Positions 1-64,000 of a stretch of 64,000 bases of DNA are shown here, piece after piece (within the stretch, counting starts at the first letter, position 1; every line of letters begins with the position of its first letter). The notes beneath the pieces were generated by a model that did not search any database, was not told where the DNA came from, and saw only the letters and a list, made by a program, of their open reading frames with translations. The stretch comes from Novosphingobium sp. G106. GTDB lineage: Bacteria > Pseudomonadota > Alphaproteobacteria > Sphingomonadales > Sphingomonadaceae. The position numbers and the translations under genes were made by a program. The DNA lies in the NCBI RefSeq assembly GCF_019075875.1, contig NZ_JAHOOZ010000001.1, positions 744,001 to 808,000 on the forward strand, written 5' to 3'.

Positions 1-1
1 C

Positions 2-76
2 TGGTCGTGCCCCTCGGGCGACACATCGATGCTGCGCGTGGGTGAGAGCGGCCGGCAGGCGGGCGTCGTCCAGTGA
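2..76 (+). CDS. C-terminal end of an unidentified protein (partial)
   Basis: An open frame enters from the left edge and stops with TGA at 74-76, 22 bases before the esterase start. It gives about 24 residues ending SGRQAGVVQ. Its position just upstream of a well-placed ribosome binding site on the same strand fits the end of a preceding gene in the same operon. The fragment is too short to assign a family, and another frame is also open to base 42, so the frame choice is tentative. Confidence 0.35.
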   Translation, partial: WSCPSGDTSMLRVGESGRQAGVVQ

Positions 77-98
77 GAGCTTCAGGAGGGGAGCGATA

Positions 99-1064
99 AT
101 GCCCGACGAAACCATGCTTGAGGTTCCTGCCCGCAGCATTCCGGCGCCCAGCCACCTCAGCGCCGAGGCACGGGCACAGCTTGCCCATTGGACGCTGTCG
201 AACCCGCCCTGGCCCGTGCAGGACGACATCCAGGGCTGGCGCGACCTGATCGCCGGCATGAACGCCATGGGCGAGGCAGGGCTCGGCATGATGAGCCAGC
301 ACATTGCCGCCGAGGTCGAGGAGATCGACGCCGATGGTGCGCGCGTCTTCGTCGTGACGCCAGCCGGCATCACGGCCGACGACGACCGCGTATATCTGGA
401 TTTCCACGGCGGTGCGATGCTCTGGGGCGACGGCGAAAGCTGCCGCGCGATGGGCAAGATCACCGCCGCGATGATGGGCGCCCGCGTCTGGGCGGTTGAT
501 TATCGAACGCCGCCCGACCATCCCTATCCGGCGCCGCTCGACGATTGCGTTGCCGCTTACCGCGCGCTGCTGCGCCAGTACTCACCCGATCGCATCATCT
601 TCGGCGGCGCTTCGGCCGGCGGCAATTTCTCTGCGGCGACGATCCTGCGCGCCCGCGATGAAGGTCTGCCGCTTCCCGCCGCCTGCGTGCTGATGACGCC
701 CGAGATCGATCTCACCGAATGCGGCGACAGTTTCCGGACGCTGCTCGGCATCGATACGGCGCTGACTTCCAGCCTGATGCCCGCAAATCTGCTTTACGCC
801 GGAGGGCACGATCTCGCCGATCCCTACGTCTCGCCGCTGTTCGGCGATTTCACCAAGGGCTTTCCGCCGACCCTGCTGCAGAGCGGCACGCGCGACCTGT
901 TCCTGTCTAACACCGTTCTGATGCACCGCGCGCTGCGCCGTGCCGACATCGAAGCCGAACTCCACATTTTCGACGCCGCAACCCACGTCATGTTCATGAG
1001 CGGGCCGGAAGCCGCCGATCGCACGCGCGAAGTGCGGTGTTTCGTCGACAGGCACTGGCGATAA
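99..1064 (+). CDS. alpha/beta hydrolase, hormone-sensitive-lipase-type esterase
   Basis: A 321-residue alpha/beta hydrolase, probably an esterase acting on a short acyl or lactone bond. The family signature is visible: the oxyanion-hole HGG at residues 103-105, the nucleophile elbow GASAGG with Ser172, and a plausible triad completed by Asp266 (SGTRD) and His296 (ATHVMF). The ATG at 99 is preceded by AGGAGGGG at 84-91. An upstream in-frame start at 42 lacks such a site and would add arginine-rich sequence unlike the family. No signal peptide is visible, so it is probably cytoplasmic. It heads a plus-strand group with two NTF2-like proteins and a DapB-like dehydrogenase, which suggests a catabolic role, but the substrate is not deducible. 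Confidence 0.85.
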   Translation: MPDETMLEVPARSIPAPSHLSAEARAQLAHWTLSNPPWPVQDDIQGWRDLIAGMNAMGEAGLGMMSQHIAAEVEEIDADGARVFVVTPAGITADDDRVYLDFHGGAMLWGDGESCRAMGKITAAMMGARVWAVDYRTPPDHPYPAPLDDCVAAYRALLRQYSPDRIIFGGASAGGNFSAATILRARDEGLPLPAACVLMTPEIDLTECGDSFRTLLGIDTALTSSLMPANLLYAGGHDLADPYVSPLFGDFTKGFPPTLLQSGTRDLFLSNTVLMHRALRRADIEAELHIFDAATHVMFMSGPEAADRTREVRCFVDRHWR

Positions 1065-1090
1065 GCAGGATATTATCGAGGAGAAATGAA

Positions 1091-1402
1091 ATGCGTATCA
1101 TCCTGACGGCAGCTCTAATGGTTCTGGCAGCACCGACAGCTCTCATGGCCGCGCCGGTCGCTGCGGGCGCACCCGCAGCCAACGCCTTGTCGGTCGAAAC
1201 GACGGACCTCGGCACCTTGCTCGACAATGCGGATGCCAAGGCGGTGCTGATGAAGCATATTCCCGCGATTGTCGGCAACGACCAGATCGCCATGGCTCGG
1301 CCCATGACCTTGAAGCAGCTGCAGCAGTATTCTGGCGACAGCCTTACCGACGAAAAGCTGGCTCTGATCCAGTCCGACCTGGACAAGCTTGCAAAACGCT
1401 GA
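1091..1402 (+). CDS. small secreted protein of unknown function
   Basis: A 103-residue protein with a clear Sec-type signal peptide: MRIILTAALMVLAAP followed by a small-residue cleavage region (LMAAPVAAGA). The mature part has no cysteines and a conserved-looking tail with TLKQLQQYSGDSLTDEKLALIQSDL, which resembles the short helical segment found at the end of many sphingomonad esterase-associated proteins. The ATG at 1091 follows GAGGAGAAATGAA. The start at 1037 is rejected because it overlaps the esterase and would bury the signal peptide. It lies 26 bases after the esterase, so the two are probably cotranscribed. Function unknown. Confidence 0.7.
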   Translation: MRIILTAALMVLAAPTALMAAPVAAGAPAANALSVETTDLGTLLDNADAKAVLMKHIPAIVGNDQIAMARPMTLKQLQQYSGDSLTDEKLALIQSDLDKLAKR

Positions 1403-1450
1403 GTTTGGAACCGTTTCGGCCCGGCTGCGCCGCATAGAAAGGACATCGCA

Positions 1451-1960
1451 ATGTCTTCCGAGATCTCGGGTGCGCCGATCGATAGTGCGGCCAGCCACGC
1501 GCGGCCTTCTACCCCCGAAGAACTTCGGGTCATGAAGGTGGTGGCGGCGAAGCTCGACGAGGCCAGGCACAGGCAGGACGGCCCCGCGTTCCTGGAGACC
1601 TTCCATGAGAGCGCGATTTGCGAGTTCAAGCCGGCGGGATTGCGAATAACCGCACGGGCAACGATCGCCGAGATGTTTCAGCGATCGGCGCCCGTACTGG
1701 CACCATCGTTGGCCTCAAGGCGACAATTGAGGGAGTGGTCGAACCAGAACGGGCTCCTGCGTGAATGGTCCTATCCGGTCCGATTGTCCTCGGGCGAAGA
1801 ACTGCCGACCACCCAGCTGGAGATCATCGAGTTCGCCGACGGCCTCGAGAGCATATTATCCTATCGCCTCCGCATGAACGCCCTGTTCTCGAAACTGTTC
1901 GTTCGAGCGCTAGGAGAGGATTTTTCGTCGCTGCCCGGCGTAGAACGCGTCTCGGGCTGA
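1451..1960 (+). CDS. NTF2-like / SnoaL-fold protein (copy 1)
   Basis: A 169-residue protein with the size and pattern of the NTF2-like superfamily, which includes small cone-shaped isomerases, dehydratases and binding proteins. An N-terminal helical part (residues 20-55) is followed by alternating strands. The C-terminal motif RALGEDFSSLPGVE recurs as HALGEDFFRLPGVT in the next gene, so the two are paralogs or halves of a heteromer. The start has GAAAGGACATCGCA just upstream. It sits 24 bases before copy 2. In steroid and terpenoid catabolic clusters such proteins often act on ring intermediates; that role is inference here. Confidence 0.65.
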   Translation: MSSEISGAPIDSAASHARPSTPEELRVMKVVAAKLDEARHRQDGPAFLETFHESAICEFKPAGLRITARATIAEMFQRSAPVLAPSLASRRQLREWSNQNGLLREWSYPVRLSSGEELPTTQLEIIEFADGLESILSYRLRMNALFSKLFVRALGEDFSSLPGVERVSG

Positions 1961-1984
1961 AACCCTGCGAGAGGAGAACCAACG

Positions 1985-2437
1985 ATGCCGACCCATCTCG
2001 ACCTCAAAGGCATGATCGACGTTTCCAGCGTCCACACGCGATACGAATTCACCCATGAGATCGAACCGCTCATGGCGACGGTGCATCCCGAACCCTGTTG
2101 GATAATCGAACCCATCGGCTGCCGGATTGCCAGTACCGAGGGCGTGTCGCAGATGTACCAGCGGATGTTCCCGCTTATCGGCGCCATGGCCAATCCGGAA
2201 GTCGTCAACACCTGGTTCGCCGAAGACGGTTTCATCGGCGAGGTTCGGATCAGCAAGCCATCAAATGACGGCACCGTGCACTGTTCCTCCCAGTTCGCAT
2301 GGTGCGAATTCAACGGCGATCTGATCAGCGGAGAGGGTAACTATTTCGACGAAGGCGACGTGGGCTACGCAGCCCATGCACTCGGCGAAGATTTCTTCCG
2401 GCTACCAGGCGTTACGGTGACACCGAGAGATATCTAG
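1985..2437 (+). CDS. NTF2-like / SnoaL-fold protein (copy 2)
   Basis: A 150-residue NTF2-like protein preceded by GAGAGGAGAACCAACG. It carries alternating strand patterns (CWIIEPIGCRIAS, HCSSQFAWCEFNGD) and ends with the ALGEDFFRLPGV motif shared with the preceding gene. No catalytic Asp/Tyr pair can be fixed by eye. The tandem arrangement and 24-base spacing argue for cotranscription and perhaps joint assembly. It is followed after 63 bases by the DapB-like dehydrogenase. Confidence 0.65.
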   Translation: MPTHLDLKGMIDVSSVHTRYEFTHEIEPLMATVHPEPCWIIEPIGCRIASTEGVSQMYQRMFPLIGAMANPEVVNTWFAEDGFIGEVRISKPSNDGTVHCSSQFAWCEFNGDLISGEGNYFDEGDVGYAAHALGEDFFRLPGVTVTPRDI

Positions 2438-2500
2438 GCATTTGAGACATCGTCAATGCGGCCCCATCGCTAAGGGTCGAGAGCGGCAAGGGAGAAGCAG

Positions 2501-3622
2501 ATGACCAGGCTTCGTGTGGTTGTGATCGGCACCGGAAACATCGGCGGCATCGCTGTCCGCTGCCTGCAGGGCAGGGATGATGTCGAACTTGTCGGGGTCT
2601 GGGGACGCTCTCGCAACATCGGGACCGATGCCGGACTGCTCGATACCGATCAGGCTTGCGGTGTGATCATCACGGACAGCGAAGAAGATATCTTCGCGCT
2701 ACGACCGGATTGTGCCGTGATGGCTCTGAATATCAGGGATCCGATCGAGGCGGTCCGGGTCAATGGCGAATGGCACGTAAAGCTGCTCGAGCAGGGTATC
2801 AACGTCGTGACCGCCAGCGACGGCTCGCTGGTCTTTCCGCCGTCGCATCCCGAACAGGACTATGTCGCCCGCCTCGAGGCCGCCGGGATCAAGGGTGGCG
2901 CCACCTTCTACGCGAATGGACAGGAGCCTGGATTCGTCGATCATATGGCGATGCTGGCCACGACGCTGAGCAATACCATCAAGTGCATCACGTCCTACGA
3001 GCTGTTCAATTATTCGATGGTCCAGGAGCGTGCTGAAATGGCGGACATCTTCGGCTTCGACGAACTGCCCGAGAAGCAGGCGATTCTCGAACAGCCGGGT
3101 GCGCAACTTTACGTTTGGGGCGGTCCGCTGATCAATGTCGCCGACAAGCTCGGCTACAAGGTCGAAAGGTTCGAGGAACTCTACGAAAAGCGCGTGGCCG
3201 AGCGCGACATCAAGGTGGCTTTCGGAACGATCGAGAAAGGCAAGGTCGCCGCCATTCGCATCCGCACCAGCGCGATCATCGAGGGGCGCGAAGCCGTCGT
3301 CGTCGAGCACGTGAACCGGATGTGCGACGACATAGCGCCGGAATGGAGGAAGGCTGACACACACGGCTGCATGCGCATCGAAATAGAGGGCGATCCCAAC
3401 ATCGCTTTGGAATGCACGATTGGCGATCGACGCAAGCCCGAAGAACTGGGCTATGACGGGTACCTGATGACGGTGACACGGATCGTCAATGCGATCCCCT
3501 ATGTCTGCGCGGCACCGCCAGGGCTGACTAGCTTCCGCGAATTGCCCTTGACTACGCCGAGCAGTGCCTTGCGCAGTGACGCGGTTTCGATCGACCATAA
3601 GATACTGCGCCCAGGCGGATAG
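2501..3622 (+). CDS. NAD(P)-dependent dehydrogenase with DapB-like N-terminal domain
   Basis: A 373-residue oxidoreductase. The Rossmann start MTRLRVVVIGTGNIGG shows the GxGxxG dinucleotide-binding loop at residues 10-15, as in dihydrodipicolinate-reductase-like and 2,4-diaminopentanoate-dehydrogenase-like proteins. It is longer than true DapB (about 270 residues) and is not part of a lysine operon, so a dapB assignment is not justified. RBS AAGGGAGAAG lies before the ATG. It closes the esterase/NTF2 group. Related proteins with this architecture are common in actinobacterial and sphingomonad lipid or steroid catabolic loci; the reaction is unknown. Confidence 0.75.
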   Translation: MTRLRVVVIGTGNIGGIAVRCLQGRDDVELVGVWGRSRNIGTDAGLLDTDQACGVIITDSEEDIFALRPDCAVMALNIRDPIEAVRVNGEWHVKLLEQGINVVTASDGSLVFPPSHPEQDYVARLEAAGIKGGATFYANGQEPGFVDHMAMLATTLSNTIKCITSYELFNYSMVQERAEMADIFGFDELPEKQAILEQPGAQLYVWGGPLINVADKLGYKVERFEELYEKRVAERDIKVAFGTIEKGKVAAIRIRTSAIIEGREAVVVEHVNRMCDDIAPEWRKADTHGCMRIEIEGDPNIALECTIGDRRKPEELGYDGYLMTVTRIVNAIPYVCAAPPGLTSFRELPLTTPSSALRSDAVSIDHKILRPGG

Positions 3623-4081
3623 TGCCGGCGGCGACTGGTCGCGATCTCAACTGTTCTCCTGCTGCTTACGACGTGCGATCGTTGAATCGCTCGGGCCGGT
3701 TCAAGAATTCCCCGCAGGGACATGTAGCTCGGCCTGATCGTCCTTTGATCACGAGCAACCTTGTGTCGACCAGGATGAGGTCTGCAACGGGTAGGGCAGT
3801 GGAGTTCCTAAAGGGGGAAGTGGAGTTCCGCTTTTTAATCCACTGTTCATGAAAGAAGACCGTCGGGCGCCGCTGTTCGCCTTGACGGTGAGACGGGTTT
3901 CGACGTCCGATGGGACCAGTCATTGTCTGCCGATCATTCTCTGGCTGCGTAGTTTCAAGCGATAGAATTTTCGGCGCTCGGCTGCTGTCGAATCTGCATC
4001 TACTCGCTTTTAAGGCGGCCCTACGTTCAGGTACACGACTAGGTCACGTGAGGGCCTCAAGCTTCTTTCGGCTGTATGTGA
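3623..4081. other. intergenic stretch of 459 bases without a supported gene
   Basis: Lower GC than the flanks. The open frames here (around 3622-3923 on either strand) have no ribosome binding site and no recognisable protein pattern. The one structured element is a pair of direct repeats, described separately. It separates two plus-strand catabolic genes from the minus-strand phytase operon, so it should contain the terminator of one and the 3' end of the other. No strong hairpin was seen. Confidence 0.6.
3798..3829 (+). repeat. two direct copies of AGTGGAGTTCC, 21 bases apart
   Basis: AGTGGAGTTCC occurs at 3798-3808 and again at 3819-3829, a period of 21 bases or two helical turns. It is followed by a T-rich patch (CTTTTTAATCC). 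Repeated end sequences with such spacing occur at ends of some insertion sequences (IS21 type), so this could be a remnant element end, or a protein-binding pair. No transposase fragment is recognisable beside it. Confidence 0.4.
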
Positions 4082-5104
4082 TCATCGCTCCGCAGCGATG
4101 GCCTTTTGTACCTCGGCCCAGGACACCAGCTTGAAATTCTGAGCGTAGGGCGCGTTGTCGCCATCCTGCGCAACGAACAGTCCGGTCGGATAGTCGGGCC
4201 CGAAGCTTCCCCCCATCAGCGCGATGCCGTCGGTCTCCGATGTCGCGCCATAGCGTCCGGCGACAATGCGAAAGCGGCCGGCAGGCTCCATGTCCGGCAG
4301 CCGGTAGAGCGCATAGGAGCTGTCGCCCTGGCTCGAGACGACGAGCATGCCGCTGTCAGTGCCTTCGGTGATCAGCGCAACGCCTTCAGTGTCGGCGACG
4401 AGATGCTTGTTGTCGACCGCCGCGACCAGCTTGGGACTCGTCATTCCCTTGCCGAAGCGCCAGACACCGACGTCTTCCTCGCCGACATAGACCGTGCCGT
4501 CTCGCGGATCGACGACACAGCCCTCGGCCTGAGAAGCCAGCTTGTGGGTCGCCAGCAGCACCGACCTAGGCACACCGCCCAGGTCGATGCGATACTCGTT
4601 GACCGTGCCGTCCTTGAGCACCGAATAGGCGCGGAGGTCACCGCCGCTGGTGCCAAGGCAGATGCCATAGCCTTCGCCGCTGCCGCCATCGACGGCGCCC
4701 AGCGGCACGAGCTGCGCCGCGGCAGTGTCGAGCCGGAACAGCTGGAGCTTGGCATGCGCGATGTCGTTGCGGTCGCTCGCCGCGATGATCACACCCTGCG
4801 CGCCAAGGTCGGCGAGGTCGACGTTGTTGACCCGGCCGACATTGGCAAACGAGCGTCGCCTGCCGTCGAGGTCGTAGACGTGAAGTCCTGCCTTCTTGTC
4901 GGTGGCCACGATCAGGCTCGCTGCCGGATCGGCGGCATTGCGCCAGATCGCCGGATCATCTGCCGCGTCGGCATTGGCCGTACCCACCGGCTCGGTCTCG
5001 CCGACCGCCGTCACGGAGACGGCGGTGGGCGAGCCTACCGGCGGCGGCACCGTAGCGCAGCCGGCAAGGCCGGCCACGCTGCAGGTTAGCAGCAGTCGCC
5101 GCAT
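4082..5104 (-). CDS. phy: beta-propeller phytase (3-phytase), lipoprotein
   Basis: A 340-residue exported protein of the beta-propeller phytase family, which releases phosphate from inositol hexakisphosphate with calcium. The start MRRLLLTCSVAGLAGC ends in a lipobox (LAGC), so it is probably anchored in the outer membrane or periplasmic face. Family features follow: DDPAIW near residue 50, ATDKKAGLHVYDLDG, the GSGEGYGICLG segment, QAEGCVVDPRDGTVYVGEEDVGVW, and DTEGVALI, repeated blade elements with acidic calcium ligands. The ATG shares one base with the TGA of the TonB receptor (5104), so translation is coupled. Beta-propeller phytases next to TonB-dependent receptors are a known arrangement in Proteobacteria. 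Confidence 0.88.
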   Translation of the reverse strand: MRRLLLTCSVAGLAGCATVPPPVGSPTAVSVTAVGETEPVGTANADAADDPAIWRNAADPAASLIVATDKKAGLHVYDLDGRRRSFANVGRVNNVDLADLGAQGVIIAASDRNDIAHAKLQLFRLDTAAAQLVPLGAVDGGSGEGYGICLGTSGGDLRAYSVLKDGTVNEYRIDLGGVPRSVLLATHKLASQAEGCVVDPRDGTVYVGEEDVGVWRFGKGMTSPKLVAAVDNKHLVADTEGVALITEGTDSGMLVVSSQGDSSYALYRLPDMEPAGRFRIVAGRYGATSETDGIALMGGSFGPDYPTGLFVAQDGDNAPYAQNFKLVSWAEVQKAIAAER

Positions 5105-7875
5105 CAGAAGTTGATCCGGATACCGCCGGTATAGCGGCGGCCGAAGCGCTCCCACTCGATCGTCTGACCGGTGGTGCTCGGCGAAGGGATGCCCGTCGCG
5201 GTCAGCAGGTTGCCCGGATCGGAGTAACGGCGGCCCGGGTGGTTCAGCAGGTTAGAGGCATCGAAGTAGATCTCGAAATTCTTGGTGAACGCGTAGCGCG
5301 CCGAGAAGTCGAGTTCGTCGTCCGAAGCCCAGTAGGTGTCGCCTGCATCGGCCAACGTGTCGGCGACAGTATCGAGCCACTTGCCGCGGTTCTGGTATTG
5401 CAGGCGCAGCGACAGGCCGTACTTCTCGTAATAAGCCCCGAGATTGTAGACGAAGTCCGACGTGCCCGGCAGCCGCACCTTGCGCGCTGCGACAGCGCCG
5501 GTGGCCGGCTTGGTGACCCTGCTGTTGTTGAGCGTCACGTTCGCCGAGATGCCGAAACCGCCCATGAAATCGGGCAGGCCGAGATCGTCGGTCCAGGGCT
5601 CGAGCTGCAGCTGCGCGGCGGCTTCCATCCCGTAGATGCGGCCGTCGCCGCCGTTGGTGATTCCCGAGAATCGGTAGCCCGAACGATCGATGCCGCCGCT
5701 GTTGAGCGCGTCCGATCCGAAAGTACGCGACGTTGTGTAGAGGACGTCCTTCACCTTCTTGTAGAAGGCGCCGATCATCAGATAGCCTTGCGGGCGCATG
5801 TACCATTCGAAATAGGCGTCTACGCCATAGGCGCGCTCGGGTTTCACGGCCGGATTGCCGCCGGAAATCGTCTCGTTGGTATCGTTGATGACGACATTGG
5901 GACGGAGCTGGTCGTAGTCTGCGCGCGCCGCGCCCGAGTTGAACGAGAGCCGGAATTTCTTCGTGTCATCGACGTTGTAGTTGATGTGCAGGCTGGGGAA
6001 GACCAGCGTCTGCTCCGCCTCGGCCGTGACCGGCCCGCTCGTTGCACCGATCGTGGCTACGGCGATGCCGCGGTTCTTGATGTGCTCGATGCGGGCGCCG
6101 CCGATCACCGATCCCCAATCGTAACGCACGGTACCCATGAGGAACCCGGCAAAGACCTGCTCGCGCACATTGTAGTTGTTCGCGGTTACCGGCGTCAGCG
6201 GGAAGGCAGCTCGCGCCTTCTCGGAGGCCGTGCGCATCTTGTCCGTATCGAAATAGCGGAACGTGTAGTCCATCGGGATCTTGCCGAGGAATGCCTGGTC
6301 CAGCGAGAACTGATTGTAGTCGGTGGGGAGGACCGTCGCGGCCTGAGTGGCGTTCAGTGCGATCTGGTTCTCGTTGGCGATCTTGGTGCGCTGGTCGAAC
6401 TGGAAGCCCAGCTTGAACGTCGCGTCGCCGCCCAGGAATGCCGCTTCACGTCCGAGCACGAGCTTGCCGGTACAGGCCTTGGTCGTGTCGACGGCGTCGA
6501 GCACGGTGAAGCCCGACAGCGGCTTGGTGAAGGTATCGATCGCGGTGACCGCATCGCCGGCCTGGAACCGGGTCGGGCTGGAGAGCTGGATCGTGCGGAA
6601 CAGTTGCAGGCGCGAGCGGTTGGGGTCGGAGAAGTCGTAGGCGACGGTCGGGCGCAGATTGCGCGTGCTGGGACTGTCCCAGGTCGCCTCACCGACGACC
6701 GAACGATCGTCCTTGGATTCGGTGTAGTTGCCGACCCACGACAAAGTCCAGGCGCCGTCCCCGAACTTGTGGTCGCCGGCCAGCGTGTTGGTGAAGACCG
6801 ATTGGCGGAACGCGCGCAGGGTCGAGCGCTGGCGGATGTCGATGCCGTAGACGACGCCCTTCTGGGGCGTGTTTCCGATGCAGATGTCGCCATAACCCGA
6901 AGTTGTCGGCGTGGCGTTTACCGCCGGGGTGCAGGCGGCCGTATTGCCGACGAGATCGCCTTCGCGGTCGTCGAGGTCGAAGCGATAGTTGTCGCGCGCC
7001 TCGTCGTCGGTAAAGATCGTGTAGACCGAGCGTAGCGAGATCGTGTTGTCGGCGTCGGGCTTGTAGTCGACCCGGCCTGAAACCGACCAGTTCTTGCGGG
7101 TGAGGCGGTACAGCTTGTTCTCTGCCTCATGCGCCCAGAAGCGGTTCTGAAAGCCCGGCCGCTTGTCATTGGGGACGGGTTCGTAGTCGGTCTCGAAGTT
7201 GTCGGTGATCATGTTGCGTTCGTAGTAGCTGCCTGACAGCAGTACGCCGATCTCGCCGTCGCCCGCCTTGAAGCGGTTCGAGAGCACCAGCGAGCCTTCG
7301 TATTCCTTGCGGTCGCCGAGCTCGGCGAAGCCCATGCCCGCCTTGGCAGCGACGTGGAGGCCCGCATAGTCGAAGGCCGAGCGGGTGACGACGTTGACGT
7401 TACCGGCGACGGTTTCGCCCGGCATGTCCGGCGTGACCGCCTTGGACACGATGATCTGTCCGGCAATGGCCGAAGGGATCGAATCGAAGCGCGCGTCACG
7501 ACCTTCGGGGCTGACGACATTGATCCCGTCGAACGACAGCGTCGTCCAGGTCTTGGGCGCGCCGCGCAGGTTGATGTAGCGGGCCTGGCCCTGGTCGCGC
7601 TCGACGCTTACGCCGGGAAGGCGGCTCGTCGCCTGGGCAATGTTCTGGTCGGGCAGCCGGCCGACCGAGTCCGATGCCGCGACGGTCACCAGCGAATCTG
7701 AAGCTTTCTGCACAGCGAGGGCGGCGGCCTCTGATTCTGCGATCGGGCGCGTGCCGGTCACGATGATGTCGCTGCCGGCGTCGCCAGCTTCCTCGGCTTG
7801 CGCAGCGCTAAACGGCAGAAGCGCAGCGGCGCCGCAAAGCAGCACGGCACGTCGATTGACGGATTTTAAAGTCAT
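5104..7875 (-). CDS. TonB-dependent outer-membrane receptor, phytase-linked
   Basis: A 923-residue TonB-dependent receptor. The signal peptide (residues 1-28, ending SAAQAEE) is followed by a TonB-box-like stretch (DIIVTGTRP), the plug domain (LPDQNIAQATSRLPGVSVERD, then YINLRGAP) and a long beta-barrel ending in RINF with the terminal aromatic residue that outer-membrane assembly needs. The ATG at 7875 has AGGGGG a few bases upstream; the alternative start at 7899 would run through the repeat array. It is the first gene of a two-gene operon with the phytase, so it likely imports phytate or lower inositol phosphates. The plug/barrel type is the large carbohydrate-like class common in sphingomonads. 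Confidence 0.9.
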   Translation of the reverse strand: MTLKSVNRRAVLLCGAAALLPFSAAQAEEAGDAGSDIIVTGTRPIAESEAAALAVQKASDSLVTVAASDSVGRLPDQNIAQATSRLPGVSVERDQGQARYINLRGAPKTWTTLSFDGINVVSPEGRDARFDSIPSAIAGQIIVSKAVTPDMPGETVAGNVNVVTRSAFDYAGLHVAAKAGMGFAELGDRKEYEGSLVLSNRFKAGDGEIGVLLSGSYYERNMITDNFETDYEPVPNDKRPGFQNRFWAHEAENKLYRLTRKNWSVSGRVDYKPDADNTISLRSVYTIFTDDEARDNYRFDLDDREGDLVGNTAACTPAVNATPTTSGYGDICIGNTPQKGVVYGIDIRQRSTLRAFRQSVFTNTLAGDHKFGDGAWTLSWVGNYTESKDDRSVVGEATWDSPSTRNLRPTVAYDFSDPNRSRLQLFRTIQLSSPTRFQAGDAVTAIDTFTKPLSGFTVLDAVDTTKACTGKLVLGREAAFLGGDATFKLGFQFDQRTKIANENQIALNATQAATVLPTDYNQFSLDQAFLGKIPMDYTFRYFDTDKMRTASEKARAAFPLTPVTANNYNVREQVFAGFLMGTVRYDWGSVIGGARIEHIKNRGIAVATIGATSGPVTAEAEQTLVFPSLHINYNVDDTKKFRLSFNSGAARADYDQLRPNVVINDTNETISGGNPAVKPERAYGVDAYFEWYMRPQGYLMIGAFYKKVKDVLYTTSRTFGSDALNSGGIDRSGYRFSGITNGGDGRIYGMEAAAQLQLEPWTDDLGLPDFMGGFGISANVTLNNSRVTKPATGAVAARKVRLPGTSDFVYNLGAYYEKYGLSLRLQYQNRGKWLDTVADTLADAGDTYWASDDELDFSARYAFTKNFEIYFDASNLLNHPGRRYSDPGNLLTATGIPSPSTTGQTIEWERFGRRYTGGIRINF

Positions 7876-7889
7876 GGATCGCCCCCTGA

Positions 7890-7920
7890 ACATTACCAAA
7901 AAATTACCTATTGGTAATGT
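7890..7920 (-). promoter_or_regulatory. candidate operator: three ATTACC half-sites before the receptor/phytase operon
   Basis: ACATTACC at 7890-7897 and GGTAATGT at 7913-7920 form an 8-base inverted repeat, and a third ATTACC lies at 7903-7908. The two direct copies are exactly 11 bases apart, one helical turn, with an A/T-rich spacer, an architecture like a Pho box although the half-site only partly matches the PhoB consensus. The array sits directly upstream of the ribosome binding site, so it could be an activator or repressor site. Phosphate control is inference. Confidence 0.5.
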
Positions 7921-8102
7921 TGGGCGCGCCTAGGGTGGGTTCGTGACCCTACGGCGTCAGATTTGCGTCGTTTTAATGACATTTGGGCGCGGGCCTGCTG
8001 CAAAATATATCCGGTCGAGCGACGGGTTCGGTTTTGGCGTGCGTGTAAGCTGTGTCGCGTCGGGGGATGCGGCAGTCATGGGGGCGCTTGGAGATAAGAA
8101 CC

Positions 8103-8411
8103 ATGATGAAGCAGATCATCGCCGCAGGACTCGCCGCGGCCACAATGCTTGCCGCACCGGCCTATGCCCGGGTCAATGCGCGCCAACACCACCAGCAGGA
8201 CCGCATTGGCCAGGGCGTGCGCTCGGGAGAGTTGACGCGCCGCGAGGCTCGCGGGCTCGAGCAGCAGCAGATGCGTATCGCACGCAGCGAAGCCCGGATG
8301 CGTGCCAGCGGCGGCGGGCTGTCGCCGGCTGAACGTTCGAGGCTGGCTTACCGGCAGGACCGCGCCAGCGTGAACATCTACCAGCAGAAGCACGACGGGC
8401 AGGTGCGTTGA
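8103..8411 (+). CDS. small periplasmic protein, helical, unknown function
   Basis: A 102-residue protein with a signal peptide (MMKQIIAAGLAAATMLAAPAYA) and a mature region made of two similar charged helices: SGELTRREARGLEQQQMRI and GGLSPAERSRLAYRQDRAS, ending YQQKHD. This doubled LT/LS-xxE-rxrL pattern is seen in a widespread but uncharacterised proteobacterial periplasmic family. The ATG at 8103 follows GGAGATAAGAACC. Its TGA shares a base with the ATG of the EF-hand gene (8411), so the two are coupled. It may be under control of the sigma factor two genes downstream. Confidence 0.75.
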   Translation: MMKQIIAAGLAAATMLAAPAYARVNARQHHQQDRIGQGVRSGELTRREARGLEQQQMRIARSEARMRASGGGLSPAERSRLAYRQDRASVNIYQQKHDGQVR

Positions 8412-8845
8412 TGCGCGCGGCGATGCTTTTCGCGCTCGCCATCTTGGCTTCGCCTGCCCTTGCGGCGGGCGGAGCTTCGGGCGATCAAGGCATGAGCCTG
8501 GCCGATTTCCAGGCTGCATTCCGTCAGCGCCTGTTGGCCGGGGACAGCAACCATGACGGCAAGATCAGCCAGGCAGAGCTCGCCGCAGCGCGCGAAGCGC
8601 TGGGCAGCGGCCGCGCCGGCAAGCGCGATCCGTCGCGGCTGTTCAAGCGCATCGATGCCGATGGCGACGGTGCGCTCGGTCCGGCCGAGATCGACCGGAT
8701 CAGTGCTCGCCGCTTTGCGCGGCTCGATGCAAACCACGACGGTAGGGTCACGTCCGCAGAGCGCGGCGCGGCGCGGGGCGCTGCTCGCGGTAAAGGCCTC
8801 GGCATGGCGCGGCGCGGTGGCGGAATGGGAGAGCCGGGAGATTGA
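8411..8845 (+). CDS. secreted EF-hand calcium-binding protein
   Basis: A 144-residue exported protein with three EF-hand loops at about residues 45-56 (DSNHDGKISQAE), 82-93 (DADGDGALGPAE) and 106-117 (DANHDGRVTSAE). Each has the D-x-[ND]-x-[DH]-G pattern and a terminal Glu that ligates calcium. An N-terminal signal peptide runs to about residue 18 (ASPALA). The tail is Arg/Gly-rich. ATG at 8411 is preferred over TTG at 8408. The gene is translationally coupled to the preceding small protein and lies 18 bases before the ECF sigma factor, so it may be part of the same response. The role is probably calcium sensing or buffering in the periplasm. Confidence 0.85.
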   Translation: MRAAMLFALAILASPALAAGGASGDQGMSLADFQAAFRQRLLAGDSNHDGKISQAELAAAREALGSGRAGKRDPSRLFKRIDADGDGALGPAEIDRISARRFARLDANHDGRVTSAERGAARGAARGKGLGMARRGGGMGEPGD

Positions 8846-8863
8846 GGCGCGAGGGTCTCGGCC

Positions 8864-9430
8864 TTGACCCCGCTGCCCATCGGCGAGGATCCCGATGCGG
8901 ACCTGCTGCGGCGGATAGCCCGCGGCGATGCCGCTGCAGCGCGTGCGATGGTCGGGGCCAAACTCCCGCGACTGCTGGCGCTGGCGACGCGGCTGCTCGG
9001 CGATGCGGTCGCGGCCGAGGACGTTGCCCAGGAAGCTATGCTGCGCGTCTGGCGCCAGGCGCCGCGGTGGAAGTCGGGCAGGGCGAAGTTCGATACCTGG
9101 CTTCACCGGGTCGCGCTGAACCTCTGCCACGACCGGATGCGGCGCTCACGACGCGAAGTTCTGGTGGACGAAGTGCCCGATCGGGCGGACACCGATCCGC
9201 TGCCCGACGCGGTATTGCTGACCGCGGCCACGAGCGAGCGCGTCGGCGCCGCGCTTCAGGCCCTGCCGCTGCGTCAGCGCGAGGCGGTTGTGCTGCAGTA
9301 CTATCAGGAATTGTCCAACGTGGAGGCTGCGGAAGTGATGGAGGTCAGTGTGGAAGCGCTGGAAAGCCTGCTTTCTCGCGCCCGGCGCCGGCTGCGCCTG
9401 CTGCTCGTGGAGGATGGCCATGACGCCTGA
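8864..9430 (+). CDS. ECF-type RNA polymerase sigma factor
   Basis: A 188-residue sigma-70 family protein of ECF type. Region 2 is visible at about residues 25-95 (LATRLLGDAVAAEDVAQEAMLRVW, then FDTWLHRVALNLCHDRMRR) and region 4 at about 125-185 (ALQALPLRQREAVVLQYYQELSNVEAAEVMEVSVEALESLLSRAR, split here by its helix-turn-helix). The start is TTG at 8864. Upstream ATG options run out of the family pattern. The next gene starts inside this one (9420), so a membrane partner is made in step, as with anti-sigma pairs. Linked DUF1800 and DUF1501 genes are a recurrent alphaproteobacterial neighbourhood for this sigma group. Target promoters are not identified here. Confidence 0.88.
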   Translation: MTPLPIGEDPDADLLRRIARGDAAAARAMVGAKLPRLLALATRLLGDAVAAEDVAQEAMLRVWRQAPRWKSGRAKFDTWLHRVALNLCHDRMRRSRREVLVDEVPDRADTDPLPDAVLLTAATSERVGAALQALPLRQREAVVLQYYQELSNVEAAEVMEVSVEALESLLSRARRRLRLLLVEDGHDA

Positions 9431-9812
9431 GCGCCTGACGCAGATATTGGCGGCCTACGGTTCGCGTCCAGAGCGCTGGCCCGAGGGCGAACGCGCGGAT
9501 GCGATGGCCTTGCTGGAGTCTGGCCAAGCCGGGCATCTGGATGCCGAAAGGCTCGACCGGGCGCTCGATCGCTTGACCGTAGCGCATCCCGATGCGGCAT
9601 TGGTCGGGCAGGCGCTCGCCGGCTTCGCCGCGAGCAGCTCGCTTCTGCGCCGCTGGTGGTTCGCGCCGCTGCTGGCGGGATCCGGAGCGCTCGGAGTGGC
9701 AACGGGCGCGCTGATCCTGGCGTTGACGCCGATCGATCGCCGCGCCGGCTGGGGCGACGAGCACATGACGATATTTTCCGCGCCCGCGGACCTCGAGGAG
9801 AGCTCGCTGTGA
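9420..9812 (+). CDS. single-span membrane protein next to ECF sigma factor (possible anti-sigma)
   Basis: A 130-residue protein whose N-terminal half is acidic and helical (LTQILAAYGSRPERWPEGER) and whose C-terminal part has one hydrophobic span (FAPLLAGSGALGVATGALILAL, about residues 80-102). The start overlaps the sigma gene by 11 bases. Position, size and topology (cytoplasmic N-terminus, one span) fit an anti-sigma factor or sensor, but it lacks the HxxxCxxC zinc motif of classical ZAS anti-sigmas, so the function is inference. Confidence 0.65.
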   Translation: MTPERLTQILAAYGSRPERWPEGERADAMALLESGQAGHLDAERLDRALDRLTVAHPDAALVGQALAGFAASSSLLRRWWFAPLLAGSGALGVATGALILALTPIDRRAGWGDEHMTIFSAPADLEESSL

Positions 9813-10270
9813 AAGGCCGCGGCCTCCAGATCCTGCTCATGTGCTCGCTAGTGCTGAACGTCTTCGTCATCGGCGGGATCGGCGGCGCGGCGATCATGTG
9901 GCATCGCGCTGAGGCGCAGCGCCCAGTCGCGGCAGGCGGCCTAGGCCGCGCCGGGCGGCTGCGCCAGGCGGCCATGGCGCTGTCCCCGCCCTATCGCCGC
10001 GAGCTGAGGCTCACGGTTATCGAGACAATGAAGAACCTGCGGCCGCAAATCCAGGACGCCCGCGAAGCAAGGCTCGAAGCGGGCCGGCTGCTCGACCAGC
10101 CCAAGCTCGACGGGCCCGCGCTCAAGGCCGCGCTCGACAAGGCGCGTACCGCCGACGTTGCGATCCGCACGCGGCTGGAAACGGTCGTCGCCGACTTTGC
10201 CGCGCGGCTGCCTGCGGAGGAACGCGAAGCGCTCGCCCGCGCGCTCACCCCGCGGGGAGCGAAGCCATGA
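9809..10270 (+). CDS. membrane-anchored periplasmic protein, heavy-metal-sensor/CpxP-like
   Basis: A 153-residue protein starting with GTG at 9809, overlapping the previous stop (GTGA). One N-terminal span (LLMCSLVLNVFVIGGIGGAA) anchors a helical periplasmic part rich in Arg, Glu and Ala with repeats of the type LSPPYRRELRLTVIETMK and LPAEEREALARALTP. This is the usual look of the periplasmic heavy-metal-sensor (Spy/CpxP/ZraP-like) group. No metal-binding Cys or His cluster is present, so stress or envelope sensing is as likely as metal binding. It overlaps the DUF1800 gene by four bases (ATGA). Confidence 0.7.
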   Translation: MKGRGLQILLMCSLVLNVFVIGGIGGAAIMWHRAEAQRPVAAGGLGRAGRLRQAAMALSPPYRRELRLTVIETMKNLRPQIQDAREARLEAGRLLDQPKLDGPALKAALDKARTADVAIRTRLETVVADFAARLPAEEREALARALTPRGAKP

Positions 10271-11641
10271 TCGCCGCGATTGCGCTAAACCGCTTTGGCC
10301 TCGGCGCCCGTTCAGACGAGGCGGCGCCGGCTGACCCCAGGAAGTGGCTGCTGGGCCAGTTTGAGCGCTACCAGGCGAAACCGGCGGCCTGGGCCGCGCT
10401 GCCGTCGACCGGTGCGATCGCCACCGAATATCTCGTCGATCGCCAGCAGATGCGCAGCGCGGCCGATGCGGACAAGGCCGTGGAGCGCAAGCTGCTGGGC
10501 CAGGAGAGCCGCGAGACCTACCGCATGGCGGTCAATGCCCGTGCGGCCAGCGCGCTCGCCAGCGACACCCCCTTCGTCGAGCGGCTCGTGCATTTCTGGT
10601 CGAACCATTTCGCCATCTCGGCCGACAAGCTGGTGGTGATCCCCTTCGCCGGCGCCTTCGAGTCCGAGGCGATCCGGCCGCATGTGCTCGGCAAGTTCGA
10701 GGATCTGCTGCTGGCCGTCGAGCGTCATGCAGCGATGCAGCTCTATCTCGACCAGGCCCAGTCGATCGGGCCGAATTCGGCACTCGCAGGCCTCGCCGCG
10801 CAGCGCAATCCGCAGCGCAAGGAAGGGCTCAACGAGAATCTCGCGCGTGAGATCATGGAACTGCACACGCTCGGCGTGCGCACCGGGTACACCCAGGCCG
10901 ACGTCACCGAGTTCGCCCGCGCGCTGACCGGCTGGAGCACGGGCGGGCTGGGCAGAGGCCAGCGGTTCGGCGGCGAGCCGGGCAGCTTCGTCTTCCGCCC
11001 CGGAATGCACGAGCCCGGGCCGCGAACCGTCATGGGCAAAACCTATGCCCAGCCGGGCGAGGGGCAAGCGGGCGCCATCCTGCACGACCTTGCGGCCGCG
11101 CCTGCGACCGCGGATCACATTGCGACCAAGCTTGCCCGACATTTCGTCTCGGACAGTCCCCCCGCCAGCGCTCGTGCAGCGCCTCTCCGCGGCCTTCGCT
11201 TCCAGCGGCGGCGATCTTCCCACGGTCTACCGCGCGCTGATCGAGGCGCCCGAGGCATGGGCGTCGCAGCCCGCCAAGTTCAAGACGCCCTGGGAGTGGC
11301 TGATCTCCGCCACACGCGGCATCGGTATGCGCGAACTCGGCGACGTCCAGGTTGCCCCAATGATGCAACAGCTCGGCCAGCCGGTCTGGCGGCCGGGTTC
11401 GCCGGCCGGCTTCGACGACATCGCCGCAAGCTGGGCTGCGCCCGATGCTCTGGTCCGCCGTGTCGAAGTGGCGCAGCGCATCGCCATGCGTGTCGGCGAC
11501 CGGCTCGATCCGCGCGAACTCGCGCCAAAACTCCTTCCGGGCGCCTTGAGCGGTGAGACCGGTCAAGCGATCGCGCGTGCCGAAAGCCCGCCCACGGGCC
11601 TTGCGCTGCTGCTTGTGTCCCCCGAGTTCCAGAGGAGGTGA
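10267..11641 (+). CDS. DUF1800 family protein, frameshifted
   Basis: The reading frame from 10267 codes for a typical DUF1800 protein (LNRFGLGARSDE, then LVHFWSNHFAIS, ENLAREIMELHTLGVRTGYTQ split in family blocks, TGWSTGG) up to about residue 298 (ARHFVSDSPP). The rest of the family pattern (ALVQRLSAAFASSGGDLP, WEWLISATRGIG, LLVSPEFQRR) continues in another frame to 11641. The two frames join perfectly if one C is removed from the run of six at 11158-11163. The intact product would be about 457 residues. DUF1800 and DUF1501 proteins occur as pairs, probably exported and acting together. The break is either a real mutation or a base-calling error. Confidence 0.8.
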
Positions 11642-11643
11642 GG

Positions 11644-12798
11644 ATGGATCTCGCCCGTCGTTCCGTGCTGTCCGCGATCGGCCTCGGCGCGGGTTTCCTG
11701 ATCGCGCCGCGCATGGCTTTCGCCACGGTTGGGGGCGAGCGGCGCTTCGTCTTCGTCATTCAGCGCGGCGCCGCCGACGGGCTGAACACGGTGATCCCTT
11801 ATGGCGATCCCGACTATGTCCGGCAGCGCGGGGCACTCGCGATCGATCCGGGCACGGCGATCAAACTCGACAGTCTGTTCGCTCTCCACCCCTCGCTGGT
11901 CGAGACCGGTAAAATGTATGCGGCGGGCCAGGCACTGTTCGTCCATGCCGTCGCCTCGCCCTATCGCGATCGCTCTCATTTCGACGGGCAGAACGTGCTC
12001 GAGACCGGTGGCGCCGCGCCCTATGCGGTCAAGGACGGCTGGCTCAACCGGTTGGTGGGGCTGCTTCCGAGCACGGCAGAAGCGCCGATTGCCATCGCGC
12101 CTACGGTGCCGCTCGCCCTGCGGGGACCGCGGCCGGTTAATTCCTATGCGCCTTCGACGCTGCCGCAGGCCTCCGACGATCTGCTTGCGCGCGTGACCCA
12201 ACTCTACGCCGGCGACGCGCAGCTCCATGCGCTCTGGGCCGAGGCGATGGAGACGCGCGGTATGGCGGCCGATGGCAGCGGCGGGCCGCGCCAAGACCCT
12301 GCCAGCCTCGGCAAGCTCGCGGCCGCATTCCTCGCCAAGCCCGAGGGCCCGCGCATTGCCATGATCGAGATCGGCGGCTGGGACACGCACAGCGGCCAGA
12401 ACGCTCGGCTCGCGTTTCAGCTCAAGAACCTCGACGCGCTACTCGCGGCGCTACGCGACGGCCTCGGTTCGGCCTGGGGGGGTACGACAGTGCTCGTCGC
12501 CACCGAGTTCGGCCGGACCGTAGCGGCCAACGGCACTGGCGGCACTGACCACGGCACGGCCTCGGCTGCGATGCTCGTGGGCGGCGCCGTTGCCGGCAAG
12601 CGCGTGGTCGCCGACTGGCCGGGCCTCACCGCTAGCGCGCTTTACGAGGGTCGTGATCTGAAACCGACCCAGGACATGGACTCCATGATCGCGGCCGTCA
12701 CTGCCGAGAGCTTCGCGATCGAGCGTGAACAGGTATCGCGCGCGTTGTTCAAGCGCACTTTTCAGCCCGGATACGGCAAACCATTCTTGCTAGGGTGA
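11644..12798 (+). CDS. DUF1501 family exported protein
   Basis: A 384-residue protein starting at ATG 11644 with AGGAGG at 11632-11637 (a GTG at 11638 lies inside that site). The N-terminus MDLARRSVLSAIGLGAG carries a twin-arginine signal, so export is folded via Tat. Family blocks seen are FVIQRGAADGLNTVIPYGD, GGWDTH near residue 243, and ATEFGRTVAANGTGGTDHG near 285, which resemble sulfatase/alkaline-phosphatase-fold metal-site patterns (Asp/His). Paired with DUF1800 just upstream. The biochemical role is unknown. Confidence 0.85.
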   Translation: MDLARRSVLSAIGLGAGFLIAPRMAFATVGGERRFVFVIQRGAADGLNTVIPYGDPDYVRQRGALAIDPGTAIKLDSLFALHPSLVETGKMYAAGQALFVHAVASPYRDRSHFDGQNVLETGGAAPYAVKDGWLNRLVGLLPSTAEAPIAIAPTVPLALRGPRPVNSYAPSTLPQASDDLLARVTQLYAGDAQLHALWAEAMETRGMAADGSGGPRQDPASLGKLAAAFLAKPEGPRIAMIEIGGWDTHSGQNARLAFQLKNLDALLAALRDGLGSAWGGTTVLVATEFGRTVAANGTGGTDHGTASAAMLVGGAVAGKRVVADWPGLTASALYEGRDLKPTQDMDSMIAAVTAESFAIEREQVSRALFKRTFQPGYGKPFLLG

Positions 12799-13433
12799 CC
12801 ATTGTCGCCGACAAATCGGCCGTTCGACGACCTTTGACGCGCCCCTGGAAGCCGGGACGGTGCGAGCGCAGAGCGGATACAGGGGACCGAGGAAGGCTTC
12901 GATCGACCTGTAGCGCTCGTCGCACAGGAGGCGAGCGATGCTGTCTAGTTTCAGCAGAGCGTGCATTGTCGCCGTCTCCGCATTCCTGTGCGTATTCAGC
13001 GGTTCGCCCGCCGGTGCATAACCTGTTGCAACAAGTGGCCTTGGCGGCCTCATGGGTACCTGGGCCTCGTCCAGAAAACGGCGGGACTAGATAAGCGCTC
13101 GCCGACTTAGCTGCCGTTCCGTACATCGAAGTGCGTGCCGATAGCTGCTTTCTGTTCATCAACCCTCCATGCTGTTTCGGATCTGAAGGCCGTCCTCTCG
13201 GTCCTAACCGATTGGGCTGTCTCAGATTGTCGGCCCCCGTGCCCGGACGACGTTGACACGGCGGTAGTTTCGACCCACCTCGCGATCGACTCTGATGAGT
13301 CGCACCGCCACTCCTCCCAGAGGGACCAATGGACAACGATCATAGTCGAAGGACCGTCCCGCTGAGGGAGCTGGCGAGGTGACCTGAGGCCACTCACCGG
13401 CGACCGCAGCGGTACGGTCGCAAGAGGTGAGTT
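12799..13433. other. 635-base stretch without a supported gene
   Basis: Several short open frames exist on both strands but none has a convincing ribosome binding site or a family-like sequence. Near its right end, bases about 13400-13420 contain CGACCGCAGCGGTACGGTCG, a small GACC/GGTC hairpin just before the DUF1003 ribosome binding site. The interval probably holds the DUF1501 terminator and the DUF1003 promoter, neither of which could be located with confidence. Confidence 0.5.
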
Positions 13434-13898
13434 ATGAATGCAGCGATCCGTTTCATCGCCGGACAGCTCCGGCGCGTGTCACATACCCGCAACCTGAACG
13501 AAGTATTCGACGAACGCCTGAGCTTCGGCGAACGGCTGGCCGACCGCGTCGCGGCGATCGGCGGCTCGTGGGCGTTCATCGTCGGGTTCGGTTTGTTTCT
13601 TGTCGGCTGGGCGGTGATCAACACCGTCATACTGACCACACGGGCTTTCGACCCATTCCCCTTTATCTTCCTCAACCTGATGCTTTCGATGCTCGCTGCT
13701 TTGCAGGCACCGGTCATCATGATGAGCCAGAACCGGCAGGCGGCCAAGGACAGGCTGGAGGCGCGACTGGACTATGAAACGAACCTTCGCACCGAAGCCG
13801 AGATCGCCTGTCTCCATGAGAAGATCGATCTCCTTCTTGCCATGGCTGGAGAACAGGCGGGCCCCGCCACGGTTGGCGGTCAGCCGATCAAGAGCTGA
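13434..13898 (+). CDS. DUF1003 family membrane protein
   Basis: A 154-residue protein of the DUF1003 family. A short charged N-terminus (ERLADRVAAIGGSW) precedes two membrane spans at about residues 44-62 (FIVGFGLFLVGWAVIN) and 78-98 (FIFLNLMLSMLAALQAPVIMM). The cytoplasmic tail is helical, starting with the family signature SQNRQAAKDRLEARLDYETN and ending LHEKIDLLL. The start has GAGGTGA 4-10 bases upstream. Function is unknown in the family; it is often stress-associated. Confidence 0.85.
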   Translation: MNAAIRFIAGQLRRVSHTRNLNEVFDERLSFGERLADRVAAIGGSWAFIVGFGLFLVGWAVINTVILTTRAFDPFPFIFLNLMLSMLAALQAPVIMMSQNRQAAKDRLEARLDYETNLRTEAEIACLHEKIDLLLAMAGEQAGPATVGGQPIKS

Positions 13899-13917
13899 TC
13901 ACGAGTCGTAATTCGTG

Positions 13918-14604
13918 ATGCTGAGCAAATTGATGAAAGCAGCAATCCTGACAGCGGCCCTTTGCGGGCCGCTGTCGAGCCCTGCTATTGCCGCGGGTGG
14001 CGCCCACGTCGTCGATGACGTCGATGTCGAAACGCCCGGGCGTTGCCATGTCGAAACTTGGGTTACGGAAGACCAGGGGCATGGCCTTGCCGATCTATCG
14101 CCGGCCTGCACGCCTGCCGCGCTTCAGTCCGTAGAGATCGGCGCGGTCCTTATCCATAGCTGGGACGGGCAATCAATCACCACCGCAGGCCCAGCCGTCA
14201 AAGTGAATCTACGATCGACCCAAAAAGGCATCGGCCTTGCCGCGTCCTTCGGAGCAACCTGGAACCTCCGGTCCGGCCGTCTCGACACGGCGAGCGTCAC
14301 GGTGCCGATTACCTTCACGGTAAGTTCCAAAACCAGGTTCAACCTCAACCTTGGTTACAGCTACTCGGCGACTTCCAAAGATCGGCATTCGCCATTCTGG
14401 GGCGGACAGATCGAGACGCAGCTAGGCACGGACCTGAGCGCGATGGTCGAAGGCTTCGGGCGCGAGACTGGCCCTGCCGGTGCCCAGGCCGGGTTGCGAT
14501 GGAATCCTGGGCACGGCGATCTTGACGTCGACCTCCTTGTCGGACGGTATGTGGATGGCAGCAGCCCCCGATCGGCAACACTGGGCGTCACCATCCGTGG
14601 CTAA
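13918..14604 (+). CDS. secreted beta-rich, outer-membrane-barrel-like protein
   Basis: A 228-residue protein with a signal peptide (MKAAILTAALCGPLSSPAIA) and a mature region of alternating hydrophobic/polar strands: HVETWVTEDQG, IGLAASFGATWNL, RFNLNLGYSYSATS, FWGGQIETQLG, LDVDLLVGRYVDG, ATLGVTIRG. The pattern and end fit a small porin-like or surface-exposed barrel. It begins 20 bases after the DUF1003 gene, so likely shares its transcript. ATG at 13918 is chosen; GTG 13915 and ATG 13933 are also possible. No specific family recognised. Confidence 0.6.
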   Translation: MLSKLMKAAILTAALCGPLSSPAIAAGGAHVVDDVDVETPGRCHVETWVTEDQGHGLADLSPACTPAALQSVEIGAVLIHSWDGQSITTAGPAVKVNLRSTQKGIGLAASFGATWNLRSGRLDTASVTVPITFTVSSKTRFNLNLGYSYSATSKDRHSPFWGGQIETQLGTDLSAMVEGFGRETGPAGAQAGLRWNPGHGDLDVDLLVGRYVDGSSPRSATLGVTIRG

Positions 14605-14723
14605 GGGAGCGACCGCCGACGTTGCGGTCATCCAGGCGGCCTCCGTGCCTTCCCGATACCCGCCATTCGTTCGGCTTGGAATTTCAGGGCACGAATGAGC
14701 GGCAGTCAGATGTGCCAACGCAC

Positions 14724-15030
14724 CTACGGGTTCAAAGTGGACGCGGGGCCCACAGGATCGTCGAGCAAGGGCAGGAGCGCGTCGGGCACGTTCTGCATGT
14801 GCGCTGCCGACGACGAGATGAATATGCCTGCGCCGCCTGGTTCGAGAACGTCAAAGAATGCGTCGGCCATGCGGCTGGTGCCGGCAAGACTGACGGCCAT
14901 GATCATGTGAAAGTCCTGCGCGACCGGAGACAGGCCTACCACATTGGCGAGGATTCGCACCGCCGGCCGCGTAGATGCTCGTGCTGCAATGCCGACGATG
15001 ACGTCGGGCCGCGTCACGTCCAGCTTCTAG
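14724..15030 (-). pseudogene. remnant of a short-chain dehydrogenase
   Basis: About 100 codons on the minus strand contain an internal SDR segment: LDVT near the start, a middle MAVSLAGTSRMADAFFDVL and then GGAGIFISSSAAHM, which match the helix and strand around the catalytic Ser of this enzyme family. The N-terminal nucleotide-binding loop is absent, and the frame stops at 14724 before any YxxxK motif. It lies immediately downstream of the metallo-hydrolase gene on the same strand, so it was probably once its operon partner. Clearly decayed. Confidence 0.6.
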
Positions 15031-15043
15031 CGGGTAAGTGAAA

Positions 15044-15919
15044 TCAAATATCCGTAACCTGGAAACTCAAGCCTCGCTCGTCTTGTCGCATCCGGCCAGC
15101 GTGGGGAAATGGCAAATGAGCGGGAATGAGAAGCATTCCGCGCACCAGGCTATCATGGGCGAGGCGGCGACGTGTTTCGATCACCGCGTCGAAGTCGTCC
15201 CCGTCGCCGAACCTTATCGAAGGCTCGATGAGCTGCAGCGGATGGTGGAATGCGTCGCCCGAGAACATGGCTTCTTCACCCGCAGAATTGAGGTGCAGCA
15301 TGGAGTGGCCGTCGGTGTGGCCTCGTCCTGGCTCGATGCACAGGCTCGGCGTCGGCCGGTGCATGTCGAGCACGAGGTCGGCCAGCCCGGCCTCCACGAT
15401 GGGAGCGATCGAGCGCTCGTAGACGCCATCGTTGTAGGGCAGGTGCTGGAAGTTGCCGGCATTGTCGGGGTGCCAGCGGTCATATTCGCGCTTCACGAAC
15501 AGATAGCGCGCCTTCGGAAAGGTCGGCACCCAGCGCCCGTCGCGCAGCACCGTGTTCCACCCGCAGTGATCGTGATGCATGTGGGTGCAGAAGACATAGT
15601 CGACATCATCGACCTTGACGCCGGTCGCTTCGAAACGTTCGAGAAACGGGACGTCGAGCATGTCGAACATCGGCATCGGGTTGGGCCGGCCGTTGCCGTT
15701 GCACGGATCGATCACGATTACCTTGTCATCGACTCGAACGATCCAACTTCGGAAATTCAGGCTCCAGGTATCGCCGTCTTCGAGGAAATGGGGAGCCATC
15801 CACCAGCGGTTCGCCTCGATCAATTCGGATGCGGCTCCGAGCCACGCCACCGGCCTGGCGTTGAGTTCGAGTTCCAGTGCGGAACCGATCTCCGCCGCCC
15901 CCACCCTGAACATGGTCAT
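15044..15919 (-). CDS. metallo-beta-lactamase-fold hydrolase
   Basis: A 291-residue MBL-fold enzyme with the zinc motif HMHHDH at residues 113-118, a downstream GHTDGHS containing the third His, and SGDAFHH supplying the bridging Asp. The spacing resembles lactonase-type members (AttM/AidC-like), which open acyl-homoserine lactones or other lactones, but also unrelated esterases. No signal peptide is visible, so it is cytoplasmic. Start ATG at 15919; the sequence upstream, GAAAGGCTTGAA, is a fair ribosome binding site. The substrate is undetermined. Confidence 0.8.
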   Translation of the reverse strand: MTMFRVGAAEIGSALELELNARPVAWLGAASELIEANRWWMAPHFLEDGDTWSLNFRSWIVRVDDKVIVIDPCNGNGRPNPMPMFDMLDVPFLERFEATGVKVDDVDYVFCTHMHHDHCGWNTVLRDGRWVPTFPKARYLFVKREYDRWHPDNAGNFQHLPYNDGVYERSIAPIVEAGLADLVLDMHRPTPSLCIEPGRGHTDGHSMLHLNSAGEEAMFSGDAFHHPLQLIEPSIRFGDGDDFDAVIETRRRLAHDSLVRGMLLIPAHLPFPHAGRMRQDERGLSFQVTDI

Positions 15920-16013
15920 TTCAAGCCTTTCAGTGATTGGAGCCGGCGAATTGCCCGCCGGCCCCAGCCACTACTTTTGCCTAAATGCTCGCCGAAAAAG
16001 AACGGCTAGACTA

Positions 16014-16340
16014 TCAGAACTTCTTGCTAACCCCGACCCGGATCAGGCGACCGAGCGTGAAGCCATTGGCGAAGCCGACCGAAGTGTTGCCGCCGCCCGA
16101 ATAGGTACCGCGATAGAGCGGCGGAGCCTTGTCGAAGACATTGTCGACGTTCAGCGTGAAAGACAGGTCCTTCAATAGCATGCTTTCGCCGGGCACGTCG
16201 TATTTCATAAAGAGATTGAAGATGTCGAACGCACCAATCTTGTTCTGCTGCAGATTTGCCGGGGTTGGCGTGGTCGAAAAGCCGCTGGCGTGATTCCAGG
16301 TCGCCTCGGCCCGCCCGTCTCCCTTGTAGGCGCGCGCGCG
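16014..16340 (-). pseudogene. C-terminal fragment of a TonB-dependent receptor
   Basis: The frame ending at 16014 codes for the last roughly 100 residues of a TonB-dependent receptor: ATWNHASGF, FDIFNLFMKYDVPG, SFTLNVDNVFDKAPPLY, then RLIRVGVSKKF with the terminal aromatic residue. Nothing of the signal peptide, plug or most of the barrel remains. It runs in frame out of an MFS remnant near 16340, where a GCGCGCGCG tract marks the likely deletion junction. Not functional as a receptor. Confidence 0.7.
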
Positions 16341-16939
16341 AAGGCATACGCGTCGAACAGGAACAGCGCCGACAACAGCAGCGCGATCCCGCCCCAGCCC
16401 CCCCGCTAGCCACACATAGGCTGCCTGCCAACCGACAGTGGCGATCAACCAGTTCGCCAGCGGCGGAACGATCACTTGTGCGAGCGCCGTACCCGAAAGC
16501 GTGACGCCTAGCGCGAGGCCTCTGCCGCCTTGAACACGCTCGCCACCGCCGTCGACCAGACCGCGGCCTGCACCAACAGCGAACAGGCACCGAACGGGAC
16601 CCAGAAACCGATCCATTGGGCAAACGAGCCATTGAGCAGCGAGAATGCCGCGATCGCGGCTGCGGTGGCCACGAGGCCCGGCAGCACCACCCGCCGCGTC
16701 CCCCACTTGTCTACCACTACGCCGACCACGGGAACCAGGAAGAGTGGCAAGATGGCGGATATTGCCTGGCCGCTCGAAAGCTGCGCCCGGCCCCACTCGA
16801 ACTCCTGCGTGAGCGGTCCCATGAACACGCCGGTCGCCGGTATCATGAAGGACATGAAGGACAGGCCGGTCAAAGCGGCCAGCGCCAGCGGCCAATGGCT
16901 CCGCCATTCGGCCGCGGCCGTCATCTCGCTATCCGACAC
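16340..16939 (-). pseudogene. N-terminal half of an MFS transporter, twice frameshifted
   Basis: From GTG 16939 (with GGAGGAAAATC before it) the sequence encodes the first half of an MFS carrier: EWRSHWPLALAALTGLSF, FEWGRAQLSSGQAISAI, VVDKWGTRRVVLPG. It closely resembles the two MFS genes at the right end of the window. One base is missing near 16524 (VFKAA then RGLALG in another frame). A further shift lies in the seven-C run at 16398-16404. The C-terminal six helices are gone, replaced by the TonB-receptor tail. Confidence 0.75.
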
Positions 16940-16987
16940 GATTTTCCTCCCCGTGCGCGGCGGATCGCGGCGCATTCTTCCTGCCGA

Positions 16988-18016
16988 TCACGAAAACGAA
17001 ATGCAGACTTTTTGGGCTTCGTTCGGATTCGCGGCGAGCCTGATCGCGTCCTCTATCCGGTCGACCGGGAACTCGTGAGTTACCAGCGACGCGAGGTCGT
17101 ATTTGCCGGAGCGCATCATCGCGAGGATCTCGGGCAGCAGGTCCTCGGTCGCACCGCTACCGCAGCCGTGGATGTGCCAGTTGTTGAACGCGACCTCGGT
17201 GAAGTTCAGCGTAGCCGGCGCCTTGTGCACGCCGACGATCGAAATCTCGGCCTGCGGCGGTGCCAGCATGGCGAAATTGTCGATGATCGAAGGGATGCCG
17301 ACGCAATCGACGAAGAGCCGGGCGCCGCACTTCTCGGCCGGATAGCCGCGCTGCTTGCCAAAGACGGCGAAGGCCTTTTTCTTCAGATCTTCCTGGCTGG
17401 GATTGCAGGTCTCGAATCCCAGGCGGCGGGCGTTGTCGAGGCGGTATTCGGAATAGTCGACGACCATCACTTTCTCGCAGCCGTACCAGTCGAGCATGAC
17501 CGCGCTGGTGATGCCGATGATGCCCGCGCCGAATACGACCGCGCCGTCGCCCTGCCGCGGCGTCAGCCCTTTCACGCCGCGCGTGCTGATCACGAAGGGC
17601 TCGAATAGCACGGCGGCGCGCAAGGGCAGGTCATTGTCGATCGGCAGCAGGCTGTAGCCGACCTCGCATTGCGGAATCCGCAGATAGTTGGAGAAGCCGC
17701 CGGTCGCCGACACGCGCCGCGGATCGCGGAAGGCCTTGTCCTGGTTGACGAAGACCCGGTCGCCGACCTTGAGGCCGGTCACATTCCTGCCGAGTTCGAC
17801 CACTTCGCTGATCGCCTCGTGGCCGAATTCCTCGTCGATCCAGATGCGACTTTCTGGACCGTGCTTGGTGAAGGCGAAGATATCCGAACCGCAGATACCG
17901 GTCAGAACATTGCGAACGATCGCCTCGTCCTCGCCGCATTCGGGATAGGGCAGATCGACCACATCGACGTTGCCGACGCCGCGGAACAGTGCGGCCTTGT
18001 AGGTTTCCGGCTTCAT
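16988..18016 (-). CDS. zinc-type medium-chain alcohol dehydrogenase
   Basis: A 342-residue MDR dehydrogenase. The catalytic zinc region is seen in TGICGSDIF (Cys about residue 37) and FGHEAISEV (GHE about residues 64-66), and the NAD-binding loop in VVFGAGIIGI. The usual four-cysteine structural zinc lobe is absent: the region after the GHE contains NQDKAFRDPRR instead. Start ATG at 18016; the longer start at 18064 would read through the promoter region. It is divergent from the IclR regulator and probably controlled by it. It likely oxidises an alcohol intermediate of the neighbouring Rieske pathway. Confidence 0.85.
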   Translation of the reverse strand: MKPETYKAALFRGVGNVDVVDLPYPECGEDEAIVRNVLTGICGSDIFAFTKHGPESRIWIDEEFGHEAISEVVELGRNVTGLKVGDRVFVNQDKAFRDPRRVSATGGFSNYLRIPQCEVGYSLLPIDNDLPLRAAVLFEPFVISTRGVKGLTPRQGDGAVVFGAGIIGITSAVMLDWYGCEKVMVVDYSEYRLDNARRLGFETCNPSQEDLKKKAFAVFGKQRGYPAEKCGARLFVDCVGIPSIIDNFAMLAPPQAEISIVGVHKAPATLNFTEVAFNNWHIHGCGSGATEDLLPEILAMMRSGKYDLASLVTHEFPVDRIEDAIRLAANPNEAQKVCISFS

Positions 18017-18046
18017 GGACGAACTCTCCCGGTCAGAAAACAACTT

Positions 18047-18089
18047 TTCCAAATATGGAAGCAATGATTTGATAGATGGAAACCTTTGG
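18047..18089. promoter_or_regulatory. candidate IclR-type operator between divergent genes
   Basis: TTCCA-AATA-TGGAA at 18047-18060 is a perfect 5+5 inverted repeat, and a second imperfect site TGGAAACCTTTGG lies at 18077-18089. IclR-family operators are commonly of the TGGAAA...TTTCCA kind, and an IclR regulator is encoded just downstream. The 121-base gap between the ADH and IclR starts makes this the natural control point for both. Confidence 0.5.
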
Positions 18090-18137
18090 GCTACGCCTCG
18101 TTCTTGTCAATGCGATTCGGCGAGTGGTTTTCTGAAA

Positions 18138-19055
18138 GTGGCGACTGCAATCGACAGTTTTGGCTCCACCGGGGCGGGCTCGAACGGAAGAGTGGTGGAA
18201 GTGATCAACTTCCTGGCCGCGCACCCGACCGAGTCTTTCACACTGTCGGAGCTGGCCGGCCATCTCGGTCTCAGCAACGGTTCGGCGCATCGCGTGCTGA
18301 CGATGCTGACCGACGCAAGGTTCCTGACGCGTCACGTCAAGCACAAGACCTATTCGCTGGGCATGGCTCTGGTCGCCGTTGGTCAGGCCGCGTTGGAAAA
18401 GCACCGCGGCCTCGATGTCGCCCGTCGCGAGATGGCACGGCTGACCAGCGAAATCAGGGGGCAGTGCATAGCCAGTACTTTCGTCGACGACGAATTGCTG
18501 CTGCTTGCCAAGGAAGGCCTGCCGCAGACGCACGACGTACTGATGCGCGTCGGTGAGCGCCGGCCTTTCGTCCCGCCTGTCGGCCTGGGCAAGATCGCCT
18601 GGAGCGACGAGCAGGAAATGGAGAGCTATTTCGCCAAGACGCCTGCCGGGATGGCCGTTGCGGTGAAGACCCGTATGCGGGAGTCTCTCGAGCTCATCCG
18701 ACAGCGCGGCTATGCCATGGCGTCGATCGGCGATGTTCTGCGGAACTTCAGCCAGGCCGCGATCCTGCCGGTCGGGCAGCGCCGCGATACGGCCTACTGG
18801 AGCAGAGTCAACGACCTGCTCGCCCGGCTCACGCCGAACGAAGTCCAGCTGATCGACGCAAAAGAGGCGGCCCAGACCGGCCTGGGACATATGTCGGCGC
18901 AGGTTTTCGCGCCCAACGGTGCAGTGGTTTTCGAGCTGACGCTGAGCGGAATACCCGCGGGCATGAGCCCTTCCGAGATCGAACAATATGCGGACCGCTT
19001 GCGCGCGGCAGCCGCGATCGTGACGGCCGAAACGCATGGGCGGGCGCCGCGATGA
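18138..19055 (+). CDS. IclR-family transcriptional regulator
   Basis: A 305-residue IclR-type regulator. The winged helix-turn-helix is at about residues 15-75 (VVEVINFLAAHPTESFTLSE, LAGHLGLSNGSAHRVLTML), and the effector-binding domain follows (GQCIASTFVDDELLLLA, PFVPPVGLGKIAWSD), shorter than usual signature cysteines. The GTG at 18138 is chosen because the family domain begins close after it; sequence further upstream overlaps the operator and is unlike the family. It lies between a divergent dehydrogenase and the Rieske gene cluster that starts 63 bases downstream, so it is the probable regulator of that cluster. Confidence 0.85.
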   Translation: MATAIDSFGSTGAGSNGRVVEVINFLAAHPTESFTLSELAGHLGLSNGSAHRVLTMLTDARFLTRHVKHKTYSLGMALVAVGQAALEKHRGLDVARREMARLTSEIRGQCIASTFVDDELLLLAKEGLPQTHDVLMRVGERRPFVPPVGLGKIAWSDEQEMESYFAKTPAGMAVAVKTRMRESLELIRQRGYAMASIGDVLRNFSQAAILPVGQRRDTAYWSRVNDLLARLTPNEVQLIDAKEAAQTGLGHMSAQVFAPNGAVVFELTLSGIPAGMSPSEIEQYADRLRAAAAIVTAETHGRAPR

Positions 19056-19118
19056 TACATCCGCCCATGCGAAGCCGGGAAAATTCCTGACAACCGGACC
19101 GAGAGAGGATCATTGGCC

Positions 19119-20762
19119 ATGAGAAGAGAGCCCCATCCACTTACCGGCACGATGTACGAAGACATCGGCGACGGGAAGATCAAGGTCCAGAAGGAGGGCA
19201 GCAATGCCTACGGCATCTTCACCTGGAAGGGTGAATGGCTGGAAGGCGAGGTCACCCAGGCCGATCCGCACATGCTGCTGTACATCGGCGGTCCCGACCT
19301 GCCGCGCGATCATGAGGTGATCTGGATGAGCGCGCCCTCGAAGACCTTCGACGGCTCCATCCCGATCGAGCATTTCCCCGGCAGCCACATGGACGAGATG
19401 CAGCGCATCGTCGCCAACTATCGGCCCGACACCGGCATGGAAACCGACGAAGGCTGGCGCTCGAACGGCAACCACGATCCCGAGTTCTTCCTCGACAACG
19501 ACCGCGTGCCCGAGCGTGTGCCTGAGGCCTATCGCCTGCGCGGCTTGATCCCCGGCGGCCCCAAGCGGATCTCGACCGACCGCTACTGGAAGCAGGAATA
19601 CCACGACCTCGAGGTCGAGAAGATCTGGAAGAAGACCTGGCAGATGGTCTGCCGCGAGGACGAGATTCCCAATGTCGGCGACTATTACGTCTACGATATC
19701 GCGCATTTGTCCTACCTCGTCGTGCGCACCGAGGACGGGGTAAAGGCCCACCAGAACATCTGTCTCCACCGCGGCCGCCTGCTCAAGGACTGTTCGGGCA
19801 AGGGCGAGAAGGAGTTCCGCTGTCCGTTCCACGGCTGGGCCTGGAAGCTCGACGGCAGCCTCAAGGAGATCACCACCGAGTGGGATTTCCCCGGCGTGCG
19901 CGAAGAGGCGAGCCAGCTGCCCGCGGCCAAGTGTCAGACCTGGCAGGGCTTCGTCTTCATCAATCCCGATCCCGAGGCCGGGCCGCTCGAGGACTTCCTC
20001 GGCCCAGTGATGATGGAGCACTATACGCGCTACGGCTTCGAGCACCGCTACATCCAGGCCAATGTCTCGAAGCTGATCCGCGCTAACTGGAAAGTGGTGA
20101 TGGAGGCTTTCATGGAGGCCTATCACGTCATCGCCACGCACCCGCACCAGATGCTGACCAGCGGCGACCTGTCGAACACGCATTACGACGTCTTCGGCAA
20201 CTGGGGCCGTTCGGGGCAGTACCCCTCGATGGGCAGCCCGCAGCGCGGCATGTTCCTCAACCTCGACGAGGCGCTGGTCCAATATCGCGCCATGGCCGAC
20301 GGCCAGCGGGGCCTGATCGGGGCACTCACCGGCGAGGACCTGTCCGCCTGGTCGGATGCCGAGCTCAATGCCAACGGCTTCAACGACCTGTTCCCCAACC
20401 TCCACCCCTGGGGCGGCTGGATGCGCATCTGCTTCCGCTTTCGGCCGAACGGCGACAATCCCGAAGAGAGCATCATGGACATCTGGCTGCTCGCGCCCTG
20501 GCCGAAGGACAAGCCGCGCCCGGCACCCGCCAAGCCCCGCAAGCTGGGCTTCGATGATGCCTGGACCGCAGCACCCGAACTGCTCTCGCTGAGCAAGATC
20601 ACCGATCAGGACGTGCTCAACGTCCCCTCGGTGCAGCGCGGGCTCAAGGCCAAGAACCCGCCGCACGTCTGGTATTCTAACTACCAGGAAATGAAGATCC
20701 GCAACTTCCACAACAACTACGAGAAGGCGCTGGGGCTGGCGGACGAAACGCCGACCAGCTGA
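19119..20762 (+). CDS. Rieske non-heme iron oxygenase, large subunit, with N-terminal extension
   Basis: A 547-residue ring-hydroxylating oxygenase. The [2Fe-2S] Rieske motif is C215-x-H217 (CLHRGR) with C235-x2-H238 (CPFHGW), and the catalytic iron site is H336-x4-H341 (YHVIATHP). About 110 residues precede the usual start of the oxygenase domain (YRLRGLIPGG); they include YIGGPDLPRDHEVIWMS and are longer than in the ordinary alpha subunit. ATG 19119 has GAGAGAGGA upstream. No beta subunit, ferredoxin or reductase gene is in the cluster, so electron transfer must come from elsewhere. First gene of an operon to 25922. Substrate unknown. Confidence 0.9.
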   Translation: MRREPHPLTGTMYEDIGDGKIKVQKEGSNAYGIFTWKGEWLEGEVTQADPHMLLYIGGPDLPRDHEVIWMSAPSKTFDGSIPIEHFPGSHMDEMQRIVANYRPDTGMETDEGWRSNGNHDPEFFLDNDRVPERVPEAYRLRGLIPGGPKRISTDRYWKQEYHDLEVEKIWKKTWQMVCREDEIPNVGDYYVYDIAHLSYLVVRTEDGVKAHQNICLHRGRLLKDCSGKGEKEFRCPFHGWAWKLDGSLKEITTEWDFPGVREEASQLPAAKCQTWQGFVFINPDPEAGPLEDFLGPVMMEHYTRYGFEHRYIQANVSKLIRANWKVVMEAFMEAYHVIATHPHQMLTSGDLSNTHYDVFGNWGRSGQYPSMGSPQRGMFLNLDEALVQYRAMADGQRGLIGALTGEDLSAWSDAELNANGFNDLFPNLHPWGGWMRICFRFRPNGDNPEESIMDIWLLAPWPKDKPRPAPAKPRKLGFDDAWTAAPELLSLSKITDQDVLNVPSVQRGLKAKNPPHVWYSNYQEMKIRNFHNNYEKALGLADETPTS

Positions 20763-20790
20763 CGAAAACGACAACGGGAGAGGATCGCAA

Positions 20791-21534
20791 ATGGCGGGCA
20801 AAGTCGGCTTCATCACCGGTGCGGCGCGCGGGCTGGGCCGGGAAATCGCCCTTGCGCTCGGGCAGGACGGGCATCGGCTCTATCTGGTCGACATCCTGGC
20901 CGACCGGTTGGAGGCGACCGCGGCCGAACTGCGTGAAGCGGGCCATGAGGTTATCGCGCAGGTCGTCGACGTTTCAGTCCACCAGCAATGCGTCGACGCC
21001 GTCGCCGATTGCGTCGCCCGTTTCGGCGAGTTGGCGGTGCTAGTAAATTGCGCCGCGATCATGCGCATGGAGCCGTTCACCGATACGCCCGTGGAGACCT
21101 GGAACCGGATCCTCGCGGTCAACCTGTCGGGGCCGTTCTTCCTGATGCAAGCAGCGCTGCCGCATATAATCTCGGCACGCGGCAACATCGTGAACGTGGC
21201 CTCGTCGAACGGGCTGATGGGGACGGCCTATACCGGCCCCTATAGCTCCACCAAGGCGGCGTTGATCAGCCTCACCAAGACGCTGGCGATCGAATATGCC
21301 GAAGAGCCGATCCGGGTGAACGCCGTCTGTCCCGGTCCGATGGCGACCGAGATCGCCGACGGCGTGCGCCCGCCGCCGACGATCAAGCACGACAAGATCG
21401 TCCGCTATTCGGGCCTGCGCGGGCTGGGCGACGCAGGCGATGTCGCCAAGGTCGTCGCCTTCCTTGCCTCCGACGCGGCGGTGGGCGTTCACGGCGCGAT
21501 CTGGACCGCCGATCTCGGCACGTCGGCCGGTTAG
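20791..21534 (+). CDS. short-chain dehydrogenase/reductase
   Basis: A 247-residue SDR. The cofactor loop TGAARGLG begins at residue 9, NCAAIM marks the adenine strand, and the catalytic Tyr/Lys lie in YSSTKAAL with Ser in VNVASSNG. The missing Gly in NAG (NCA) is minor. It is 28 bases after the Rieske gene, with GGGAGAGGATC before the start. It probably dehydrogenates the diol or alcohol produced by the oxygenase, as cis-diol dehydrogenases do; that step is inference. Confidence 0.88.
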   Translation: MAGKVGFITGAARGLGREIALALGQDGHRLYLVDILADRLEATAAELREAGHEVIAQVVDVSVHQQCVDAVADCVARFGELAVLVNCAAIMRMEPFTDTPVETWNRILAVNLSGPFFLMQAALPHIISARGNIVNVASSNGLMGTAYTGPYSSTKAALISLTKTLAIEYAEEPIRVNAVCPGPMATEIADGVRPPPTIKHDKIVRYSGLRGLGDAGDVAKVVAFLASDAAVGVHGAIWTADLGTSAG

Positions 21535-21555
21535 AGTTCGAGGGAGAGACAAGAG

Positions 21556-23010
21556 ATGACGCAGGACGTCGACTATGACCTGATCGTGATCGGCGCCGGC
21601 GGTGCCGGCATGTCGGGCGCGATCTGGGCGGCCGAGGCCGGTTGCAAGGTCATCATCCTCGAGAGCGAGGATCGCATCGGCGGTTCGACCGCGCTGTCGG
21701 ACGGGGTGTTCAACGCTGCCGACACCAGCCTGCAGCGCAAGCTCGGCCTGACCGACTCGATCGACGACTATTACGATTACTACATGACGCTCAACGCCTG
21801 GCGGCAGCCGGCAGCGCTGATCCGGCGCTTTTGCGAGGAAGCGACGCCGACGCTCGAATGGCTGTTGTCGATCGGCGTGACCTATCCCGAGCGGATCGCC
21901 CACAAGCCCAAGCAGCCGGTGTTTCCGGGATCGGTCGAGGGTGGCGGGCTCTATTCGGCGGGCGTCGAATGGCCGCCGCGCGGGCATTGCCCGGTCGAGG
22001 GTGGCAGCGTCTACATCAACGCCATGGAGAACCGCCGCGCGGTGCTCGGTGTCGAGCTCGTGCTCAATACCCGCGTGCGCCAGCTCATCGTCGAGGACGG
22101 CGCGGTGAAGGGCGTCGAGGTCGACGGCCAGACGCTGCGCAGCCATGCCGTGCTGATCGCCTGTGGCGGCATCGCCAATGCCGATCACGAGATGGTCAGG
22201 GCCTGGTTTCCCGACGCCTACGACACATTGCCCGAGGGCTATCATCCGCGCGCCGGCTCGGCCGTGGGCAGCCGCGGCGATGGCGTGCGGCTGGGCGAGC
22301 AGGCCGGCGCCCACATCATCGGCAAGAACTGCGGCCTCGCGGTTTCCGGCCCGTTCCTGCCCAACGCGCCGCAGGGCTTCCACGGCTACCAGCCGACCTC
22401 GGTGGTCTATGTCAACGGCCGCGGCCAGCGCTTCGCGCCCGAAACCGCGCCCTATGCGGTGATGCCCGGCCTGATCAAGGAGCAGGGCTTCAAGGTCTGG
22501 GGCGTGTTCGACGAAGGCGCGCGGCTGCGCTCCGATCCTTCGCGCAGCGGCTTCGCGCGCGGCTGGGACCCCGATTTCGTGCTGCAGTCCGTAGCAAACG
22601 GCGACATCATCGTTGCCGACACGCTCGAAGCTCTTGCTGGCAAATGCGCGATGCGCCCCGGCGCGCTGCGCGTGACGGTCGACCAGTTCAACGAGGATAT
22701 CGGCGCGGGCAAGGACCGCTGGTTCCTGCGCTCGATGGAAGACATCCATCCGATCTTGGAAGGCCCTTTCTACGCTTTCCGCCACGTCAACGGCGGCTTC
22801 ACCCTGACCGGCGTCGGCCCGCGCATCGATCCCGATGCCCATGCGCTCGACGAGGACGGCCGGATTATCCCGGGCCTGTTCGCCGCGGGCGAATCGGGCG
22901 CCGGCGTTCTGGGCGAACGCTATGTCGGCGGCGGCAATTCGGTCGCCAACGCAATCACCATGGGTCGCGTTGCGGGTATGACGATTGGGCGGGAAGTGAA
23001 GGGGCTCTAG
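21556..23010 (+). CDS. FAD-dependent oxidoreductase, 3-ketosteroid-dehydrogenase/fumarate-reductase type
   Basis: A 484-residue flavoprotein. The dinucleotide loop is GAGGAG at residues 13-18, followed by ILESEDRIGGST, and the C-terminal FAD block is GLFAAGESGAG with GGGNSVANAITMG. This architecture is shared by succinate/fumarate dehydrogenase flavoproteins and 3-ketosteroid delta-1-dehydrogenases. It sits 21 bases after the SDR in the catabolic operon, so it probably introduces a double bond into the ring or side chain of an intermediate. The substrate cannot be read from sequence. Confidence 0.85.
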   Translation: MTQDVDYDLIVIGAGGAGMSGAIWAAEAGCKVIILESEDRIGGSTALSDGVFNAADTSLQRKLGLTDSIDDYYDYYMTLNAWRQPAALIRRFCEEATPTLEWLLSIGVTYPERIAHKPKQPVFPGSVEGGGLYSAGVEWPPRGHCPVEGGSVYINAMENRRAVLGVELVLNTRVRQLIVEDGAVKGVEVDGQTLRSHAVLIACGGIANADHEMVRAWFPDAYDTLPEGYHPRAGSAVGSRGDGVRLGEQAGAHIIGKNCGLAVSGPFLPNAPQGFHGYQPTSVVYVNGRGQRFAPETAPYAVMPGLIKEQGFKVWGVFDEGARLRSDPSRSGFARGWDPDFVLQSVANGDIIVADTLEALAGKCAMRPGALRVTVDQFNEDIGAGKDRWFLRSMEDIHPILEGPFYAFRHVNGGFTLTGVGPRIDPDAHALDEDGRIIPGLFAAGESGAGVLGERYVGGGNSVANAITMGRVAGMTIGREVKGL

Positions 23011-23011
23011 A

Positions 23012-24283
23012 ATGGCGCAGAAATTCTCGATCGACGATCTTACCGATCCCCAACTGAGCCCCGAGCAGCGCGCCTACATCGCCTCGGTCGAGGCTAACCC
23101 GCCGGTGCTGACCGAAGACGCGATCCTCTCCGCCGCGCGCGACGCCACCGGCCTCTCCGACTTCGGGCCCGACGACTTCCGCGAGCGGCTCAAGATACTG
23201 CTCGACGAGTGGAACGGCGACACCCGCGCCTATGCGCTGAAGCGGGCGTTTCTGCTCAACTACGGTATCCGCTATGCGAGCAATAGGCTGCTGATCCACG
23301 ACCTGCTGACGCGGCACCCCGAAATCCATGACGAGCCGATCGAGCGGCCGATCATGGTGGTCGGCATGCCGCGATCGGGCACCACCCATCTGCTCAACCT
23401 GCTCGGCGCGGATAGCCGTCTGCGCTCGACCCCGCTGTGGCAGACCTATGCTCCGGTGCCGAACCCGAAGGAGCCGGTCGGACCCGACGGCGTAGACCCG
23501 CGCTATGCCCGGGTTGCCGCGAGCTGGGAGGTGCAGCTCGCGTCCAACCCGCTTTCGGCCGCGATGCACGCAATGGAGCCCGACCATTTCCACGAGGACG
23601 TGGAGCTGATGGGGCCGAATTTCGCCGGCTACAATTTCGAATGGCTGGCCCGTGCCCCCAAGTTCCGCGACTATTACCTCTCGACAGACCAGACGCCGCA
23701 CTACGAGTACATGAAGACTGTACTCAAGATCTTCCAGTGGCAGGACGTCCAGGCCGGCGGAACGCGCAAGCGCTTTGTCACCAAATGCCCACAGCACCTC
23801 GAACAGCTGCCGGTGCTCAAGAAGGTTTTCCCCGACGCCACCGTGGCGATCACCTACCGCGATCCCGTGGAGGTTATCCAGTCGGCGATCACGATGATCG
23901 CCTATGGCGAGCGCATGAGCTACCCGACGATCGATACCCAGGGCCTGCTCGCCTACTGGACCGATCGCGTCGAGAAACTGCTGCGCGCCTGCGTGCGCGA
24001 CCGGCCCATCTGGCCCGAGGAGCAGAGCGTCGACGTGCCTTTCGACACGTTCATGAAGGATGACATGGCAGTGGTGCGAGAAGTGCGCCGCAAGGCCGGA
24101 TTACCGGAGACCGATCAGGCCAACCGCGATGTCGCTGCCTACATCGAAAGCCATCCGCGCGGCAAATACGGCCAGCTCGTCTACAACCTGGAGCGCGACT
24201 TCGGCGTCTCCCCCGACGAGCTGCGCAAGCGTTTCGACTTCTACTACGAAGCCTACCCCTTCCTGCGGCGGCCCGCGAAGTAG
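23012..24283 (+). CDS. sulfotransferase-family protein
   Basis: A 423-residue protein of the sulfotransferase family. The PAPS 5'-phosphate loop is GMPRSGTT at residues 118-125, with the distal 3'-phosphate motif probably around VAITYRDPVEVIQS. In sphingomonads such proteins accompany oxygenase clusters, where a sulfate-ester-forming role has not been shown. The gene starts one base after the flavoprotein stop, so translation is likely coupled. ATG at 23012 is retained; the sequence AAGGGGCTCTAGA provides a ribosome binding site. Confidence 0.8.
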   Translation: MAQKFSIDDLTDPQLSPEQRAYIASVEANPPVLTEDAILSAARDATGLSDFGPDDFRERLKILLDEWNGDTRAYALKRAFLLNYGIRYASNRLLIHDLLTRHPEIHDEPIERPIMVVGMPRSGTTHLLNLLGADSRLRSTPLWQTYAPVPNPKEPVGPDGVDPRYARVAASWEVQLASNPLSAAMHAMEPDHFHEDVELMGPNFAGYNFEWLARAPKFRDYYLSTDQTPHYEYMKTVLKIFQWQDVQAGGTRKRFVTKCPQHLEQLPVLKKVFPDATVAITYRDPVEVIQSAITMIAYGERMSYPTIDTQGLLAYWTDRVEKLLRACVRDRPIWPEEQSVDVPFDTFMKDDMAVVREVRRKAGLPETDQANRDVAAYIESHPRGKYGQLVYNLERDFGVSPDELRKRFDFYYEAYPFLRRPAK

Positions 24284-24304
24284 CTCTTCACAAGGAAGAT
24301 ACCG

Positions 24305-25486
24305 ATGATCGAAAAATCGTCCGTCGCTGGCTGGCAGGAACTCGTCGACAGCCTGCAGACTCTGCCCGATCGCATGCTGGCAAAACTGCCGGACGACATG
24401 GCGCGCGATCCCCAGGTCCAGCAGGAAGTGGCCCGGATCGCGCTCGAGGCCCTGGTCAGCTCGGGGCTGAGCGCGCTTGCCGGCGATGGCGATTCGCCGC
24501 AATTCGTGCCTTCGCTTGGCCAGTTGCTCAATATCGGCCAGCCCAATGCCGATACGATCTACCGCAGCGCGAAGCTGAGCCCCGGAGCCAGCTATCGCCT
24601 GCGCGGCAAGCGCGGCACGATCAACCACACGGTGGTCTCGCAGGTGCTTCCGAGGAACGCGCCGAATGCCAAGGATCGCCCGCATCTCCCGCTGTCGAGC
24701 CTGAAGGTCGATGCCGACGGACGCTTCGACGTCCTGATTACTGCGCAGCGCCCTGACGGGTACGACGGCGACTGGTGGCCACTCGATCCGGCGGCAACCG
24801 GCCTGGCCAGCCGGATGGTCAGCTCGGACTGGTCAAAGGAGGAGCCCTCGACGCTCGCGATCGAGCGGGTCGACAAGCCGGTCGGCCGGCCTCGCGCCAC
24901 AGCGGATGACCTCGAGAAGCGCCTGCGCGGCCTGGTGCCGCAGACCGAATTCCTGGCGCTGATGTTCCCAGATCATGTCGAACAGCTTCGGCAGGAGGGC
25001 TACGTCAACAGCCTCAAGGTGTTCGACGTCGGCTTCGGGGCCCTCGCCGGGCAGTTCTACTACGAAGGTGCATTCGACCTGGCCGACGACGAGGCGCTTA
25101 TCATCGAATCGCCGGTTCCGGCGCGTTGCCAGTACCGCTCGCTAATTCTGACCAACGACGTTTTCGAGACGATCGACTGGTACAACAACCATTCGAGCCT
25201 GAATGATGCCCAGGCGCTGCCCGACCCGGACGGTAAGCTGCGCATCGTGGTTTCCGCCCGGGACCCTGGCGTCCGGAATTGGCTCGACACCGCGGGCCAC
25301 CGCCGCGGCGTCGTCCAGGGCCGCTGGACCGAATGCGACAGCCAGCCGATGCCCGAGGTGCGCAAGGTGAAGCTGGCGGATGTCGCAGCCTCTTTGCCGG
25401 CCGATGTCGCGCGGGTCACAACGGAGCAGCGGCAGGAACTCATTCGTGAACGGCGCCGGGCCTATTTGGAGCGGCCGCAGTGGTGA
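24305..25486 (+). CDS. DUF1214-domain protein
   Basis: A 393-residue protein with the DUF1214 pattern: NIGQPNADTIYRSAKLSPG near residue 75, WWPLDPAATG near 165, and an acidic tail block with IDWYNNHSSLNDAQ. No transmembrane segments or signal peptide. Preceded by AAGGAAGATACCG and 21 bases after the sulfotransferase-like gene. DUF1214 proteins are recurrent members of steroid and aromatic gene clusters without known chemistry. Here it is part of the Rieske operon. Confidence 0.8.
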   Translation: MIEKSSVAGWQELVDSLQTLPDRMLAKLPDDMARDPQVQQEVARIALEALVSSGLSALAGDGDSPQFVPSLGQLLNIGQPNADTIYRSAKLSPGASYRLRGKRGTINHTVVSQVLPRNAPNAKDRPHLPLSSLKVDADGRFDVLITAQRPDGYDGDWWPLDPAATGLASRMVSSDWSKEEPSTLAIERVDKPVGRPRATADDLEKRLRGLVPQTEFLALMFPDHVEQLRQEGYVNSLKVFDVGFGALAGQFYYEGAFDLADDEALIIESPVPARCQYRSLILTNDVFETIDWYNNHSSLNDAQALPDPDGKLRIVVSARDPGVRNWLDTAGHRRGVVQGRWTECDSQPMPEVRKVKLADVAASLPADVARVTTEQRQELIRERRRAYLERPQW

Positions 25487-25520
25487 CGATCGTTAAGCGA
25501 GATCGGAAGAGGAGAATTCG

Positions 25521-25922
25521 GTGAGCGAAGCATTCGAGAAAGGCCTCAAACTGTTCGGCGAGGTCTATGGCGAGGAACAGGCAAACGGTTTGCGCGAGTA
25601 TGTCGGCGGCGATAGCGACGGCTTCGGCAAACTCCAGGCTCAATGGGCGATGGAATGGGCGTTCGGCACGATCTGGACCCGCGAGGACCAGCTATCCCGG
25701 AAAATGCGCAGTTGCGCTGTGCTTGGAATGGTGATCGGTCTCGGCACCTACGAAGAGATCAAATACCACACCAAGATGGGCACGGCGAATGGCCTGACCA
25801 AGGACGAGATACAGGAAATCTACTACTCGGCGATTCCCTATTGCGGTTTGCCCAAGTCCAATATTGCTAAGGCGGCCATCATTGCGGGCTATAAGGAGCT
25901 CGAACACGAAGCGGGGCGCTAG
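25521..25922 (+). CDS. carboxymuconolactone-decarboxylase-like protein
   Basis: A 133-residue protein of the CMD/AhpD-like family, starting with GTG at 25521 after AGGAGAATTCG. It has the helical core with WAFGTIWTREDQLSRKMRS and the GTYEEIKYHTKMGTANGLT segment. The CxxC of AhpD-type members is absent (AVLGM instead), so it resembles the decarboxylase branch (pcaC). Last gene of the 19119-25922 operon. It may process a ring-cleavage lactone, which is inference. Confidence 0.85.
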   Translation: MSEAFEKGLKLFGEVYGEEQANGLREYVGGDSDGFGKLQAQWAMEWAFGTIWTREDQLSRKMRSCAVLGMVIGLGTYEEIKYHTKMGTANGLTKDEIQEIYYSAIPYCGLPKSNIAKAAIIAGYKELEHEAGR

Positions 25923-26196
25923 GCGTGATATTTCAAGTCAGTCATTCGATGCTTGGGTAGGGCCAAATATTCGCCCCTTTCTAAAACGATTTTTCGATTG
26001 ATGGCATTAGCCTGACTTTGCAAATCACAATCTTCCGATCACGTTTGCGTCCGGTACCGCCGACATTTCGGCCATTCAAGCCGAGCTATGCGCGCCTTGA
26101 AACCGGGCATTCGTTCAGCGAAGCGGTAGCGTCCTGCCCCCACTCGCGCCGTCTCCTTAAGCACGCCAGCGTGGGAAGAAGCCGCGAACCCGGCAG

Positions 26197-26952
26197 CTAG
26201 GCGAGGTAGCGCCCGCCGTTTAGGCTGAGGGGTTGCCCGGTCACATATGCAGCCTCCTCCGAGACGAGATAGGCACACGCGGCTGCCACTTCCTCTACTC
26301 GACCGGCGCGCTTCATCGGTACCGCTGCAGCGACTGCCTCCATGTCGAGCGGCGCGGCGCGCATCATCGGAGTATCCACGAAGAACACCGGAAGGTGGTT
26401 CACCGTGACGCCGCGGTCGGCCACCTCGATGGCCAGGTCCTTAGTCATCGCGGCAAGTCCGCCTTTCGACGCCGCGTAGTGCGCCATGGCGCCGATCCCG
26501 TCCTGCATGATGCTGGAAGTGATGTTGACGATGCGGCCCCAGGCGCCGGCCAGCATGTCGGGAAGTACGGCCTGAGTGCAGAGGAACGGGCCGATTACGT
26601 TCACTCGCAGCATTTCCTGGAAGTCGGACTCGCGGATTTCCAGGAACGGGCAGTGCTCCGCCATTCCGGCGTTGTTGACGAGTATCGATACCGGCCCCAG
26701 TATCTCGTGCGTCTTGCGTAAGGATCGTTCGATATCCCGATTGCAGGTGGCGTCCCCGATGCAGGCGATCGCCGTTCCGCCCTGCTGCGCGATCATCTCG
26801 ACCGTCTCGTCCGTCGAACTCGCGGTTCTGCCCCAGACAGCGACTGCGATCCCATCGCGGGCAAGGCGTAGCGCGATCGCCCGGCCGATCCCACTGCCGC
26901 CGCCGGTCACGACCGCGACCTTGGCAGCGTGCTCGCTGTCACGGTGCGTCAT
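26197..26952 (-). CDS. short-chain dehydrogenase/reductase
   Basis: A 251-residue SDR with TGGGSGIG (residues 16-23), NNAGMA, and YAASKGGL containing the catalytic Tyr and Lys. The end has the usual VTGQPLSLNGG. The P450 gene lies 24 bases upstream on the same strand, so P450 and SDR form a two-gene operon: hydroxylation followed by alcohol oxidation is a reasonable pairing. A 274-base gap separates this gene from the convergent plus-strand operon. Confidence 0.88.
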   Translation of the reverse strand: MTHRDSEHAAKVAVVTGGGSGIGRAIALRLARDGIAVAVWGRTASSTDETVEMIAQQGGTAIACIGDATCNRDIERSLRKTHEILGPVSILVNNAGMAEHCPFLEIRESDFQEMLRVNVIGPFLCTQAVLPDMLAGAWGRIVNITSSIMQDGIGAMAHYAASKGGLAAMTKDLAIEVADRGVTVNHLPVFFVDTPMMRAAPLDMEAVAAAVPMKRAGRVEEVAAACAYLVSEEAAYVTGQPLSLNGGRYLA

Positions 26953-26976
26953 GGCGCGCGAGTGCCGGTCGATAGA

Positions 26977-28197
26977 TCAGGCATACGCGGCCGGCATGTC
27001 TTCGAAGGCGATCGGCAGCGTCGTGATGCCCCAGACCCCGGGGAACAGTTTCCAGTTCACCTCGCCGACGAGCCGCGGGGCGGCGATGCGTTTGGCGATC
27101 TGGTGCAGACCTTCCTCGACGTTGGCAATCGCCAGGAACTGACCCAGGCACATGTGCATGCCGCGTCCGAAGCCCTGGCTCGGGCTCTTCTCGGGACGCT
27201 CGGGATCGAACTCGTCCGGCCGGTCGAACACCTCGGGGTCGCGGCCGGATACCGAGAGCGGAAAGATCAGCATCGTGCCCGCGGGGATGCCGACGCCGCG
27301 GTAGTCGAACTCCTCGGTGACGATCCGCATAGTGTTCGATGGAGTCAGATAGCGCATCTGCTCCTTCACCACCTTTCTCACGTAGTCGAAATCGTCGGCG
27401 CAGCGCGCGTAGACCTCGGGATTGGCAAGCAGCGAACGCATCAGCAGGATCAGCAGGTTTTTTGTCGTGTCGTATCCCGCGGCGAAGATAAGGATCAGCA
27501 GCTGGCGGAGCTCGTCGGCGCTGAGCCGCCCTTCGGCATTCGCCGCGATCATCGTGTCGAGTAGGTCACCGCGCGTCCCGTTCGGTCCGCGCTCCTCGAT
27601 CACGCCGTCGACGAAGCGCCACAGTTTCTGATAGCCTTCCTCGATGATCGCCATCTTCTCGACCTCGAGATTGAAGCTCTCGCCGTGGATCTCGAGCGAC
27701 TTCTTGATCTCGGCCAGTTGATCGGTCGGCACGCCCAGCAGGGCGAACATGACGCGTACGGGGAAGTTGGAAGCGAACTCGGCGAAATCGAAGGCGCGCT
27801 TGGGCCCCCATTCGTCGAGGATCGCCGATATCGTCTCGCGCATCACCGTGCGCAGCCGCTTGACGCTGCCGGGGCCGAAGGCGCTGCTGATGCTGCCGCG
27901 CAGGCGGCTGTGGCGGTCGCCCGAGCTGACCAGCATCTGATCGACCGCGAAGCGCCCCCAGCCAGTCCCATGCGCGCCCATGATGTCGACGATCTCCTCG
28001 CCCGGCATCTTGAGGTGGCCGTCAAGCCGCATGATGTCCTCGATCGCGCGATAGGACGTGACCAGATAGCCGATGTCGCTGGCGGCCAGCCAGTCGTGCT
28101 CGCGCCGCGCCGCTTCGATGAAAGGGATCGGATTGTCGCCGAACTCTTTCGTCGAAATCGGCACCTGCGCCATGGCGACCTGATCGATGTTTGGCAT
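26977..28197 (-). CDS. cytochrome P450
   Basis: A 406-residue soluble bacterial P450. Visible signatures are the I-helix AAGYDTTKN (oxygen-binding Thr), the K-helix EQMR, and the heme loop FGRGMHMCLG with Cys350 as proximal ligand. The length fits class I bacterial P450s, which use ferredoxin; none is encoded here. A start a few codons downstream (MAQVPIS) is also possible because the ribosome site is weak. Likely substrate is a steroid, terpenoid or aromatic compound of the neighbouring pathway. Confidence 0.9.
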   Translation of the reverse strand: MPNIDQVAMAQVPISTKEFGDNPIPFIEAARREHDWLAASDIGYLVTSYRAIEDIMRLDGHLKMPGEEIVDIMGAHGTGWGRFAVDQMLVSSGDRHSRLRGSISSAFGPGSVKRLRTVMRETISAILDEWGPKRAFDFAEFASNFPVRVMFALLGVPTDQLAEIKKSLEIHGESFNLEVEKMAIIEEGYQKLWRFVDGVIEERGPNGTRGDLLDTMIAANAEGRLSADELRQLLILIFAAGYDTTKNLLILLMRSLLANPEVYARCADDFDYVRKVVKEQMRYLTPSNTMRIVTEEFDYRGVGIPAGTMLIFPLSVSGRDPEVFDRPDEFDPERPEKSPSQGFGRGMHMCLGQFLAIANVEEGLHQIAKRIAAPRLVGEVNWKLFPGVWGITTLPIAFEDMPAAYA

Positions 28198-28434
28198 GTC
28201 TCGTTCCCGTCGCGGCCGATCCGGATCTCGGCCTACTTACCGTATTTGCAGCGCGGGGAAACGTTTCAGGTTGCAGAAGGCCCTATCGGCGCCAAGCGGG
28301 TTATGGGCCAAGTTGAGGCAGCCCGATCATGGCGATCTGGAGCTGTGAGATCGCCAGCCAATCGCTGCCTTCGCCGACAAAGGCGACATTCGTCGGAAAA
28401 ACGGCTCCTAGAAACCGTCCCTTCGTTCATCAGG
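28198..28434. other. upstream region of the P450 operon
   Basis: 237 bases between the P450 start and the GNAT remnant. They contain the palindrome described separately at 28258-28267 and otherwise no supported gene. This is where the P450-SDR promoter must lie. Confidence 0.5.
28258..28267. promoter_or_regulatory. palindrome GAAACGTTTC upstream of P450
   Basis: A perfect 10-base palindrome inside GGGGAAACGTTTCAGG, about 60 bases upstream of the P450 start. The GAAAC/GTTTC arms resemble IclR/KdgR-type sites, and an IclR regulator is encoded 9 kb away in the same catabolic region. No experimental support. Confidence 0.4.
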
Positions 28435-28720
28435 CTATCGGTCGACCCGCAATGAAGGATGTAGCGATGCGGCATGCTCGACCAGCCGACACCCGATCCC
28501 ATGTTCTCGAGGCGAAGACTCGATGAACAGGGAATCGATTTGTTCTGGGCTCAACCCCATGAAGCCGGCGGCCAGACCGTCACCATCGCTGGCAAGCCAG
28601 AGCGTTGCCTGAGGCAGGAACCGTTGCACCATCTTCGTTGATGGCCAAACGATCTTCGGCCGACAGGAAATCATGCGTAGCGTCGACAGCGCTCTGAAAG
28701 GCCTGGATTACCACCTCAGC
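28435..28720 (-). pseudogene. GNAT acetyltransferase remnant, frameshifted and truncated
   Basis: Two frames together restore the N-terminal two thirds of a GNAT protein: AFQSAVDATHDFLSAEDRL in one frame, then RFLPQATLWLA, GFMGLSPEQIDSLFI and HGIGCRLVEHAASLHP in the other. One extra base lies between AINE and MVQ near 28630. The sequence stops at 28435 right after RVDR where the family continues with a conserved NEQN block. Its start overlaps the end of nrsF. Confidence 0.65.
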
Positions 28721-29350
28721 AAGCGCGGACCGACCAAGGCGCCGATAGCCGCGGCCAAACCAATTCCGAGCGTATACCAGGTAAGGACGAAGAGGGCCGA
28801 CACCTCCGGGCAATGCAGGCAATAGAGTGTCGCCGCCCAGGCTCCTGCGGCGAGACCGGCGGCAGCGCCTGTTGCGCGCAGGCGTGTCGGCGCGAGCCGC
28901 CGGAACGACCACAAGAGGCCGATGAAAATGGGCGCGGCCAGCATGAGGACGAGCCATGGGCATTTCGTCCACGAACGGCCGAGCCACATGGCGAACCATT
29001 CGCCAGGGGGGAACATGCGCCATCTCCGCGATGGCGACCGCCGCGAGCAGAAGAAAGGGAACTGTGACTGGCCAAAACGCGCGCAAGGAAACCGGTTCGG
29101 GCCTGGCAAGCTGCGCCACGACGCCAATAGCGGCGGCTCCCAGCGAAATCGTGTAAGCCCATTTCATCCAGAAGTTGAGGCCGCGCATGGCAAGGCCAAG
29201 ATCGCTCCGAAATCCAAGGCCCATCGCAATCAGCAGAATAGTGACACCGCTGCCGATGAGTATTCCGAGCAGTAGCCGCCGGCGCACGGCATGCCGTGGA
29301 ACAGGGGTTACATCCTTTGCCAGTTCGTCGATCAGGGAGTCGGTATTCAT
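28708..29350 (-). CDS. nrsF: NrsF-like (DUF1109) membrane anti-sigma factor, frameshifted
   Basis: The partner of the adjacent SigF-type sigma factor; its ATG overlaps the sigma stop (ATGA). The N-terminal part has spans LLLGILIGSGVTILLIAMG and AFWPVTVPFLLLAAVAIAE; the remainder, including SWTKCPWLVLMLA and LYCLHCPEVSALFVLTWY, is in another frame. Both frames join if one C is deleted from the run of six G on the plus strand at 29006-29011. The intact protein would be about 213 residues with six spans and the conserved Cys positions thought to sense metal or oxidative signals. Real loss would leave the sigma factor unrestrained. Confidence 0.8.
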
Positions 29351-29883
29351 GGACGCGCCCCTCGGATGCGGGCCGCCAGGGCCTTGAGGCCACGGTGGAC
29401 TGAGACTTTGACGTCGGACTCGCTGATATCGGTAAGACTTGCTGCCTCGGCGGTACTCTGACCCGCGATCCTCGTCTGGCGGATCGCTTTGGCCTGCTTT
29501 TCGGGAAGTGTGGCAAGCAGCCGTTCGATGTCGATCGAGGCACTCACCGCGTCTTCAAAACCTTCGGAAAAGAGCATGTCCTCGGCATCTTCGATGGAGC
29601 AGGTCTGCCTGGTTCGGCGAAAATGATCGATCATCTTGTAGCGGGCGACCGCGAACAGCCAGGCCGTGAACGGGCGCTCTGGGTCGTAGGTCATGCGGCG
29701 GGTGTGAACGGCGATCAGTGTTTCCTGCACGAGATCCTCGATGACATCGCCATCAGCGACGCGGCGACGGTAAAAGGCGCGCAGCAAGGGAACCAGCGCC
29801 CGCAGCAAGATGGCATGCGAAGCCGCATTGCCGCCGAGACCCTCGGTCATCCAGGATTTGAGCTGGTCTTCGCCCGGCTGCAT
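29347..29883 (-). CDS. sigF: SigF-type ECF sigma factor
   Basis: A 178-residue ECF sigma factor. Region 2 is seen in DVIEDLVQETLIAVHTRR and PFTAWLFAVARYKMIDHFRR; region 4 in LPEKQAKAIRQTRIAGQS and SDVKVSVHRGLKALAAR. ATG 29883 has AGGAG five bases upstream; GTG 29889 overlaps that site. It is cotranscribed with the DUF1109 protein, the pairing called SigF-NrsF in Caulobacter, where it answers to heavy-metal and oxidative stress. A matching promoter lies just upstream (29903-29928), which implies autoregulation. Confidence 0.9.
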   Translation of the reverse strand: MQPGEDQLKSWMTEGLGGNAASHAILLRALVPLLRAFYRRRVADGDVIEDLVQETLIAVHTRRMTYDPERPFTAWLFAVARYKMIDHFRRTRQTCSIEDAEDMLFSEGFEDAVSASIDIERLLATLPEKQAKAIRQTRIAGQSTAEAASLTDISESDVKVSVHRGLKALAARIRGARP

Positions 29884-29900
29884 TCGCACTCCTGGAGAGC

Positions 29901-29928
29901 TATTCGCAGGGAACAGATCTTTGGTTAC
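29901..29928 (-). promoter_or_regulatory. SigF-type promoter of sigF-nrsF
   Basis: On the minus strand GTAACC (29928-29923) is followed by 16 bases and CGAATA (29906-29901). The expected transcription start is about 10-12 bases before the sigF ATG. The same motif and spacing occur at three other promoters in this locus. Confidence 0.8.
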
Positions 29929-30013
29929 AAGGCGCCGCGATATTTTGCGATGCGCTTCTTAGGAGCCGCTCGGGAGACCACCAGGCGGTGACACGGATAA
30001 ATTTCGCATCGCT

Positions 30014-30041
30014 GTAACCGGTCCGAGGTTCGACGCGAACT
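30014..30041 (+). promoter_or_regulatory. SigF-type promoter of the DUF1223-msrP operon
   Basis: GTAACC at 30014-30019, 16 bases, then CGAA at 30036-30039, on the plus strand, 50 bases upstream of the DUF1223 start. Motif and spacing are identical to the sigF promoter. Confidence 0.8.
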
Positions 30042-30090
30042 CCCTGCAGCACCGACCGATCCGGCCGGTGATCACATGGGAAGACTTCCG

Positions 30091-30825
30091 ATGCAGCCGC
30101 GCAAACACTTTGCCATCGCCCTGGCCGGCTGCGTCATCTTCGTACTGAGCGGCTGCGACACGTCCAAAGCTTCGTCGCTGCCGAAAGGGGCCGCACAGAC
30201 ATCCAGCCGCAATCCTGTTGTCGTCGAACTGTTCCAGAGCCAGGGCTGCTCGTCCTGTCCTCCGGCAAATGCCGACCTGAATGCCATCGCCGACCGGCGC
30301 GATGTGCTCGCTCTGTCCTTCGCGGTCACCTACTGGGACCGGCTCGGCTGGAAGGACACCTTCGCCTCGCCGCTGTTTACCGCGCGGCAAGAGGCCTATG
30401 CCCGGGCCGGGCGAGGCGAGGTGGCGACGCCAGAATTCATCGTCAATGGCGAGGCGGCCGTGCTGGGCACCAATCGCTCGGCCCTGGACGCCGCTATTGC
30501 GCGCGGCTTCGCGCCAGCTCCAGGTCCTACCATTTCCGCCAACCCGTCGAGCGTTCGTATCGAAGCGGCGGCTCGTGGAGCGCCCGCGACCGTCTGGCTC
30601 GTCCGTTACGATCCACGAACGCGGCAAGTTCCCATCCGGGCCGGCGAGAACGGCGGCCGCACGTTGCCCCACCGCAACATCGTCCGCGAGCTCATCAGGC
30701 TGGGCGACTGGACGGGTCAAGCAGCCACTTTCCCACTCGCCCCGCAGCGCGAAGCGGGACTGGTCTCGGCCATTCTGGTTCAGCGTGGCAGCGGCGGTCC
30801 GATCGTCGCTGCGCGCAAGCTTTGA
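30091..30825 (+). CDS. DUF1223 thioredoxin-like lipoprotein
   Basis: A 244-residue exported protein. The N-terminus is a lipoprotein signal ending in LSGC, so it is membrane anchored on the periplasmic side. The DUF1223 core begins VVVELFQSQGCSSCPPAN, where CSSC is a thioredoxin-type redox pair, followed by VTYWDRLGWKDTFASP and TPEFIVNG. ATG 30091 has GGAAGA nearby; the ATG at 30076 has no ribosome site. It is the first gene of the operon behind a SigF-type promoter and probably takes part in periplasmic thiol or metal redox chemistry; its exact reaction is unknown. Confidence 0.85.
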   Translation: MQPRKHFAIALAGCVIFVLSGCDTSKASSLPKGAAQTSSRNPVVVELFQSQGCSSCPPANADLNAIADRRDVLALSFAVTYWDRLGWKDTFASPLFTARQEAYARAGRGEVATPEFIVNGEAAVLGTNRSALDAAIARGFAPAPGPTISANPSSVRIEAAARGAPATVWLVRYDPRTRQVPIRAGENGGRTLPHRNIVRELIRLGDWTGQAATFPLAPQREAGLVSAILVQRGSGGPIVAARKL

Positions 30826-30893
30826 CAGTTTCTCAGCCGCCGGCGTCGCGGCTGCCATTCACCATGCGACGCCAAATCCAAGGAGATTATTTC

Positions 30894-31187
30894 ATGCGCA
30901 TTCTAACTATTCTCGCCCTGTCGGCGATGTCGTTTTCGACCGCTGCACCTGTCTTTGCCCAGGACACGATGATGAAGGACGGCATGCATTCGGGCGCGAT
31001 GGCGCACATGTCGGCTGCCGACACACGCCGGATGAACAGCTGCAAGGCGATGTCGCACGACGCGATGATGCGCAACGCCTCGTGCCGCCGCATGGCACAG
31101 ATGCATCCGGACATGATGCACCACGACAACATGATGAAGCACGACGGCGCCATGGCTCACGACAACATGATGAAGTCGGGTCACTGA
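30894..31187 (+). CDS. methionine/histidine-rich small secreted protein
   Basis: A 97-residue protein with a signal peptide (residues 1-22, ending PVFA). By my count 18 of 75 mature residues are methionine and 9 are histidine, arranged in short units like MMKDG, AMAHM, DMMHHD and NMMKHD, plus two cysteines. It resembles the pentapeptide MxKDx repeat proteins. The ribosome site AAGGAGATT precedes the ATG. It lies between the DUF1223 lipoprotein and the cytochrome b/MsrP pair under a SigF-type promoter. Candidate roles are metal buffering (Cu, via Met/His) or a sacrificial methionine target for oxidants, both inference. Confidence 0.8.
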   Translation: MRILTILALSAMSFSTAAPVFAQDTMMKDGMHSGAMAHMSAADTRRMNSCKAMSHDAMMRNASCRRMAQMHPDMMHHDNMMKHDGAMAHDNMMKSGH

Positions 31188-31250
31188 GCCTAGGCTGGGA
31201 TGACGCCCGCCGACGTCATCCCGGCAAACTTTCGATCAGGAAGGTGCACT

Positions 31251-32069
31251 ATGGATGTTTCTGCCTCTCGCGGCCTCTGCGGCGGCGATCTGGTCTACCG
31301 TCAGCGGCGGCCGGTGCGCCTTTGGCATTGGATCAACGCGTTGTCGGTCTTCGTCATGCTGATGAGCGGTCTGATGATCTTCAACGCGCATCCACAGCTC
31401 TATTGGGGCCAGTACGGCGCCAACCACGAGAAGCCTTGGCTGGCGATCGGCGCCAAGGATGATGCGGGGTTCCTGAAGCTGGGCACGGTGACTATCCCCA
31501 CGACGGGCGTGCTGGGCCTTTCGGGCGGCATCGAGCGGGCGTTTCCGCCGCTCGTTACCATTCCTTCCAGCTACGATCTCGCGGGAGCCCGGCAATGGCA
31601 CTTCGCCTTCGCCTGGCTGCTCGTGGTCCCTGGCCTGATGTTCTGGCTCTGGGGGCTGGTTACAAGGCACGTCCAGCGCGATCTCGCGCCAACGCTGGCA
31701 GAACTCCAGCCGCGGCATCTGTGGCAGGATATCAAGGATCATGCCCGGCTGCGCTTCCACACGGGAGAGGCAGCGCGGCGCTACAACGTGCTTCAGAAGC
31801 TCAGCTACATCAGCGTGCTCTTCGGGCTGCTCCCCGCCATGGTGCTGACCGGTCTCACCATGTCGCCCGGGATGGATGCCGCCTGGCCCTGGCTGCTCGA
31901 CATTTTCGGCGGCCGCCAGTCGGCGCGTTCGATCCATTTCATCTGTGCAGCCCTCCTGGTGCTTTTCATTCTTGTTCACTTGCTGATGGTCGTCCTCGCC
32001 GGTCCGCTCAACGAGATGCGCTCGATCGTCACCGGCTGGTACCGCCTGCCCAAGGAGAAGGCTCGATGA
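31251..32069 (+). CDS. cytochrome b561-type membrane protein
   Basis: A 272-residue integral membrane cytochrome with four to five spans. The heme-coordinating histidines probably include those in LWHWINAL near the start, WHFAFAWLLVV in the middle and SIHFICAALLVLFILVHLLM near the end. It overlaps the MsrP-like gene by four bases (ATGA), so the two proteins are made together. Like YedZ/MsrQ it would feed quinol electrons to the periplasmic molybdoprotein, although its sequence is of the cytochrome b561/thiosulfate reductase type rather than MsrQ. Start ATG 31251 follows AGGAAGGTG. Confidence 0.85.
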   Translation: MDVSASRGLCGGDLVYRQRRPVRLWHWINALSVFVMLMSGLMIFNAHPQLYWGQYGANHEKPWLAIGAKDDAGFLKLGTVTIPTTGVLGLSGGIERAFPPLVTIPSSYDLAGARQWHFAFAWLLVVPGLMFWLWGLVTRHVQRDLAPTLAELQPRHLWQDIKDHARLRFHTGEAARRYNVLQKLSYISVLFGLLPAMVLTGLTMSPGMDAAWPWLLDIFGGRQSARSIHFICAALLVLFILVHLLMVVLAGPLNEMRSIVTGWYRLPKEKAR

Positions 32070-32842
32070 CTACCCTCACGCGCCCCGTCCTTACACGTCG
32101 GCGCCTGATCGGTTCGCTCGGGGCCGGTGCCGGCAGCTTGCTGCTTTCCGGCTGCGACAGGATCGCCGCTGTGCCTGCCGTGCAGCAAGTACTGGGCGCC
32201 GGCGAGGGACTGACATTCCGCGCGCAGCGCCTGCTGTCCGACCGCACTGCTCTGGCCCGCGAGTTCTCGGCGCTCGACATGTCGCCGGTGTTCCGGACCA
32301 ACGGCAACACTGCCCCGACCGCCAATGATTATGAACGACATGCCGCGGAGAAATTCGTCAACTGGCGGCTCGTCGTCGACGGGCTTGTCAGGCGGCCGCA
32401 GTCGCTATCGATGACCCAGATCCGGGCAATGCCGGCGCGCACGCAGATCACCCGTCACGACTGCGTCGAGGGTTGGAGCGCGATCGGCAAGTGGACCGGG
32501 CTGCCGCTCAAACTGGCGCTCGACGCGGCCGGTGTCCTGCCCTCAGCGCGCTACGTCGTATTCCACTGTGCCGACGATTTCGACGGTGATCCCTACTACG
32601 AGAGCATCGACCTGATCGATGGCTATCATCCTCAGACGATCCTCGCCTGGGGCATGAACGACGAGATGCTGAGCGTCGGCCACGGCGCGCCGCTGCGCCT
32701 GCGGGTCGAGCGTCAGCTCGGCTACAAGCAGGCGAAATACGTGATGCGGGTCAGCCTGGTCGCCAGCATGGCCGAGATCGGCGCGGGGAAGGGCGGCTAC
32801 TGGGAGGATGCGGCCGGGTACCAGTGGTACGCCGGGATCTAG
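32066..32842 (+). CDS. molybdopterin-dependent oxidoreductase, MsrP/YedY-like
   Basis: A 258-residue molybdoprotein of the sulfite-oxidase fold. The twin-arginine signal (LTRRRLIGSLGAG, then LLLSGC) directs folded export. The molybdenum-ligating Cys is C133 in HDCVEGW, followed by the family block TGLPLKLALDAAG and VFHCADDFDGDPYYESI. MsrP-type enzymes reduce methionine sulfoxide in periplasmic proteins. With the membrane cytochrome b upstream it forms a two-component reductase. Its placement behind a Met-rich peptide and beside msrA supports a methionine-repair role, although sulfite or another S-oxide could also be the substrate. Confidence 0.85.
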   Translation: MTTLTRPVLTRRRLIGSLGAGAGSLLLSGCDRIAAVPAVQQVLGAGEGLTFRAQRLLSDRTALAREFSALDMSPVFRTNGNTAPTANDYERHAAEKFVNWRLVVDGLVRRPQSLSMTQIRAMPARTQITRHDCVEGWSAIGKWTGLPLKLALDAAGVLPSARYVVFHCADDFDGDPYYESIDLIDGYHPQTILAWGMNDEMLSVGHGAPLRLRVERQLGYKQAKYVMRVSLVASMAEIGAGKGGYWEDAAGYQWYAGI

Positions 32843-33360
32843 GGAAGCTTGCGAACGCGGCCGTTGAAGTCGCGTTTGCCGATCGAAACGCCCTTCATCC
32901 GCAGGATGTCGTAGGCCGTCGCCGCGTGGAAATAGAAGTTCGGCTGGGAGAACGAGAGCAGAAACTCTTCGGCGACAAAATCCATGTGGTTCGCGCCAAA
33001 CTCGAAGCGCATGAGCCGTCCTATGAAGCTCTCCACTTCATCCCGGTCGAGCGCTTCAAGCGCGGCGATCGTCTGATCCACCCGCTCGCGCAGTCCATCG
33101 AAAGTGTCCGGCGGCGTTGTGGTGTCGGGAGAAAACGTGCCTTTGCGCACGCCTTCGATCGCGCCAAGCGAATGAACCGCGGTCGACTTCACCTGATAGG
33201 CGAAAGGCAGCATGTCCTCGGCGAGCTTCGCCTGGATCAGGGCTTCTGGTTCAAAGCCTTGATCGCTGCAAAAGGTCTCGGCCTTGCTGATGAGCCGCGA
33301 GACCGAGCCGAGGATCTGGAGGTAAGACGGGATGGTTGCGGCATAGAGCGTGAAGGCCAT
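32839..33360 (-). CDS. DUF1993 family protein
   Basis: A 173-residue protein starting at ATG 33360 (MAFTLYAATIPSYLQ) after GGAAGAGAAATC. It shows the DUF1993 pattern: LPFAYQVKSTAVHSLGAIEGV and EFLLSFSQPNFYFHAATAYDILR, probably a four-helix bundle related to DinB-like folds. It follows msrA by 26 bases on the same strand and ends overlapping the stop of the convergent MsrP gene. Cotranscription with msrA behind a SigF-type promoter is expected. Function unknown. Confidence 0.85.
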   Translation of the reverse strand: MAFTLYAATIPSYLQILGSVSRLISKAETFCSDQGFEPEALIQAKLAEDMLPFAYQVKSTAVHSLGAIEGVRKGTFSPDTTTPPDTFDGLRERVDQTIAALEALDRDEVESFIGRLMRFEFGANHMDFVAEEFLLSFSQPNFYFHAATAYDILRMKGVSIGKRDFNGRVRKLP

Positions 33361-33386
33361 GATTTCTCTTCCCCGAACAGGCGCGA

Positions 33387-34055
33387 TCAAGATTTCCAGT
33401 TGGCGGGGAACAGCTTGTGCAGCGCTTCCACCTTGGGCCGATCGTTGAAGACGATATAGGGGTAGTTGGGGTTACGGGCCATGAAATCCTGATGATAGGG
33501 CTCGGCGGGATAGAACGCCCGGTTCATTTCGATCCGCGTCGCGATCGGTCGCGAAAAGACATGCGCAGCGCTCAACTGGGCGATGTAGGCACGGGCTACC
33601 CGCTCCTGCGCAGGCGAAACGGGAAACAGCGCCGTGCGATACTGGGTGCCCGTATCGGGACCCTGGCGATTGACCTGTGTCGGATCTGCCACCACCGAAA
33701 AATAGATGCGCAGCAAGTCCGCGTAGTTGACCTGGGCCGGGTCGAACACGACCCGCACCGATTCCGCATGGCCCGTCGTGCCGCTCGAGACCGTCTCGTA
33801 GCTCGCGGTGGAGGCGCTGCCGCCCGCATAGCCCGAAGTCGCACTGATCACGCCGTTCACGTGCGAGAAGACGCCTTGCACGCCCCAGAAACAGCCGCCC
33901 GCAAAAACGGCGGTCTCGCGGTGCCCAGCTACGGGCTCGGTCATGGCAGCTGTCGGCGCCTTGACGCTTCCTTCCGCGGCGTTCCCCGCGCCCATGAAAA
34001 AGAACAGCGCGGTGCCGGCAGCAAGGGCAAGGGCGGTGGAAGCGATACGCGACAT
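33387..34055 (-). CDS. msrA: peptide methionine sulfoxide reductase MsrA, exported
   Basis: A 222-residue MsrA with an N-terminal signal peptide (LALAAGTALFFFMGAGNAA). The catalytic motif GGCFWG contains Cys55; other family blocks are SGYAGGSASTASYETVSSG, GHAESVRVVFDPAQVNY, and PYHQDFMARNP. No C-terminal resolving cysteine is visible, so recycling would need another partner. The exported form repairs methionine-S-sulfoxide in the periplasm. ATG 34055 has AGAGGAT upstream. A SigF-type promoter lies at 34087-34114. Confidence 0.9.
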   Translation of the reverse strand: MSRIASTALALAAGTALFFFMGAGNAAEGSVKAPTAAMTEPVAGHRETAVFAGGCFWGVQGVFSHVNGVISATSGYAGGSASTASYETVSSGTTGHAESVRVVFDPAQVNYADLLRIYFSVVADPTQVNRQGPDTGTQYRTALFPVSPAQERVARAYIAQLSAAHVFSRPIATRIEMNRAFYPAEPYHQDFMARNPNYPYIVFNDRPKVEALHKLFPANWKS

Positions 34056-34086
34056 GGCGGATATCCTCTGTGGGAGATTTTATTCC

Positions 34087-34114
34087 TATTCGCGCGGCAA
34101 CGCCTAATGGTTAC
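34087..34114 (-). promoter_or_regulatory. SigF-type promoter of msrA-DUF1993
   Basis: On the minus strand GTAACC (34114-34109), 16 bases, CGAATA (34092-34087), ending 31 bases before the msrA ATG. Identical spacing to the other three copies. Confidence 0.8.
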
Positions 34115-34270
34115 AGCGCTTCGAGCGAGCCAGCCTGAGATAGGTTTGCCGGGTGTTTTTGCGAGCGCCAGCTCGGAAGTTTCCTGGCTTCTGGAATTGC
34201 GATGCTGCGGAGAAAGTGCTGCCCTCGCGTGGATGCACAGACCGGTTGCTTTGTTTCCAGATGGGCGTCT

Positions 34271-34298
34271 GTAACCATTTGCGCTGAGCCCGCGAATA
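34271..34298 (+). promoter_or_regulatory. SigF-type promoter of the GNAT pair
   Basis: GTAACC at 34271-34276, 16 bases, CGAATA at 34293-34298 on the plus strand. The ATG of the first acetyltransferase is at 34306, only 7 bases beyond, so the transcript would be leaderless or nearly so. It diverges from the msrA promoter. Confidence 0.8.
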
Positions 34299-34305
34299 GA
34301 GGGCC

Positions 34306-34881
34306 ATGACCAAAGTCCCTTGTGAATCACAAACATCGGATCGCAATCTGGCCGCGCAGATCCGATCCGCGCGAAGTGCCGACACAGCGTTCTTCCCTGC
34401 AATCGAGCGTTCGGCTGGACTAGCCTTTCGCGAAATACCCGAGCTCGCGTGGATCGCGTATGGCGATGACCTGCCTCCCGATTTCCATTGGCCGCTTGTA
34501 GAAGCAGGGACATGCTGGACGGCAGCAGGCTGTGATGATCGTCCGATCGGTTTTCTAAGCGCGCAGATTTTCTCCGGTGATCTCCACATATGGGAGCTGT
34601 CGGTGCGCCTCGATCGGCAGCGTCTGGGAATAGGGCGTTGTCTACTCCGGGCGGCAATCCATGAAGGGAGGCTGCGGAACCTCGCTTCCGTCACATTGAC
34701 GACATTTCGTGACGTGCCCTGGAATGCGCCGTTCTATGCAATGCATGGTTTTCTGGAGCTCGGGGGTTCGGAGCTCGATCCGCGTCTCCTGGCTCGTCTT
34801 CAGGATGAGGCGAAACGCGATTTCCCGCGTGATCAACGCTGCGCGATGCGACTGCCCCTTCAAGTCGGTGACGAACAGTGA
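34306..34881 (+). CDS. GNAT acetyltransferase
   Basis: A 191-residue GNAT-fold protein. The acetyl-CoA loop is RQRLGIGRCLL, preceded by the strand DLHIWELSVRL and followed by FYAMHGFLELGG. No good ribosome binding site precedes the ATG and the promoter is adjacent, so translation is probably from a near-leaderless mRNA. Its stop overlaps the start of the next GNAT gene (GTGA at 34878). Substrate unknown; the SigF-type promoter links it to stress. Confidence 0.8.
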   Translation: MTKVPCESQTSDRNLAAQIRSARSADTAFFPAIERSAGLAFREIPELAWIAYGDDLPPDFHWPLVEAGTCWTAAGCDDRPIGFLSAQIFSGDLHIWELSVRLDRQRLGIGRCLLRAAIHEGRLRNLASVTLTTFRDVPWNAPFYAMHGFLELGGSELDPRLLARLQDEAKRDFPRDQRCAMRLPLQVGDEQ

Positions 34882-35294
34882 ACCTCATTGCTCGGCACGA
34901 CCTCTCGGCGTTCGAAATCGACGAGATCGAGAATGACCTCTATGCGTTCAACAGCCGCGCTACAGGGCGTGCTGATGCGGCTTCGATGGGTTTTGAGATC
35001 CGCGGGGCGACCGGCGAACGAATCGCTGTTGCCACGGGCTTTTCTTGGGCCGGGATCGCCGAGATCAAGCAAATGTGGGTAGATGGGCCCCACCGGGGGC
35101 TGGGTCACGGGCGCACTTTGCTGAATGCCATGATTTGCGAGGCGCGGGCGAGGGGCGTGAGGCGGATCTGGGTTGCGAGCTTTGAATTTCAGGCGCCGGC
35201 GATGTACGAAAAAGCGGGTTTCTTGAGTATGGCTGACCTGGCAGGGTGGCCCGAGGGACATAGGCACATCGTTCTTTGCCTCACGCTTCAGTAG
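34878..35294 (+). CDS. GNAT acetyltransferase
   Basis: A 138-residue GNAT protein beginning with GTG at 34878. The CoA loop is HRGLGHGRTLL, after KQMWVDG, with MYEKAGF near the end. Translationally coupled to the preceding acetyltransferase; both are presumably expressed from the SigF-type promoter at 34271. The pair could form a heterodimer or act on related small molecules such as toxic amines. Substrate not deducible. Confidence 0.8.
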   Translation: MNLIARHDLSAFEIDEIENDLYAFNSRATGRADAASMGFEIRGATGERIAVATGFSWAGIAEIKQMWVDGPHRGLGHGRTLLNAMICEARARGVRRIWVASFEFQAPAMYEKAGFLSMADLAGWPEGHRHIVLCLTLQ

Positions 35295-35359
35295 GCTGAA
35301 CTCGCCCACATTTCAGCCGTTCGAACCTCCTTCGAAGTGCTCCGATAGCGGTCATCTGT

Positions 35360-36700
35360 TCATGTGATGGGGGCAACCGCTTTCGTAGTGGCTTTGCGCC
35401 ATTCGATGGCCGCATAGACGAGTGCTGATATGCCGACCACGACAGCAGCTGCCAGCAACTCGCGCCATGACAGCGTCCAAAGCAAGCCGACGATGAGCGC
35501 AGATGCCGCAAGGGGAACCACTGGACCGCCGGGTGCGACAAATGGGGGACCGGCCATGGCAATCTGGCGGGATCGCATGCGCATAATTCCAAGGCAGCAA
35601 ATGAGATAGAGGATAAGGGTCCCCGACGTGGTGAGGATCACCAGTTCGCGAAACGTCCCCGAGATGGCAAGTGCGAAGGAAAGCGCACAGTAGACCAGTA
35701 TCGAAACTGCCGGCGTTCCGTGGCGGGAATCGATGCGCGCAAAGACTTGCGGAAGCTGCCGCGCCTCGCCCAATGCAAACAGCGCACGCGGACTGGTCAG
35801 GATGTCGGCAACCAGATAGCCGACCGCGGAGATGACTGTTAGCGCCACGATGGCCGCCGCGACCTTAGGGCCGAAGACAACCTCTGCCGTCGCCGCCAAT
35901 GGCGCCGATCCGCCGGCTAAGCCTGCGCCAAGTACGCCTTGGGTTACCAACTGCAGCCCGATATAGAGCGTTGCCACGAAGACCAGGGTCACCGCGATCG
36001 CTCGAGGAATAGTGCGCGCGGGCGCCTTCGTCTCGCCACCGGGAACCAACCCTGTCTCGAGCCCGAAGAATGCAAAGATGAGCAGCACGGCTCCTTGCCC
36101 AACGGCCGACATGCTCGGCACGCCTGTCCAGGCCAGATATTCGGGCCGGATCGCGAAGGCTCCTACCGCCACGATCAGGACAAGCGGCAAGATCTTGATC
36201 GCGGCCATCACGCTGGTCAGATTTGCGCCCTGACGCGCGCCGCGAACATTAATCGCCGCCAGTGCCCCGTAGAGTATTGCCAAGAGAAGGGCACTTGCAC
36301 CCCATTCGCCAGCCGGCGGCCAGATCGACGCCAAGGCATCGATCGCGAAGCGGGCAAGCGCTGCGCTGGAGGCGATCAGGTTGAAGAAAAGCGTTAGGAT
36401 GCCGGCAACGCCGGACAAGACTGGACCATAGGCCGCGCGTGCGTACGCGTAGAGCCCTCCCGCTTCGGATACTCGGCTCCCAGCTTCCGCCAGGCAGAGC
36501 GCGAGTAGCGCCGCGAGCACAAGACAGACTACGTAGGCCAGGATCGCAGCAGGACCCAGCACGCCGGCAACGGCGGCGGGTAACCCGAATATCCCAACTC
36601 CGACCACGCCATTGAAGCTTGCTGCAGCTACACCGCGAACGCCGATGACGCGGCGCAAAGCAGAATGAGCGGCGTGAGCATTGTCCTCGACAGACTGCAT
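35360..36700 (-). CDS. amino-acid permease, APC superfamily
   Basis: A 446-residue transporter with about 12 hydrophobic spans and the APC start motif: VAAASFNGVVGVGIFGLPAAVAG has the conserved GxGIFG helix 1 break. FAFFGLETGLVPGGETKAPART is the helix 6 region. It is probably an amino-acid or amine proton symporter or exchanger in the inner membrane. The start has no strong ribosome binding site. It is convergent with the GNAT pair and does not share an operon with them. Confidence 0.88.
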   Translation of the reverse strand: MQSVEDNAHAAHSALRRVIGVRGVAAASFNGVVGVGIFGLPAAVAGVLGPAAILAYVVCLVLAALLALCLAEAGSRVSEAGGLYAYARAAYGPVLSGVAGILTLFFNLIASSAALARFAIDALASIWPPAGEWGASALLLAILYGALAAINVRGARQGANLTSVMAAIKILPLVLIVAVGAFAIRPEYLAWTGVPSMSAVGQGAVLLIFAFFGLETGLVPGGETKAPARTIPRAIAVTLVFVATLYIGLQLVTQGVLGAGLAGGSAPLAATAEVVFGPKVAAAIVALTVISAVGYLVADILTSPRALFALGEARQLPQVFARIDSRHGTPAVSILVYCALSFALAISGTFRELVILTTSGTLILYLICCLGIMRMRSRQIAMAGPPFVAPGGPVVPLAASALIVGLLWTLSWRELLAAAVVVGISALVYAAIEWRKATTKAVAPIT

Positions 36701-36929
36701 GGCGGGCCCCCTGTGGGCGAGCCTATCGTGGCTGTCGGCGTCCGGCTACCGCAATCGGGTCGTCACAGCGTCCCTTGCACAATCACTACCGGCTTCGCCG
36801 ACAGAGCTGATGTTTAAGCTCCAGATTGTGTTTCCTGAAAGCAGACGTCTGTTCAGGTCGTCATCTCTCCGGCTCAAGCTACGACGAGAGATCGGCGCAC
36901 AGGCCGATTGCGCCGGTGAGAGAGGGCGG

Positions 36930-37361
36930 TCAGGCGGACGCGCCCATCGCATCGGCCATCAGAGCGCCGCGGGTGCTCGGGATATAGGCTCTGATTTCGG
37001 CGATGAGCCCGGCGGAATCGACTTCGATCCATGTGCAGACATGGTCGGTATAGGATTTGCCGTTGGGCTGGATCGCGTTGCCGTCGGACAGAGGGTAGGG
37101 CGACGAGAACCTTGCGCTTTCGATCATCTCGAACACCACCGTCCGGCCGCTCGCCATCACATTGACGATCTCCAGCCGGTAGTCGGAGAACGACATCAGA
37201 TATTGCCGATAGGCGGCGATGTAATCGGGCTTGGCGATGACCATCCAGCTCGGCTCGCCGAAGCGTCGGCAATCGTCAGCCATACCGGCGGCAATCGCTT
37301 CGATATCGCAGCGGGCGGCTGCTTCCATCCAGGCGGTGGCGATCTCCAGCGGCGTTTTCAT
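36930..37361 (-). CDS. SnoaL-like / NTF2-fold protein
   Basis: A 143-residue SnoaL-type protein: ATAWMEAAARCDIEAIAAGMADD at the start, then YRLEIVNVMASGRTVVFEMI and HVCTWIEVDSAGLIAEIRAY, the standard cone-fold strands. The start overlaps the enoyl-CoA hydratase stop (ATGA). It is the last gene of a coupled operon running from 40886 leftward. A role in hydration, isomerisation or binding of an acyl intermediate is inference. Confidence 0.75.
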   Translation of the reverse strand: MKTPLEIATAWMEAAARCDIEAIAAGMADDCRRFGEPSWMVIAKPDYIAAYRQYLMSFSDYRLEIVNVMASGRTVVFEMIESARFSSPYPLSDGNAIQPNGKSYTDHVCTWIEVDSAGLIAEIRAYIPSTRGALMADAMGASA

Positions 37362-38221
37362 GTGCTCTTCCCCTGCACGTCGAGCGGCACGCCTTCAGCA
37401 AAGGGCGCGTCGCGTTCCTTGAACGCAGGGCCGAGGCCGATCTCAGCGGCGCGTGCCTGAAAGGCGGCCATCTCCGGCGCCATGTTGGCGATCGAATCCA
37501 TTGGTGCGGCCATGTCCTGGAGCAGAGCGCGGCCCATCAGGTCGACGCCGCGATTGAGCACGTGCTTGTTGATCGCGACGATGTCGCGCCCCATGGCCGC
37601 GACGCGCGTGGCGAGCGCGAGGACGTGGTCGTCCAGCCGCTCGGCGGGCACCGCTTCCAGCGCGAAGCCGATCTTCTCGGCCATGCGGCCGGTGAAGGTA
37701 TCGCCGGTGAACAGCAGCCGCTTCGCCCACTGCGCGCCGACATGATAAAGCCACATGTTGGTCGGCGGCGTGCCGCCCATGCGCAGCGCGGGATAGCCGA
37801 TCGTCGCGTCCTCGGCCGCGACGACGAGGTCGCAATGCAACGCGAGGTCGGTTCCGCCCGCCAGACAGTGCCCGTGGACCTGCGCAATTACTGCGATCGG
37901 CGCGTTCCAGATGCGCGACCAGCCGCGCGCCATGTTGACCGTTTCCATGGCACGGCGCGGCAAGGATATTTCGGCGCCGCCATGCTCGGCTCCGCTTGCC
38001 GGTGAGATGTCGTAGCCCGCACAGAAGCTCTTGCCGGCGCCGCGGATGACCACGGCATGGATCGAGGGATCGCCGGCAGCGCCTTCCACCGCGTCGATCA
38101 GGTCGGTCTGCACGGCGCGGCTGAGCGCGTTGCGCCGGTCCGCCCGGTTGATCGTGATTCGCAGCACACGGTCCAGCTGTTCGACGAGCAGCGTGTCGAA
38201 GGTCTTTTCGGCCACTCTCAT
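37358..38221 (-). CDS. enoyl-CoA hydratase/isomerase family protein
   Basis: A 287-residue crotonase-fold protein. CoA and oxyanion-hole features are visible: GKSFCAGYDISP near residue 65, AIVHGHCLAGGTDLALHCD-like segment near 117 (QVHGHCLAGGTDLAL) with the second oxyanion Gly. The catalytic Glu positions are not both conserved, so hydratase versus other crotonase chemistry is open. Starts with ATG 38221, sharing a base with the TGA of the CoA ligase gene. Operon partners are an acyl-CoA ligase and an amidohydrolase. Confidence 0.87.
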   Translation of the reverse strand: MRVAEKTFDTLLVEQLDRVLRITINRADRRNALSRAVQTDLIDAVEGAAGDPSIHAVVIRGAGKSFCAGYDISPASGAEHGGAEISLPRRAMETVNMARGWSRIWNAPIAVIAQVHGHCLAGGTDLALHCDLVVAAEDATIGYPALRMGGTPPTNMWLYHVGAQWAKRLLFTGDTFTGRMAEKIGFALEAVPAERLDDHVLALATRVAAMGRDIVAINKHVLNRGVDLMGRALLQDMAAPMDSIANMAPEMAAFQARAAEIGLGPAFKERDAPFAEGVPLDVQGKST

Positions 38222-39693
38222 CAGACGGCCCGCCCGGCGTCCGCCCAATAGGGCTCGCGCAACTCGCGTTTCCTGACCTTGCCATTGGGGTCGCGCGGCA
38301 GCTTGTCGACAAAATCGACCGAGGCCGGGCATTTGTAGTGCGCGAGGTGCTCGCGGCAGAAGGCGATGATGTCCGCCTCGCTCGCTTGCGCGCGCAGTTC
38401 GACGATCGCTTTGACCTTTTCCCCCCAGTGCTGGTCGGGAACCCCAATTACGCTGGCGTCGCCCACGGCTGGATGGTTGAACAAGGTCGCCTCCACTTCG
38501 GCCGGATAGATGTTGGCGCCACCCGAAATGATCATGTCCTTGAGGCGGTCGGTGATGAACAGATAACCGTCCTCGTCGAGATAACCGATGTCGCCGAGCG
38601 TGAAGAGCCCGTCGCGCCAAGTCTCGCCGTCGAGCTCGCGGGCACCACGGTAGTTGAAGCTCATGATCGGCTGGCCATAGATCAGGCCTGGGGCGCCCGG
38701 CGCAACCGGATTGCCCTCCAGATCGAGAATCCTGATCTCGTTCCCCGGCGGGAAGGCTTGGCCGACGCTGCCGGGCTTCTCCAGCCACTCGCCTGGCGAG
38801 ATCATCGTCATCGCGCCTTCGGTGCCGCCGTAAACTTCCCACAGCACGGCGGGCGGCAGCAGCTTGATCACCGCGGCCTTGACGTCGCGCGGACAGGGTG
38901 CGGCCGAATGCAGCACCGCCTTGAGCGAGGAGAGATCGTACTTTCCGCGCACCTCTTCGGGCAGCGCGAGAATGCGGATCAGATGCGTCGGCACGCAAGT
39001 GATCCAGGTGACCTTCTCGCGCGCGATCGTGGCGAGGCAGGTCTCGGCGTCGAACCCGCCACTCATCATGACGACGCGCTGGCCGGCGGCGAGAGCTTGG
39101 GTCGAAAAGCCGATCGGCTGCGAGTGATAGAGCGGCCCGGTCATCATGTGGACCTCGCCGGGTCCGTCGACGCCCATCAGCTTGGGCAGGTTGAACGCGC
39201 CCGACATCAGCCGCTGCATCTGCTCGGGCGTCGGCTGGCCGCGCTCGATCGCCTTGGGCCGGCCTGTGGTGCCCGAGGAATAGAGCTCCATGTTGAACTT
39301 GAGGCGGGTGCCGTCGATGCCCGGCGCAGGCGAGGCGGCCTGCAGCCGCATCTCGTAGTCCTCGAGCGAAATAGCCCCGGGAAGCCCGGCCATCTGCGCG
39401 GCGCTGTCGGCGTCGTAGAACACCGATCGGGCACCGGAATCGGCGATGAGGTAGGCGACTTCCTCGCGCTTCAGGCGCCAGGCGATCGGCACCGACTTGG
39501 CGCCTATCAGTCCCGCCGCGGCGAACAGTTCGAAGAATTGCGGACAATTGCGCAAGGCGACGCCGATGCAGCCGCCTTCTTCCACGCCGAGGTCGCGCAG
39601 CACGGTGATCGCGCGGGCGAGGCGGTCCGCATATTCGGCCCGGCTAACGCGCCAGTCGCCGGCGACGAGGACGATATCGTCGGGGCCGCTCAT
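38221..39693 (-). CDS. acyl-CoA synthetase (AMP-binding)
   Basis: A 490-residue AMP-forming ligase. The phosphate loop is YSSGTTGRPKA, motif YGGTEGAMTM occurs near the middle, and GDIGYLDEDGYLFITDRLKDMI contains the conserved Asp and the hinge region; the C-terminal Lys is in NGKVRKREL. It activates an acid to its CoA thioester for the adjacent crotonase. ATG 39693 overlaps the amidohydrolase stop by four bases. Upstream extension to 39891 is not family-like. Confidence 0.9.
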   Translation of the reverse strand: MSGPDDIVLVAGDWRVSRAEYADRLARAITVLRDLGVEEGGCIGVALRNCPQFFELFAAAGLIGAKSVPIAWRLKREEVAYLIADSGARSVFYDADSAAQMAGLPGAISLEDYEMRLQAASPAPGIDGTRLKFNMELYSSGTTGRPKAIERGQPTPEQMQRLMSGAFNLPKLMGVDGPGEVHMMTGPLYHSQPIGFSTQALAAGQRVVMMSGGFDAETCLATIAREKVTWITCVPTHLIRILALPEEVRGKYDLSSLKAVLHSAAPCPRDVKAAVIKLLPPAVLWEVYGGTEGAMTMISPGEWLEKPGSVGQAFPPGNEIRILDLEGNPVAPGAPGLIYGQPIMSFNYRGARELDGETWRDGLFTLGDIGYLDEDGYLFITDRLKDMIISGGANIYPAEVEATLFNHPAVGDASVIGVPDQHWGEKVKAIVELRAQASEADIIAFCREHLAHYKCPASVDFVDKLPRDPNGKVRKRELREPYWADAGRAV

Positions 39694-40886
39694 GCTGCGA
39701 TCAGTCCGGCAATGTTGTCGCGCATGATCGCCTGCTTTTCCCCGTCCTCGAGGCCGTCGAGGCATTCGACATATTCGCGCGGCCGCGGGATCGCTTCGGC
39801 ATGGGGCCAGTCGGAACCCATCAGCACGTGATCGGCGCCGATCGTCCGGGCGAGGCCGACCACGTCTTCTTCGGGAAATGGCGCGACCCACACGTGGCGC
39901 TTGAATATCTCCGATGGCTTGCCGTCGAGCGTACCGCCGAAGGAAGTGATCTTGCGGTTGACCAGCCCGCCGGCGTGGTCGAGCCGCTTCATCAGATAGG
40001 GCACCCAGCCGCAGCCCATCTCGATCGTCGCGACTTTGAGCCTGGGAAAACGGCCGAACAGATTATGCAACACCAGTGCGGTCAGCGTGTCCATCGCCGC
40101 GCTATCGACGCTCGCCATGACATGCGCGAGCAGCCGATGCTCAGGCCCGCGCGGGTGGGGCGGCGCAGCCCAGAGATTGTAGAATGCGTCGACCTGCTCC
40201 GACGGTCCCTCATAGGCGTGATAGGTGACAAGCACGCCGGCTTCCTCGACGCGCGCCCAGAAGGGATCGAAGTACGGATCTGCCGGCGACCGGCCGTAGG
40301 CGGGACCGGGGCGGATGGTGATGAGTTTGGCTCCGGCCTCGAGTACACGTTCGAGCTCGGCGATCAGCCGGTCGCGGTCGAGCATGATCAGATATGGCGC
40401 GGCATAGATCCGGCCCTTGAAGTCGAAGCCCCAGTCCTCGTCGAGCCAGCGGTTGAAGGCTTCGAAGGCATCGTAGAGCAGGCCGACGTCGTCTTTCATG
40501 AAGCCTTCCATGGTGACGCCGAGCGTGGGGAACAGCAGCGTGCGGTCGACCCCTTGCTCGTCCATCACGCCCAGCCGCACTTGGCGATCGCGATAGGCGG
40601 GACGGATCGGTTCGAGCTGACCATAGGCCGCGGCCGAGCGGTCCTGGCCGGTTTCGATCAGCTTGAGCGTCTCGTGATAGACGCCGGGCTGGGCGCAGGG
40701 ATCGAAGGTCGGATTCCCGATGACGTTGGCGTCGCGCCCGCCAACGAACAAGCGTCTGCGTTTGCCGTCGGCCTCCGTTACCCAACGGATGAATTTCTCG
40801 GACCTCATCCGCAGGCTGGCGAAGCGCGTAAAGCAGTCCTCCGCCTCGTAATAATGCTGGTCGGCATCGAAGATCTCGAAACCCAT
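39690..40886 (-). CDS. amidohydrolase family protein (TIM-barrel metal hydrolase)
   Basis: A 398-residue amidohydrolase_2-type protein. It begins FEIFDADQHYYEAED, where the first metal site would be DADxH, contains LVTYHAYEG mid-protein and ends with MGSDWPHAEAIPRP, the terminal Asp and His. Relatives are decarboxylases and hydrolases of aromatic acids. ATG 40886 has AGGAG ten bases upstream; ATG 40895 abuts that site. First gene of a coupled operon of four. Confidence 0.87.
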   Translation of the reverse strand: MGFEIFDADQHYYEAEDCFTRFASLRMRSEKFIRWVTEADGKRRRLFVGGRDANVIGNPTFDPCAQPGVYHETLKLIETGQDRSAAAYGQLEPIRPAYRDRQVRLGVMDEQGVDRTLLFPTLGVTMEGFMKDDVGLLYDAFEAFNRWLDEDWGFDFKGRIYAAPYLIMLDRDRLIAELERVLEAGAKLITIRPGPAYGRSPADPYFDPFWARVEEAGVLVTYHAYEGPSEQVDAFYNLWAAPPHPRGPEHRLLAHVMASVDSAAMDTLTALVLHNLFGRFPRLKVATIEMGCGWVPYLMKRLDHAGGLVNRKITSFGGTLDGKPSEIFKRHVWVAPFPEEDVVGLARTIGADHVLMGSDWPHAEAIPRPREYVECLDGLEDGEKQAIMRDNIAGLIAA

Positions 40887-41809
40887 CGCACCCATGCTCC
40901 TGTACTGTCGATGAGTGCCAGTCCCATCCGCCACCTGTCGCCGCAGGTCTCCCGGTCGTTGTTATGGCGCAATGCAGTGGCGTTGCGCTATGCGAAATTT
41001 GCTACCTGCTATGACCCCTTTTGCGAGGCACTATTTGCCTAGCGATCGCTGTCGGTTGCGTCGTGAGAGAACGCACTAGGAATCGTGGCAGCACTGCGTT
41101 TGGTCGCTCGAGATGTATCTTCGGTTTACCGATGTCTTAGTGAAGCGGGACGACCGGTGGCAGTTGGTTGTGCAGCGAACTAGCTCTACGACTGGATTTA
41201 AGAGGCCAGGATCGGCAAGCCGCATTCGGGTTTGAGTGTCCACTGCTGGAAGGTTAGTTACCCCGGCGCACTCTACGGATGTGACTGCGTCATGGCGCCG
41301 ATCTGGAGCAGTGCGCTGCCCCTCTTGGCGCAAGGGCCGATTCTGCGGCCTCCTGATCGATCATCTCGTTCATCACGACGATGACTGGGCCAGCACGTTG
41401 AACCTGCTGGCGCGGGTGATCCAGACGCTTCGTGGCAGTGTCTTCTACCGACGCGATCTGGCTATCAACTATCTGCTGGGATGGCGTATCGGCACTTCAT
41501 TGATGCCTGCTATCAGGAAAAGCGACGGGAAGTCAGGTCGAAGCGCCAACGGCGACAAAGCGGCATCATGCACAGGTGTTTCTCGCTGCAGGAGTTGTCA
41601 CTGTGAGAAGAGCGATCTCGGCTGATCGAGCTCAGCAGGAGCCTATCGTCGCAAACATCCAGTCAAACGCACAAGGGCATGTCGGATTAGAACCGTGGGT
41701 GGCCAAAAAATATCCGAAAACCAATATGTTACGTAGTTGCGATTGGCCAGATGTCGGCGATCAACGTCCGTGAAACAAAAAAATGGCGCAATTCAACGCC
41801 CTAGAAAAT
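40887..41809. other. 923-base stretch without a supported gene
   Basis: Lower GC than its surroundings. Several short open frames (for example near 41236-41625) have neither a ribosome binding site nor a recognisable protein pattern. It lies between the amidohydrolase operon and tRNA-Pro, a typical place for integrated DNA, but no integrase, insertion-sequence terminal repeat or tRNA-end duplication was found. It must contain the amidohydrolase promoter. Confidence 0.55.
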
Positions 41810-41886
41810 TGGTCGGGGAAAGAGGATTCGAACCTCCGGCCCCTGCCTCCCGAAGACAGTGCTCTACCAGGCTGAGCTATTCCCCG
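41810..41886 (-). tRNA. tRNA-Pro (anticodon CGG)
   Basis: On the minus strand a full cloverleaf: acceptor CGGGGAA paired to TTCCCCG, D-arm GCTC/GAGC, anticodon stem CTGTC/GGCAG with loop TTCGGGA (CGG at positions 34-36), T-arm with TTCGAAT, and an encoded CCA. It reads proline CCG codons. Confidence 0.93.
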
Positions 41887-41997
41887 ACCGTTCGCGTGAC
41901 ATCCCAACTTTCGATGGGGTGCCCGTGAGGCAGGAGCGGGCCTATAGTGATGGTTTCGCAGGGTGGCAAGCGTGCAATCGCACGGTTAGGGTGAACT

Positions 41998-42981
41998 ATG
42001 GCTACCGCTCCCGCACAGACCGATTCTCCGACCGATTGTGGGGCGGCACGCCCCGAAGCTCGTCATTGGGAATGGCAATATCTCGACCTCATGCGGCGAA
42101 TCTGGGAGCAGGGGGACGAGCGGGCGGACCGTACCGGAGTAGGCACGCGTTCGGTTTTCGGCGCGGAGATTCGCTTCGATCTGTCGGGTGGACGGATGCC
42201 GTTGCTGTCGACCAAGCGGGTCTACTGGAAGACCGCGACGCGTGAGATGCTGTGGTTCCTCACCGGCGATACCAATATCCGCGAGCTCTGCGCGCAGGGC
42301 GTCGAGATATGGACCGATTGGCCGCTCGACCGCTATCGCCGCGAGACCGGGACTGAAATCTCGCGTGCCGATTTCTCGAAGCGGATCGTCGAGGATGCCG
42401 CTTTTGCCCAGCAATGGGGCGATCTCGGACCAGTCTATGGCAAGCAGTGGGTCGACTGGCCGGTCTATGAGCCTGCCGGGGACGGGTTGTTCCGCCAGCG
42501 GCCATGGGGCGTGAACCAGGTCGCCGAAGTGGTCGAAAGCCTCAAGGCCAATCCGGGCAGCCGCCGGCACATCATCGAGGGCTGGAACGTCGCCGAGCTC
42601 AATGCGATGGCGCTGCCGCCCTGCCATAAGACCTATCAGTTCCACGTCGCCGGCAACCGCTTGTCGGGACTGCTCTATCAGCGCAGCTGCGACCTCGGGC
42701 TAGGCTTCGCGTTCAACGCGTGGTCGGCGGCGCTGCTCGTGCGGATGCTGGCCGACCAGACGGGGCTGGAACCGGGCGAGCTGGTGTGGGTTGGGGGAGA
42801 TGTGCATCTCTATCTCAATCACGCACCACTGGTGGAAGAACAGCTTGCCCGCACCCCCTCAGGTGATGCGCGTCTCAACATCCTGCGCCGGCCGGATTCG
42901 ATCTTCGGCTACCGGATCGAGGACTTCGAAGTGACCGGCTATGCCCCTCAGGCTCATATTGCGGCGCCCGTCGCGGTCTGA
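41998..42981 (+). CDS. thyA: thymidylate synthase ThyA
   Basis: A 327-residue ThyA that makes dTMP from dUMP using methylene-tetrahydrofolate. Conserved blocks are DRTGVGTRSVFG near residue 45, the active-site LPPCHKTYQFHV with Cys209, YQRSCDLGLGFAFN containing the dUMP-binding Asp/Asn, and the end HLYLNH, later AAPVAV. It has about 20 extra N-terminal residues and an insertion compared with the 264-residue E. coli enzyme. Probably transcribed alone, divergent from tRNA-Pro. Confidence 0.95.
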   Translation: MATAPAQTDSPTDCGAARPEARHWEWQYLDLMRRIWEQGDERADRTGVGTRSVFGAEIRFDLSGGRMPLLSTKRVYWKTATREMLWFLTGDTNIRELCAQGVEIWTDWPLDRYRRETGTEISRADFSKRIVEDAAFAQQWGDLGPVYGKQWVDWPVYEPAGDGLFRQRPWGVNQVAEVVESLKANPGSRRHIIEGWNVAELNAMALPPCHKTYQFHVAGNRLSGLLYQRSCDLGLGFAFNAWSAALLVRMLADQTGLEPGELVWVGGDVHLYLNHAPLVEEQLARTPSGDARLNILRRPDSIFGYRIEDFEVTGYAPQAHIAAPVAV

Positions 42982-43088
42982 AGCAAAGCAAAATTGCGTG
43001 GTGGCCCAGGAATTCGCAATTGAAATAATATAACACGGATGTAGAACTTTACTTCAATCTGACCCGAGCAGTGGGAGAGAGTAAAGGG

Positions 43089-44399
43089 ATGGGCGAATCG
43101 TCCTCTAAGGCAGGCGCGAAAAACGGCCGAAAGCGCGGCAATCTGCCGCCGCTCGAGCTGCATGTGCCCGAGCCCAAGTACCGGCCGGGCGATCCGGTCG
43201 ACTATTCCGATCTCGCTATTCCCCCCGCCGGCGCGCAGCCCCGGCCGGACGAGAATTGCCCGGCCGCGGAAACCCATCCGCTGTGCCTGGACATGATCCG
43301 CGTGCTCGGCGAGGACGACCGCGCGGTGGGGCCGTGGGACCCCCGGCTCGATGCCGACACGCTGCGCCGCATACTGCGCGTCATGGCCCTGACCCGCGCT
43401 TTCGACGACCGCATGTACCGCGCCCAGCGCCAGGGCAAGACCAGCTTCTACATGAAGAGCACGGGCGAGGAGGCGACCTCGATAGCCACGGCGTTCGCGC
43501 TGGCCGACGACGACATGGTGTTCCCCTCCTACCGCCAGCAGGGCATCCTGCTCGCGCGCGGCTATCCGATGATCGAGATGGTCAACCAGATCTACTCGAA
43601 CCGCGCCGACAAGCTGAAGGGCCGCCAGCTGCCGGTGATGTATTCGGCGCGCGACTATGGCTTCTTCTCCATCTCCGGGAACCTGGCGACGCAGTTCCCG
43701 CAAGCCGTGGGCTGGGCGATGGCCTCCGCGATCAAGGGCGACAGCCGCATCGCGACTGCCTTCGTCGGTGACGGATCGAGCGCGGAGGGCGACTTCCACG
43801 CTGCGATGACTTTCGCTGCCGTCTACAATGCCCCCGTGGTGCTCAACGTGGTCAACAACCAGTGGGCGATCTCCAGCTTCTCGGGCTTCGCCGGCGCCGA
43901 GCGGACGACCTTTGCGGCGCGTGCGATCGGTTACGGCATTGCCGGGCTGCGCGTAGATGGTAACGATGCGCTCGCCGTCTTCGCGGCGATGCGCTGGGCG
44001 GCCGACCGCGCGCGGGCCAATATGGGGCCGACGCTGATCGAGCATTTCACCTACCGCGTCGAAGGCCATTCGACTTCGGACGATCCCAGCTCCTACCGTT
44101 CGGCGCAGGAGAGCGCTGAATGGCCGCTGGGCGATCCGATCATGCGGCTGAAGCGCCACCTGATCGCGCTTGGCGAATGGTCCGAGGACCAGCAGGCCGA
44201 GATGGACCGCGAGGTCGCCGAGCAGGTCAAGGCGGCGTCGAAGGAAGCCGAAAAGAGCGGCGTGCTCGGCCACGGCCTGCACCATCCGTTCCACACCATG
44301 TTCGAGGACGTGTTCGAGGAACTGCCCTGGCACCTCGAGGAGCAGGCCGAGCAGGCCATCCGCGAGCGGCGGATCAAATGGCCGGATTGGAAAGAGTGA
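43089..44399 (+). CDS. bkdA1: 2-oxoisovalerate dehydrogenase E1 alpha subunit
   Basis: A 436-residue E1-alpha of the branched-chain 2-oxoacid dehydrogenase complex. The thiamine diphosphate motif is GDGSSAEGD near residue 225, followed by VVNNQWAIS; the phosphorylation-loop region is EGHSTSDDPSSY. The N-terminus is longer than in pyruvate dehydrogenase E1-alpha. ATG 43089 is chosen; GTG 43071 is an alternative. It decarboxylates 2-oxoisovalerate, 2-oxoisocaproate and 2-oxo-3-methylvalerate. It is followed by E1-beta and E2; no E3 (lpd) is nearby. Confidence 0.92.
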   Translation: MGESSSKAGAKNGRKRGNLPPLELHVPEPKYRPGDPVDYSDLAIPPAGAQPRPDENCPAAETHPLCLDMIRVLGEDDRAVGPWDPRLDADTLRRILRVMALTRAFDDRMYRAQRQGKTSFYMKSTGEEATSIATAFALADDDMVFPSYRQQGILLARGYPMIEMVNQIYSNRADKLKGRQLPVMYSARDYGFFSISGNLATQFPQAVGWAMASAIKGDSRIATAFVGDGSSAEGDFHAAMTFAAVYNAPVVLNVVNNQWAISSFSGFAGAERTTFAARAIGYGIAGLRVDGNDALAVFAAMRWAADRARANMGPTLIEHFTYRVEGHSTSDDPSSYRSAQESAEWPLGDPIMRLKRHLIALGEWSEDQQAEMDREVAEQVKAASKEAEKSGVLGHGLHHPFHTMFEDVFEELPWHLEEQAEQAIRERRIKWPDWKE

Positions 44400-44401
44400 C
44401 G

Positions 44402-45457
44402 ATGATGCTCGAGGAATCCCCCATTTCGCTCCGCGATGCGCCCACGCGCCGGCTCAACATGATCGAGGCAATCAACGACGCGCTCCATGTCATGATGGAG
44501 CGCGACTCCAACATCGTGATCCTGGGCGAGGACGTCGGCTATTTCGGCGGCGTGTTCCGCGCCACGGCCGGCCTGCAGAAGCGCTATGGCAAGAACCGCG
44601 TGTTCGACAGCCCGATCAACGAATGCGGCATCATCGGCGCGGCGGTGGGCATGGCCGCCTATGGCCTGCGCCCCGTGCCCGAGATCCAGTTCGCCGACTA
44701 TATCTACCCTGGGCTCGACCAGCTCATCTCAGAGGCAGCGCGGCTGCGCTATCGCTCGGCGGGCGAGTTCACCGCGCCGATTACGGTACGCTCGCCTTTC
44801 GGCGGCGGCATCTTCGGCGGGCAGACGCACAGCCAGAGCCCCGAGGCGCTGTTCACCCATGTCGCGGGGCTCAAGACCGTGATCCCGGCGACGCCGCACG
44901 ACGCCAAGGGCCTGCTGATCGCGGCGATCGAGGACAACGACCCGGTCATCTTCTTCGAGCCCAAGCGCATCTACAACGGCCCGTTCGACGGCTATTACGA
45001 CACACCCGCCATACCCTGGGCCAAGCACCCCGGCAGCGTCGTGCCCGAGGGCTACTATTCGATTCCCTTGGGCAAGGCGCGCACCGTGCGCGAAGGCGAG
45101 GCGATGACCGTGCTCGCCTATGGCACGATGATCCACGTCGCCGAGGCGGTTTTGGCCGAAAAGGGCGTCGATGCCGAGATCATTGACCTGCGCACGCTGG
45201 TGCCGATCGACATAGAGGCTGTGGAAAAGTCTGTGCAAAAGACGGGGCGTTGCCTGGTGATACACGAGGCGACCCGGACGTCGGGCTTCGGCGCCGAGCT
45301 CGTCGCGCTGGTCCAGGAGCGCTGCTTCTACCACCTCGAAGCGCCGGTCGAGCGGGTCACCGGCTTCGATACGCCTTATCCGCACAGCCTCGAATGGGCA
45401 TATTTCCCCGGACCCGTCCGTATCGGCGAAGCCGTCGACCGGCTGCTGGGGGCCTGA
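44402..45457 (+). CDS. bkdA2: 2-oxoisovalerate dehydrogenase E1 beta subunit
   Basis: A 351-residue E1-beta. Typical blocks are ILGEDVGYFGGVFRATAGL, INECGIIGAAVGMAAYGLRP, and the C-terminal RVTGFDTPYPHSLEWAYFPG. It forms the alpha2-beta2 E1 that carries out the thiamine-dependent decarboxylation. It begins two bases after the alpha-subunit stop, so translation is coupled. ATG 44405 is an equally possible start. Confidence 0.93.
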   Translation: MMLEESPISLRDAPTRRLNMIEAINDALHVMMERDSNIVILGEDVGYFGGVFRATAGLQKRYGKNRVFDSPINECGIIGAAVGMAAYGLRPVPEIQFADYIYPGLDQLISEAARLRYRSAGEFTAPITVRSPFGGGIFGGQTHSQSPEALFTHVAGLKTVIPATPHDAKGLLIAAIEDNDPVIFFEPKRIYNGPFDGYYDTPAIPWAKHPGSVVPEGYYSIPLGKARTVREGEAMTVLAYGTMIHVAEAVLAEKGVDAEIIDLRTLVPIDIEAVEKSVQKTGRCLVIHEATRTSGFGAELVALVQERCFYHLEAPVERVTGFDTPYPHSLEWAYFPGPVRIGEAVDRLLGA

Positions 45458-45461
45458 GGCG

Positions 45462-47135
45462 ATGGGCAAGTACGTCTTCAGGCTGCCGGACATAGGCGAG
45501 GGCATCGCCGAGGCCGAGATCGTCGCCTGGCACGTCAAGGTGGGCGACCGGATCGAGGAGGATTCGCCGCTCGCCGACATGATGACCGACAAGGCGACGG
45601 TCGAGATGGAAAGCCCCGTGACCGGCGTGGTGCGCGAGGTCGCTGGCGAGGTCGGCGATACCGTGACGATCGGCTCGCCGCTGGTGGTGATCGAGACCGA
45701 GGGCGGGGAGGACTTTGCAGCCGAGCCCGCACCGGAATCCATGCCCGCCCGCCCTGAGCCTGTCGAAGGGCCTGCGCCACGCGAGCCGCAAGCGCCTGCG
45801 CCGAGTGCTTCGACAAGCTCGGCACGAGCGGATGTCGGGGGAGGCCGCTTCGTCTTCCGCCTACCGGACGTCGGCGAGGGCATCGCCGAGGCGGAGATCG
45901 TTGCCTGGCACGTCAAGGTCGGCGACCGGATCGAGGAGGATACGCCACTCGCCGACGTGATGACCGACAAGGCCACCGTCGAGATGGAGAGCCCGGTATC
46001 GGGCGTGGTCCGCGAGATCGGCGGCGAGGTGGGGGATCGGATCGCCATCGGCTCGGCGCTGGCCGTCATCGAGATCGAGGGGGCTGAGTTCACCGAACAG
46101 ATCGCCGCGGAAACGCCGAGTGCCAGGAATGAGGAGCGCGCGGTTGCTGCGGGCAAGCCTGCGCCGTCCAAACCCGCAACCGCTGCTCGCCCTGAGCCTG
46201 TCGAAGGGCGTGCGCAAAGCTTGCCCCGGGCGATCGGCGGTAAGGCGCTCGCCTCTCCCGCGGTCCGCGCCCGCGCGCAGCAACTTGGCATCGACCTCAC
46301 GGCCGTTCGCACCGGCCCTGGCGGCATCGTCCGTCACGAGGATCTCGACGCGTTTCTGACTGCGCGCGCGGCCCCGGCGGTCGCTGCTCCGGCCGCGCCG
46401 AAAGCGGAGCCCAAGCGTGCCGCCGAACCGCTCGAAGGCGCGGGCGAGCAGATCAAGGTCATCGGCCTGCGCCGCCGCATCGCCGAGAACATGGCCGCCT
46501 CGAAGCGCCACATCCCGCATTTCACTTATGTCGACGAATGCGATGTCACCGACCTCGAACGCTGGCGCGGCGAGTTCAACGACCAGCGCGGCGGGCGGCC
46601 CAAGCTGACCCTGCTGCCCTTCCTGATCACCGCGATCTGTCGGACGCTGCCCGAGTTCCCGATGATCAACGCTCGCTACGACGACGAGGCCAATGTCGTT
46701 ACGCGCTACACCTCCGTTCATCTCGGCATGGCGACGCAGACGCCCGCCGGGCTTATGGTGCCGGTGATCCGCGACGCGCAGAACCTCACGCTGTGGGCTC
46801 TCGCCGCCGAGATCGGACGGCTGGCCGCAGCGGCGCGCGAGGGCACGGCGAAATCCGAGGAACTGTCGGGCTCGACCCTGACGATCACTTCGCTCGGCCC
46901 GCTGGGCGGCATCGCGACGACGCCGGTGATCAACCGGCCCGAAGTGGCGATCATCGGTCCGAACAAGATCGTCGAGCGGCCAGTCTATGTGGAAGGCGAC
47001 CGGCTGGAGAAACGCAAGCTGATGAACATTTCGATCAGCTGCGACCACCGCGTCGTCGACGGCTGGGATGCGGCGAGCTTCGTCCAGGCGGTCAAGAGAA
47101 GGATTGAAGCCCCGCTGCTCATGCTGGCAGGATAG
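45462..47135 (+). CDS. bkdB: dihydrolipoyl acyltransferase E2 with two lipoyl domains
   Basis: A 557-residue E2 of the branched-chain 2-oxoacid dehydrogenase. Two lipoyl domains lie at about residues 1-85 and 127-208, each with TDKATVEM holding the lipoylated lysine; they are nearly identical, which indicates recent duplication. A peripheral-subunit-binding domain (SPAVRARAQQLGIDLTAV) and the catalytic domain ending ISCDHRVVDGWDAA follow. The linkers contain RPEPVEG, translated from a dispersed repeat found at 45751-45831 and 46191-46210. Most bacterial BCKDH E2 proteins have one lipoyl domain. No E3 gene follows. Confidence 0.93.
   Translation: MGKYVFRLPDIGEGIAEAEIVAWHVKVGDRIEEDSPLADMMTDKATVEMESPVTGVVREVAGEVGDTVTIGSPLVVIETEGGEDFAAEPAPESMPARPEPVEGPAPREPQAPAPSASTSSARADVGGGRFVFRLPDVGEGIAEAEIVAWHVKVGDRIEEDTPLADVMTDKATVEMESPVSGVVREIGGEVGDRIAIGSALAVIEIEGAEFTEQIAAETPSARNEERAVAAGKPAPSKPATAARPEPVEGRAQSLPRAIGGKALASPAVRARAQQLGIDLTAVRTGPGGIVRHEDLDAFLTARAAPAVAAPAAPKAEPKRAAEPLEGAGEQIKVIGLRRRIAENMAASKRHIPHFTYVDECDVTDLERWRGEFNDQRGGRPKLTLLPFLITAICRTLPEFPMINARYDDEANVVTRYTSVHLGMATQTPAGLMVPVIRDAQNLTLWALAAEIGRLAAAAREGTAKSEELSGSTLTITSLGPLGGIATTPVINRPEVAIIGPNKIVERPVYVEGDRLEKRKLMNISISCDHRVVDGWDAASFVQAVKRRIEAPLLMLAG
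45751..45831 (+). repeat. dispersed inverted-repeat element inside the E2 linker (copy 1)
   Basis: GAGCCTGTCGAAG at 45756-45768 and its near-inverse CTTCGACAAGCTC at 45808-45820 are the two halves of an inverted-repeat element flanked by CCCT and GGCACGAGCGG. Sphingomonad genomes carry this sequence in many intergenic sites. Here it lies in frame inside a coding linker (RPEPVEG ... SASTSSARADV). Confidence 0.75.
46189..46210 (+). repeat. dispersed inverted-repeat element inside the E2 linker (half copy 2)
   Basis: GAGCCTGTCGAAG recurs at 46194-46206, again reading RPEPVEG in the linker between lipoyl domain 2 and the subunit-binding domain. The second half is missing. Either the repeat was copied together with the lipoyl domain or it was inserted twice. 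Confidence 0.7.
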
Positions 47136-47139
47136 GTCG

Positions 47140-47718
47140 ATGACGACCGATCCGCGCATAGACGCCTATATCGCCGAGGCCGCGCCTTTCGCCCAGCCGA
47201 TCTTGACGCATTTGCGCGGATTGATCCACGCGGCGGTGCCGGGGCTCGACGAGACGATCAAGTGGGGCATGCCGCACTTCATGCTGGGCGGTAAGAACCT
47301 CGCCGGGCTGGCCGCGTTCAAGGCGCATGCTGCGCTCGTGCTCCATGGGGAGGGCAGGGTCTCCGCCAAGGATGAGGATGGCATGGGCGGCTACGGCAAA
47401 ATCCGCAGCCTCGAAGACCTGCCGCCCGATACCGAACTGACCGCAACGCTCCAGGCCTCCGCCGCGCGGCTGGCGAATGGAGTCAAGAAACCGCGCGAAG
47501 CCAAGGCCAAGCCGGAGATCGCCATGCCGAACGACTTTGGCGCGGCCCTGCCGGCCGATGCGCGCGCCTTCTTCGATGGCCTCGCGCCGTCGCACCGCTA
47601 CGAATATCTGGAGTGGATCACCGGGGCCAAACGGCCCGAGACGCGTGCCAAGCGAGTCGCGCAGGCCGCGGAATGGCTGGGCGAAGGCAAGCGGCTCAAC
47701 TGGAAGTACGAGCGTTAG
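47140..47718 (+). CDS. DUF1801/YdeI-like protein
   Basis: A 192-residue cytoplasmic protein: DUF1801 fold in the N-terminal part (DETIKWGMPHFMLGGKNLAGLAAFK) and a C-terminal YdeI-like segment (FFDGLAPSHRYEYLEWITGAKRPETR). Start ATG 47140, four bases after the E2 stop, suggests it is read from the bkd transcript. Function unknown; DUF1801 proteins are sometimes implicated in detoxification. Confidence 0.82.
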   Translation: MTTDPRIDAYIAEAAPFAQPILTHLRGLIHAAVPGLDETIKWGMPHFMLGGKNLAGLAAFKAHAALVLHGEGRVSAKDEDGMGGYGKIRSLEDLPPDTELTATLQASAARLANGVKKPREAKAKPEIAMPNDFGAALPADARAFFDGLAPSHRYEYLEWITGAKRPETRAKRVAQAAEWLGEGKRLNWKYER

Positions 47719-47723
47719 CCGTC

Positions 47724-48397
47724 ATGGTGTTCCCGCGCGCGGTGGAAGCCGTTGTCTTCGACATGGACGGGCTGCTGTTCGACACAGAGGAGCTGTTCTT
47801 CCAAGCCATGCGCGCGGCCGGTGCCGAAGCTGGCCACGATGTCTCGCGCACCTTCTTTCTGGGACTGGTCGGGCTGCCGGCTGATCGGAACTTCGAACGG
47901 ATGCGCAATCACTTCGGCGCGGATTTTCCGGCGGAGGCGTTCCATGCGTGCTGCCACGATCATTTCCATGTGCTCGAGCATCGCATGGCACTGAAGCCCG
48001 GTGTCATCGAACTGCTCGACCGGATTGACCAGCTGCATCTGCCGAGGGCCATTGCCACGTCATCGGCGCGGGAGAACGTCGAGCGCAATCTCGATCGGTT
48101 CGGGCTGGCGCACCGGTTCGACGCGTCCTCGCCGCTGGCGATTACGCACATGGCAAGCCGCATCCGGCACCCTATCTCGCGGCGGCCGAGGCGCTTCGTG
48201 TGGCGCCGATTGACTGCCTGGCGCTGGAGGATTCGCACAACGGCGTCCGATCGGCCGCGGCGGCGGGGATGATGACGATCATGGTGCCCGATCTGCTGCA
48301 CGCGACGGACGAGATCGCGGCGCTCGCCCTACACGTAGCGTGCGATCTGCACGAGGTGCTCGATCTGCTAGGCGCTCAGCGCACGATGCCGCTGTAA
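47724..48397 (+). CDS. HAD-superfamily hydrolase (beta-phosphoglucomutase/GPH type), frameshifted
   Basis: A HAD phosphatase with motif I VVFDMDGLLFDTE (nucleophile Asp about residue 12) and motif II TSSAREN. Motif III/IV continue in a different frame: YAHGKPHPAPYLAAAEALR and ALEDSHNGVRSAAAAGM. One missing base near 48123 (GACGCG where GACGCGG restores the frame) explains the break. The intact protein would be about 225 residues. Start ATG 47724 is 5 bases after the previous stop. It likely dephosphorylates a small sugar phosphate. Confidence 0.78.
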
Positions 48398-48822
48398 GCG
48401 ATGCGGCCCTGGCCGCGCGCGGCGGTGCCGGCGGGCACACGCCATCGCATGTGGGTGACGTCCTCGGGCGAGGCGAGGCGGCCCGCGATGCGCAAGGTAC
48501 CGAGCTTGCCCCAGGTGCGCCCGCCGTCGACCGAAACTTCCTGGTCGTCGCGCGCCGAGCCCTGGTAGGCAATCGCGCGGGGCAGGGGATTGGTGATGGT
48601 GAAGCCGCCATCGCCGCCCATGCGGTACCAGTTGACGATCGTCACGACGCGGTCGCCGCGGCTCAGCCGGTTGGCCGGCTCGAGGCTGCGCTGACTGCCG
48701 TTCTCGATGCGCTCGACGAAGACGGCGCTGTCGGTGGCGATGGCCGGCTGCGCGCTGGCGGCCGACGTCAGGCTGATGGCGATGCCGGTCATGGCGTAGC
48801 CGGCCCAGATGTAGAATTTCAC
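48376..48822 (-). CDS. secreted conserved protein of unknown function
   Basis: A 148-residue protein with a signal peptide (GIAISLTSAASA) and a beta-rich mature part (VFVERIENGSQRSLEPA, VVTIVNWYRMGGDGGFTITNPLP, HMRWRVPAGTA) with a DUF11-like strand pattern. It is known only as a conserved sphingomonad protein. Its 3' end overlaps the convergent HAD gene by 22 bases. Confidence 0.65.
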   Translation of the reverse strand: MKFYIWAGYAMTGIAISLTSAASAQPAIATDSAVFVERIENGSQRSLEPANRLSRGDRVVTIVNWYRMGGDGGFTITNPLPRAIAYQGSARDDQEVSVDGGRTWGKLGTLRIAGRLASPEDVTHMRWRVPAGTAARGQGRIAYSGIVR

Positions 48823-49041
48823 GGTCGATTGCCCCCCGTTGGACTGTGGGGAACAGTATCTCTGCGGTGTCCAAAGGAATGGTTAACGCCGCGCTCACCA
48901 TGTTTTGCCCAGGGTTTGCCCAGCGTTTGCGTTGCTTCTGCGAGCGAAAACCGGCCTGTCGCGGCTCTGTAAAAAATCGCCCGGAGACCCGGTTGACAGC
49001 CCCGGTTCGCTGGCCTAGTGCGCGGCCTCCCAAGTGGCTGC

Positions 49042-49118
49042 GCGGGTGTAGCTCAGTTGGTTAGAGTGCCGGCCTGTCACGCCGGAGGTCGCGGGTTCGA
49101 GCCCCGTCACTCGCGCCA
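49042..49118 (+). tRNA. tRNA-Asp (anticodon GTC)
   Basis: Acceptor GCGGGTG pairs with CACTCGC, D-arm GCTC/GAGT, anticodon stem CCGGC/GCCGG around loop CTGTCAC with GTC at 34-36, T-arm with TTCGAGC, discriminator G and encoded CCA at 49116-49118. Confidence 0.95.
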
Positions 49119-49152
49119 CTTGGGAATTTCCAGACATTCGAAGACTTGAGTG

Positions 49153-49170
49153 CGCCTTCTGCAAGGCGCC
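49153..49170. terminator. hairpin between tRNA-Asp and DUF2842, terminator-like
   Basis: GCGCCTT-CTGC-AAGGCGC is a perfect 7-base stem. It lies downstream of both the tRNA (plus) and the DUF2842 gene (minus). There is no T-run, so intrinsic termination is uncertain. Confidence 0.45.
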
Positions 49171-49183
49171 TCGCTATGTCGTG

Positions 49184-49444
49184 TCAGACGTCGCGGGGTG
49201 GCGGGCTCCAGCGGCCCGTTTCCATCCAGATCAGGAAGCGGCGCAGCGGCAGCAGCCAGACCACGCCGAGCACAAGATAGAGCGGCGCCTGGGCCAGCGA
49301 CGGCCAGGGCGCGATCAGCGGCGCGATCACGCTGGCGACGACCGCGCCATAGATACCCAGCCCGACGAGCAGTGCCAGGATGCCCACGGGAATCCGCCAG
49401 GTAGGCTCGCGGCGATTGCCGCCGCCCTTGGTGCCGAAGGCCAT
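49184..49444 (-). CDS. DUF2842 family membrane protein
   Basis: An 86-residue protein with two spans (residues about 19-39 and 45-68) and the DUF2842 sequence: REPTWRIPVGILALLVGLGIY and FLIWMETGRW at the end. Its ATG shares one base with the stop of the cyclo-ligase gene. Function unknown; widespread in sphingomonads. Confidence 0.85.
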   Translation of the reverse strand: MAFGTKGGGNRREPTWRIPVGILALLVGLGIYGAVVASVIAPLIAPWPSLAQAPLYLVLGVVWLLPLRRFLIWMETGRWSPPPRDV

Positions 49445-50019
49445 CAGGCGTCTCCTTCGTAAAGCCGCGTCGGCGTGACCACGGCGCGTAGGTGCCGGTC
49501 GTGCGGCTCGAGCGGCAGTGCAACGACCAGCTGGTTGTCCCAGGCCATGCCGACCGGGATCACCTCGGGATGGCTCTCCAGCCAGCGATCATAGTGGCCG
49601 CCGCCCTGGCCGAGTCTTCCGCCGTCCGCGGTGAAGGCGATCAGCGGCACTATGACGAGCCCCGGCGCGGCCGGCTCGGCCTCGGCGGTGGGCTGGAGAT
49701 GGCCATAGGGGCCCTGTTCGAGATCGCTGTCCTCATAGGGATCGCGCCAGATGCGAAAGTCCATCGGCGCGCCGCGGCTGGCGAAGCGGGGCAGGGCGAC
49801 ATGGCGCGAGTTCTCGAAGAACCACTTCGCGTAGCCGCGCGTCGGCGCCTCGTTGGGATTGGCGTGATAGAGCCCGACCGTGGACCGCTCGGGCGCCAGC
49901 GCGGCGAGCGGCGTCGGCGGGCGCAGGAACAGGAGTGCACGCGTCGCCGCGGGCAGAGCTGCGACATGCTTGCGGCGCAAGGCACGCATCTGGGTGCGCA
50001 GCTTCTGCTTCTCGTCCAC
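49444..50019 (-). CDS. fau: 5-formyltetrahydrofolate cyclo-ligase
   Basis: A 191-residue enzyme that converts 5-formyl-THF to 5,10-methenyl-THF using ATP. The family blocks are VGLYHANPNEAPT, then GLVIVPLIAFTADGGRLGQGGGHYDRWL with the GxGxGYYD-like loop, and PVGMAWDNQLV. The GTG start at 50019 follows GAGGAATCCAC; the in-frame ATG further upstream lies in the repeat-rich leader. The order cyclo-ligase, 6S RNA, zapA is typical for this class of bacteria. Confidence 0.9.
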   Translation of the reverse strand: MDEKQKLRTQMRALRRKHVAALPAATRALLFLRPPTPLAALAPERSTVGLYHANPNEAPTRGYAKWFFENSRHVALPRFASRGAPMDFRIWRDPYEDSDLEQGPYGHLQPTAEAEPAAPGLVIVPLIAFTADGGRLGQGGGHYDRWLESHPEVIPVGMAWDNQLVVALPLEPHDRHLRAVVTPTRLYEGDA

Positions 50020-50061
50020 GTGGATTCCTCGTTTGTGCGGCCGGGACATCCGTCCCTGCCT

Positions 50062-50147
50062 TGCGGCACCGGCCCGCTCCCTCACCTGGCCTCCTGACGA
50101 GAATCTATGCTCTGGGAGGCCGGGTGGGGGAGCGGGCCGATGCCGCA
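50062..50147. repeat. long inverted repeat, 33-base arms
   Basis: Left arm 50062-50094 and right arm 50114-50147 are reverse complements except for four wobble-type differences, around a loop of about 20 bases. Core of the arm is GGCCCGCTCCC with GGCCTCC. It could form a very stable cruciform or RNA hairpin. It lies between the 6S candidate and the cyclo-ligase and could act as a terminator or be a dispersed palindrome. Confidence 0.75.
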
Positions 50148-50148
50148 G

Positions 50149-50288
50149 CCGATACAGCATCGCTGCATCGGAGAACAATGGGTGACGGGCCCACCATGGG
50201 TCGTTGCCGGGAAATCCTCTGACGCGTTCACGTCAGGTGGGGACCATTTGTGCCGGACCAGGGTCCAACCAGGGACAGCCCCCATGGA
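50149..50288 (-). ncRNA. ssrS: 6S RNA candidate
   Basis: In alphaproteobacteria the 6S RNA gene usually sits between zapA and the cyclo-ligase. Here the minus strand has a -10-like CTATAA (50299-50294) followed six bases later by CCATGGG, which can pair with CCCATGG at 50200-50194 to close a stem; an inner TGACG/CGTCA hairpin fits the terminal loop. The 3' end is estimated. Sequence-level identity to known 6S RNA was not checked. Confidence 0.4.
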
Positions 50289-50365
50289 TTTGCTTATAGC
50301 CTCAGGGATTTTCATGCGGCTCGTGCCGGGCAGATCCCGTCGCCGTCTATCTAGGGCCTAGCGGC

Positions 50366-50671
50366 CTAACCCTCAAGCCTGCTGGCGAGATTTTCCAGCC
50401 GGTCGGCGATCGTCTCGAGCCGCTGGGCAGTGCCGCGCGGCAGGCTGGGGGTGGGCGCTTCGCCCGAGCGCGCGGTCGCATCGTGCAGTTCGTCGGCGAG
50501 CAGCAGCGCGGCGAACAGCAGCATGCGCGTTTCGCTCTGGCTCGATATGTCGCCCATCGCGTCGATCTTCGAGGCGATCATCTCGCCCAGGCCGGTGACG
50601 TGGTCTTCCTCGCCCTCCGCGCAGGCGACGGTGAAGTGTCGCCCGCCGATCGCCAGTTTGACGTTGCTCAT
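50366..50671 (-). CDS. zapA: cell division protein ZapA
   Basis: A 101-residue ZapA that bundles FtsZ. It begins VKLAIGGRHFTVACAEGEE, followed by the alpha-helical LGEMIASKIDAMG and the coiled tail ETIADRLENLASRLEG. ATG 50671 overlaps the upstream coiled-coil gene by four bases. Synteny with the 6S candidate and cyclo-ligase supports the call. Confidence 0.87.
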   Translation of the reverse strand: MSNVKLAIGGRHFTVACAEGEEDHVTGLGEMIASKIDAMGDISSQSETRMLLFAALLLADELHDATARSGEAPTPSLPRGTAQRLETIADRLENLASRLEG

Positions 50672-50853
50672 GGAACCTGTCCCGCGAGCAGCTGATCGAG
50701 CTGCTGCAGCGATTGCGTCACCGCCACGCGCAGGCGTTCATGCCTGGCTGCGAGTTCGTGATCAGCCTGGGGTTCGCGGGAGGCAGCGTTCTCGATACGG
50801 GTCAAGGCTGCTTCAATACGTCCCAATGCTTTTTCGATGGATGCCCCTTCCAT
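50668..50853 (-). CDS. small coiled-coil protein upstream of zapA
   Basis: A 61-residue protein with a heptad-like helix (SIEKALGRIEAALTRIENA and HERLRVAVTQSLQQLDQLL). It overlaps zapA by four bases. It resembles the small DUF4164-type partners that precede zapA in alphaproteobacteria. Probable division-associated role. Confidence 0.7.
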   Translation of the reverse strand: MEGASIEKALGRIEAALTRIENAASREPQADHELAARHERLRVAVTQSLQQLDQLLAGQVP

Positions 50854-50905
50854 TGCATGATGCTAGCGCAAAATCAGGACGCTGCAAAGCTTTGTGCGCA
50901 ATAGA

Positions 50906-50934
50906 GGTGACGTCATGACGTCAAATGCGTCACC
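50906..50934 (+). promoter_or_regulatory. nested palindromes upstream of transketolase
   Basis: TGACGTCA occurs twice back to back (50908-50923); outer arms GGTGACG (50906-50912) and CGTCACC (50928-50934) form a second inverted repeat. It lies about 110 bases before the tkt start, a natural operator site for a carbon-flow regulator. No regulator is encoded nearby. Confidence 0.55.
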
Positions 50935-51043
50935 TATTCGTCATTCGTTGTTGAGGCCGCGTGCTTGACGGGGCGTCGCCTCACCCTAAAGGAAGCCCCC
51001 ATCGAATCGGCACTTTCAGCCGCCTTCGGGAGCATTTTTCCAG

Positions 51044-53012
51044 ATGAGCTTTGATCCTTCCCGCCTGGGCCCCATGGCCAATGCCATCCGCGCCCTGTCG
51101 ATGGATGCGGTCCAGGCCGCCAACAGCGGTCACCCCGGCATGCCCATGGGCATGGCCGACGTGGCGACGGTGCTCTATTCCAAGTTCCTCAAGTTCGATC
51201 CCGCCGCGCCCAAGTGGCCCGACCGCGACCGTTTCGTGCTGTCGGCCGGCCACGGCTCGATGCTCATCTACTCGCTGCTGCACCTGACCGGCTATGCCCA
51301 GCCGACGATGCAGGACATCCGCGACTTCCGCCAGATCACCAGCCCCTGCGCCGGTCACCCCGAGAACTTCCTGCTACCGGGCGTCGAATGCACGACGGGC
51401 CCGCTGGGCCAGGGCCTGGCCATGGCCGTGGGCATGGCGCTGGCCGAACGCCATCTCAACGCGACTTTCGGCGACGATCTCGTCGATCACCGTACTTTCG
51501 TGATCGCCGGCGACGGCTGCCTGATGGAAGGCATCAATCACGAGGCGATCGGCCTCGCCGGGCACCTGAAGCTCGGCCGCATGATCGTGCTCTGGGACGA
51601 CAACCGCATCACAATTGACGGCGACACCTCGCTGTCGACCAGCGAGGACATCCCCGCTCGCTACCGCGCCGCCGGCTGGCATACCGAAGCCTGCGACGGC
51701 CATGACATGGCCGACATCGAGCGTGCGATCGCCGCCGCGATCGCCGACGGGCGTCCGTCTCTGGTCGCGTGCCGTACCATCATCGGCAAGGGGGGCGCCC
51801 AACAAGCAGGGCAGCCATTCGGTCCACGGCGCGGCACTCGGCGACGCCGAAATCGCCGCGGCGCGCGAATATCTGGGCTGGACCGCGGCGCCGTTCGAAG
51901 TGCCTGCCGAAATTCTGGCCGACTGGCGTTCGCTCGGCTCCAAGGGTGCCGAGACTCGTGCCGGATGGGAAAAGCGCCTTGCGGGCAACGCACAGGGTCC
52001 TGAACTTTCGCGCCGTATGGCCGGTGACCTGCCTTCGGGCGACGAGGCCGGCAAGGCTTTCGAGGCCTGGCTCGGCCAGTCGCAGAAGGTGGCGACGCGC
52101 AAGGCCAGCGAAATGGCGCTCGAGATCCTGACCCCGGCGATCCCCGAGATGGTCGGCGGTTCGGCCGATCTCACCGGCTCTAACAACACCAAGGCCAAGG
52201 CCACCGGTCCGCTGACCGCCGAGGACTATGCGGGCCGCTACGTCTATTGGGGCATCCGCGAATTCGGCATGGCCGCGGCGATGAACGGCATGGCGCTGCA
52301 CGGCGGCGTTATCCCCTATGGCGGCACTTTCCTAGTGTTCTCCGACTATTGCCGCAACGCCATCCGCCTCTCGGCGCTGCAGCACGCCCGCGTGGTTTAT
52401 GTGCTGACGCACGACTCCATCGGCCTTGGCGAGGACGGCCCGACGCACCAGCCGGTCGAGCACGTCATGTCGCTGCGCATGATCCCGAACCTCGAGGTCT
52501 TCCGTCCGGCCGACATCATCGAGACCGCCGAGTGCTGGGAACTTGCGTTGCAGAATAGCACGAGGCCTTCGGTGCTGGCGCTGAGCCGGCAAAATCTGCC
52601 GCAATTGCGCACGACCGCTGGTTTGAGTGCCAAGGGCGCCTATCTGTTGAAGGGCGCCGAGGCGCCGCGCAAGGCGATCATCGTCGCCACCGGCTCGGAA
52701 GTCGAACTGGCGGTCAAGGTGCGCGAGGCCCTGGAAGCCGAGGGTATCGGAGCGGACGTCGTGTCCATGCCATCCATGTCGCGCTACCTGGCGCAGGATG
52801 CGGACTATAAGAAGACGCTGCTTCCGGGGGATGTCTTGAAGGTATCGATCGAGGCGGGCGTGACGCTCGGCTGGGAACGCATCGTCGGTTCCGACGGTGT
52901 GACGATCGGCATCGACACGTTCGGTGCCTCGGCTCCCGCCGAAGTGCTGTTCCCGCATTTCGGCTTCTCCGTCGAAGCGATCGTTCCGCAGATCAAAGCA
53001 AAGCTGAACTAA
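51044..53012 (+). CDS. tkt: transketolase, with a single-base frameshift
   Basis: A transketolase that exchanges two-carbon units between sugar phosphates. The thiamine-binding region is [12 protein letters not shown], and [13 protein letters not shown] is the thiamine-diphosphate motif; the second half has [19 protein letters not shown], the pyrimidine-domain block. The first frame ends near codon 250 (RTIIGKGG), and the remainder continues in another frame with [13 protein letters not shown]. Removing one G from the run of six at 51790-51795 restores a 655-residue protein. Since tkt is normally essential in this pathway, a base-calling error is likely. First gene of tkt-gap-MOSC-pgk. Confidence 0.9.
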
Positions 53013-53034
53013 GAACCTAGCAGGAGTTTTTCAT

Positions 53035-54042
53035 ATGGCGACGAAGGTTGCGATCAACGGTTTCGGGCGTATCGGGCGCAATGTCGCACGCGCCATTCTC
53101 GAGCGTACCGACCATGATCTCGAGTTGGTCTCGATCAACGATCTCGCCGATGCCAAGGCCAATGCCCGGCTGTTCCAGCGCGATTCGGTCCACGGTCCGT
53201 TCAGCGGCACGGTCGAAGTCGACGGCAACGATCTGATCATCAACGGCAAGCGCATCCAGGTGACCGCCGAGCGCGATCCCGCCAACCTGCCGCACAAGGC
53301 CAACGGCATCGACATCGCCCTCGAATGCACGGGCTTCTTCACCAACAAGGCGGGTGGCCAGAAGCACATCGACGCGGGCGCCAAGCGGGTACTCATCTCG
53401 GCTCCGGCCAAGGAAGTCGACCTGACCGTCGTCTTCGGCGTCAACGACGACAAGATCACCGGTGAGCACGTCATCGTCTCGAACGCCTCGTGCACCACCA
53501 ACTGCCTCGCGCCGATGGCCAAGGTCCTGCACGAGAAGATCGGCATCGAGCGCGGCCTGATGACGACGATCCACTCTTACACCAACGACCAGAAGATCCT
53601 CGACCAGATCCACGACGATCCGCGCCGCGCCCGCGCCGCCGCGATGTCGATGATCCCGACCAGCACCGGCGCCGCCGCCGCGGTTGGCCTTGTCCTGCCC
53701 GAACTGAAGGGCAAGCTCGACGGTTCGTCGATCCGCGTCCCGACCCCGAACGTCTCGGTCGTCGACCTGACCTTCACGCCGAAGCGCGACACGACGAAGG
53801 AAGAAGTCAACCAGCTGCTCAAGGACGCCGCGGCGGGCGAACTCAAGGGCATCCTCGGCTTCACCGACGAGCCGCTGGTCTCAATCGACTTCAACCATGA
53901 TGCGCACAGCTCGACCATCGACAGCCTCGAAACCGCGGTGATCGACGGCAAGCTGGTTCGCGTCCTGTCGTGGTACGACAACGAGTGGGGCTTCTCGAAC
54001 CGCATGCTCGACACCGCGGGCGTGATGGCCAAGTTCCTGTGA
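53035..54042 (+). CDS. gap: glyceraldehyde-3-phosphate dehydrogenase
   Basis: A 335-residue GAPDH. NAD loop [12 protein letters not shown] at residue 4, active-site Cys153 in [12 protein letters not shown], and the end [14 protein letters not shown]. It oxidises glyceraldehyde-3-phosphate in glycolysis and carbon assimilation. It is 22 bases after the transketolase gene. Confidence 0.96.
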
Positions 54043-54050
54043 GCTAAGCG

Positions 54051-54527
54051 ATGGCGGTCGGGCGTCTCGGGGGCATAGCGCGGCACGATCGGCCGCACGG
54101 ACCCATCGAGACGCTCGGCCGCGTCGCCGTTACCGTGGCCGAGGGTGTCCATGGCGACATCCGCGGCGCGGTGGCTTCGACCAAGAAGACACGAAAGCGT
54201 CAGGTCTCGCTGCTAGAGGCCGAATGTTGGGCTGCAGCGCTCGATGATTTGCAGATCGCCGAGCAAGACAGACCATTGTGGTTTGCACGCCGTGCCAATC
54301 TCTTGGTCGAAGGACTTCGCCTGCCTCGTGAACCAGGCAAGGTGATCGCCATTGGCGCGACCTTGCGGATCGAGACCACGGTCGAGACCGAGCCCTGCGA
54401 GCGAATGGATGCCCTGCTGCCGGGGCTCAAGGCGGCGATGATGCCCGACTGGCGCGGCGGCGTCTGCGGAAGAGTTCTGACCGACGGCGAGATCGCCGTG
54501 GGCGACGAAGTGAGGATCGAGGAATGA
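54051..54527 (+). CDS. MOSC-domain protein between gap and pgk
   Basis: A 158-residue MOSC-domain protein. The family core is [36 protein letters not shown], and the MOSC Cys in [15 protein letters not shown], which would bind sulfur of molybdenum cofactor. It is the third gene of the tkt-gap-pgk operon and overlaps pgk by four bases. Its role in this metabolic operon is not obvious; a molybdenum-enzyme or sulfur-carrier function is inference. Confidence 0.85.
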
Positions 54528-55723
54528 CCGCTTTCAAGACGCTCGACGATCTCGGGGATGTGACCGGTAAGGTCGCGCTGGTGCGCGTCGACCTGAACCT
54601 GCCGATGCAGGACGGTGCGGTCACCGACGACACCCGCATCCGCGCGGCGATGCCGACCGTGCTCGAACTCGCCGACAAGGGCGCCAAGGTCCTGCTGCTC
54701 GCTCATTTCGGCCGGCCCAAGGGTGAGCGCTCGTCGACCCAATCGCTGTCGATGGTCGTCGGCGCGGTGCAGGATGTCTTCGGGCGCGAGGTGATGTTCG
54801 TACCCGAAGTGGCTGGCGACGTTGTCAAACAGTCGATCGGTATCCTGCGCGCGGGTGACATCGCCATTCTGGAGAACACCCGCTTCTGGCAGGGCGAAGA
54901 GAAGAACGATCCCGAACTGGCCAAGGCGATCGCCGCCAACGCCGATTTCTACGTCAACGACGCCTTCTCGGCCGCGCATCGCGCGCATGCCACGACCGAG
55001 GGCCTGGCGCATGTCCTTCCCGCCTATGCCGGCCGCTCGATGCAGGCCGAGCTCGAGGCGCTGGAGAAGGCGCTCGGCAAGCCGGTTCGGCCGGTCGCGG
55101 CCGTGGTCGGTGGGGCCAAGGTCTCGTCGAAGCTCGACGTGCTCAAGCACCTTGTCGGCCAGGTCGATCACCTGATCATCGGCGGCGGCATGGCCAACAC
55201 CTTCCTCGCCGCGCGCGGCGTCGATGTCGGCAAGTCGCTTTGCGAACACGACCTGACCGGCACGGCCGAAGAGATCATGGAAGCAGCCGACAAGGCGAAT
55301 TGCACGGTCCATCTGCCCTACGAGGTCGTGGTGTCGAAGGAATTCGCCGCCAATCCGCCGAGCCTGCGCACCTGCAACGTCCACGAAGTCGCCGCCGACG
55401 AGATGATCCTCGACGTCGGTCCGACCGCGGTCGAGGCGCTGGCCGACGTGCTCAAGACCTGCCGCACCCTGGTCTGGAACGGCCCGATGGGCGCTTTCGA
55501 GACGGTGCCGTTCGACGCGGCGACCGTCGCGCTCGCCAAGACCGCCGCGGCGCTGACCCGCGAGGGCGTGCTGACCTCGGTCGCCGGCGGCGGTGACACC
55601 GTGGCGGCGCTGCATCACGCCGGCGTGGCCAATGATTTCAGCTATATTTCAACCGCTGGGGGCGCTTTCCTAGAATGGATGGAAGGTCGTGAACTGCCCG
55701 GTGTGGCTGCGCTTCAGCGCTGA
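54524..55723 (+). CDS. pgk: phosphoglycerate kinase
   Basis: A 399-residue [17 protein letters not shown] near residue 20, [11 protein letters not shown] with the substrate Arg, and the C-terminal ATP loop [15 protein letters not shown]. The ATG overlaps the MOSC stop. Standard glycolytic/gluconeogenic enzyme. Its 3' end overlaps the convergent TlpA-like gene by 10 bases. Confidence 0.95.
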
Positions 55724-56253
55724 GGGACGTTCATCGTTAGCTGCGCTGGCGCGGCCGGCCGTGATTCGCGCAGCAGCGGCACGAGCACTTCGTTGAGCTT
55801 GTCGAGATCGAAGGCGCCCGCCGCCGCGTAGCGGACCACGCCGGCGCGATCGATCACGAAATTGGTCGGGACTCCGCCGAGCGGACCATAGGGACCGTTC
55901 ACCCGGTGCACCGGCTCGATCGTCATGTGGCCGAACAGGTTGTGCAGATAGCGTTCCGGGATCGAATCCTCGGTCGTCGCGGCGAAGACGCGCAGGCCGC
56001 GCCGCTTCTGGATCGCGTAATAGGCGTCGAGCGTCGGCAGCTCCGCGCGGCACGGCACGCACCATGTCGCCCAGAAATTGATCACGACCACTTCGCCGCG
56101 AAGCTCGCTGAGGCGCACTTTCTGGCCATTGACGAGCGAGAGCGTGACGTCGGGCGCGGGCTGGCCGATCTTCGGCTGGCGCGCTTCGGCCGGCATGCAG
56201 ACTAACAGCGCCAGCGCAGTCGCCAGCGAAAATGACCGAAAGGTGCTTATCAT
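55714..56253 (-). CDS. TlpA-like thioredoxin-fold protein, exported
   Basis: A 179-residue thioredoxin-like protein with an N-terminal signal ([17 protein letters not shown]) and the redox motif WCVPC with Cys65 and Cys68. [14 protein letters not shown] and GVPTNF are typical for TlpA/ResA-type proteins that reduce disulfides in the periplasm. Convergent with pgk. Confidence 0.85.
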
Positions 56254-56398
56254 GCCGATCCTTTGCCCTCGGCACGGGATGTGGCATCGCCGACCAGGCG
56301 CGTCAATCGAGACCCTGGGGCTTGTTCCGGCCGCTCGGCTAGTTCACCGTGCCCGTCAATCGACGGGCATCAAGTCCCGCGTGGGTGAGGAATTGCGC

Positions 56399-57585
56399 AT
56401 GCCTTCCGAAAAGGCCGCAACCAGCGGTGCCTACCTGCCGCTGGGCGCCTGCCTTGCCCTGACCTGCATGGGCCCGCTCAGCGGCTTGGCGCAGAGCGCG
56501 CTGGGGCCGATCCTGCCGCAGATCAGCGCCCATTTCGCCGCGAATCCCGACGCCGGCGTGCTCGTCCGGCTGATGGTGTCGGGCCTCAGCGCAGCGATGA
56601 TCCTTGGGGCATTGGCCAGCGGATTCCTGGCCGAGCGGATCGGCGAGTTGCGGCTGCTGCTGATCAGCCTGGCGCTCTATGGCCTGACCGGCGCGGCTGC
56701 CTTTATGCTCGACGATCTTTACGCCATGGTCGCCTGCCGGCTGCTGCTCGGCATGGCCAATTCGGCCGCGGGCGGTCTCGCCATGGCGCTGATCACTACC
56801 GAGATCGCGCCGGGCGCGCGCGATCGCTGGCTGGGTTTCTACGTTGTCTCGGGCACGGTGGGCGCGGTCCTCCTGATGGGCCTAGTGGGCGTGATCGCGC
56901 ATTATGACTGGCGTTACGTATTCCTGCTCTATCTCGTCGCCTGGCCGATCGCGCTGGCGGCTGCGCTGACTTTCCCGAAGCGCGACAAGGCGGCCCGCGC
57001 CGCTGCCGCGGCCGAAGCGGCGGTGGGCTATCCCATCCCGTGGCGGCTGATGCTGGTTGCCATGCTGATCGGCGCGCTGGGGACGACCGGATTCATGTAT
57101 ATCCCCTATCACCTCGTCACGATCGGGCAGGGACGGCCGGAACAGCTCGCACCCCTGCTGATGGCAGGGGGGCGGTCGCGAGCACCGCCTCGTTCGGGTA
57201 CGGTTGGGTCAGGCGCTTTCTTGCGACGATTCCGCTCTTCGCGGCGGGGCTGGTGCTGTTCTCCGTCGGCGTCCTGGTGATCGCCGCGGTCAGCGACCGT
57301 GCGCTGGTCTTCTTCGGATTCGCGATCAATGGCGCCGGGCTGGGCCTGCTCATGCCGCACCTGTTCTCGGCCTGCGCCGCGGCGACGCCGCCGATCTACC
57401 GGCCGCGGATGATGGGCCTCGTGCGGGCGACCTTCTATGGCGGTCCCCTAGTCGCGCAGTTGGCGCTCGAGCCGGTTCTCGCCCGGTTCGGTCCGACCGC
57501 GGCGGTCGTCGGGATCGCGCTGATCGGCCTGTTTGCCGTGCTCGTCGTGCTGTGCTTCCGCCGCGCTTTCGTGCCCGCGGAATGA
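56399..57585 (+). CDS. MFS transporter, frameshifted
   Basis: A 12-helix MFS carrier: ALGPILPQISAHF in helix 1, SGFLAERIGELRLLL after helix 2, and helices 7-12 starting ASFGYGWVRRFLATIPLF in another frame. The break is at the G run 57167-57172: six Gs seen, while seven would give LLMAGG-AVAST in frame and a protein of about 395 residues. ATG 56399 has GAGGAA seven bases upstream. Substrate unknown. Confidence 0.8.
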
Positions 57586-57672
57586 GCGCGGAACATTTGG
57601 TTACCGGCATTGCGGGATCGCGGGCGCGAGTTTAAGGGCTCGGTTAATACGGCTAGACAGGATTCACTGACG

Positions 57673-58584
57673 ATGAACACTTCCGAAATGACCGCCAAGA
57701 TCGCCGCCGGCCAGGGCTTTATCGCCGCGCTGGACCAGTCGGGCGGTTCCACCCCGAAGGCGCTCAAGGGCTATGGCATCGAGGAAGGCGCCTGGAACTC
57801 CGAAGAGGAGATGTTCGGCCTGATCCACCAGATGCGCAGCCGCATCATCACCTCGCCCGTCTTCACCGGCGAGAAGGTGCTCGGCGCTATCCTGTTCGAG
57901 CGGACGATGGACGGTATGGCCGGCGGCAAGCCGGTTCCCGCGGCGCTGATCGCCAAAGGCATTATCCCGTTCATCAAGATCGACAAGGGCCTCGAGGACG
58001 AAGTCAACGGCGTCCAGCTGATGAAGCCGATGCCCGAGCTCGACGCGCTGCTAGCCAAGTCGAAGGCGCTCGGCGTCTATGGCACCAAGGAACGCTCGGT
58101 GATCAATTCGGCTAACCGCGAGGGCATCGCGGCGATCGTCAAGCAGCAGATCGAAGTCGGCCTGCAGGTGCTCGCTGGCGGCCTGGTGCCGATGCTCGAG
58201 CCCGAGATCAACATCAAGAGCCCGTCCAGGGCCGAATGCGACGCGATCCTACTCGACGAGCTGGCCAAGCAGCTCTCGGCCATGCCGGGCGACGCCAAGG
58301 TCATGCTGAAGCTGTCGCTGCCGGTCCAGCCGGGCCTCTACGATCAGCTGGTCGACCACCCGCGCGTGCTGCGCGTCGTCGCGCTGTCGGGCGGCTATCA
58401 GCGTCCCGAGGCCTGCGCCGAGCTGGCCAAGAACCGCGGCATCATCGCCAGCTTCAGCCGTGCGCTGCTCGAAGACCTGCGCGCGCAGATGAGCGACGCC
58501 GAGTTCAACGCCTCGCTGGGCGGCGCGATCGACGAGATCTTCAAGGGTTCGACCCAGAAGGTCGGCGCGGCCGTCAGCGCCTGA
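57673..58584 (+). CDS. fbaB: class I fructose-bisphosphate aldolase
   Basis: A 303-residue class I aldolase. The Schiff-base region is visible (GIIPFIKIDKGLED with the Lys, and VPMLEPEINIKSP). It splits fructose-1,6-bisphosphate, and sphingomonads use this class in place of the zinc-dependent enzyme. The start has a weak ribosome binding site. Downstream a hairpin at 58591-58616 is shared with the convergent gene. Confidence 0.92.
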   Translation: MNTSEMTAKIAAGQGFIAALDQSGGSTPKALKGYGIEEGAWNSEEEMFGLIHQMRSRIITSPVFTGEKVLGAILFERTMDGMAGGKPVPAALIAKGIIPFIKIDKGLEDEVNGVQLMKPMPELDALLAKSKALGVYGTKERSVINSANREGIAAIVKQQIEVGLQVLAGGLVPMLEPEINIKSPSRAECDAILLDELAKQLSAMPGDAKVMLKLSLPVQPGLYDQLVDHPRVLRVVALSGGYQRPEACAELAKNRGIIASFSRALLEDLRAQMSDAEFNASLGGAIDEIFKGSTQKVGAAVSA

Positions 58585-58590
58585 TTTCCC

Positions 58591-58616
58591 GCGGTCCGCC
58601 TCCCTGGGGAGGACCG
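58591..58616. terminator. bidirectional terminator-like hairpin
   Basis: GCGGTCC and GGACCGC flank a CCTCC/GGAGG stem with a short loop, between the convergent fba gene and the secreted protein gene. No U-run is present, so termination strength is uncertain. Confidence 0.5.
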
Positions 58617-59015
58617 CTATTCGCCGATCAGCTCGATCCGGCCGTCGCTCTGGAAGATGAATCCGAAGCGATAGGCGCTCGGCGGGATCGGGCGGTTCTG
58701 CACGCCGCGCGGCGGCAGGACCGCGGCGAGTTGCAGCGTGCCGCCGGGCATCGGGATCGGCTTGCCCAGCACCATTTCGCGTGTCTGGCCACTCGCGCCG
58801 CCCAGCCGCACCGATAGCCGCACCCGGCCGGCCCAGACGCAGCTCACGTTCTGCGGGCAACGACTGTCCTCCAGCACTTCGATCGGTCGCAGCCGGACGC
58901 CATGGACGTGGACGGTCTCGCCGATTCGGGCCGTGACGGTGCGCGGTGGCGGCGCGGCGCTCGCCAGCGTGGCAGTAAGGGCTATCGGCACGAGCAGGAT
59001 TGCGGCAGTCTTCAT
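58617..59015 (-). CDS. secreted protein of unknown function
   Basis: A 132-residue exported protein with a signal peptide (ILLVPIALTATLASA) and a beta-rich mature part containing two Cys (DSRCPQNVSCVWAGRVRL). A family with this Cys pair and the CVWAG motif is widespread and uncharacterised in sphingomonads. It ends at the shared hairpin with fba. Confidence 0.65.
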   Translation of the reverse strand: MKTAAILLVPIALTATLASAAPPPRTVTARIGETVHVHGVRLRPIEVLEDSRCPQNVSCVWAGRVRLSVRLGGASGQTREMVLGKPIPMPGGTLQLAAVLPPRGVQNRPIPPSAYRFGFIFQSDGRIELIGE

Positions 59016-59087
59016 CGCGGGCAGATTGCCGCTGCGGCCCTGAACCGTTTCCGAACGGCGGTCGCCATTCGAATGCGGAGACATGAA

Positions 59088-59753
59088 ATGGCCGAGTCCT
59101 GGCAAGCGGTTGACGACTATATTTCCGAGCGACTGCTCGGCCCCGATCCCGCGCTGTCCGCGGCGCTGCAGGCCAATGCCGCGGGTGGGCTTCCGCCGAT
59201 CGACGTTTCGGCGGCGCAGGGCAAGATGCTGCACCTGTTCGCGCGGATGCTCGGCGCGCGGCGTGTGCTCGAAGTCGGTACGCTCGGCGGCTATTCGACG
59301 ATTTGCTTCGCCCGCGCGCTCGGTGAAAGCGGGAAGGTCGTGACGCTGGAGATCGATCCGCACCATGCCGAAGTAGCGCGCGGCAACATCGACGCGGCGG
59401 GCGTCGGCGGCATCGTCGATATCCGCGTCGGGCCGGCGATCGACAGCCTGAAAGCGATGATCGCCGGCGGCGAGGCGGCTTTCGACCTCGTCTTCATCGA
59501 CGCCGACAAGCAGAGCAATGCCGACTACGTCCGCGCCGCGCTCGACCTGACGCGGCCGGGCAGCGCGATCATCGTCGACAACGTGATCCGCGACGGCAAG
59601 GTGATCGACGCGGGCAGCGGCGACGCCATGGTCCAGGGCACCCGGCGGCTCTACGACTACCTCCACGGCGAGGCGCGGCTCGATTGCACAGCGGTACAGA
59701 CCGTCGGCTCGAAGGGTTGGGACGGGTTCATGCTGGCGCTGGTGAAGGGCTAG
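59088..59753 (+). CDS. class I SAM-dependent O-methyltransferase
   Basis: A 221-residue O-methyltransferase of the catechol/caffeoyl-CoA type. SAM motif VLEVGTLGGYST at about residue 60, the acidic strand end EIDPHHAEVARGNI, the metal-binding DLVFIDADKQSNA, and NVIRDGKV. ATG 59088 follows GGAG. No flavin or phenolic pathway genes neighbour it, so the substrate is open. Confidence 0.85.
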   Translation: MAESWQAVDDYISERLLGPDPALSAALQANAAGGLPPIDVSAAQGKMLHLFARMLGARRVLEVGTLGGYSTICFARALGESGKVVTLEIDPHHAEVARGNIDAAGVGGIVDIRVGPAIDSLKAMIAGGEAAFDLVFIDADKQSNADYVRAALDLTRPGSAIIVDNVIRDGKVIDAGSGDAMVQGTRRLYDYLHGEARLDCTAVQTVGSKGWDGFMLALVKG

Positions 59754-59791
59754 GTCTTGCGCAAACGGCGCAGCGGCGCGATGAGCGCCGG

Positions 59792-60439
59792 ATGATCGAA
59801 CCCGCCGACGAAAAACGCCCTGCCTGCCAGCTCTATTTGATCTCGCCGCTCGAAGTCGGGAGGGCCTTTCCCGACCGGCTGGTGCGCGCGCTGGATGCGG
59901 CGCCGGTGGCGGCGTTCCAGTTCCGCGTGAAGGGTATCGACGAGCATGCCGCCGCGGCACTGGCCGAACCGCTCCAGCGGATCTGCGCCGACCGCGAGGT
60001 CGCGTTCATCGTCAACGATTCGATCAGTCTGGCCAAGCGGCTGGGCGCCGACGGGGTCCATCTCGGCCAGTCGGACGGCGAGGTTGCCGATGCGCGCGAG
60101 CGGCTCGGTCGCGATGCGCAGATCGGCGTCACCTGCCACGCCAACCGCCATCTCGCGATGGAAGCCGGCGAGGCTGGGGCGGACTACGTCGCTTTCGGCG
60201 CCTTCTTCCCGACCACGACCAAGGTTACCGAGCATGTCGCCGACCTCGAGATCCTGACCTGGTGGCAGGCGGTGTTCGAGCTGCCCTGCGTCGCCATCGG
60301 CGGCATCACGCCCGATAACTGCGGCCCGCTGGTCCACGCTGGCGCCGACTTCCTCGCGGTGTCGGGCGCGGTATGGAACGGAGACGAGGCTGCGGCCGTG
60401 CAGGCATTCTACAAGGCGATGAAGCCGCTGCGTGGCTAA
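59792..60439 (+). CDS. thiE: thiamine-phosphate synthase
   Basis: A 215-residue ThiE. Blocks are QFRVKGIDEH for the pyrophosphate site, FIVNDSISLAKRLGADGVHLGQSD, and FGAFFPTTTK then VAIGGITPDNC, the usual terminal Gly-rich motif. It joins HMP-PP and thiazole phosphate. It lies 38 bases after the methyltransferase, with no other thi genes nearby. Confidence 0.9.
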   Translation: MIEPADEKRPACQLYLISPLEVGRAFPDRLVRALDAAPVAAFQFRVKGIDEHAAAALAEPLQRICADREVAFIVNDSISLAKRLGADGVHLGQSDGEVADARERLGRDAQIGVTCHANRHLAMEAGEAGADYVAFGAFFPTTTKVTEHVADLEILTWWQAVFELPCVAIGGITPDNCGPLVHAGADFLAVSGAVWNGDEAAAVQAFYKAMKPLRG

Positions 60440-60445
60440 CGCCGG

Positions 60446-61252
60446 TTAGCTTAATAGTCGCCGGGACGCCGCGATGCACGGCGCCAGGGCATCGCGCAGG
60501 TTGATGCCGGCCTGGGCTTTCGACACCATCGGCACTTCCAGGCCGACGGTGAGGCCAGCGGGCAAGGCGCCCAGGAAGTCGGCGAGCGGCAGGTCGCCTT
60601 CGCCCGGGACGAGGCGGTCGTGACGCGCTTCCTCGCCGTAGTTGTCGGTCAGAGCCGGCATCGGCACGTCGCAGATCTGGATATAGCCGATCATCGCGGG
60701 GTAGATCGCCGCGACGTCGGTGGTGCTGGCGCCCGAGCGATAGACGTGCATCGAATCGAGCAGCAGCTTGCCGTTGATCGCGCCGACGTCACCCAGGAAG
60801 GCGAGGGCTTCGGCAATCGTCGCGGGCCACATCAGCGGCATGAATTCGATCGTCGCGACGAGCGCGCGCTCGGCCGCCATGGCCGCGAAACGGCCGAATT
60901 CGTCTATGGCGCGCTGGCGGTCCTGCTCGATCACGACGGCATTGACCACCGGTGCGCCGAGTTCGGCCATGATGTCCATCGCCGACTCTGTATCGACGAT
61001 CTCGATCCCGGGCATGACGAGGAAGCCTTCGCCGAGCGCGATGGCGACGCCGTGCTCCTGCGCCGCAGCCTTGGTCGCACGGACCAGCGCCGGGTCGCTG
61101 CGCAGGTCCCAGGGCGCGAAGCCGTGCGGGTTGGCGGTGATCGGGCTGGGCGCGATGCCCGTGCGGTGCACGCCGAGCTCTGCGGTCAGGCGGATCGCAT
61201 CCACCGGGTTCATGCCGAGCGTGGAAATGAATTCGAGTCCGAGGCGATCCAC
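60446..61252 (-). CDS. sugar-phosphate isomerase/epimerase-type TIM barrel
   Basis: A 268-residue AP-endonuclease/xylose-isomerase-like TIM-barrel protein: LGLEFISTLGMNPVDAI at the start, ALVATIEFMPLMWPATIAEA with a metal Glu, LLLDSMHVYRSGA with the Asp/His, and QICDVPMP. It is convergent with thiE and upstream on the minus strand are two MFS genes, so it may process an imported sugar acid or cyclitol. Substrate unknown. Confidence 0.8.
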   Translation of the reverse strand: MDRLGLEFISTLGMNPVDAIRLTAELGVHRTGIAPSPITANPHGFAPWDLRSDPALVRATKAAAQEHGVAIALGEGFLVMPGIEIVDTESAMDIMAELGAPVVNAVVIEQDRQRAIDEFGRFAAMAAERALVATIEFMPLMWPATIAEALAFLGDVGAINGKLLLDSMHVYRSGASTTDVAAIYPAMIGYIQICDVPMPALTDNYGEEARHDRLVPGEGDLPLADFLGALPAGLTVGLEVPMVSKAQAGINLRDALAPCIAASRRLLS

Positions 61253-61262
61253 GTCTTTCTCC

Positions 61263-62561
61263 TTAGATCGCCGGCATGGGTTTCTCGCTCAGCGGCGCTT
61301 CCGGCGTAACTGGAGCGAAGACCGGATAGGGCCCTAGCCGGAAAACCGCCAGTGCCGCGACCACGGCCACCGGAATGCCCGCCGTAAGCAGCAGCGAATA
61401 ACCGCCGGTCGTGTCGAAGATCCATCCGGCTATTACCGGCCCGACGCCGGCACCGGCGGCCATCAGGCTGGAGATGATGCCGAAGATCGCACCGAAATTG
61501 CGCAGGCCGGCATACCGCGTGGTGAGGTAGGTGCCGAGTTGCATTGAAGCGCCCGAGCAATAGCCGAGGACGAATACGGCGAAAGCCAGAGCCGCCATCG
61601 AACCTTGGGCCTGGAGCAGCAGCGCATAGGCAACTCCAGGCCCGCTATAGGCGATCATTGGCAGGAGGCTGCCCGGAATGCGGTCGATCAGTCCGCCGGT
61701 CACGAGCTTCCCGGTGATCGAGGCGATGCCGAGCACTGCGGCGATCGTCGTCGCCTCGGCCGCCGTAAGACCATCGGCCGTCAGCATCGGCACGATGTGG
61801 ACCATGATCGATGCGCCCATCAGCGCCTGGAGGAACATGGCCAGCGCGATCCGCTGCATGACCGTCGTCCTTACCGCCTCGCGAAGCGTCAGGCCGCCGG
61901 GAAGCTCTTTCGGCGCCTCGTTGGCGGCCGCGGTTCTGGCGCGGGCGACGGGTCCGGTGACGTCGTGGAAGAACAGCATCGCCAGAGTCAGCGCCAGGCC
62001 GGCCCAGCCGATGCCGAGCCCGACATAACCACCGCGCCAGCCCCAGGTCTCGATCAGCAGCCGCGCGACCGTCGGACCCAGAGCCGTCGCGATCGCGCTG
62101 CCGCAGAGCATCACCGCGAGCGCGAGGCCGCGCCCGCTGCTAAAGGCGGCGGAGATCGAGCTGCCCCATACCAGCGTGCGCGTGAGCAGCGAGGCGAGGG
62201 TATAGGCGACCCAGATCAGCACCCACTGGTAGTACGGCCCGCTCATGAGGCCGAAGGCGGCGAAGCAGGTGCCACTGAGCAGCAGGCCGGGGAGTGCCAC
62301 GCGCCGTGCGCCGAAGCGATCGACCAGGATGCCGGCGAAAGGCGCCAGCGGCATCGAGACCAGCGCGAAAATGGTCAGGCCGATCGATATCTCGGTCCGG
62401 CTCCAGCCGAATTCGTCTCCGAGCGGCTGCATGAACAGTCCCAGCGTGGCCGTCGGCAGCGTGCCCACCGACATGCCGAACATGCCGGCAATGACCAGCA
62501 ACCAGTAACGACGCCACTCCTGCGAGGCGGGTACACTGCCTGGATTTGCATTCGTCGGCAT
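61263..62561 (-). CDS. MFS transporter (tandem copy 1)
   Basis: A 432-residue MFS carrier with 12 spans. ATG 62561 follows GAGGAGAGACA. The family pattern WRRYWLLVIAGMFGMS and VDRFGARRVALPG marks helices 1-2, and RYAGLRNFGAIFGI helices 10-11. It is close to the neighbouring MFS gene, with conserved blocks in the same places. Likely a monocarboxylate or aromatic-acid-like symporter; the neighbouring TIM-barrel gene is transcribed with it. Confidence 0.87.
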   Translation of the reverse strand: MPTNANPGSVPASQEWRRYWLLVIAGMFGMSVGTLPTATLGLFMQPLGDEFGWSRTEISIGLTIFALVSMPLAPFAGILVDRFGARRVALPGLLLSGTCFAAFGLMSGPYYQWVLIWVAYTLASLLTRTLVWGSSISAAFSSGRGLALAVMLCGSAIATALGPTVARLLIETWGWRGGYVGLGIGWAGLALTLAMLFFHDVTGPVARARTAAANEAPKELPGGLTLREAVRTTVMQRIALAMFLQALMGASIMVHIVPMLTADGLTAAEATTIAAVLGIASITGKLVTGGLIDRIPGSLLPMIAYSGPGVAYALLLQAQGSMAALAFAVFVLGYCSGASMQLGTYLTTRYAGLRNFGAIFGIISSLMAAGAGVGPVIAGWIFDTTGGYSLLLTAGIPVAVVAALAVFRLGPYPVFAPVTPEAPLSEKPMPAI

Positions 62562-62598
62562 TGTCTCTCCTCGAATTTTCTTTTTATAGCCCGGCCGG

Positions 62599-63873
62599 TC
62601 ACTCCGCCGGGGCGAGCTGGCTCCCTGCAATGGCCTCATCGGGCCTGGCGAAAGTGGGATAGGGGCCGAGCCCGACGAACATCAGCGAGCAGAGCAGCAT
62701 GACCGGCATCGCCGTCCACAACAGCGCGGCGTAGGAACCGGTGGCATCGTGGATCGCGCCGGCGATCAGCGGGCCGAAAGACGAGCCGAGCATCATCGAA
62801 CTGGCGATGACGCCGAAGATCACCCCGAAGTTGCGCAGTCCGGCATAGCGCGAGATCAGGTAGGTGCTCACCTGCAAGCCGGCGCCGGCGGAATAGCCGA
62901 GGCACAGAGTGCCCGCGAGCAGGGCGATCGGCGTGTGGAACAGATCGATCAGCAGGAAATAGCCGATGGCACCGACCGCGAAGCTGCTGAAGGGGACCAC
63001 GCTACCCTGGACGCGGTCGAGCAGCCAGCCCGAAAGGAACTTGCCGGCAATCCCGCCGAATCCCGCAAAGGCCGCGATTTCCGCCGCCTCGGTCTTGCCC
63101 ACGCCAGTCTGCGCGATCAGTGGAACGAGGTGCACGGTGATGCCCGCGCCGACGAAGGACATCAGTAGATTGGCCACCGCGATGCGGATGACCCGCGAAT
63201 TGCGGCAGGCTTCGCCGATGGTCAGACCGGGCAGACGGGTCACCTCACCGGCAGCATTGGTCCTGCGCTGGCCCAAAGCATGGGCGTCATAGAACATCAG
63301 CGCCACCAGAACGGCTCCGAGGCCGGCCCAGCCAAAGCCGATCCAGACATAGGCGGCGCGCCAGCCCTGGGTCTGGATCAGCGCATTGGCCACCAGCGGC
63401 GCAAAGGCCTGGCCCAGCGCCGAGCCGGTGAGCACGGCGGCGAGCGCGAGGCCGCGGCTGGCAGTGAAGACGCTCGACGTGCCGGCGCTCCACACGGTCG
63501 ACTTGATCATGACCGAACAGAGCGAGAAGACGATCCACAGCACGACCCATTGCGTGATCGAACCGGTCGCCAGGCTGAGGCAGGCGAAAGTCGCGCCCGA
63601 CAGGATCAGCCCGAACAGCGCCATGCGCCGAGACCCGAACCGGTCGATCACCGCACCCATCACCGGTCCTGCGAACGTCGCGGAAAGCCCGAAGATGGTC
63701 AGGCCCAGCGAGATCTGGGCGCGGGTCCAGCCGAAGGCCTGTTCGAGCGGCTCCATGAAGGTGCCGAGCGAATAGGTGACCATCGAATAGAACGAAAAAC
63801 CGATCATCCCCGCGATGACCAGCGGCCAGTGCGCCTTCCATTCCTGGAGCGCGGTCCGTTCGGTTTGGCTCAT
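62599..63873 (-). CDS. MFS transporter (tandem copy 2)
   Basis: A 424-residue MFS carrier sharing the blueprint of copy 1: WKAHWPLVIAGMIGFSFY, VIDRFGSRRMALFG and RYAGLRNFGVIFGV. The two genes are 37 bases apart, so they form an operon with the TIM-barrel gene. The pseudogene at 16340-16939 is a third member of the same subfamily. Start ATG 63873. Confidence 0.87.
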   Translation of the reverse strand: MSQTERTALQEWKAHWPLVIAGMIGFSFYSMVTYSLGTFMEPLEQAFGWTRAQISLGLTIFGLSATFAGPVMGAVIDRFGSRRMALFGLILSGATFACLSLATGSITQWVVLWIVFSLCSVMIKSTVWSAGTSSVFTASRGLALAAVLTGSALGQAFAPLVANALIQTQGWRAAYVWIGFGWAGLGAVLVALMFYDAHALGQRRTNAAGEVTRLPGLTIGEACRNSRVIRIAVANLLMSFVGAGITVHLVPLIAQTGVGKTEAAEIAAFAGFGGIAGKFLSGWLLDRVQGSVVPFSSFAVGAIGYFLLIDLFHTPIALLAGTLCLGYSAGAGLQVSTYLISRYAGLRNFGVIFGVIASSMMLGSSFGPLIAGAIHDATGSYAALLWTAMPVMLLCSLMFVGLGPYPTFARPDEAIAGSQLAPAE

Positions 63874-63898
63874 CGCGGGGTATCGTCTCCCTTCCGGC

Positions 63899-64000
63899 TT
63901 AGAAATCGATCTTGCTGATCACTTTCTCACCGAACTCCTGCGCCATGTCGCACCATTCGCTGCGCGTGGTGGCCGGGATGCTGGTGCCCGAGGCGGCGAC
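63899..64000 (-). CDS. C-terminal end of an unidentified protein (partial)
   Basis: The minus strand encodes an open frame of 33 residues ending in TAA at 63901-63899: EWCDMAQEFGEKVISKIDF. It runs off the right edge of the window. Distance to the MFS gene is 26 bases, so it is probably the first gene of the MFS operon. Family not determined. Confidence 0.55.
   Translation of the reverse strand, partial: VAASGTSIPATTRSEWCDMAQEFGEKVISKIDF

Follow-up and report, generated by a model that had tools for sequence, protein, structure and literature searches.

Four SigF-type promoter sites in one of two paralogous, putative methionine-sulfoxide-repair modules of Novosphingobium sp. G106

A 64-kb stretch of the genome of Novosphingobium sp. 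G106 (hereinafter referred to as the window) contains four copies of the motif GTAACC-N16-CGAA beside and near the gene for an ECF sigma factor, which raises the question of whether these sites are promoters of this factor and, if so, what it controls. We consider it very probable that they are promoters of a group-16 ECF factor, SigF, which upon release by stress would drive its own operon and three units for methionine-sulfoxide repair in the cell envelope. The module in the window has a paralogous counterpart elsewhere in the genome.

An exact scan of the window found the four sites and none beyond them, as the initial annotation had claimed together with their places and orientations. The first (29903..29928, minus strand; TGTAACC-N16-CGAATA) is the predicted promoter of sigF-nrsF, with a matrix score of 30.6, inside the range of related bacteria. 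The second (30014..30039, plus strand; TGTAACC-N16-CGAA; score 28.5) faces a unit encoding a DUF1223 protein, a Met-rich peptide, a cytochrome b, and an MsrP-like enzyme. The third (34089..34114, minus strand; CGAATA) precedes msrA and a DUF1993 gene and had the lowest score of the four (21.9), and the fourth (34271..34296, plus strand; CGAATA; score 31.6) precedes two GNAT-family acetyltransferase genes, the first ATG lying 9 nt past its end. Each site is thus oriented towards a transcription unit, namely that of sigF, of DUF1223, of msrA, or of the GNAT pair, and three of the four run on as CGAATA, both as initially described. All four are preceded by T. When one mismatch was allowed, nine matches were found in the window, compared with a mean of 1.77 (maximum 5) in shuffled sequences, and none of 100 shuffles reached nine. 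The extended motif GTAACC-N16-CGAATA occurred exactly three times across the 7.23 Mb assembly, in every case at one of the window's four sites. The resemblance to the Caulobacter SigF motif that the initial annotation had pointed out proved to be identity with the published promoter (PMC3511200); the group-16 ECF promoter has also been described in PMC3420878 and PMC8315932.

The sigF gene (29347..29883, minus strand; NF009191 above cut-off) encodes 178 aa from an ATG after AGGAG, with a GTG at 29889 as an alternative start, and its product contains Sigma70_r2 and r4 only (PF04542, PF08281) in 180 aa, which is the short ECF16-type architecture. The anti-sigma factor gene nrsF (28708..29350, minus strand) is interrupted. 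In the divergent unit, the DUF1223 protein (30076..30825, plus strand; PF06764) has a lipoprotein-like start, as judged by eye, and a thioredoxin fold with a CSSC motif (C58, C61); the CxxC was invariant in all 17 aligned proteins, and the predicted structure matched the thioredoxin fold of 2axo. The Met-rich peptide (30894..31187, plus strand), recognized by composition and with a signal-like start by eye, contains 20 Met in 97 aa, 18 of them within the last 75 residues, and weakly matched penta_MxKDx (TIGR02953; 20.3 bits, cut-off 41). The membrane cytochrome b (31251..32069, plus strand; PF01292, b561/Ni-Fe hydrogenase type), among whose profile matches the MsrQ model was absent, is a candidate membrane electron donor for the MsrP/YedY-like molybdopterin enzyme encoded in the same operon (32066..32842, plus strand; PF00174 above cut-off). 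The latter has a twin-arginine start with a lipobox-like LLSGC (by eye), and scored 91.5 bits against the MsrP model NF003767 (cut-off 207). The msrA gene (33387..34055, minus strand; PF01625 and TIGR00401 above cut-off) is followed by the DUF1993 gene (32839..33360, minus strand; PF09351); the msrA product, a peptide methionine (S)-S-oxide reductase, has an N-terminus that by eye resembles a signal sequence. The two acetyltransferase genes (34306..34881 and 34878..35294, plus strand; both PF00583) overlap by 4 nt.

Conservation was assessed in 58 related sigF loci chosen without regard to the motif. A spacing of 16 gave 132 matches, compared with 0 to 4 for each of the other spacings between 10 and 24. 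A sigF-facing site with at most one mismatch was present just upstream of sigF in 55 of the 58 relatives, which supports the self-regulation proposed in the initial annotation as well as its placing of the first site before sigF; a divergent site beside sigF was present in 54. No match with up to two mismatches was found at four unrelated ECF loci. In 130 distinct sites from the relatives, GTAACC was preceded by T in 87%, in agreement with the published (T/C)GTAAC consensus (PMC8315932), and the spacer bases carried little information, the boxes being constant by selection of the sites. Within the genus, an ECF16-class site was found within 300 nt upstream of DUF1223 at 20 of 30 loci, including that of the window, and a SigF-type site within 1.5 kb before the MsrP operon at 11 of 30, with five control patterns at 0 of 30 each in both tests. 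The site was absent from the respective intervals at 10 DUF1223 loci and 19 MsrP loci; the window's own MsrP counts among the 19 because its promoter lies farther upstream. Eight of the 11 MsrP sites were in genomes also searched for sigF, and all eight lay on a contig other than that of the sigF matches.

Numbers of copies across the genome were less informative. The bare motif occurred 14 times, compared with 21 for its reversed control, so that single copies mean little and clustering matters. Seven of the 14 were in two sigF modules (four and three), and the seven scattered ones in 7.2 Mb correspond to an expectation of about 0.004 per 4.4 kb. With a refined pattern built from the relatives, TGTAACB-N16-CGWA (T before GTAAC, C/G/T as sixth base, and CGAA or CGTA), there were 10 matches, eight of them in the two paralogous modules, four in each; the reversed control also gave 10, and therefore it is the concentration in the modules, not the count, that is enriched. 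Random copies across the genome, named in the initial annotation as evidence against its reading, were accordingly found in part for the bare motif (seven scattered) and less so for the refined one (two). On the question of whether members of the genus without sigF have fewer copies, the bare-motif counts in 149 genomes resembled the reversed control by eye and are thus no evidence for the SigF reading. Chance matches, or common descent without promoter function, would fit these counts but are practically negligible as an explanation, since chance as the sole explanation was rejected on the strength of the unique peak at spacing 16 and the fixed position before sigF in relatives not picked by motif, and the uninformative spacers and the recurrence before DUF1223 and MsrP operons, with no control matches and, for eight of the 11 MsrP sites, off the sigF contig, argue against both.

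The set around sigF had been described as complete, which was not borne out: a second, paralogous module lies at C1:5.779-5.787 Mb, and its own four sites comprise three exact copies and one with CGTA. Its units correspond to those of the window, the fourth having a DoxX gene added first after the promoter. The two SigF proteins are sisters with 81-82% identity. Since the promoter code is common to the two modules, they probably cross-regulate each other.

It is also conceivable, though quite improbable, that SigF owns only the two promoters around sigF, the matches before msrA and the GNAT pair being incidental. In favour of this, the score before msrA is the low one given above and the counterpart in the second copy is the CGTA variant, and it is not evident how the GNAT products would serve methionine repair. 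The two acetyltransferases, which the initial annotation had included in the set, are candidate members by virtue of their promoter site; in the second copy the corresponding promoter is followed first by DoxX. On the other hand, a site is retained at each of these two positions in both modules, the preceding T is present at all four window sites, and CGTA is also found at sigF-facing sites of some relatives.

Another reading, unlikely but less so, takes the window module for a decaying second copy, in which SigF is unchecked or which is run by the intact SigF-NrsF at 5.78 Mb. The sigF-nrsF pair of the initial annotation is present, but it is not intact, as nrsF lies in two reading frames: PF06532 positions 1-113 matched at 28985-29323 and positions 101-204 at 28711-29022. 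The only intact NrsF in the genome is that of the second module, and in all 56 relatives' loci with an nrsF match (of 58) the match lies in a frame of 213 aa or longer; the sister relationship of the two SigFs also speaks for this reading. Against this, a 902-bp contig carries a partial NrsF of 152 aa (residue 62 to the end) in one frame, identical to the window's two pieces, and the window's frames meet at a homopolymer run at about 29006-29011. Homopolymers are a usual place for assembly errors, and the break is therefore possibly one of these. A codon-usage frame-shift caller did not call it and called 13 others, unverified, in 164 kb; no inference on assembly quality was therefore drawn from this caller. 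In addition, no nrsF deletion could be obtained in Caulobacter, although deletion of the corresponding genes succeeded in Azospira, Bradyrhizobium, and Brucella. Two cysteines of the anti-sigma factor (residues 130 and 180) were conserved in 60 of 61 aligned rows and are both encoded by the second fragment in the window; by position, without alignment, their counterparts are NrsF C131/C181 and OsrA C129/C179.

By analogy with the known systems, NrsF would keep SigF bound at the membrane in the unstressed cell, and oxidation of, or metal attack on, the two conserved cysteines would release it. Free SigF may then switch on its own operon and the three units nearby. The products of the latter, most of them predicted to be exported or membrane proteins, would repair or absorb methionine oxidation in the envelope. 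The cytochrome b would feed the MsrP-like enzyme, the Met-rich peptide may be sacrificial, MsrA is predicted to be exported, and the DUF1223 protein may pass electrons to it. We infer the last of these steps, like the cross-regulation of the two copies, without direct precedent.

ECF16 regulons with methionine sulfoxide reductases have been published for Bradyrhizobium, Brucella, Azospira, and Caulobacter. In Caulobacter crescentus (PMC3511200), the promoter, the sigF-nrsF operon, the two conserved cysteines of NrsF, and a regulon with a YedY/MsrP-like gene and a DoxX gene (here in the second copy) are alike. The output there consists mainly of two paralogous DUF2282-DUF692-DUF2063 operons, whereas DUF692 genes are absent here, and unlike here, its regulon gene table contains no DUF1223, Met peptide, or msrA. 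The portion of that paper available to us reports one sigF-nrsF pair, compared with two modules here.

The remaining comparisons are likewise limited to the available portions of the sources. Brucella BcrS-AbcS with bcrXQP (PMC8315932) shares the ECF16 pair, the divergent operon for a Met-rich peptide, a membrane electron donor, and an MsrP-like enzyme, and (T/C)GTAAC...CGAA promoters on both operons; its donor is called MsrQ-like, in contrast to the PF01292 cytochrome b561 type here, and the DUF1223, msrA, and GNAT units are extra relative to it. In Azospira suillum (PMC4623255, PMC5748585), a Met-rich peptide and a methionine sulfoxide reductase (mrpX-yedY1) are likewise under SigF-NrsF, and some perchlorate islands add exported msrA/msrB; that module is on perchlorate islands, whereas the one here is doubled and on a 6.17 Mb contig. 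Bradyrhizobium EcfF-OsrA (PMC3420878) has a group-16 ECF factor with several methionine sulfoxide reductases, one of them exported, a co-regulated periplasmic thioredoxin, given no DUF1223 designation there, and a DsbD-like protein. Its motif, GTAAC(g,a)-N14-15-(c,t)CG(t,a), corresponds to a gap of 15-16 bases from the six-base box to CG, and its targets are spread over several loci, unlike here. A second pair of group 16 (EcfS), paralogous to the first and possibly in cross-talk with it, is comparable to the doubled module.

Caulobacter SigF responds to chromate and cadmium, not to the peroxides, paraquat, or diamide tested, with msrA homologues unchanged (PMC3511200), and hence the trigger here could be a metal. 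A switch that answers toxic metal (chromate, cadmium, or copper) rather than oxidants, with the Msr genes as a by-product, is the best-surviving alternative, although we still hold it to be unlikely. ECF16-type sigma and NrsF genes are also found in Buf1 bufferin (copper) clusters. The gene content here, however, is that of methionine repair, and HOCl or H2O2 are the triggers in Brucella and Bradyrhizobium. Moreover, DUF692/MNIO (PF05114) had no match in the whole assembly, the Caulobacter positive control being matched, and the copper-peptide output is therefore missing in this genome.

The promoter code was thus already known from Caulobacter and relatives of it; here, the whole set is present twice in one genome, and the DUF1223 target is a new detail. 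No earlier tie of a DUF1223 thioredoxin-like protein to a SigF switch was found in the searchable literature, and its upstream sequences suggest that DUF1223 is a recurrent target of SigF-type promoters, which would place a protein of unassigned function in a concrete pathway. We propose, tentatively and with considerable doubt, that it is a new standard group-16 ECF output in sphingomonads, an envelope-anchored thioredoxin donating electrons to exported MsrA, so that a quinone-linked line (cytochrome b-MsrP) and a thiol-linked line (DUF1223-MsrA) would coexist, all duplicated here, with both SigFs in one cross-wired circuit of eight shared promoters. The locus offers a small regulon that lends itself to testing in a bacterium other than the studied models, and a single promoter code would govern copper-peptide outputs in certain sphingomonads and methionine repair in other members of the group. 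The doubled sigma/anti-sigma module with one code is a natural test of the ways in which paralogous ECF circuits prevent or exploit cross-talk.

Several further candidates were considered for the regulon. Six of the seven scattered exact matches were not supported as members, as they lack the preceding T and scored 6.9-17.5, compared with a 5th percentile of 20.3 in the relatives; two of these are the same sequence inside a 327-aa reading frame that is itself repeated. At the seventh (C1:2259917) the T is present; it scored 20.5 and is intergenic, with only short frames of 24-59 aa downstream, and the gene upstream of this gap we take to be glmS. The refined-pattern match at C1:553059 is in a region where long frames overlap and no gene start is clear. 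A third MsrP-like gene (C1:4917842) was also rejected, the surrounding 12 kb containing no GTAAC[CGT]-N16-CG[AT]A site. The sigF genes of relatives are carried on plasmids in 285 records (E ≤ 1e-20, best identity 68%); for the window module, plasmid carriage was rejected given the size of its contig.

A scan of the 64-kb window with the pattern GTAACC-N16-CGAA returned four matches in total, at 29928-29903 (minus strand), 30014-30039 (plus), 34114-34089 (minus), and 34271-34296 (plus), in agreement with the initial annotation, which had listed these SigF-type sites and no further copy with that spacing. Each was oriented toward a transcription unit as proposed, the gene starts of sigF, DUF1223, msrA, and the GNAT pair facing the copies. 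Three of the four continued as CGAATA, as had also been noted, and these three were the only exact occurrences of GTAACC-N16-CGAATA in the whole 7.23-Mb assembly. A weight matrix built from sites of relatives recovered the same four sites (scores 21.9 to 31.6; runner-up in the window, 10.4). The noted resemblance to the Caulobacter SigF motif is correct, GTAACC-N16-CGAA being the exact search pattern of Kohler et al. (PMC3511200). The broader group-16 ECF consensus has been written as tGTAACc-N16-CGAA (PMC3420878) and as (T/C)GTAAC-N17-CGAA, with the same spacing and a shorter box (PMC8315932). The boxes in the window are thus a true, well-placed example of a known promoter class. In Bradyrhizobium, the ecfF transcription start was mapped 6 bp after the box (PMC3420878); this distance places the predicted start of the GNAT pair about 4 nt before the ATG, so its transcript may be leaderless.

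The units preceded by these sites had been regarded as a complete self-regulated set, but they make up one half of a doubled regulon. A paralogous module was found on the same 6.17-Mb contig (C1:5,775,001-5,793,000; locus L015), encoding NrsF, SigF, DUF1223, Met peptide, cytochrome b, MsrP-like enzyme, DUF1993, MsrA, DoxX, and a frame with two GNAT domains. Four sites were detected there by the matrix (scores 27.1 to 35.1), three of them exact, and the one preceding msrA had CGTA. The nrsF gene of this module was intact and adjoined by a fasciclin-domain gene. Positions 28,710 to 34,005 of the window shared 82% nucleotide identity with the second module, and the GNAT parts 65%; the GNATs were encoded by two genes with a 4-nt overlap in the window (34306-35294) and by a single 339-aa frame in the second module (L015:10617-11636). 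In a 34-row tree, which took in 31 of 58 relatives and one further locus, the two SigF proteins of the genome were sisters (support 100/97), followed by those of Novosphingobium lentum (97/86) and Sphingobium sufflavum (96/94), in both of which DUF1223 and Met peptide genes adjoin sigF. Cross-talk between the two modules is plausible, since loss of one group-16 anti-sigma factor in Bradyrhizobium raised expression of a paralogous sigma gene 3.8-fold (PMC3420878). The duplicated module is one of two points meriting specialist attention.

A genome-wide scan, proposed as a check on random occurrence, gave a divided answer: the bare motif was not rare, with 14 exact matches versus 21 for the reversed control, but seven of its copies were clustered in the two modules. 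Single copies are therefore weak evidence. Outside the two modules, seven exact copies were present in about 7.2 Mb, and given this number, four copies within 4.4 kb are strong evidence. A refined pattern admitting variants seen among relatives, TGTAACB-N16-CGWA, had 10 matches in the genome, eight of which were the sites of the two modules; as the reversed control also had 10, the enrichment lies in the concentration within modules and not in the count.

Conservation, which is independent of the genome count, was assessed in 58 sigF loci (L023-L080; 1.04 Mb) of 62 retrieved, 57 labelled as sphingomonads and one (L074) as an actinobacterial bin; the remaining four loci, encoding distant ECF factors (25-31% identity), served as negatives. 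Spacing 16 gave 132 matches across 55 of the 58 loci, and any other spacing from 10 to 24 gave 0 to 4. The sigF-facing site was exact in 41/58 relatives and present with at most one mismatch in 55/58, and the divergent site in 43/58 and 54/58, respectively; the four negatives had no site at up to two mismatches. Of the three loci without a sigF-facing site at this threshold, two (L048, L053) had exact boxes and a spacer of 15 bases. Across a set of 130 distinct exact sites, in which box bases are invariant because of how the sites were chosen, the spacer carried little information and the base preceding GTAACC was T (87%) or C (11%), which agrees with the published consensus. Paired GTAACC-N16-CGAA sites were also found within about 2 kb of diverged sigma factors with 41-42% identity to SigF (L181 in genome G093, L180 in genome G128), and the promoter code may thus persist even when the sigma factor has diverged strongly. 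A Sphingobium xanthum locus had, at a distance of about 4 kb from its first sigF-nrsF pair, a second and diverged one (L048:15326-15970 region; 42% and 28% identity).

Products in the window were assigned by Pfam and NCBIfam to an ECF sigma factor, NrsF, DUF1223, a b561-type cytochrome, DUF1993, MsrA, and two GNATs. The molybdopterin enzyme was closest to MsrP, with a score below the NCBIfam MsrP cut-off, and a small gene encoded a 97-aa Met-rich peptide with 20 Met. Signal-like starts were seen by eye in the translations of MsrA, the Met peptide, the MsrP-like enzyme, and DUF1223. Control of methionine sulfoxide reductases by group-16 ECF factors is known from Bradyrhizobium (PMC3420878), Brucella (PMC8315932), and Azospira, and the nearest modules are mrpX-yedY1 of Azospira and bcrXQP of Brucella; the Caulobacter SigF regulon as reported in PMC3511200 contains a YedY-like gene but no msrA homologues. 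NrsF cysteines at residues 130 and 180 were conserved in 60 of 61 aligned rows. By analogy with relatives, a membrane NrsF with cysteines would release SigF upon stress, with either an oxidant or a metal as the trigger.

DUF1223, a less expected regulon member, is a recurrent SigF target and the second point meriting specialist attention. It was encoded in 34 of 195 genus genomes (E <= 1e-30). A SigF-class site lay within 300 nt upstream in 20 of 30 loci (out of 38 places), the window's included, and five control patterns (reversed, altered box, spacings 12, 14, and 20) gave 0/30 each. MsrP operons had a SigF-class site within 1.5 kb in 11 of 30 loci from the best-scoring genomes (controls 0/30); in all eight of these 11 checked for sigF position, the operon was on another contig than the sigF matches of its genome. 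The fold of DUF1223 is thioredoxin-like (structure 2axo; PMC3091736), and 2axo was the sole match at E <= 0.001 of a structure model with mean pLDDT 76.9. A CSSC pair and a TP motif were invariant in 17/17 sequences. In Bradyrhizobium, an exported MetSO reductase is co-regulated with a periplasmic thioredoxin and a DsbD-like protein, which are speculated by the authors to feed it (PMC3420878); from this co-regulation, we infer that DUF1223 may serve MsrA likewise. No DUF1223-SigF link was found in open-licence full texts.

Among the sigF neighbourhoods of the 58 relatives, some shortened by contig ends, 37 contained DUF692/MNIO and 19 DUF1223, with both in eight and neither in 10. The MNIO seed protein matched PF05114; of its two small neighbours, one matched DUF2282 and one matched nothing. 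MNIO enzymes together with DUF2282 peptides yield copper-binding bufferins, and Buf1 clusters contain sigma factor and NrsF genes (PMC12452194). A search of the whole assembly found no MNIO in the genome of the window. Therefore, one promoter code seems to be used for different outputs, copper peptides in certain species and methionine repair in other species. The DoxX family of the second module is also listed for bufferin clusters (PMC12452194) and Caulobacter SigF (PMC3511200).

The window's nrsF (28708-29350) is interrupted as given, the first and second parts of the profile matching in different frames, with their junction at a homopolymer run near 29,006-29,011. An assembly error and a strain variant are both possible. 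The frame was at least 213 aa in all 56 of the 58 relatives having an nrsF match, and a partial NrsF protein (P0111; 152 aa, residue 62 to the end) from a 902-bp contig was in one frame and identical to both window pieces where overlapping, so an intact allele exists. The break would matter if real: Caulobacter nrsF could not be deleted (PMC3511200), although deletion of the counterpart succeeded in Azospira, Bradyrhizobium (PMC3420878), and Brucella (PMC8315932).

Locus L179 (C1:4912001-4924000) encodes a third MsrP-like enzyme, accompanied by its own cytochrome b; no SigF-class site was present in these 12 kb. The scattered motif matches at C1:4417541-4417566 and C1:5051134-5051159 were identical and lay inside copies of one 327-aa reading frame, which looks like a duplicated element. 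One isolated SigF-class site, intergenic and well formed (C1:2259917-2259942; L005/L016; score 20.5), had only short frames after it and might control a small RNA or small peptide.
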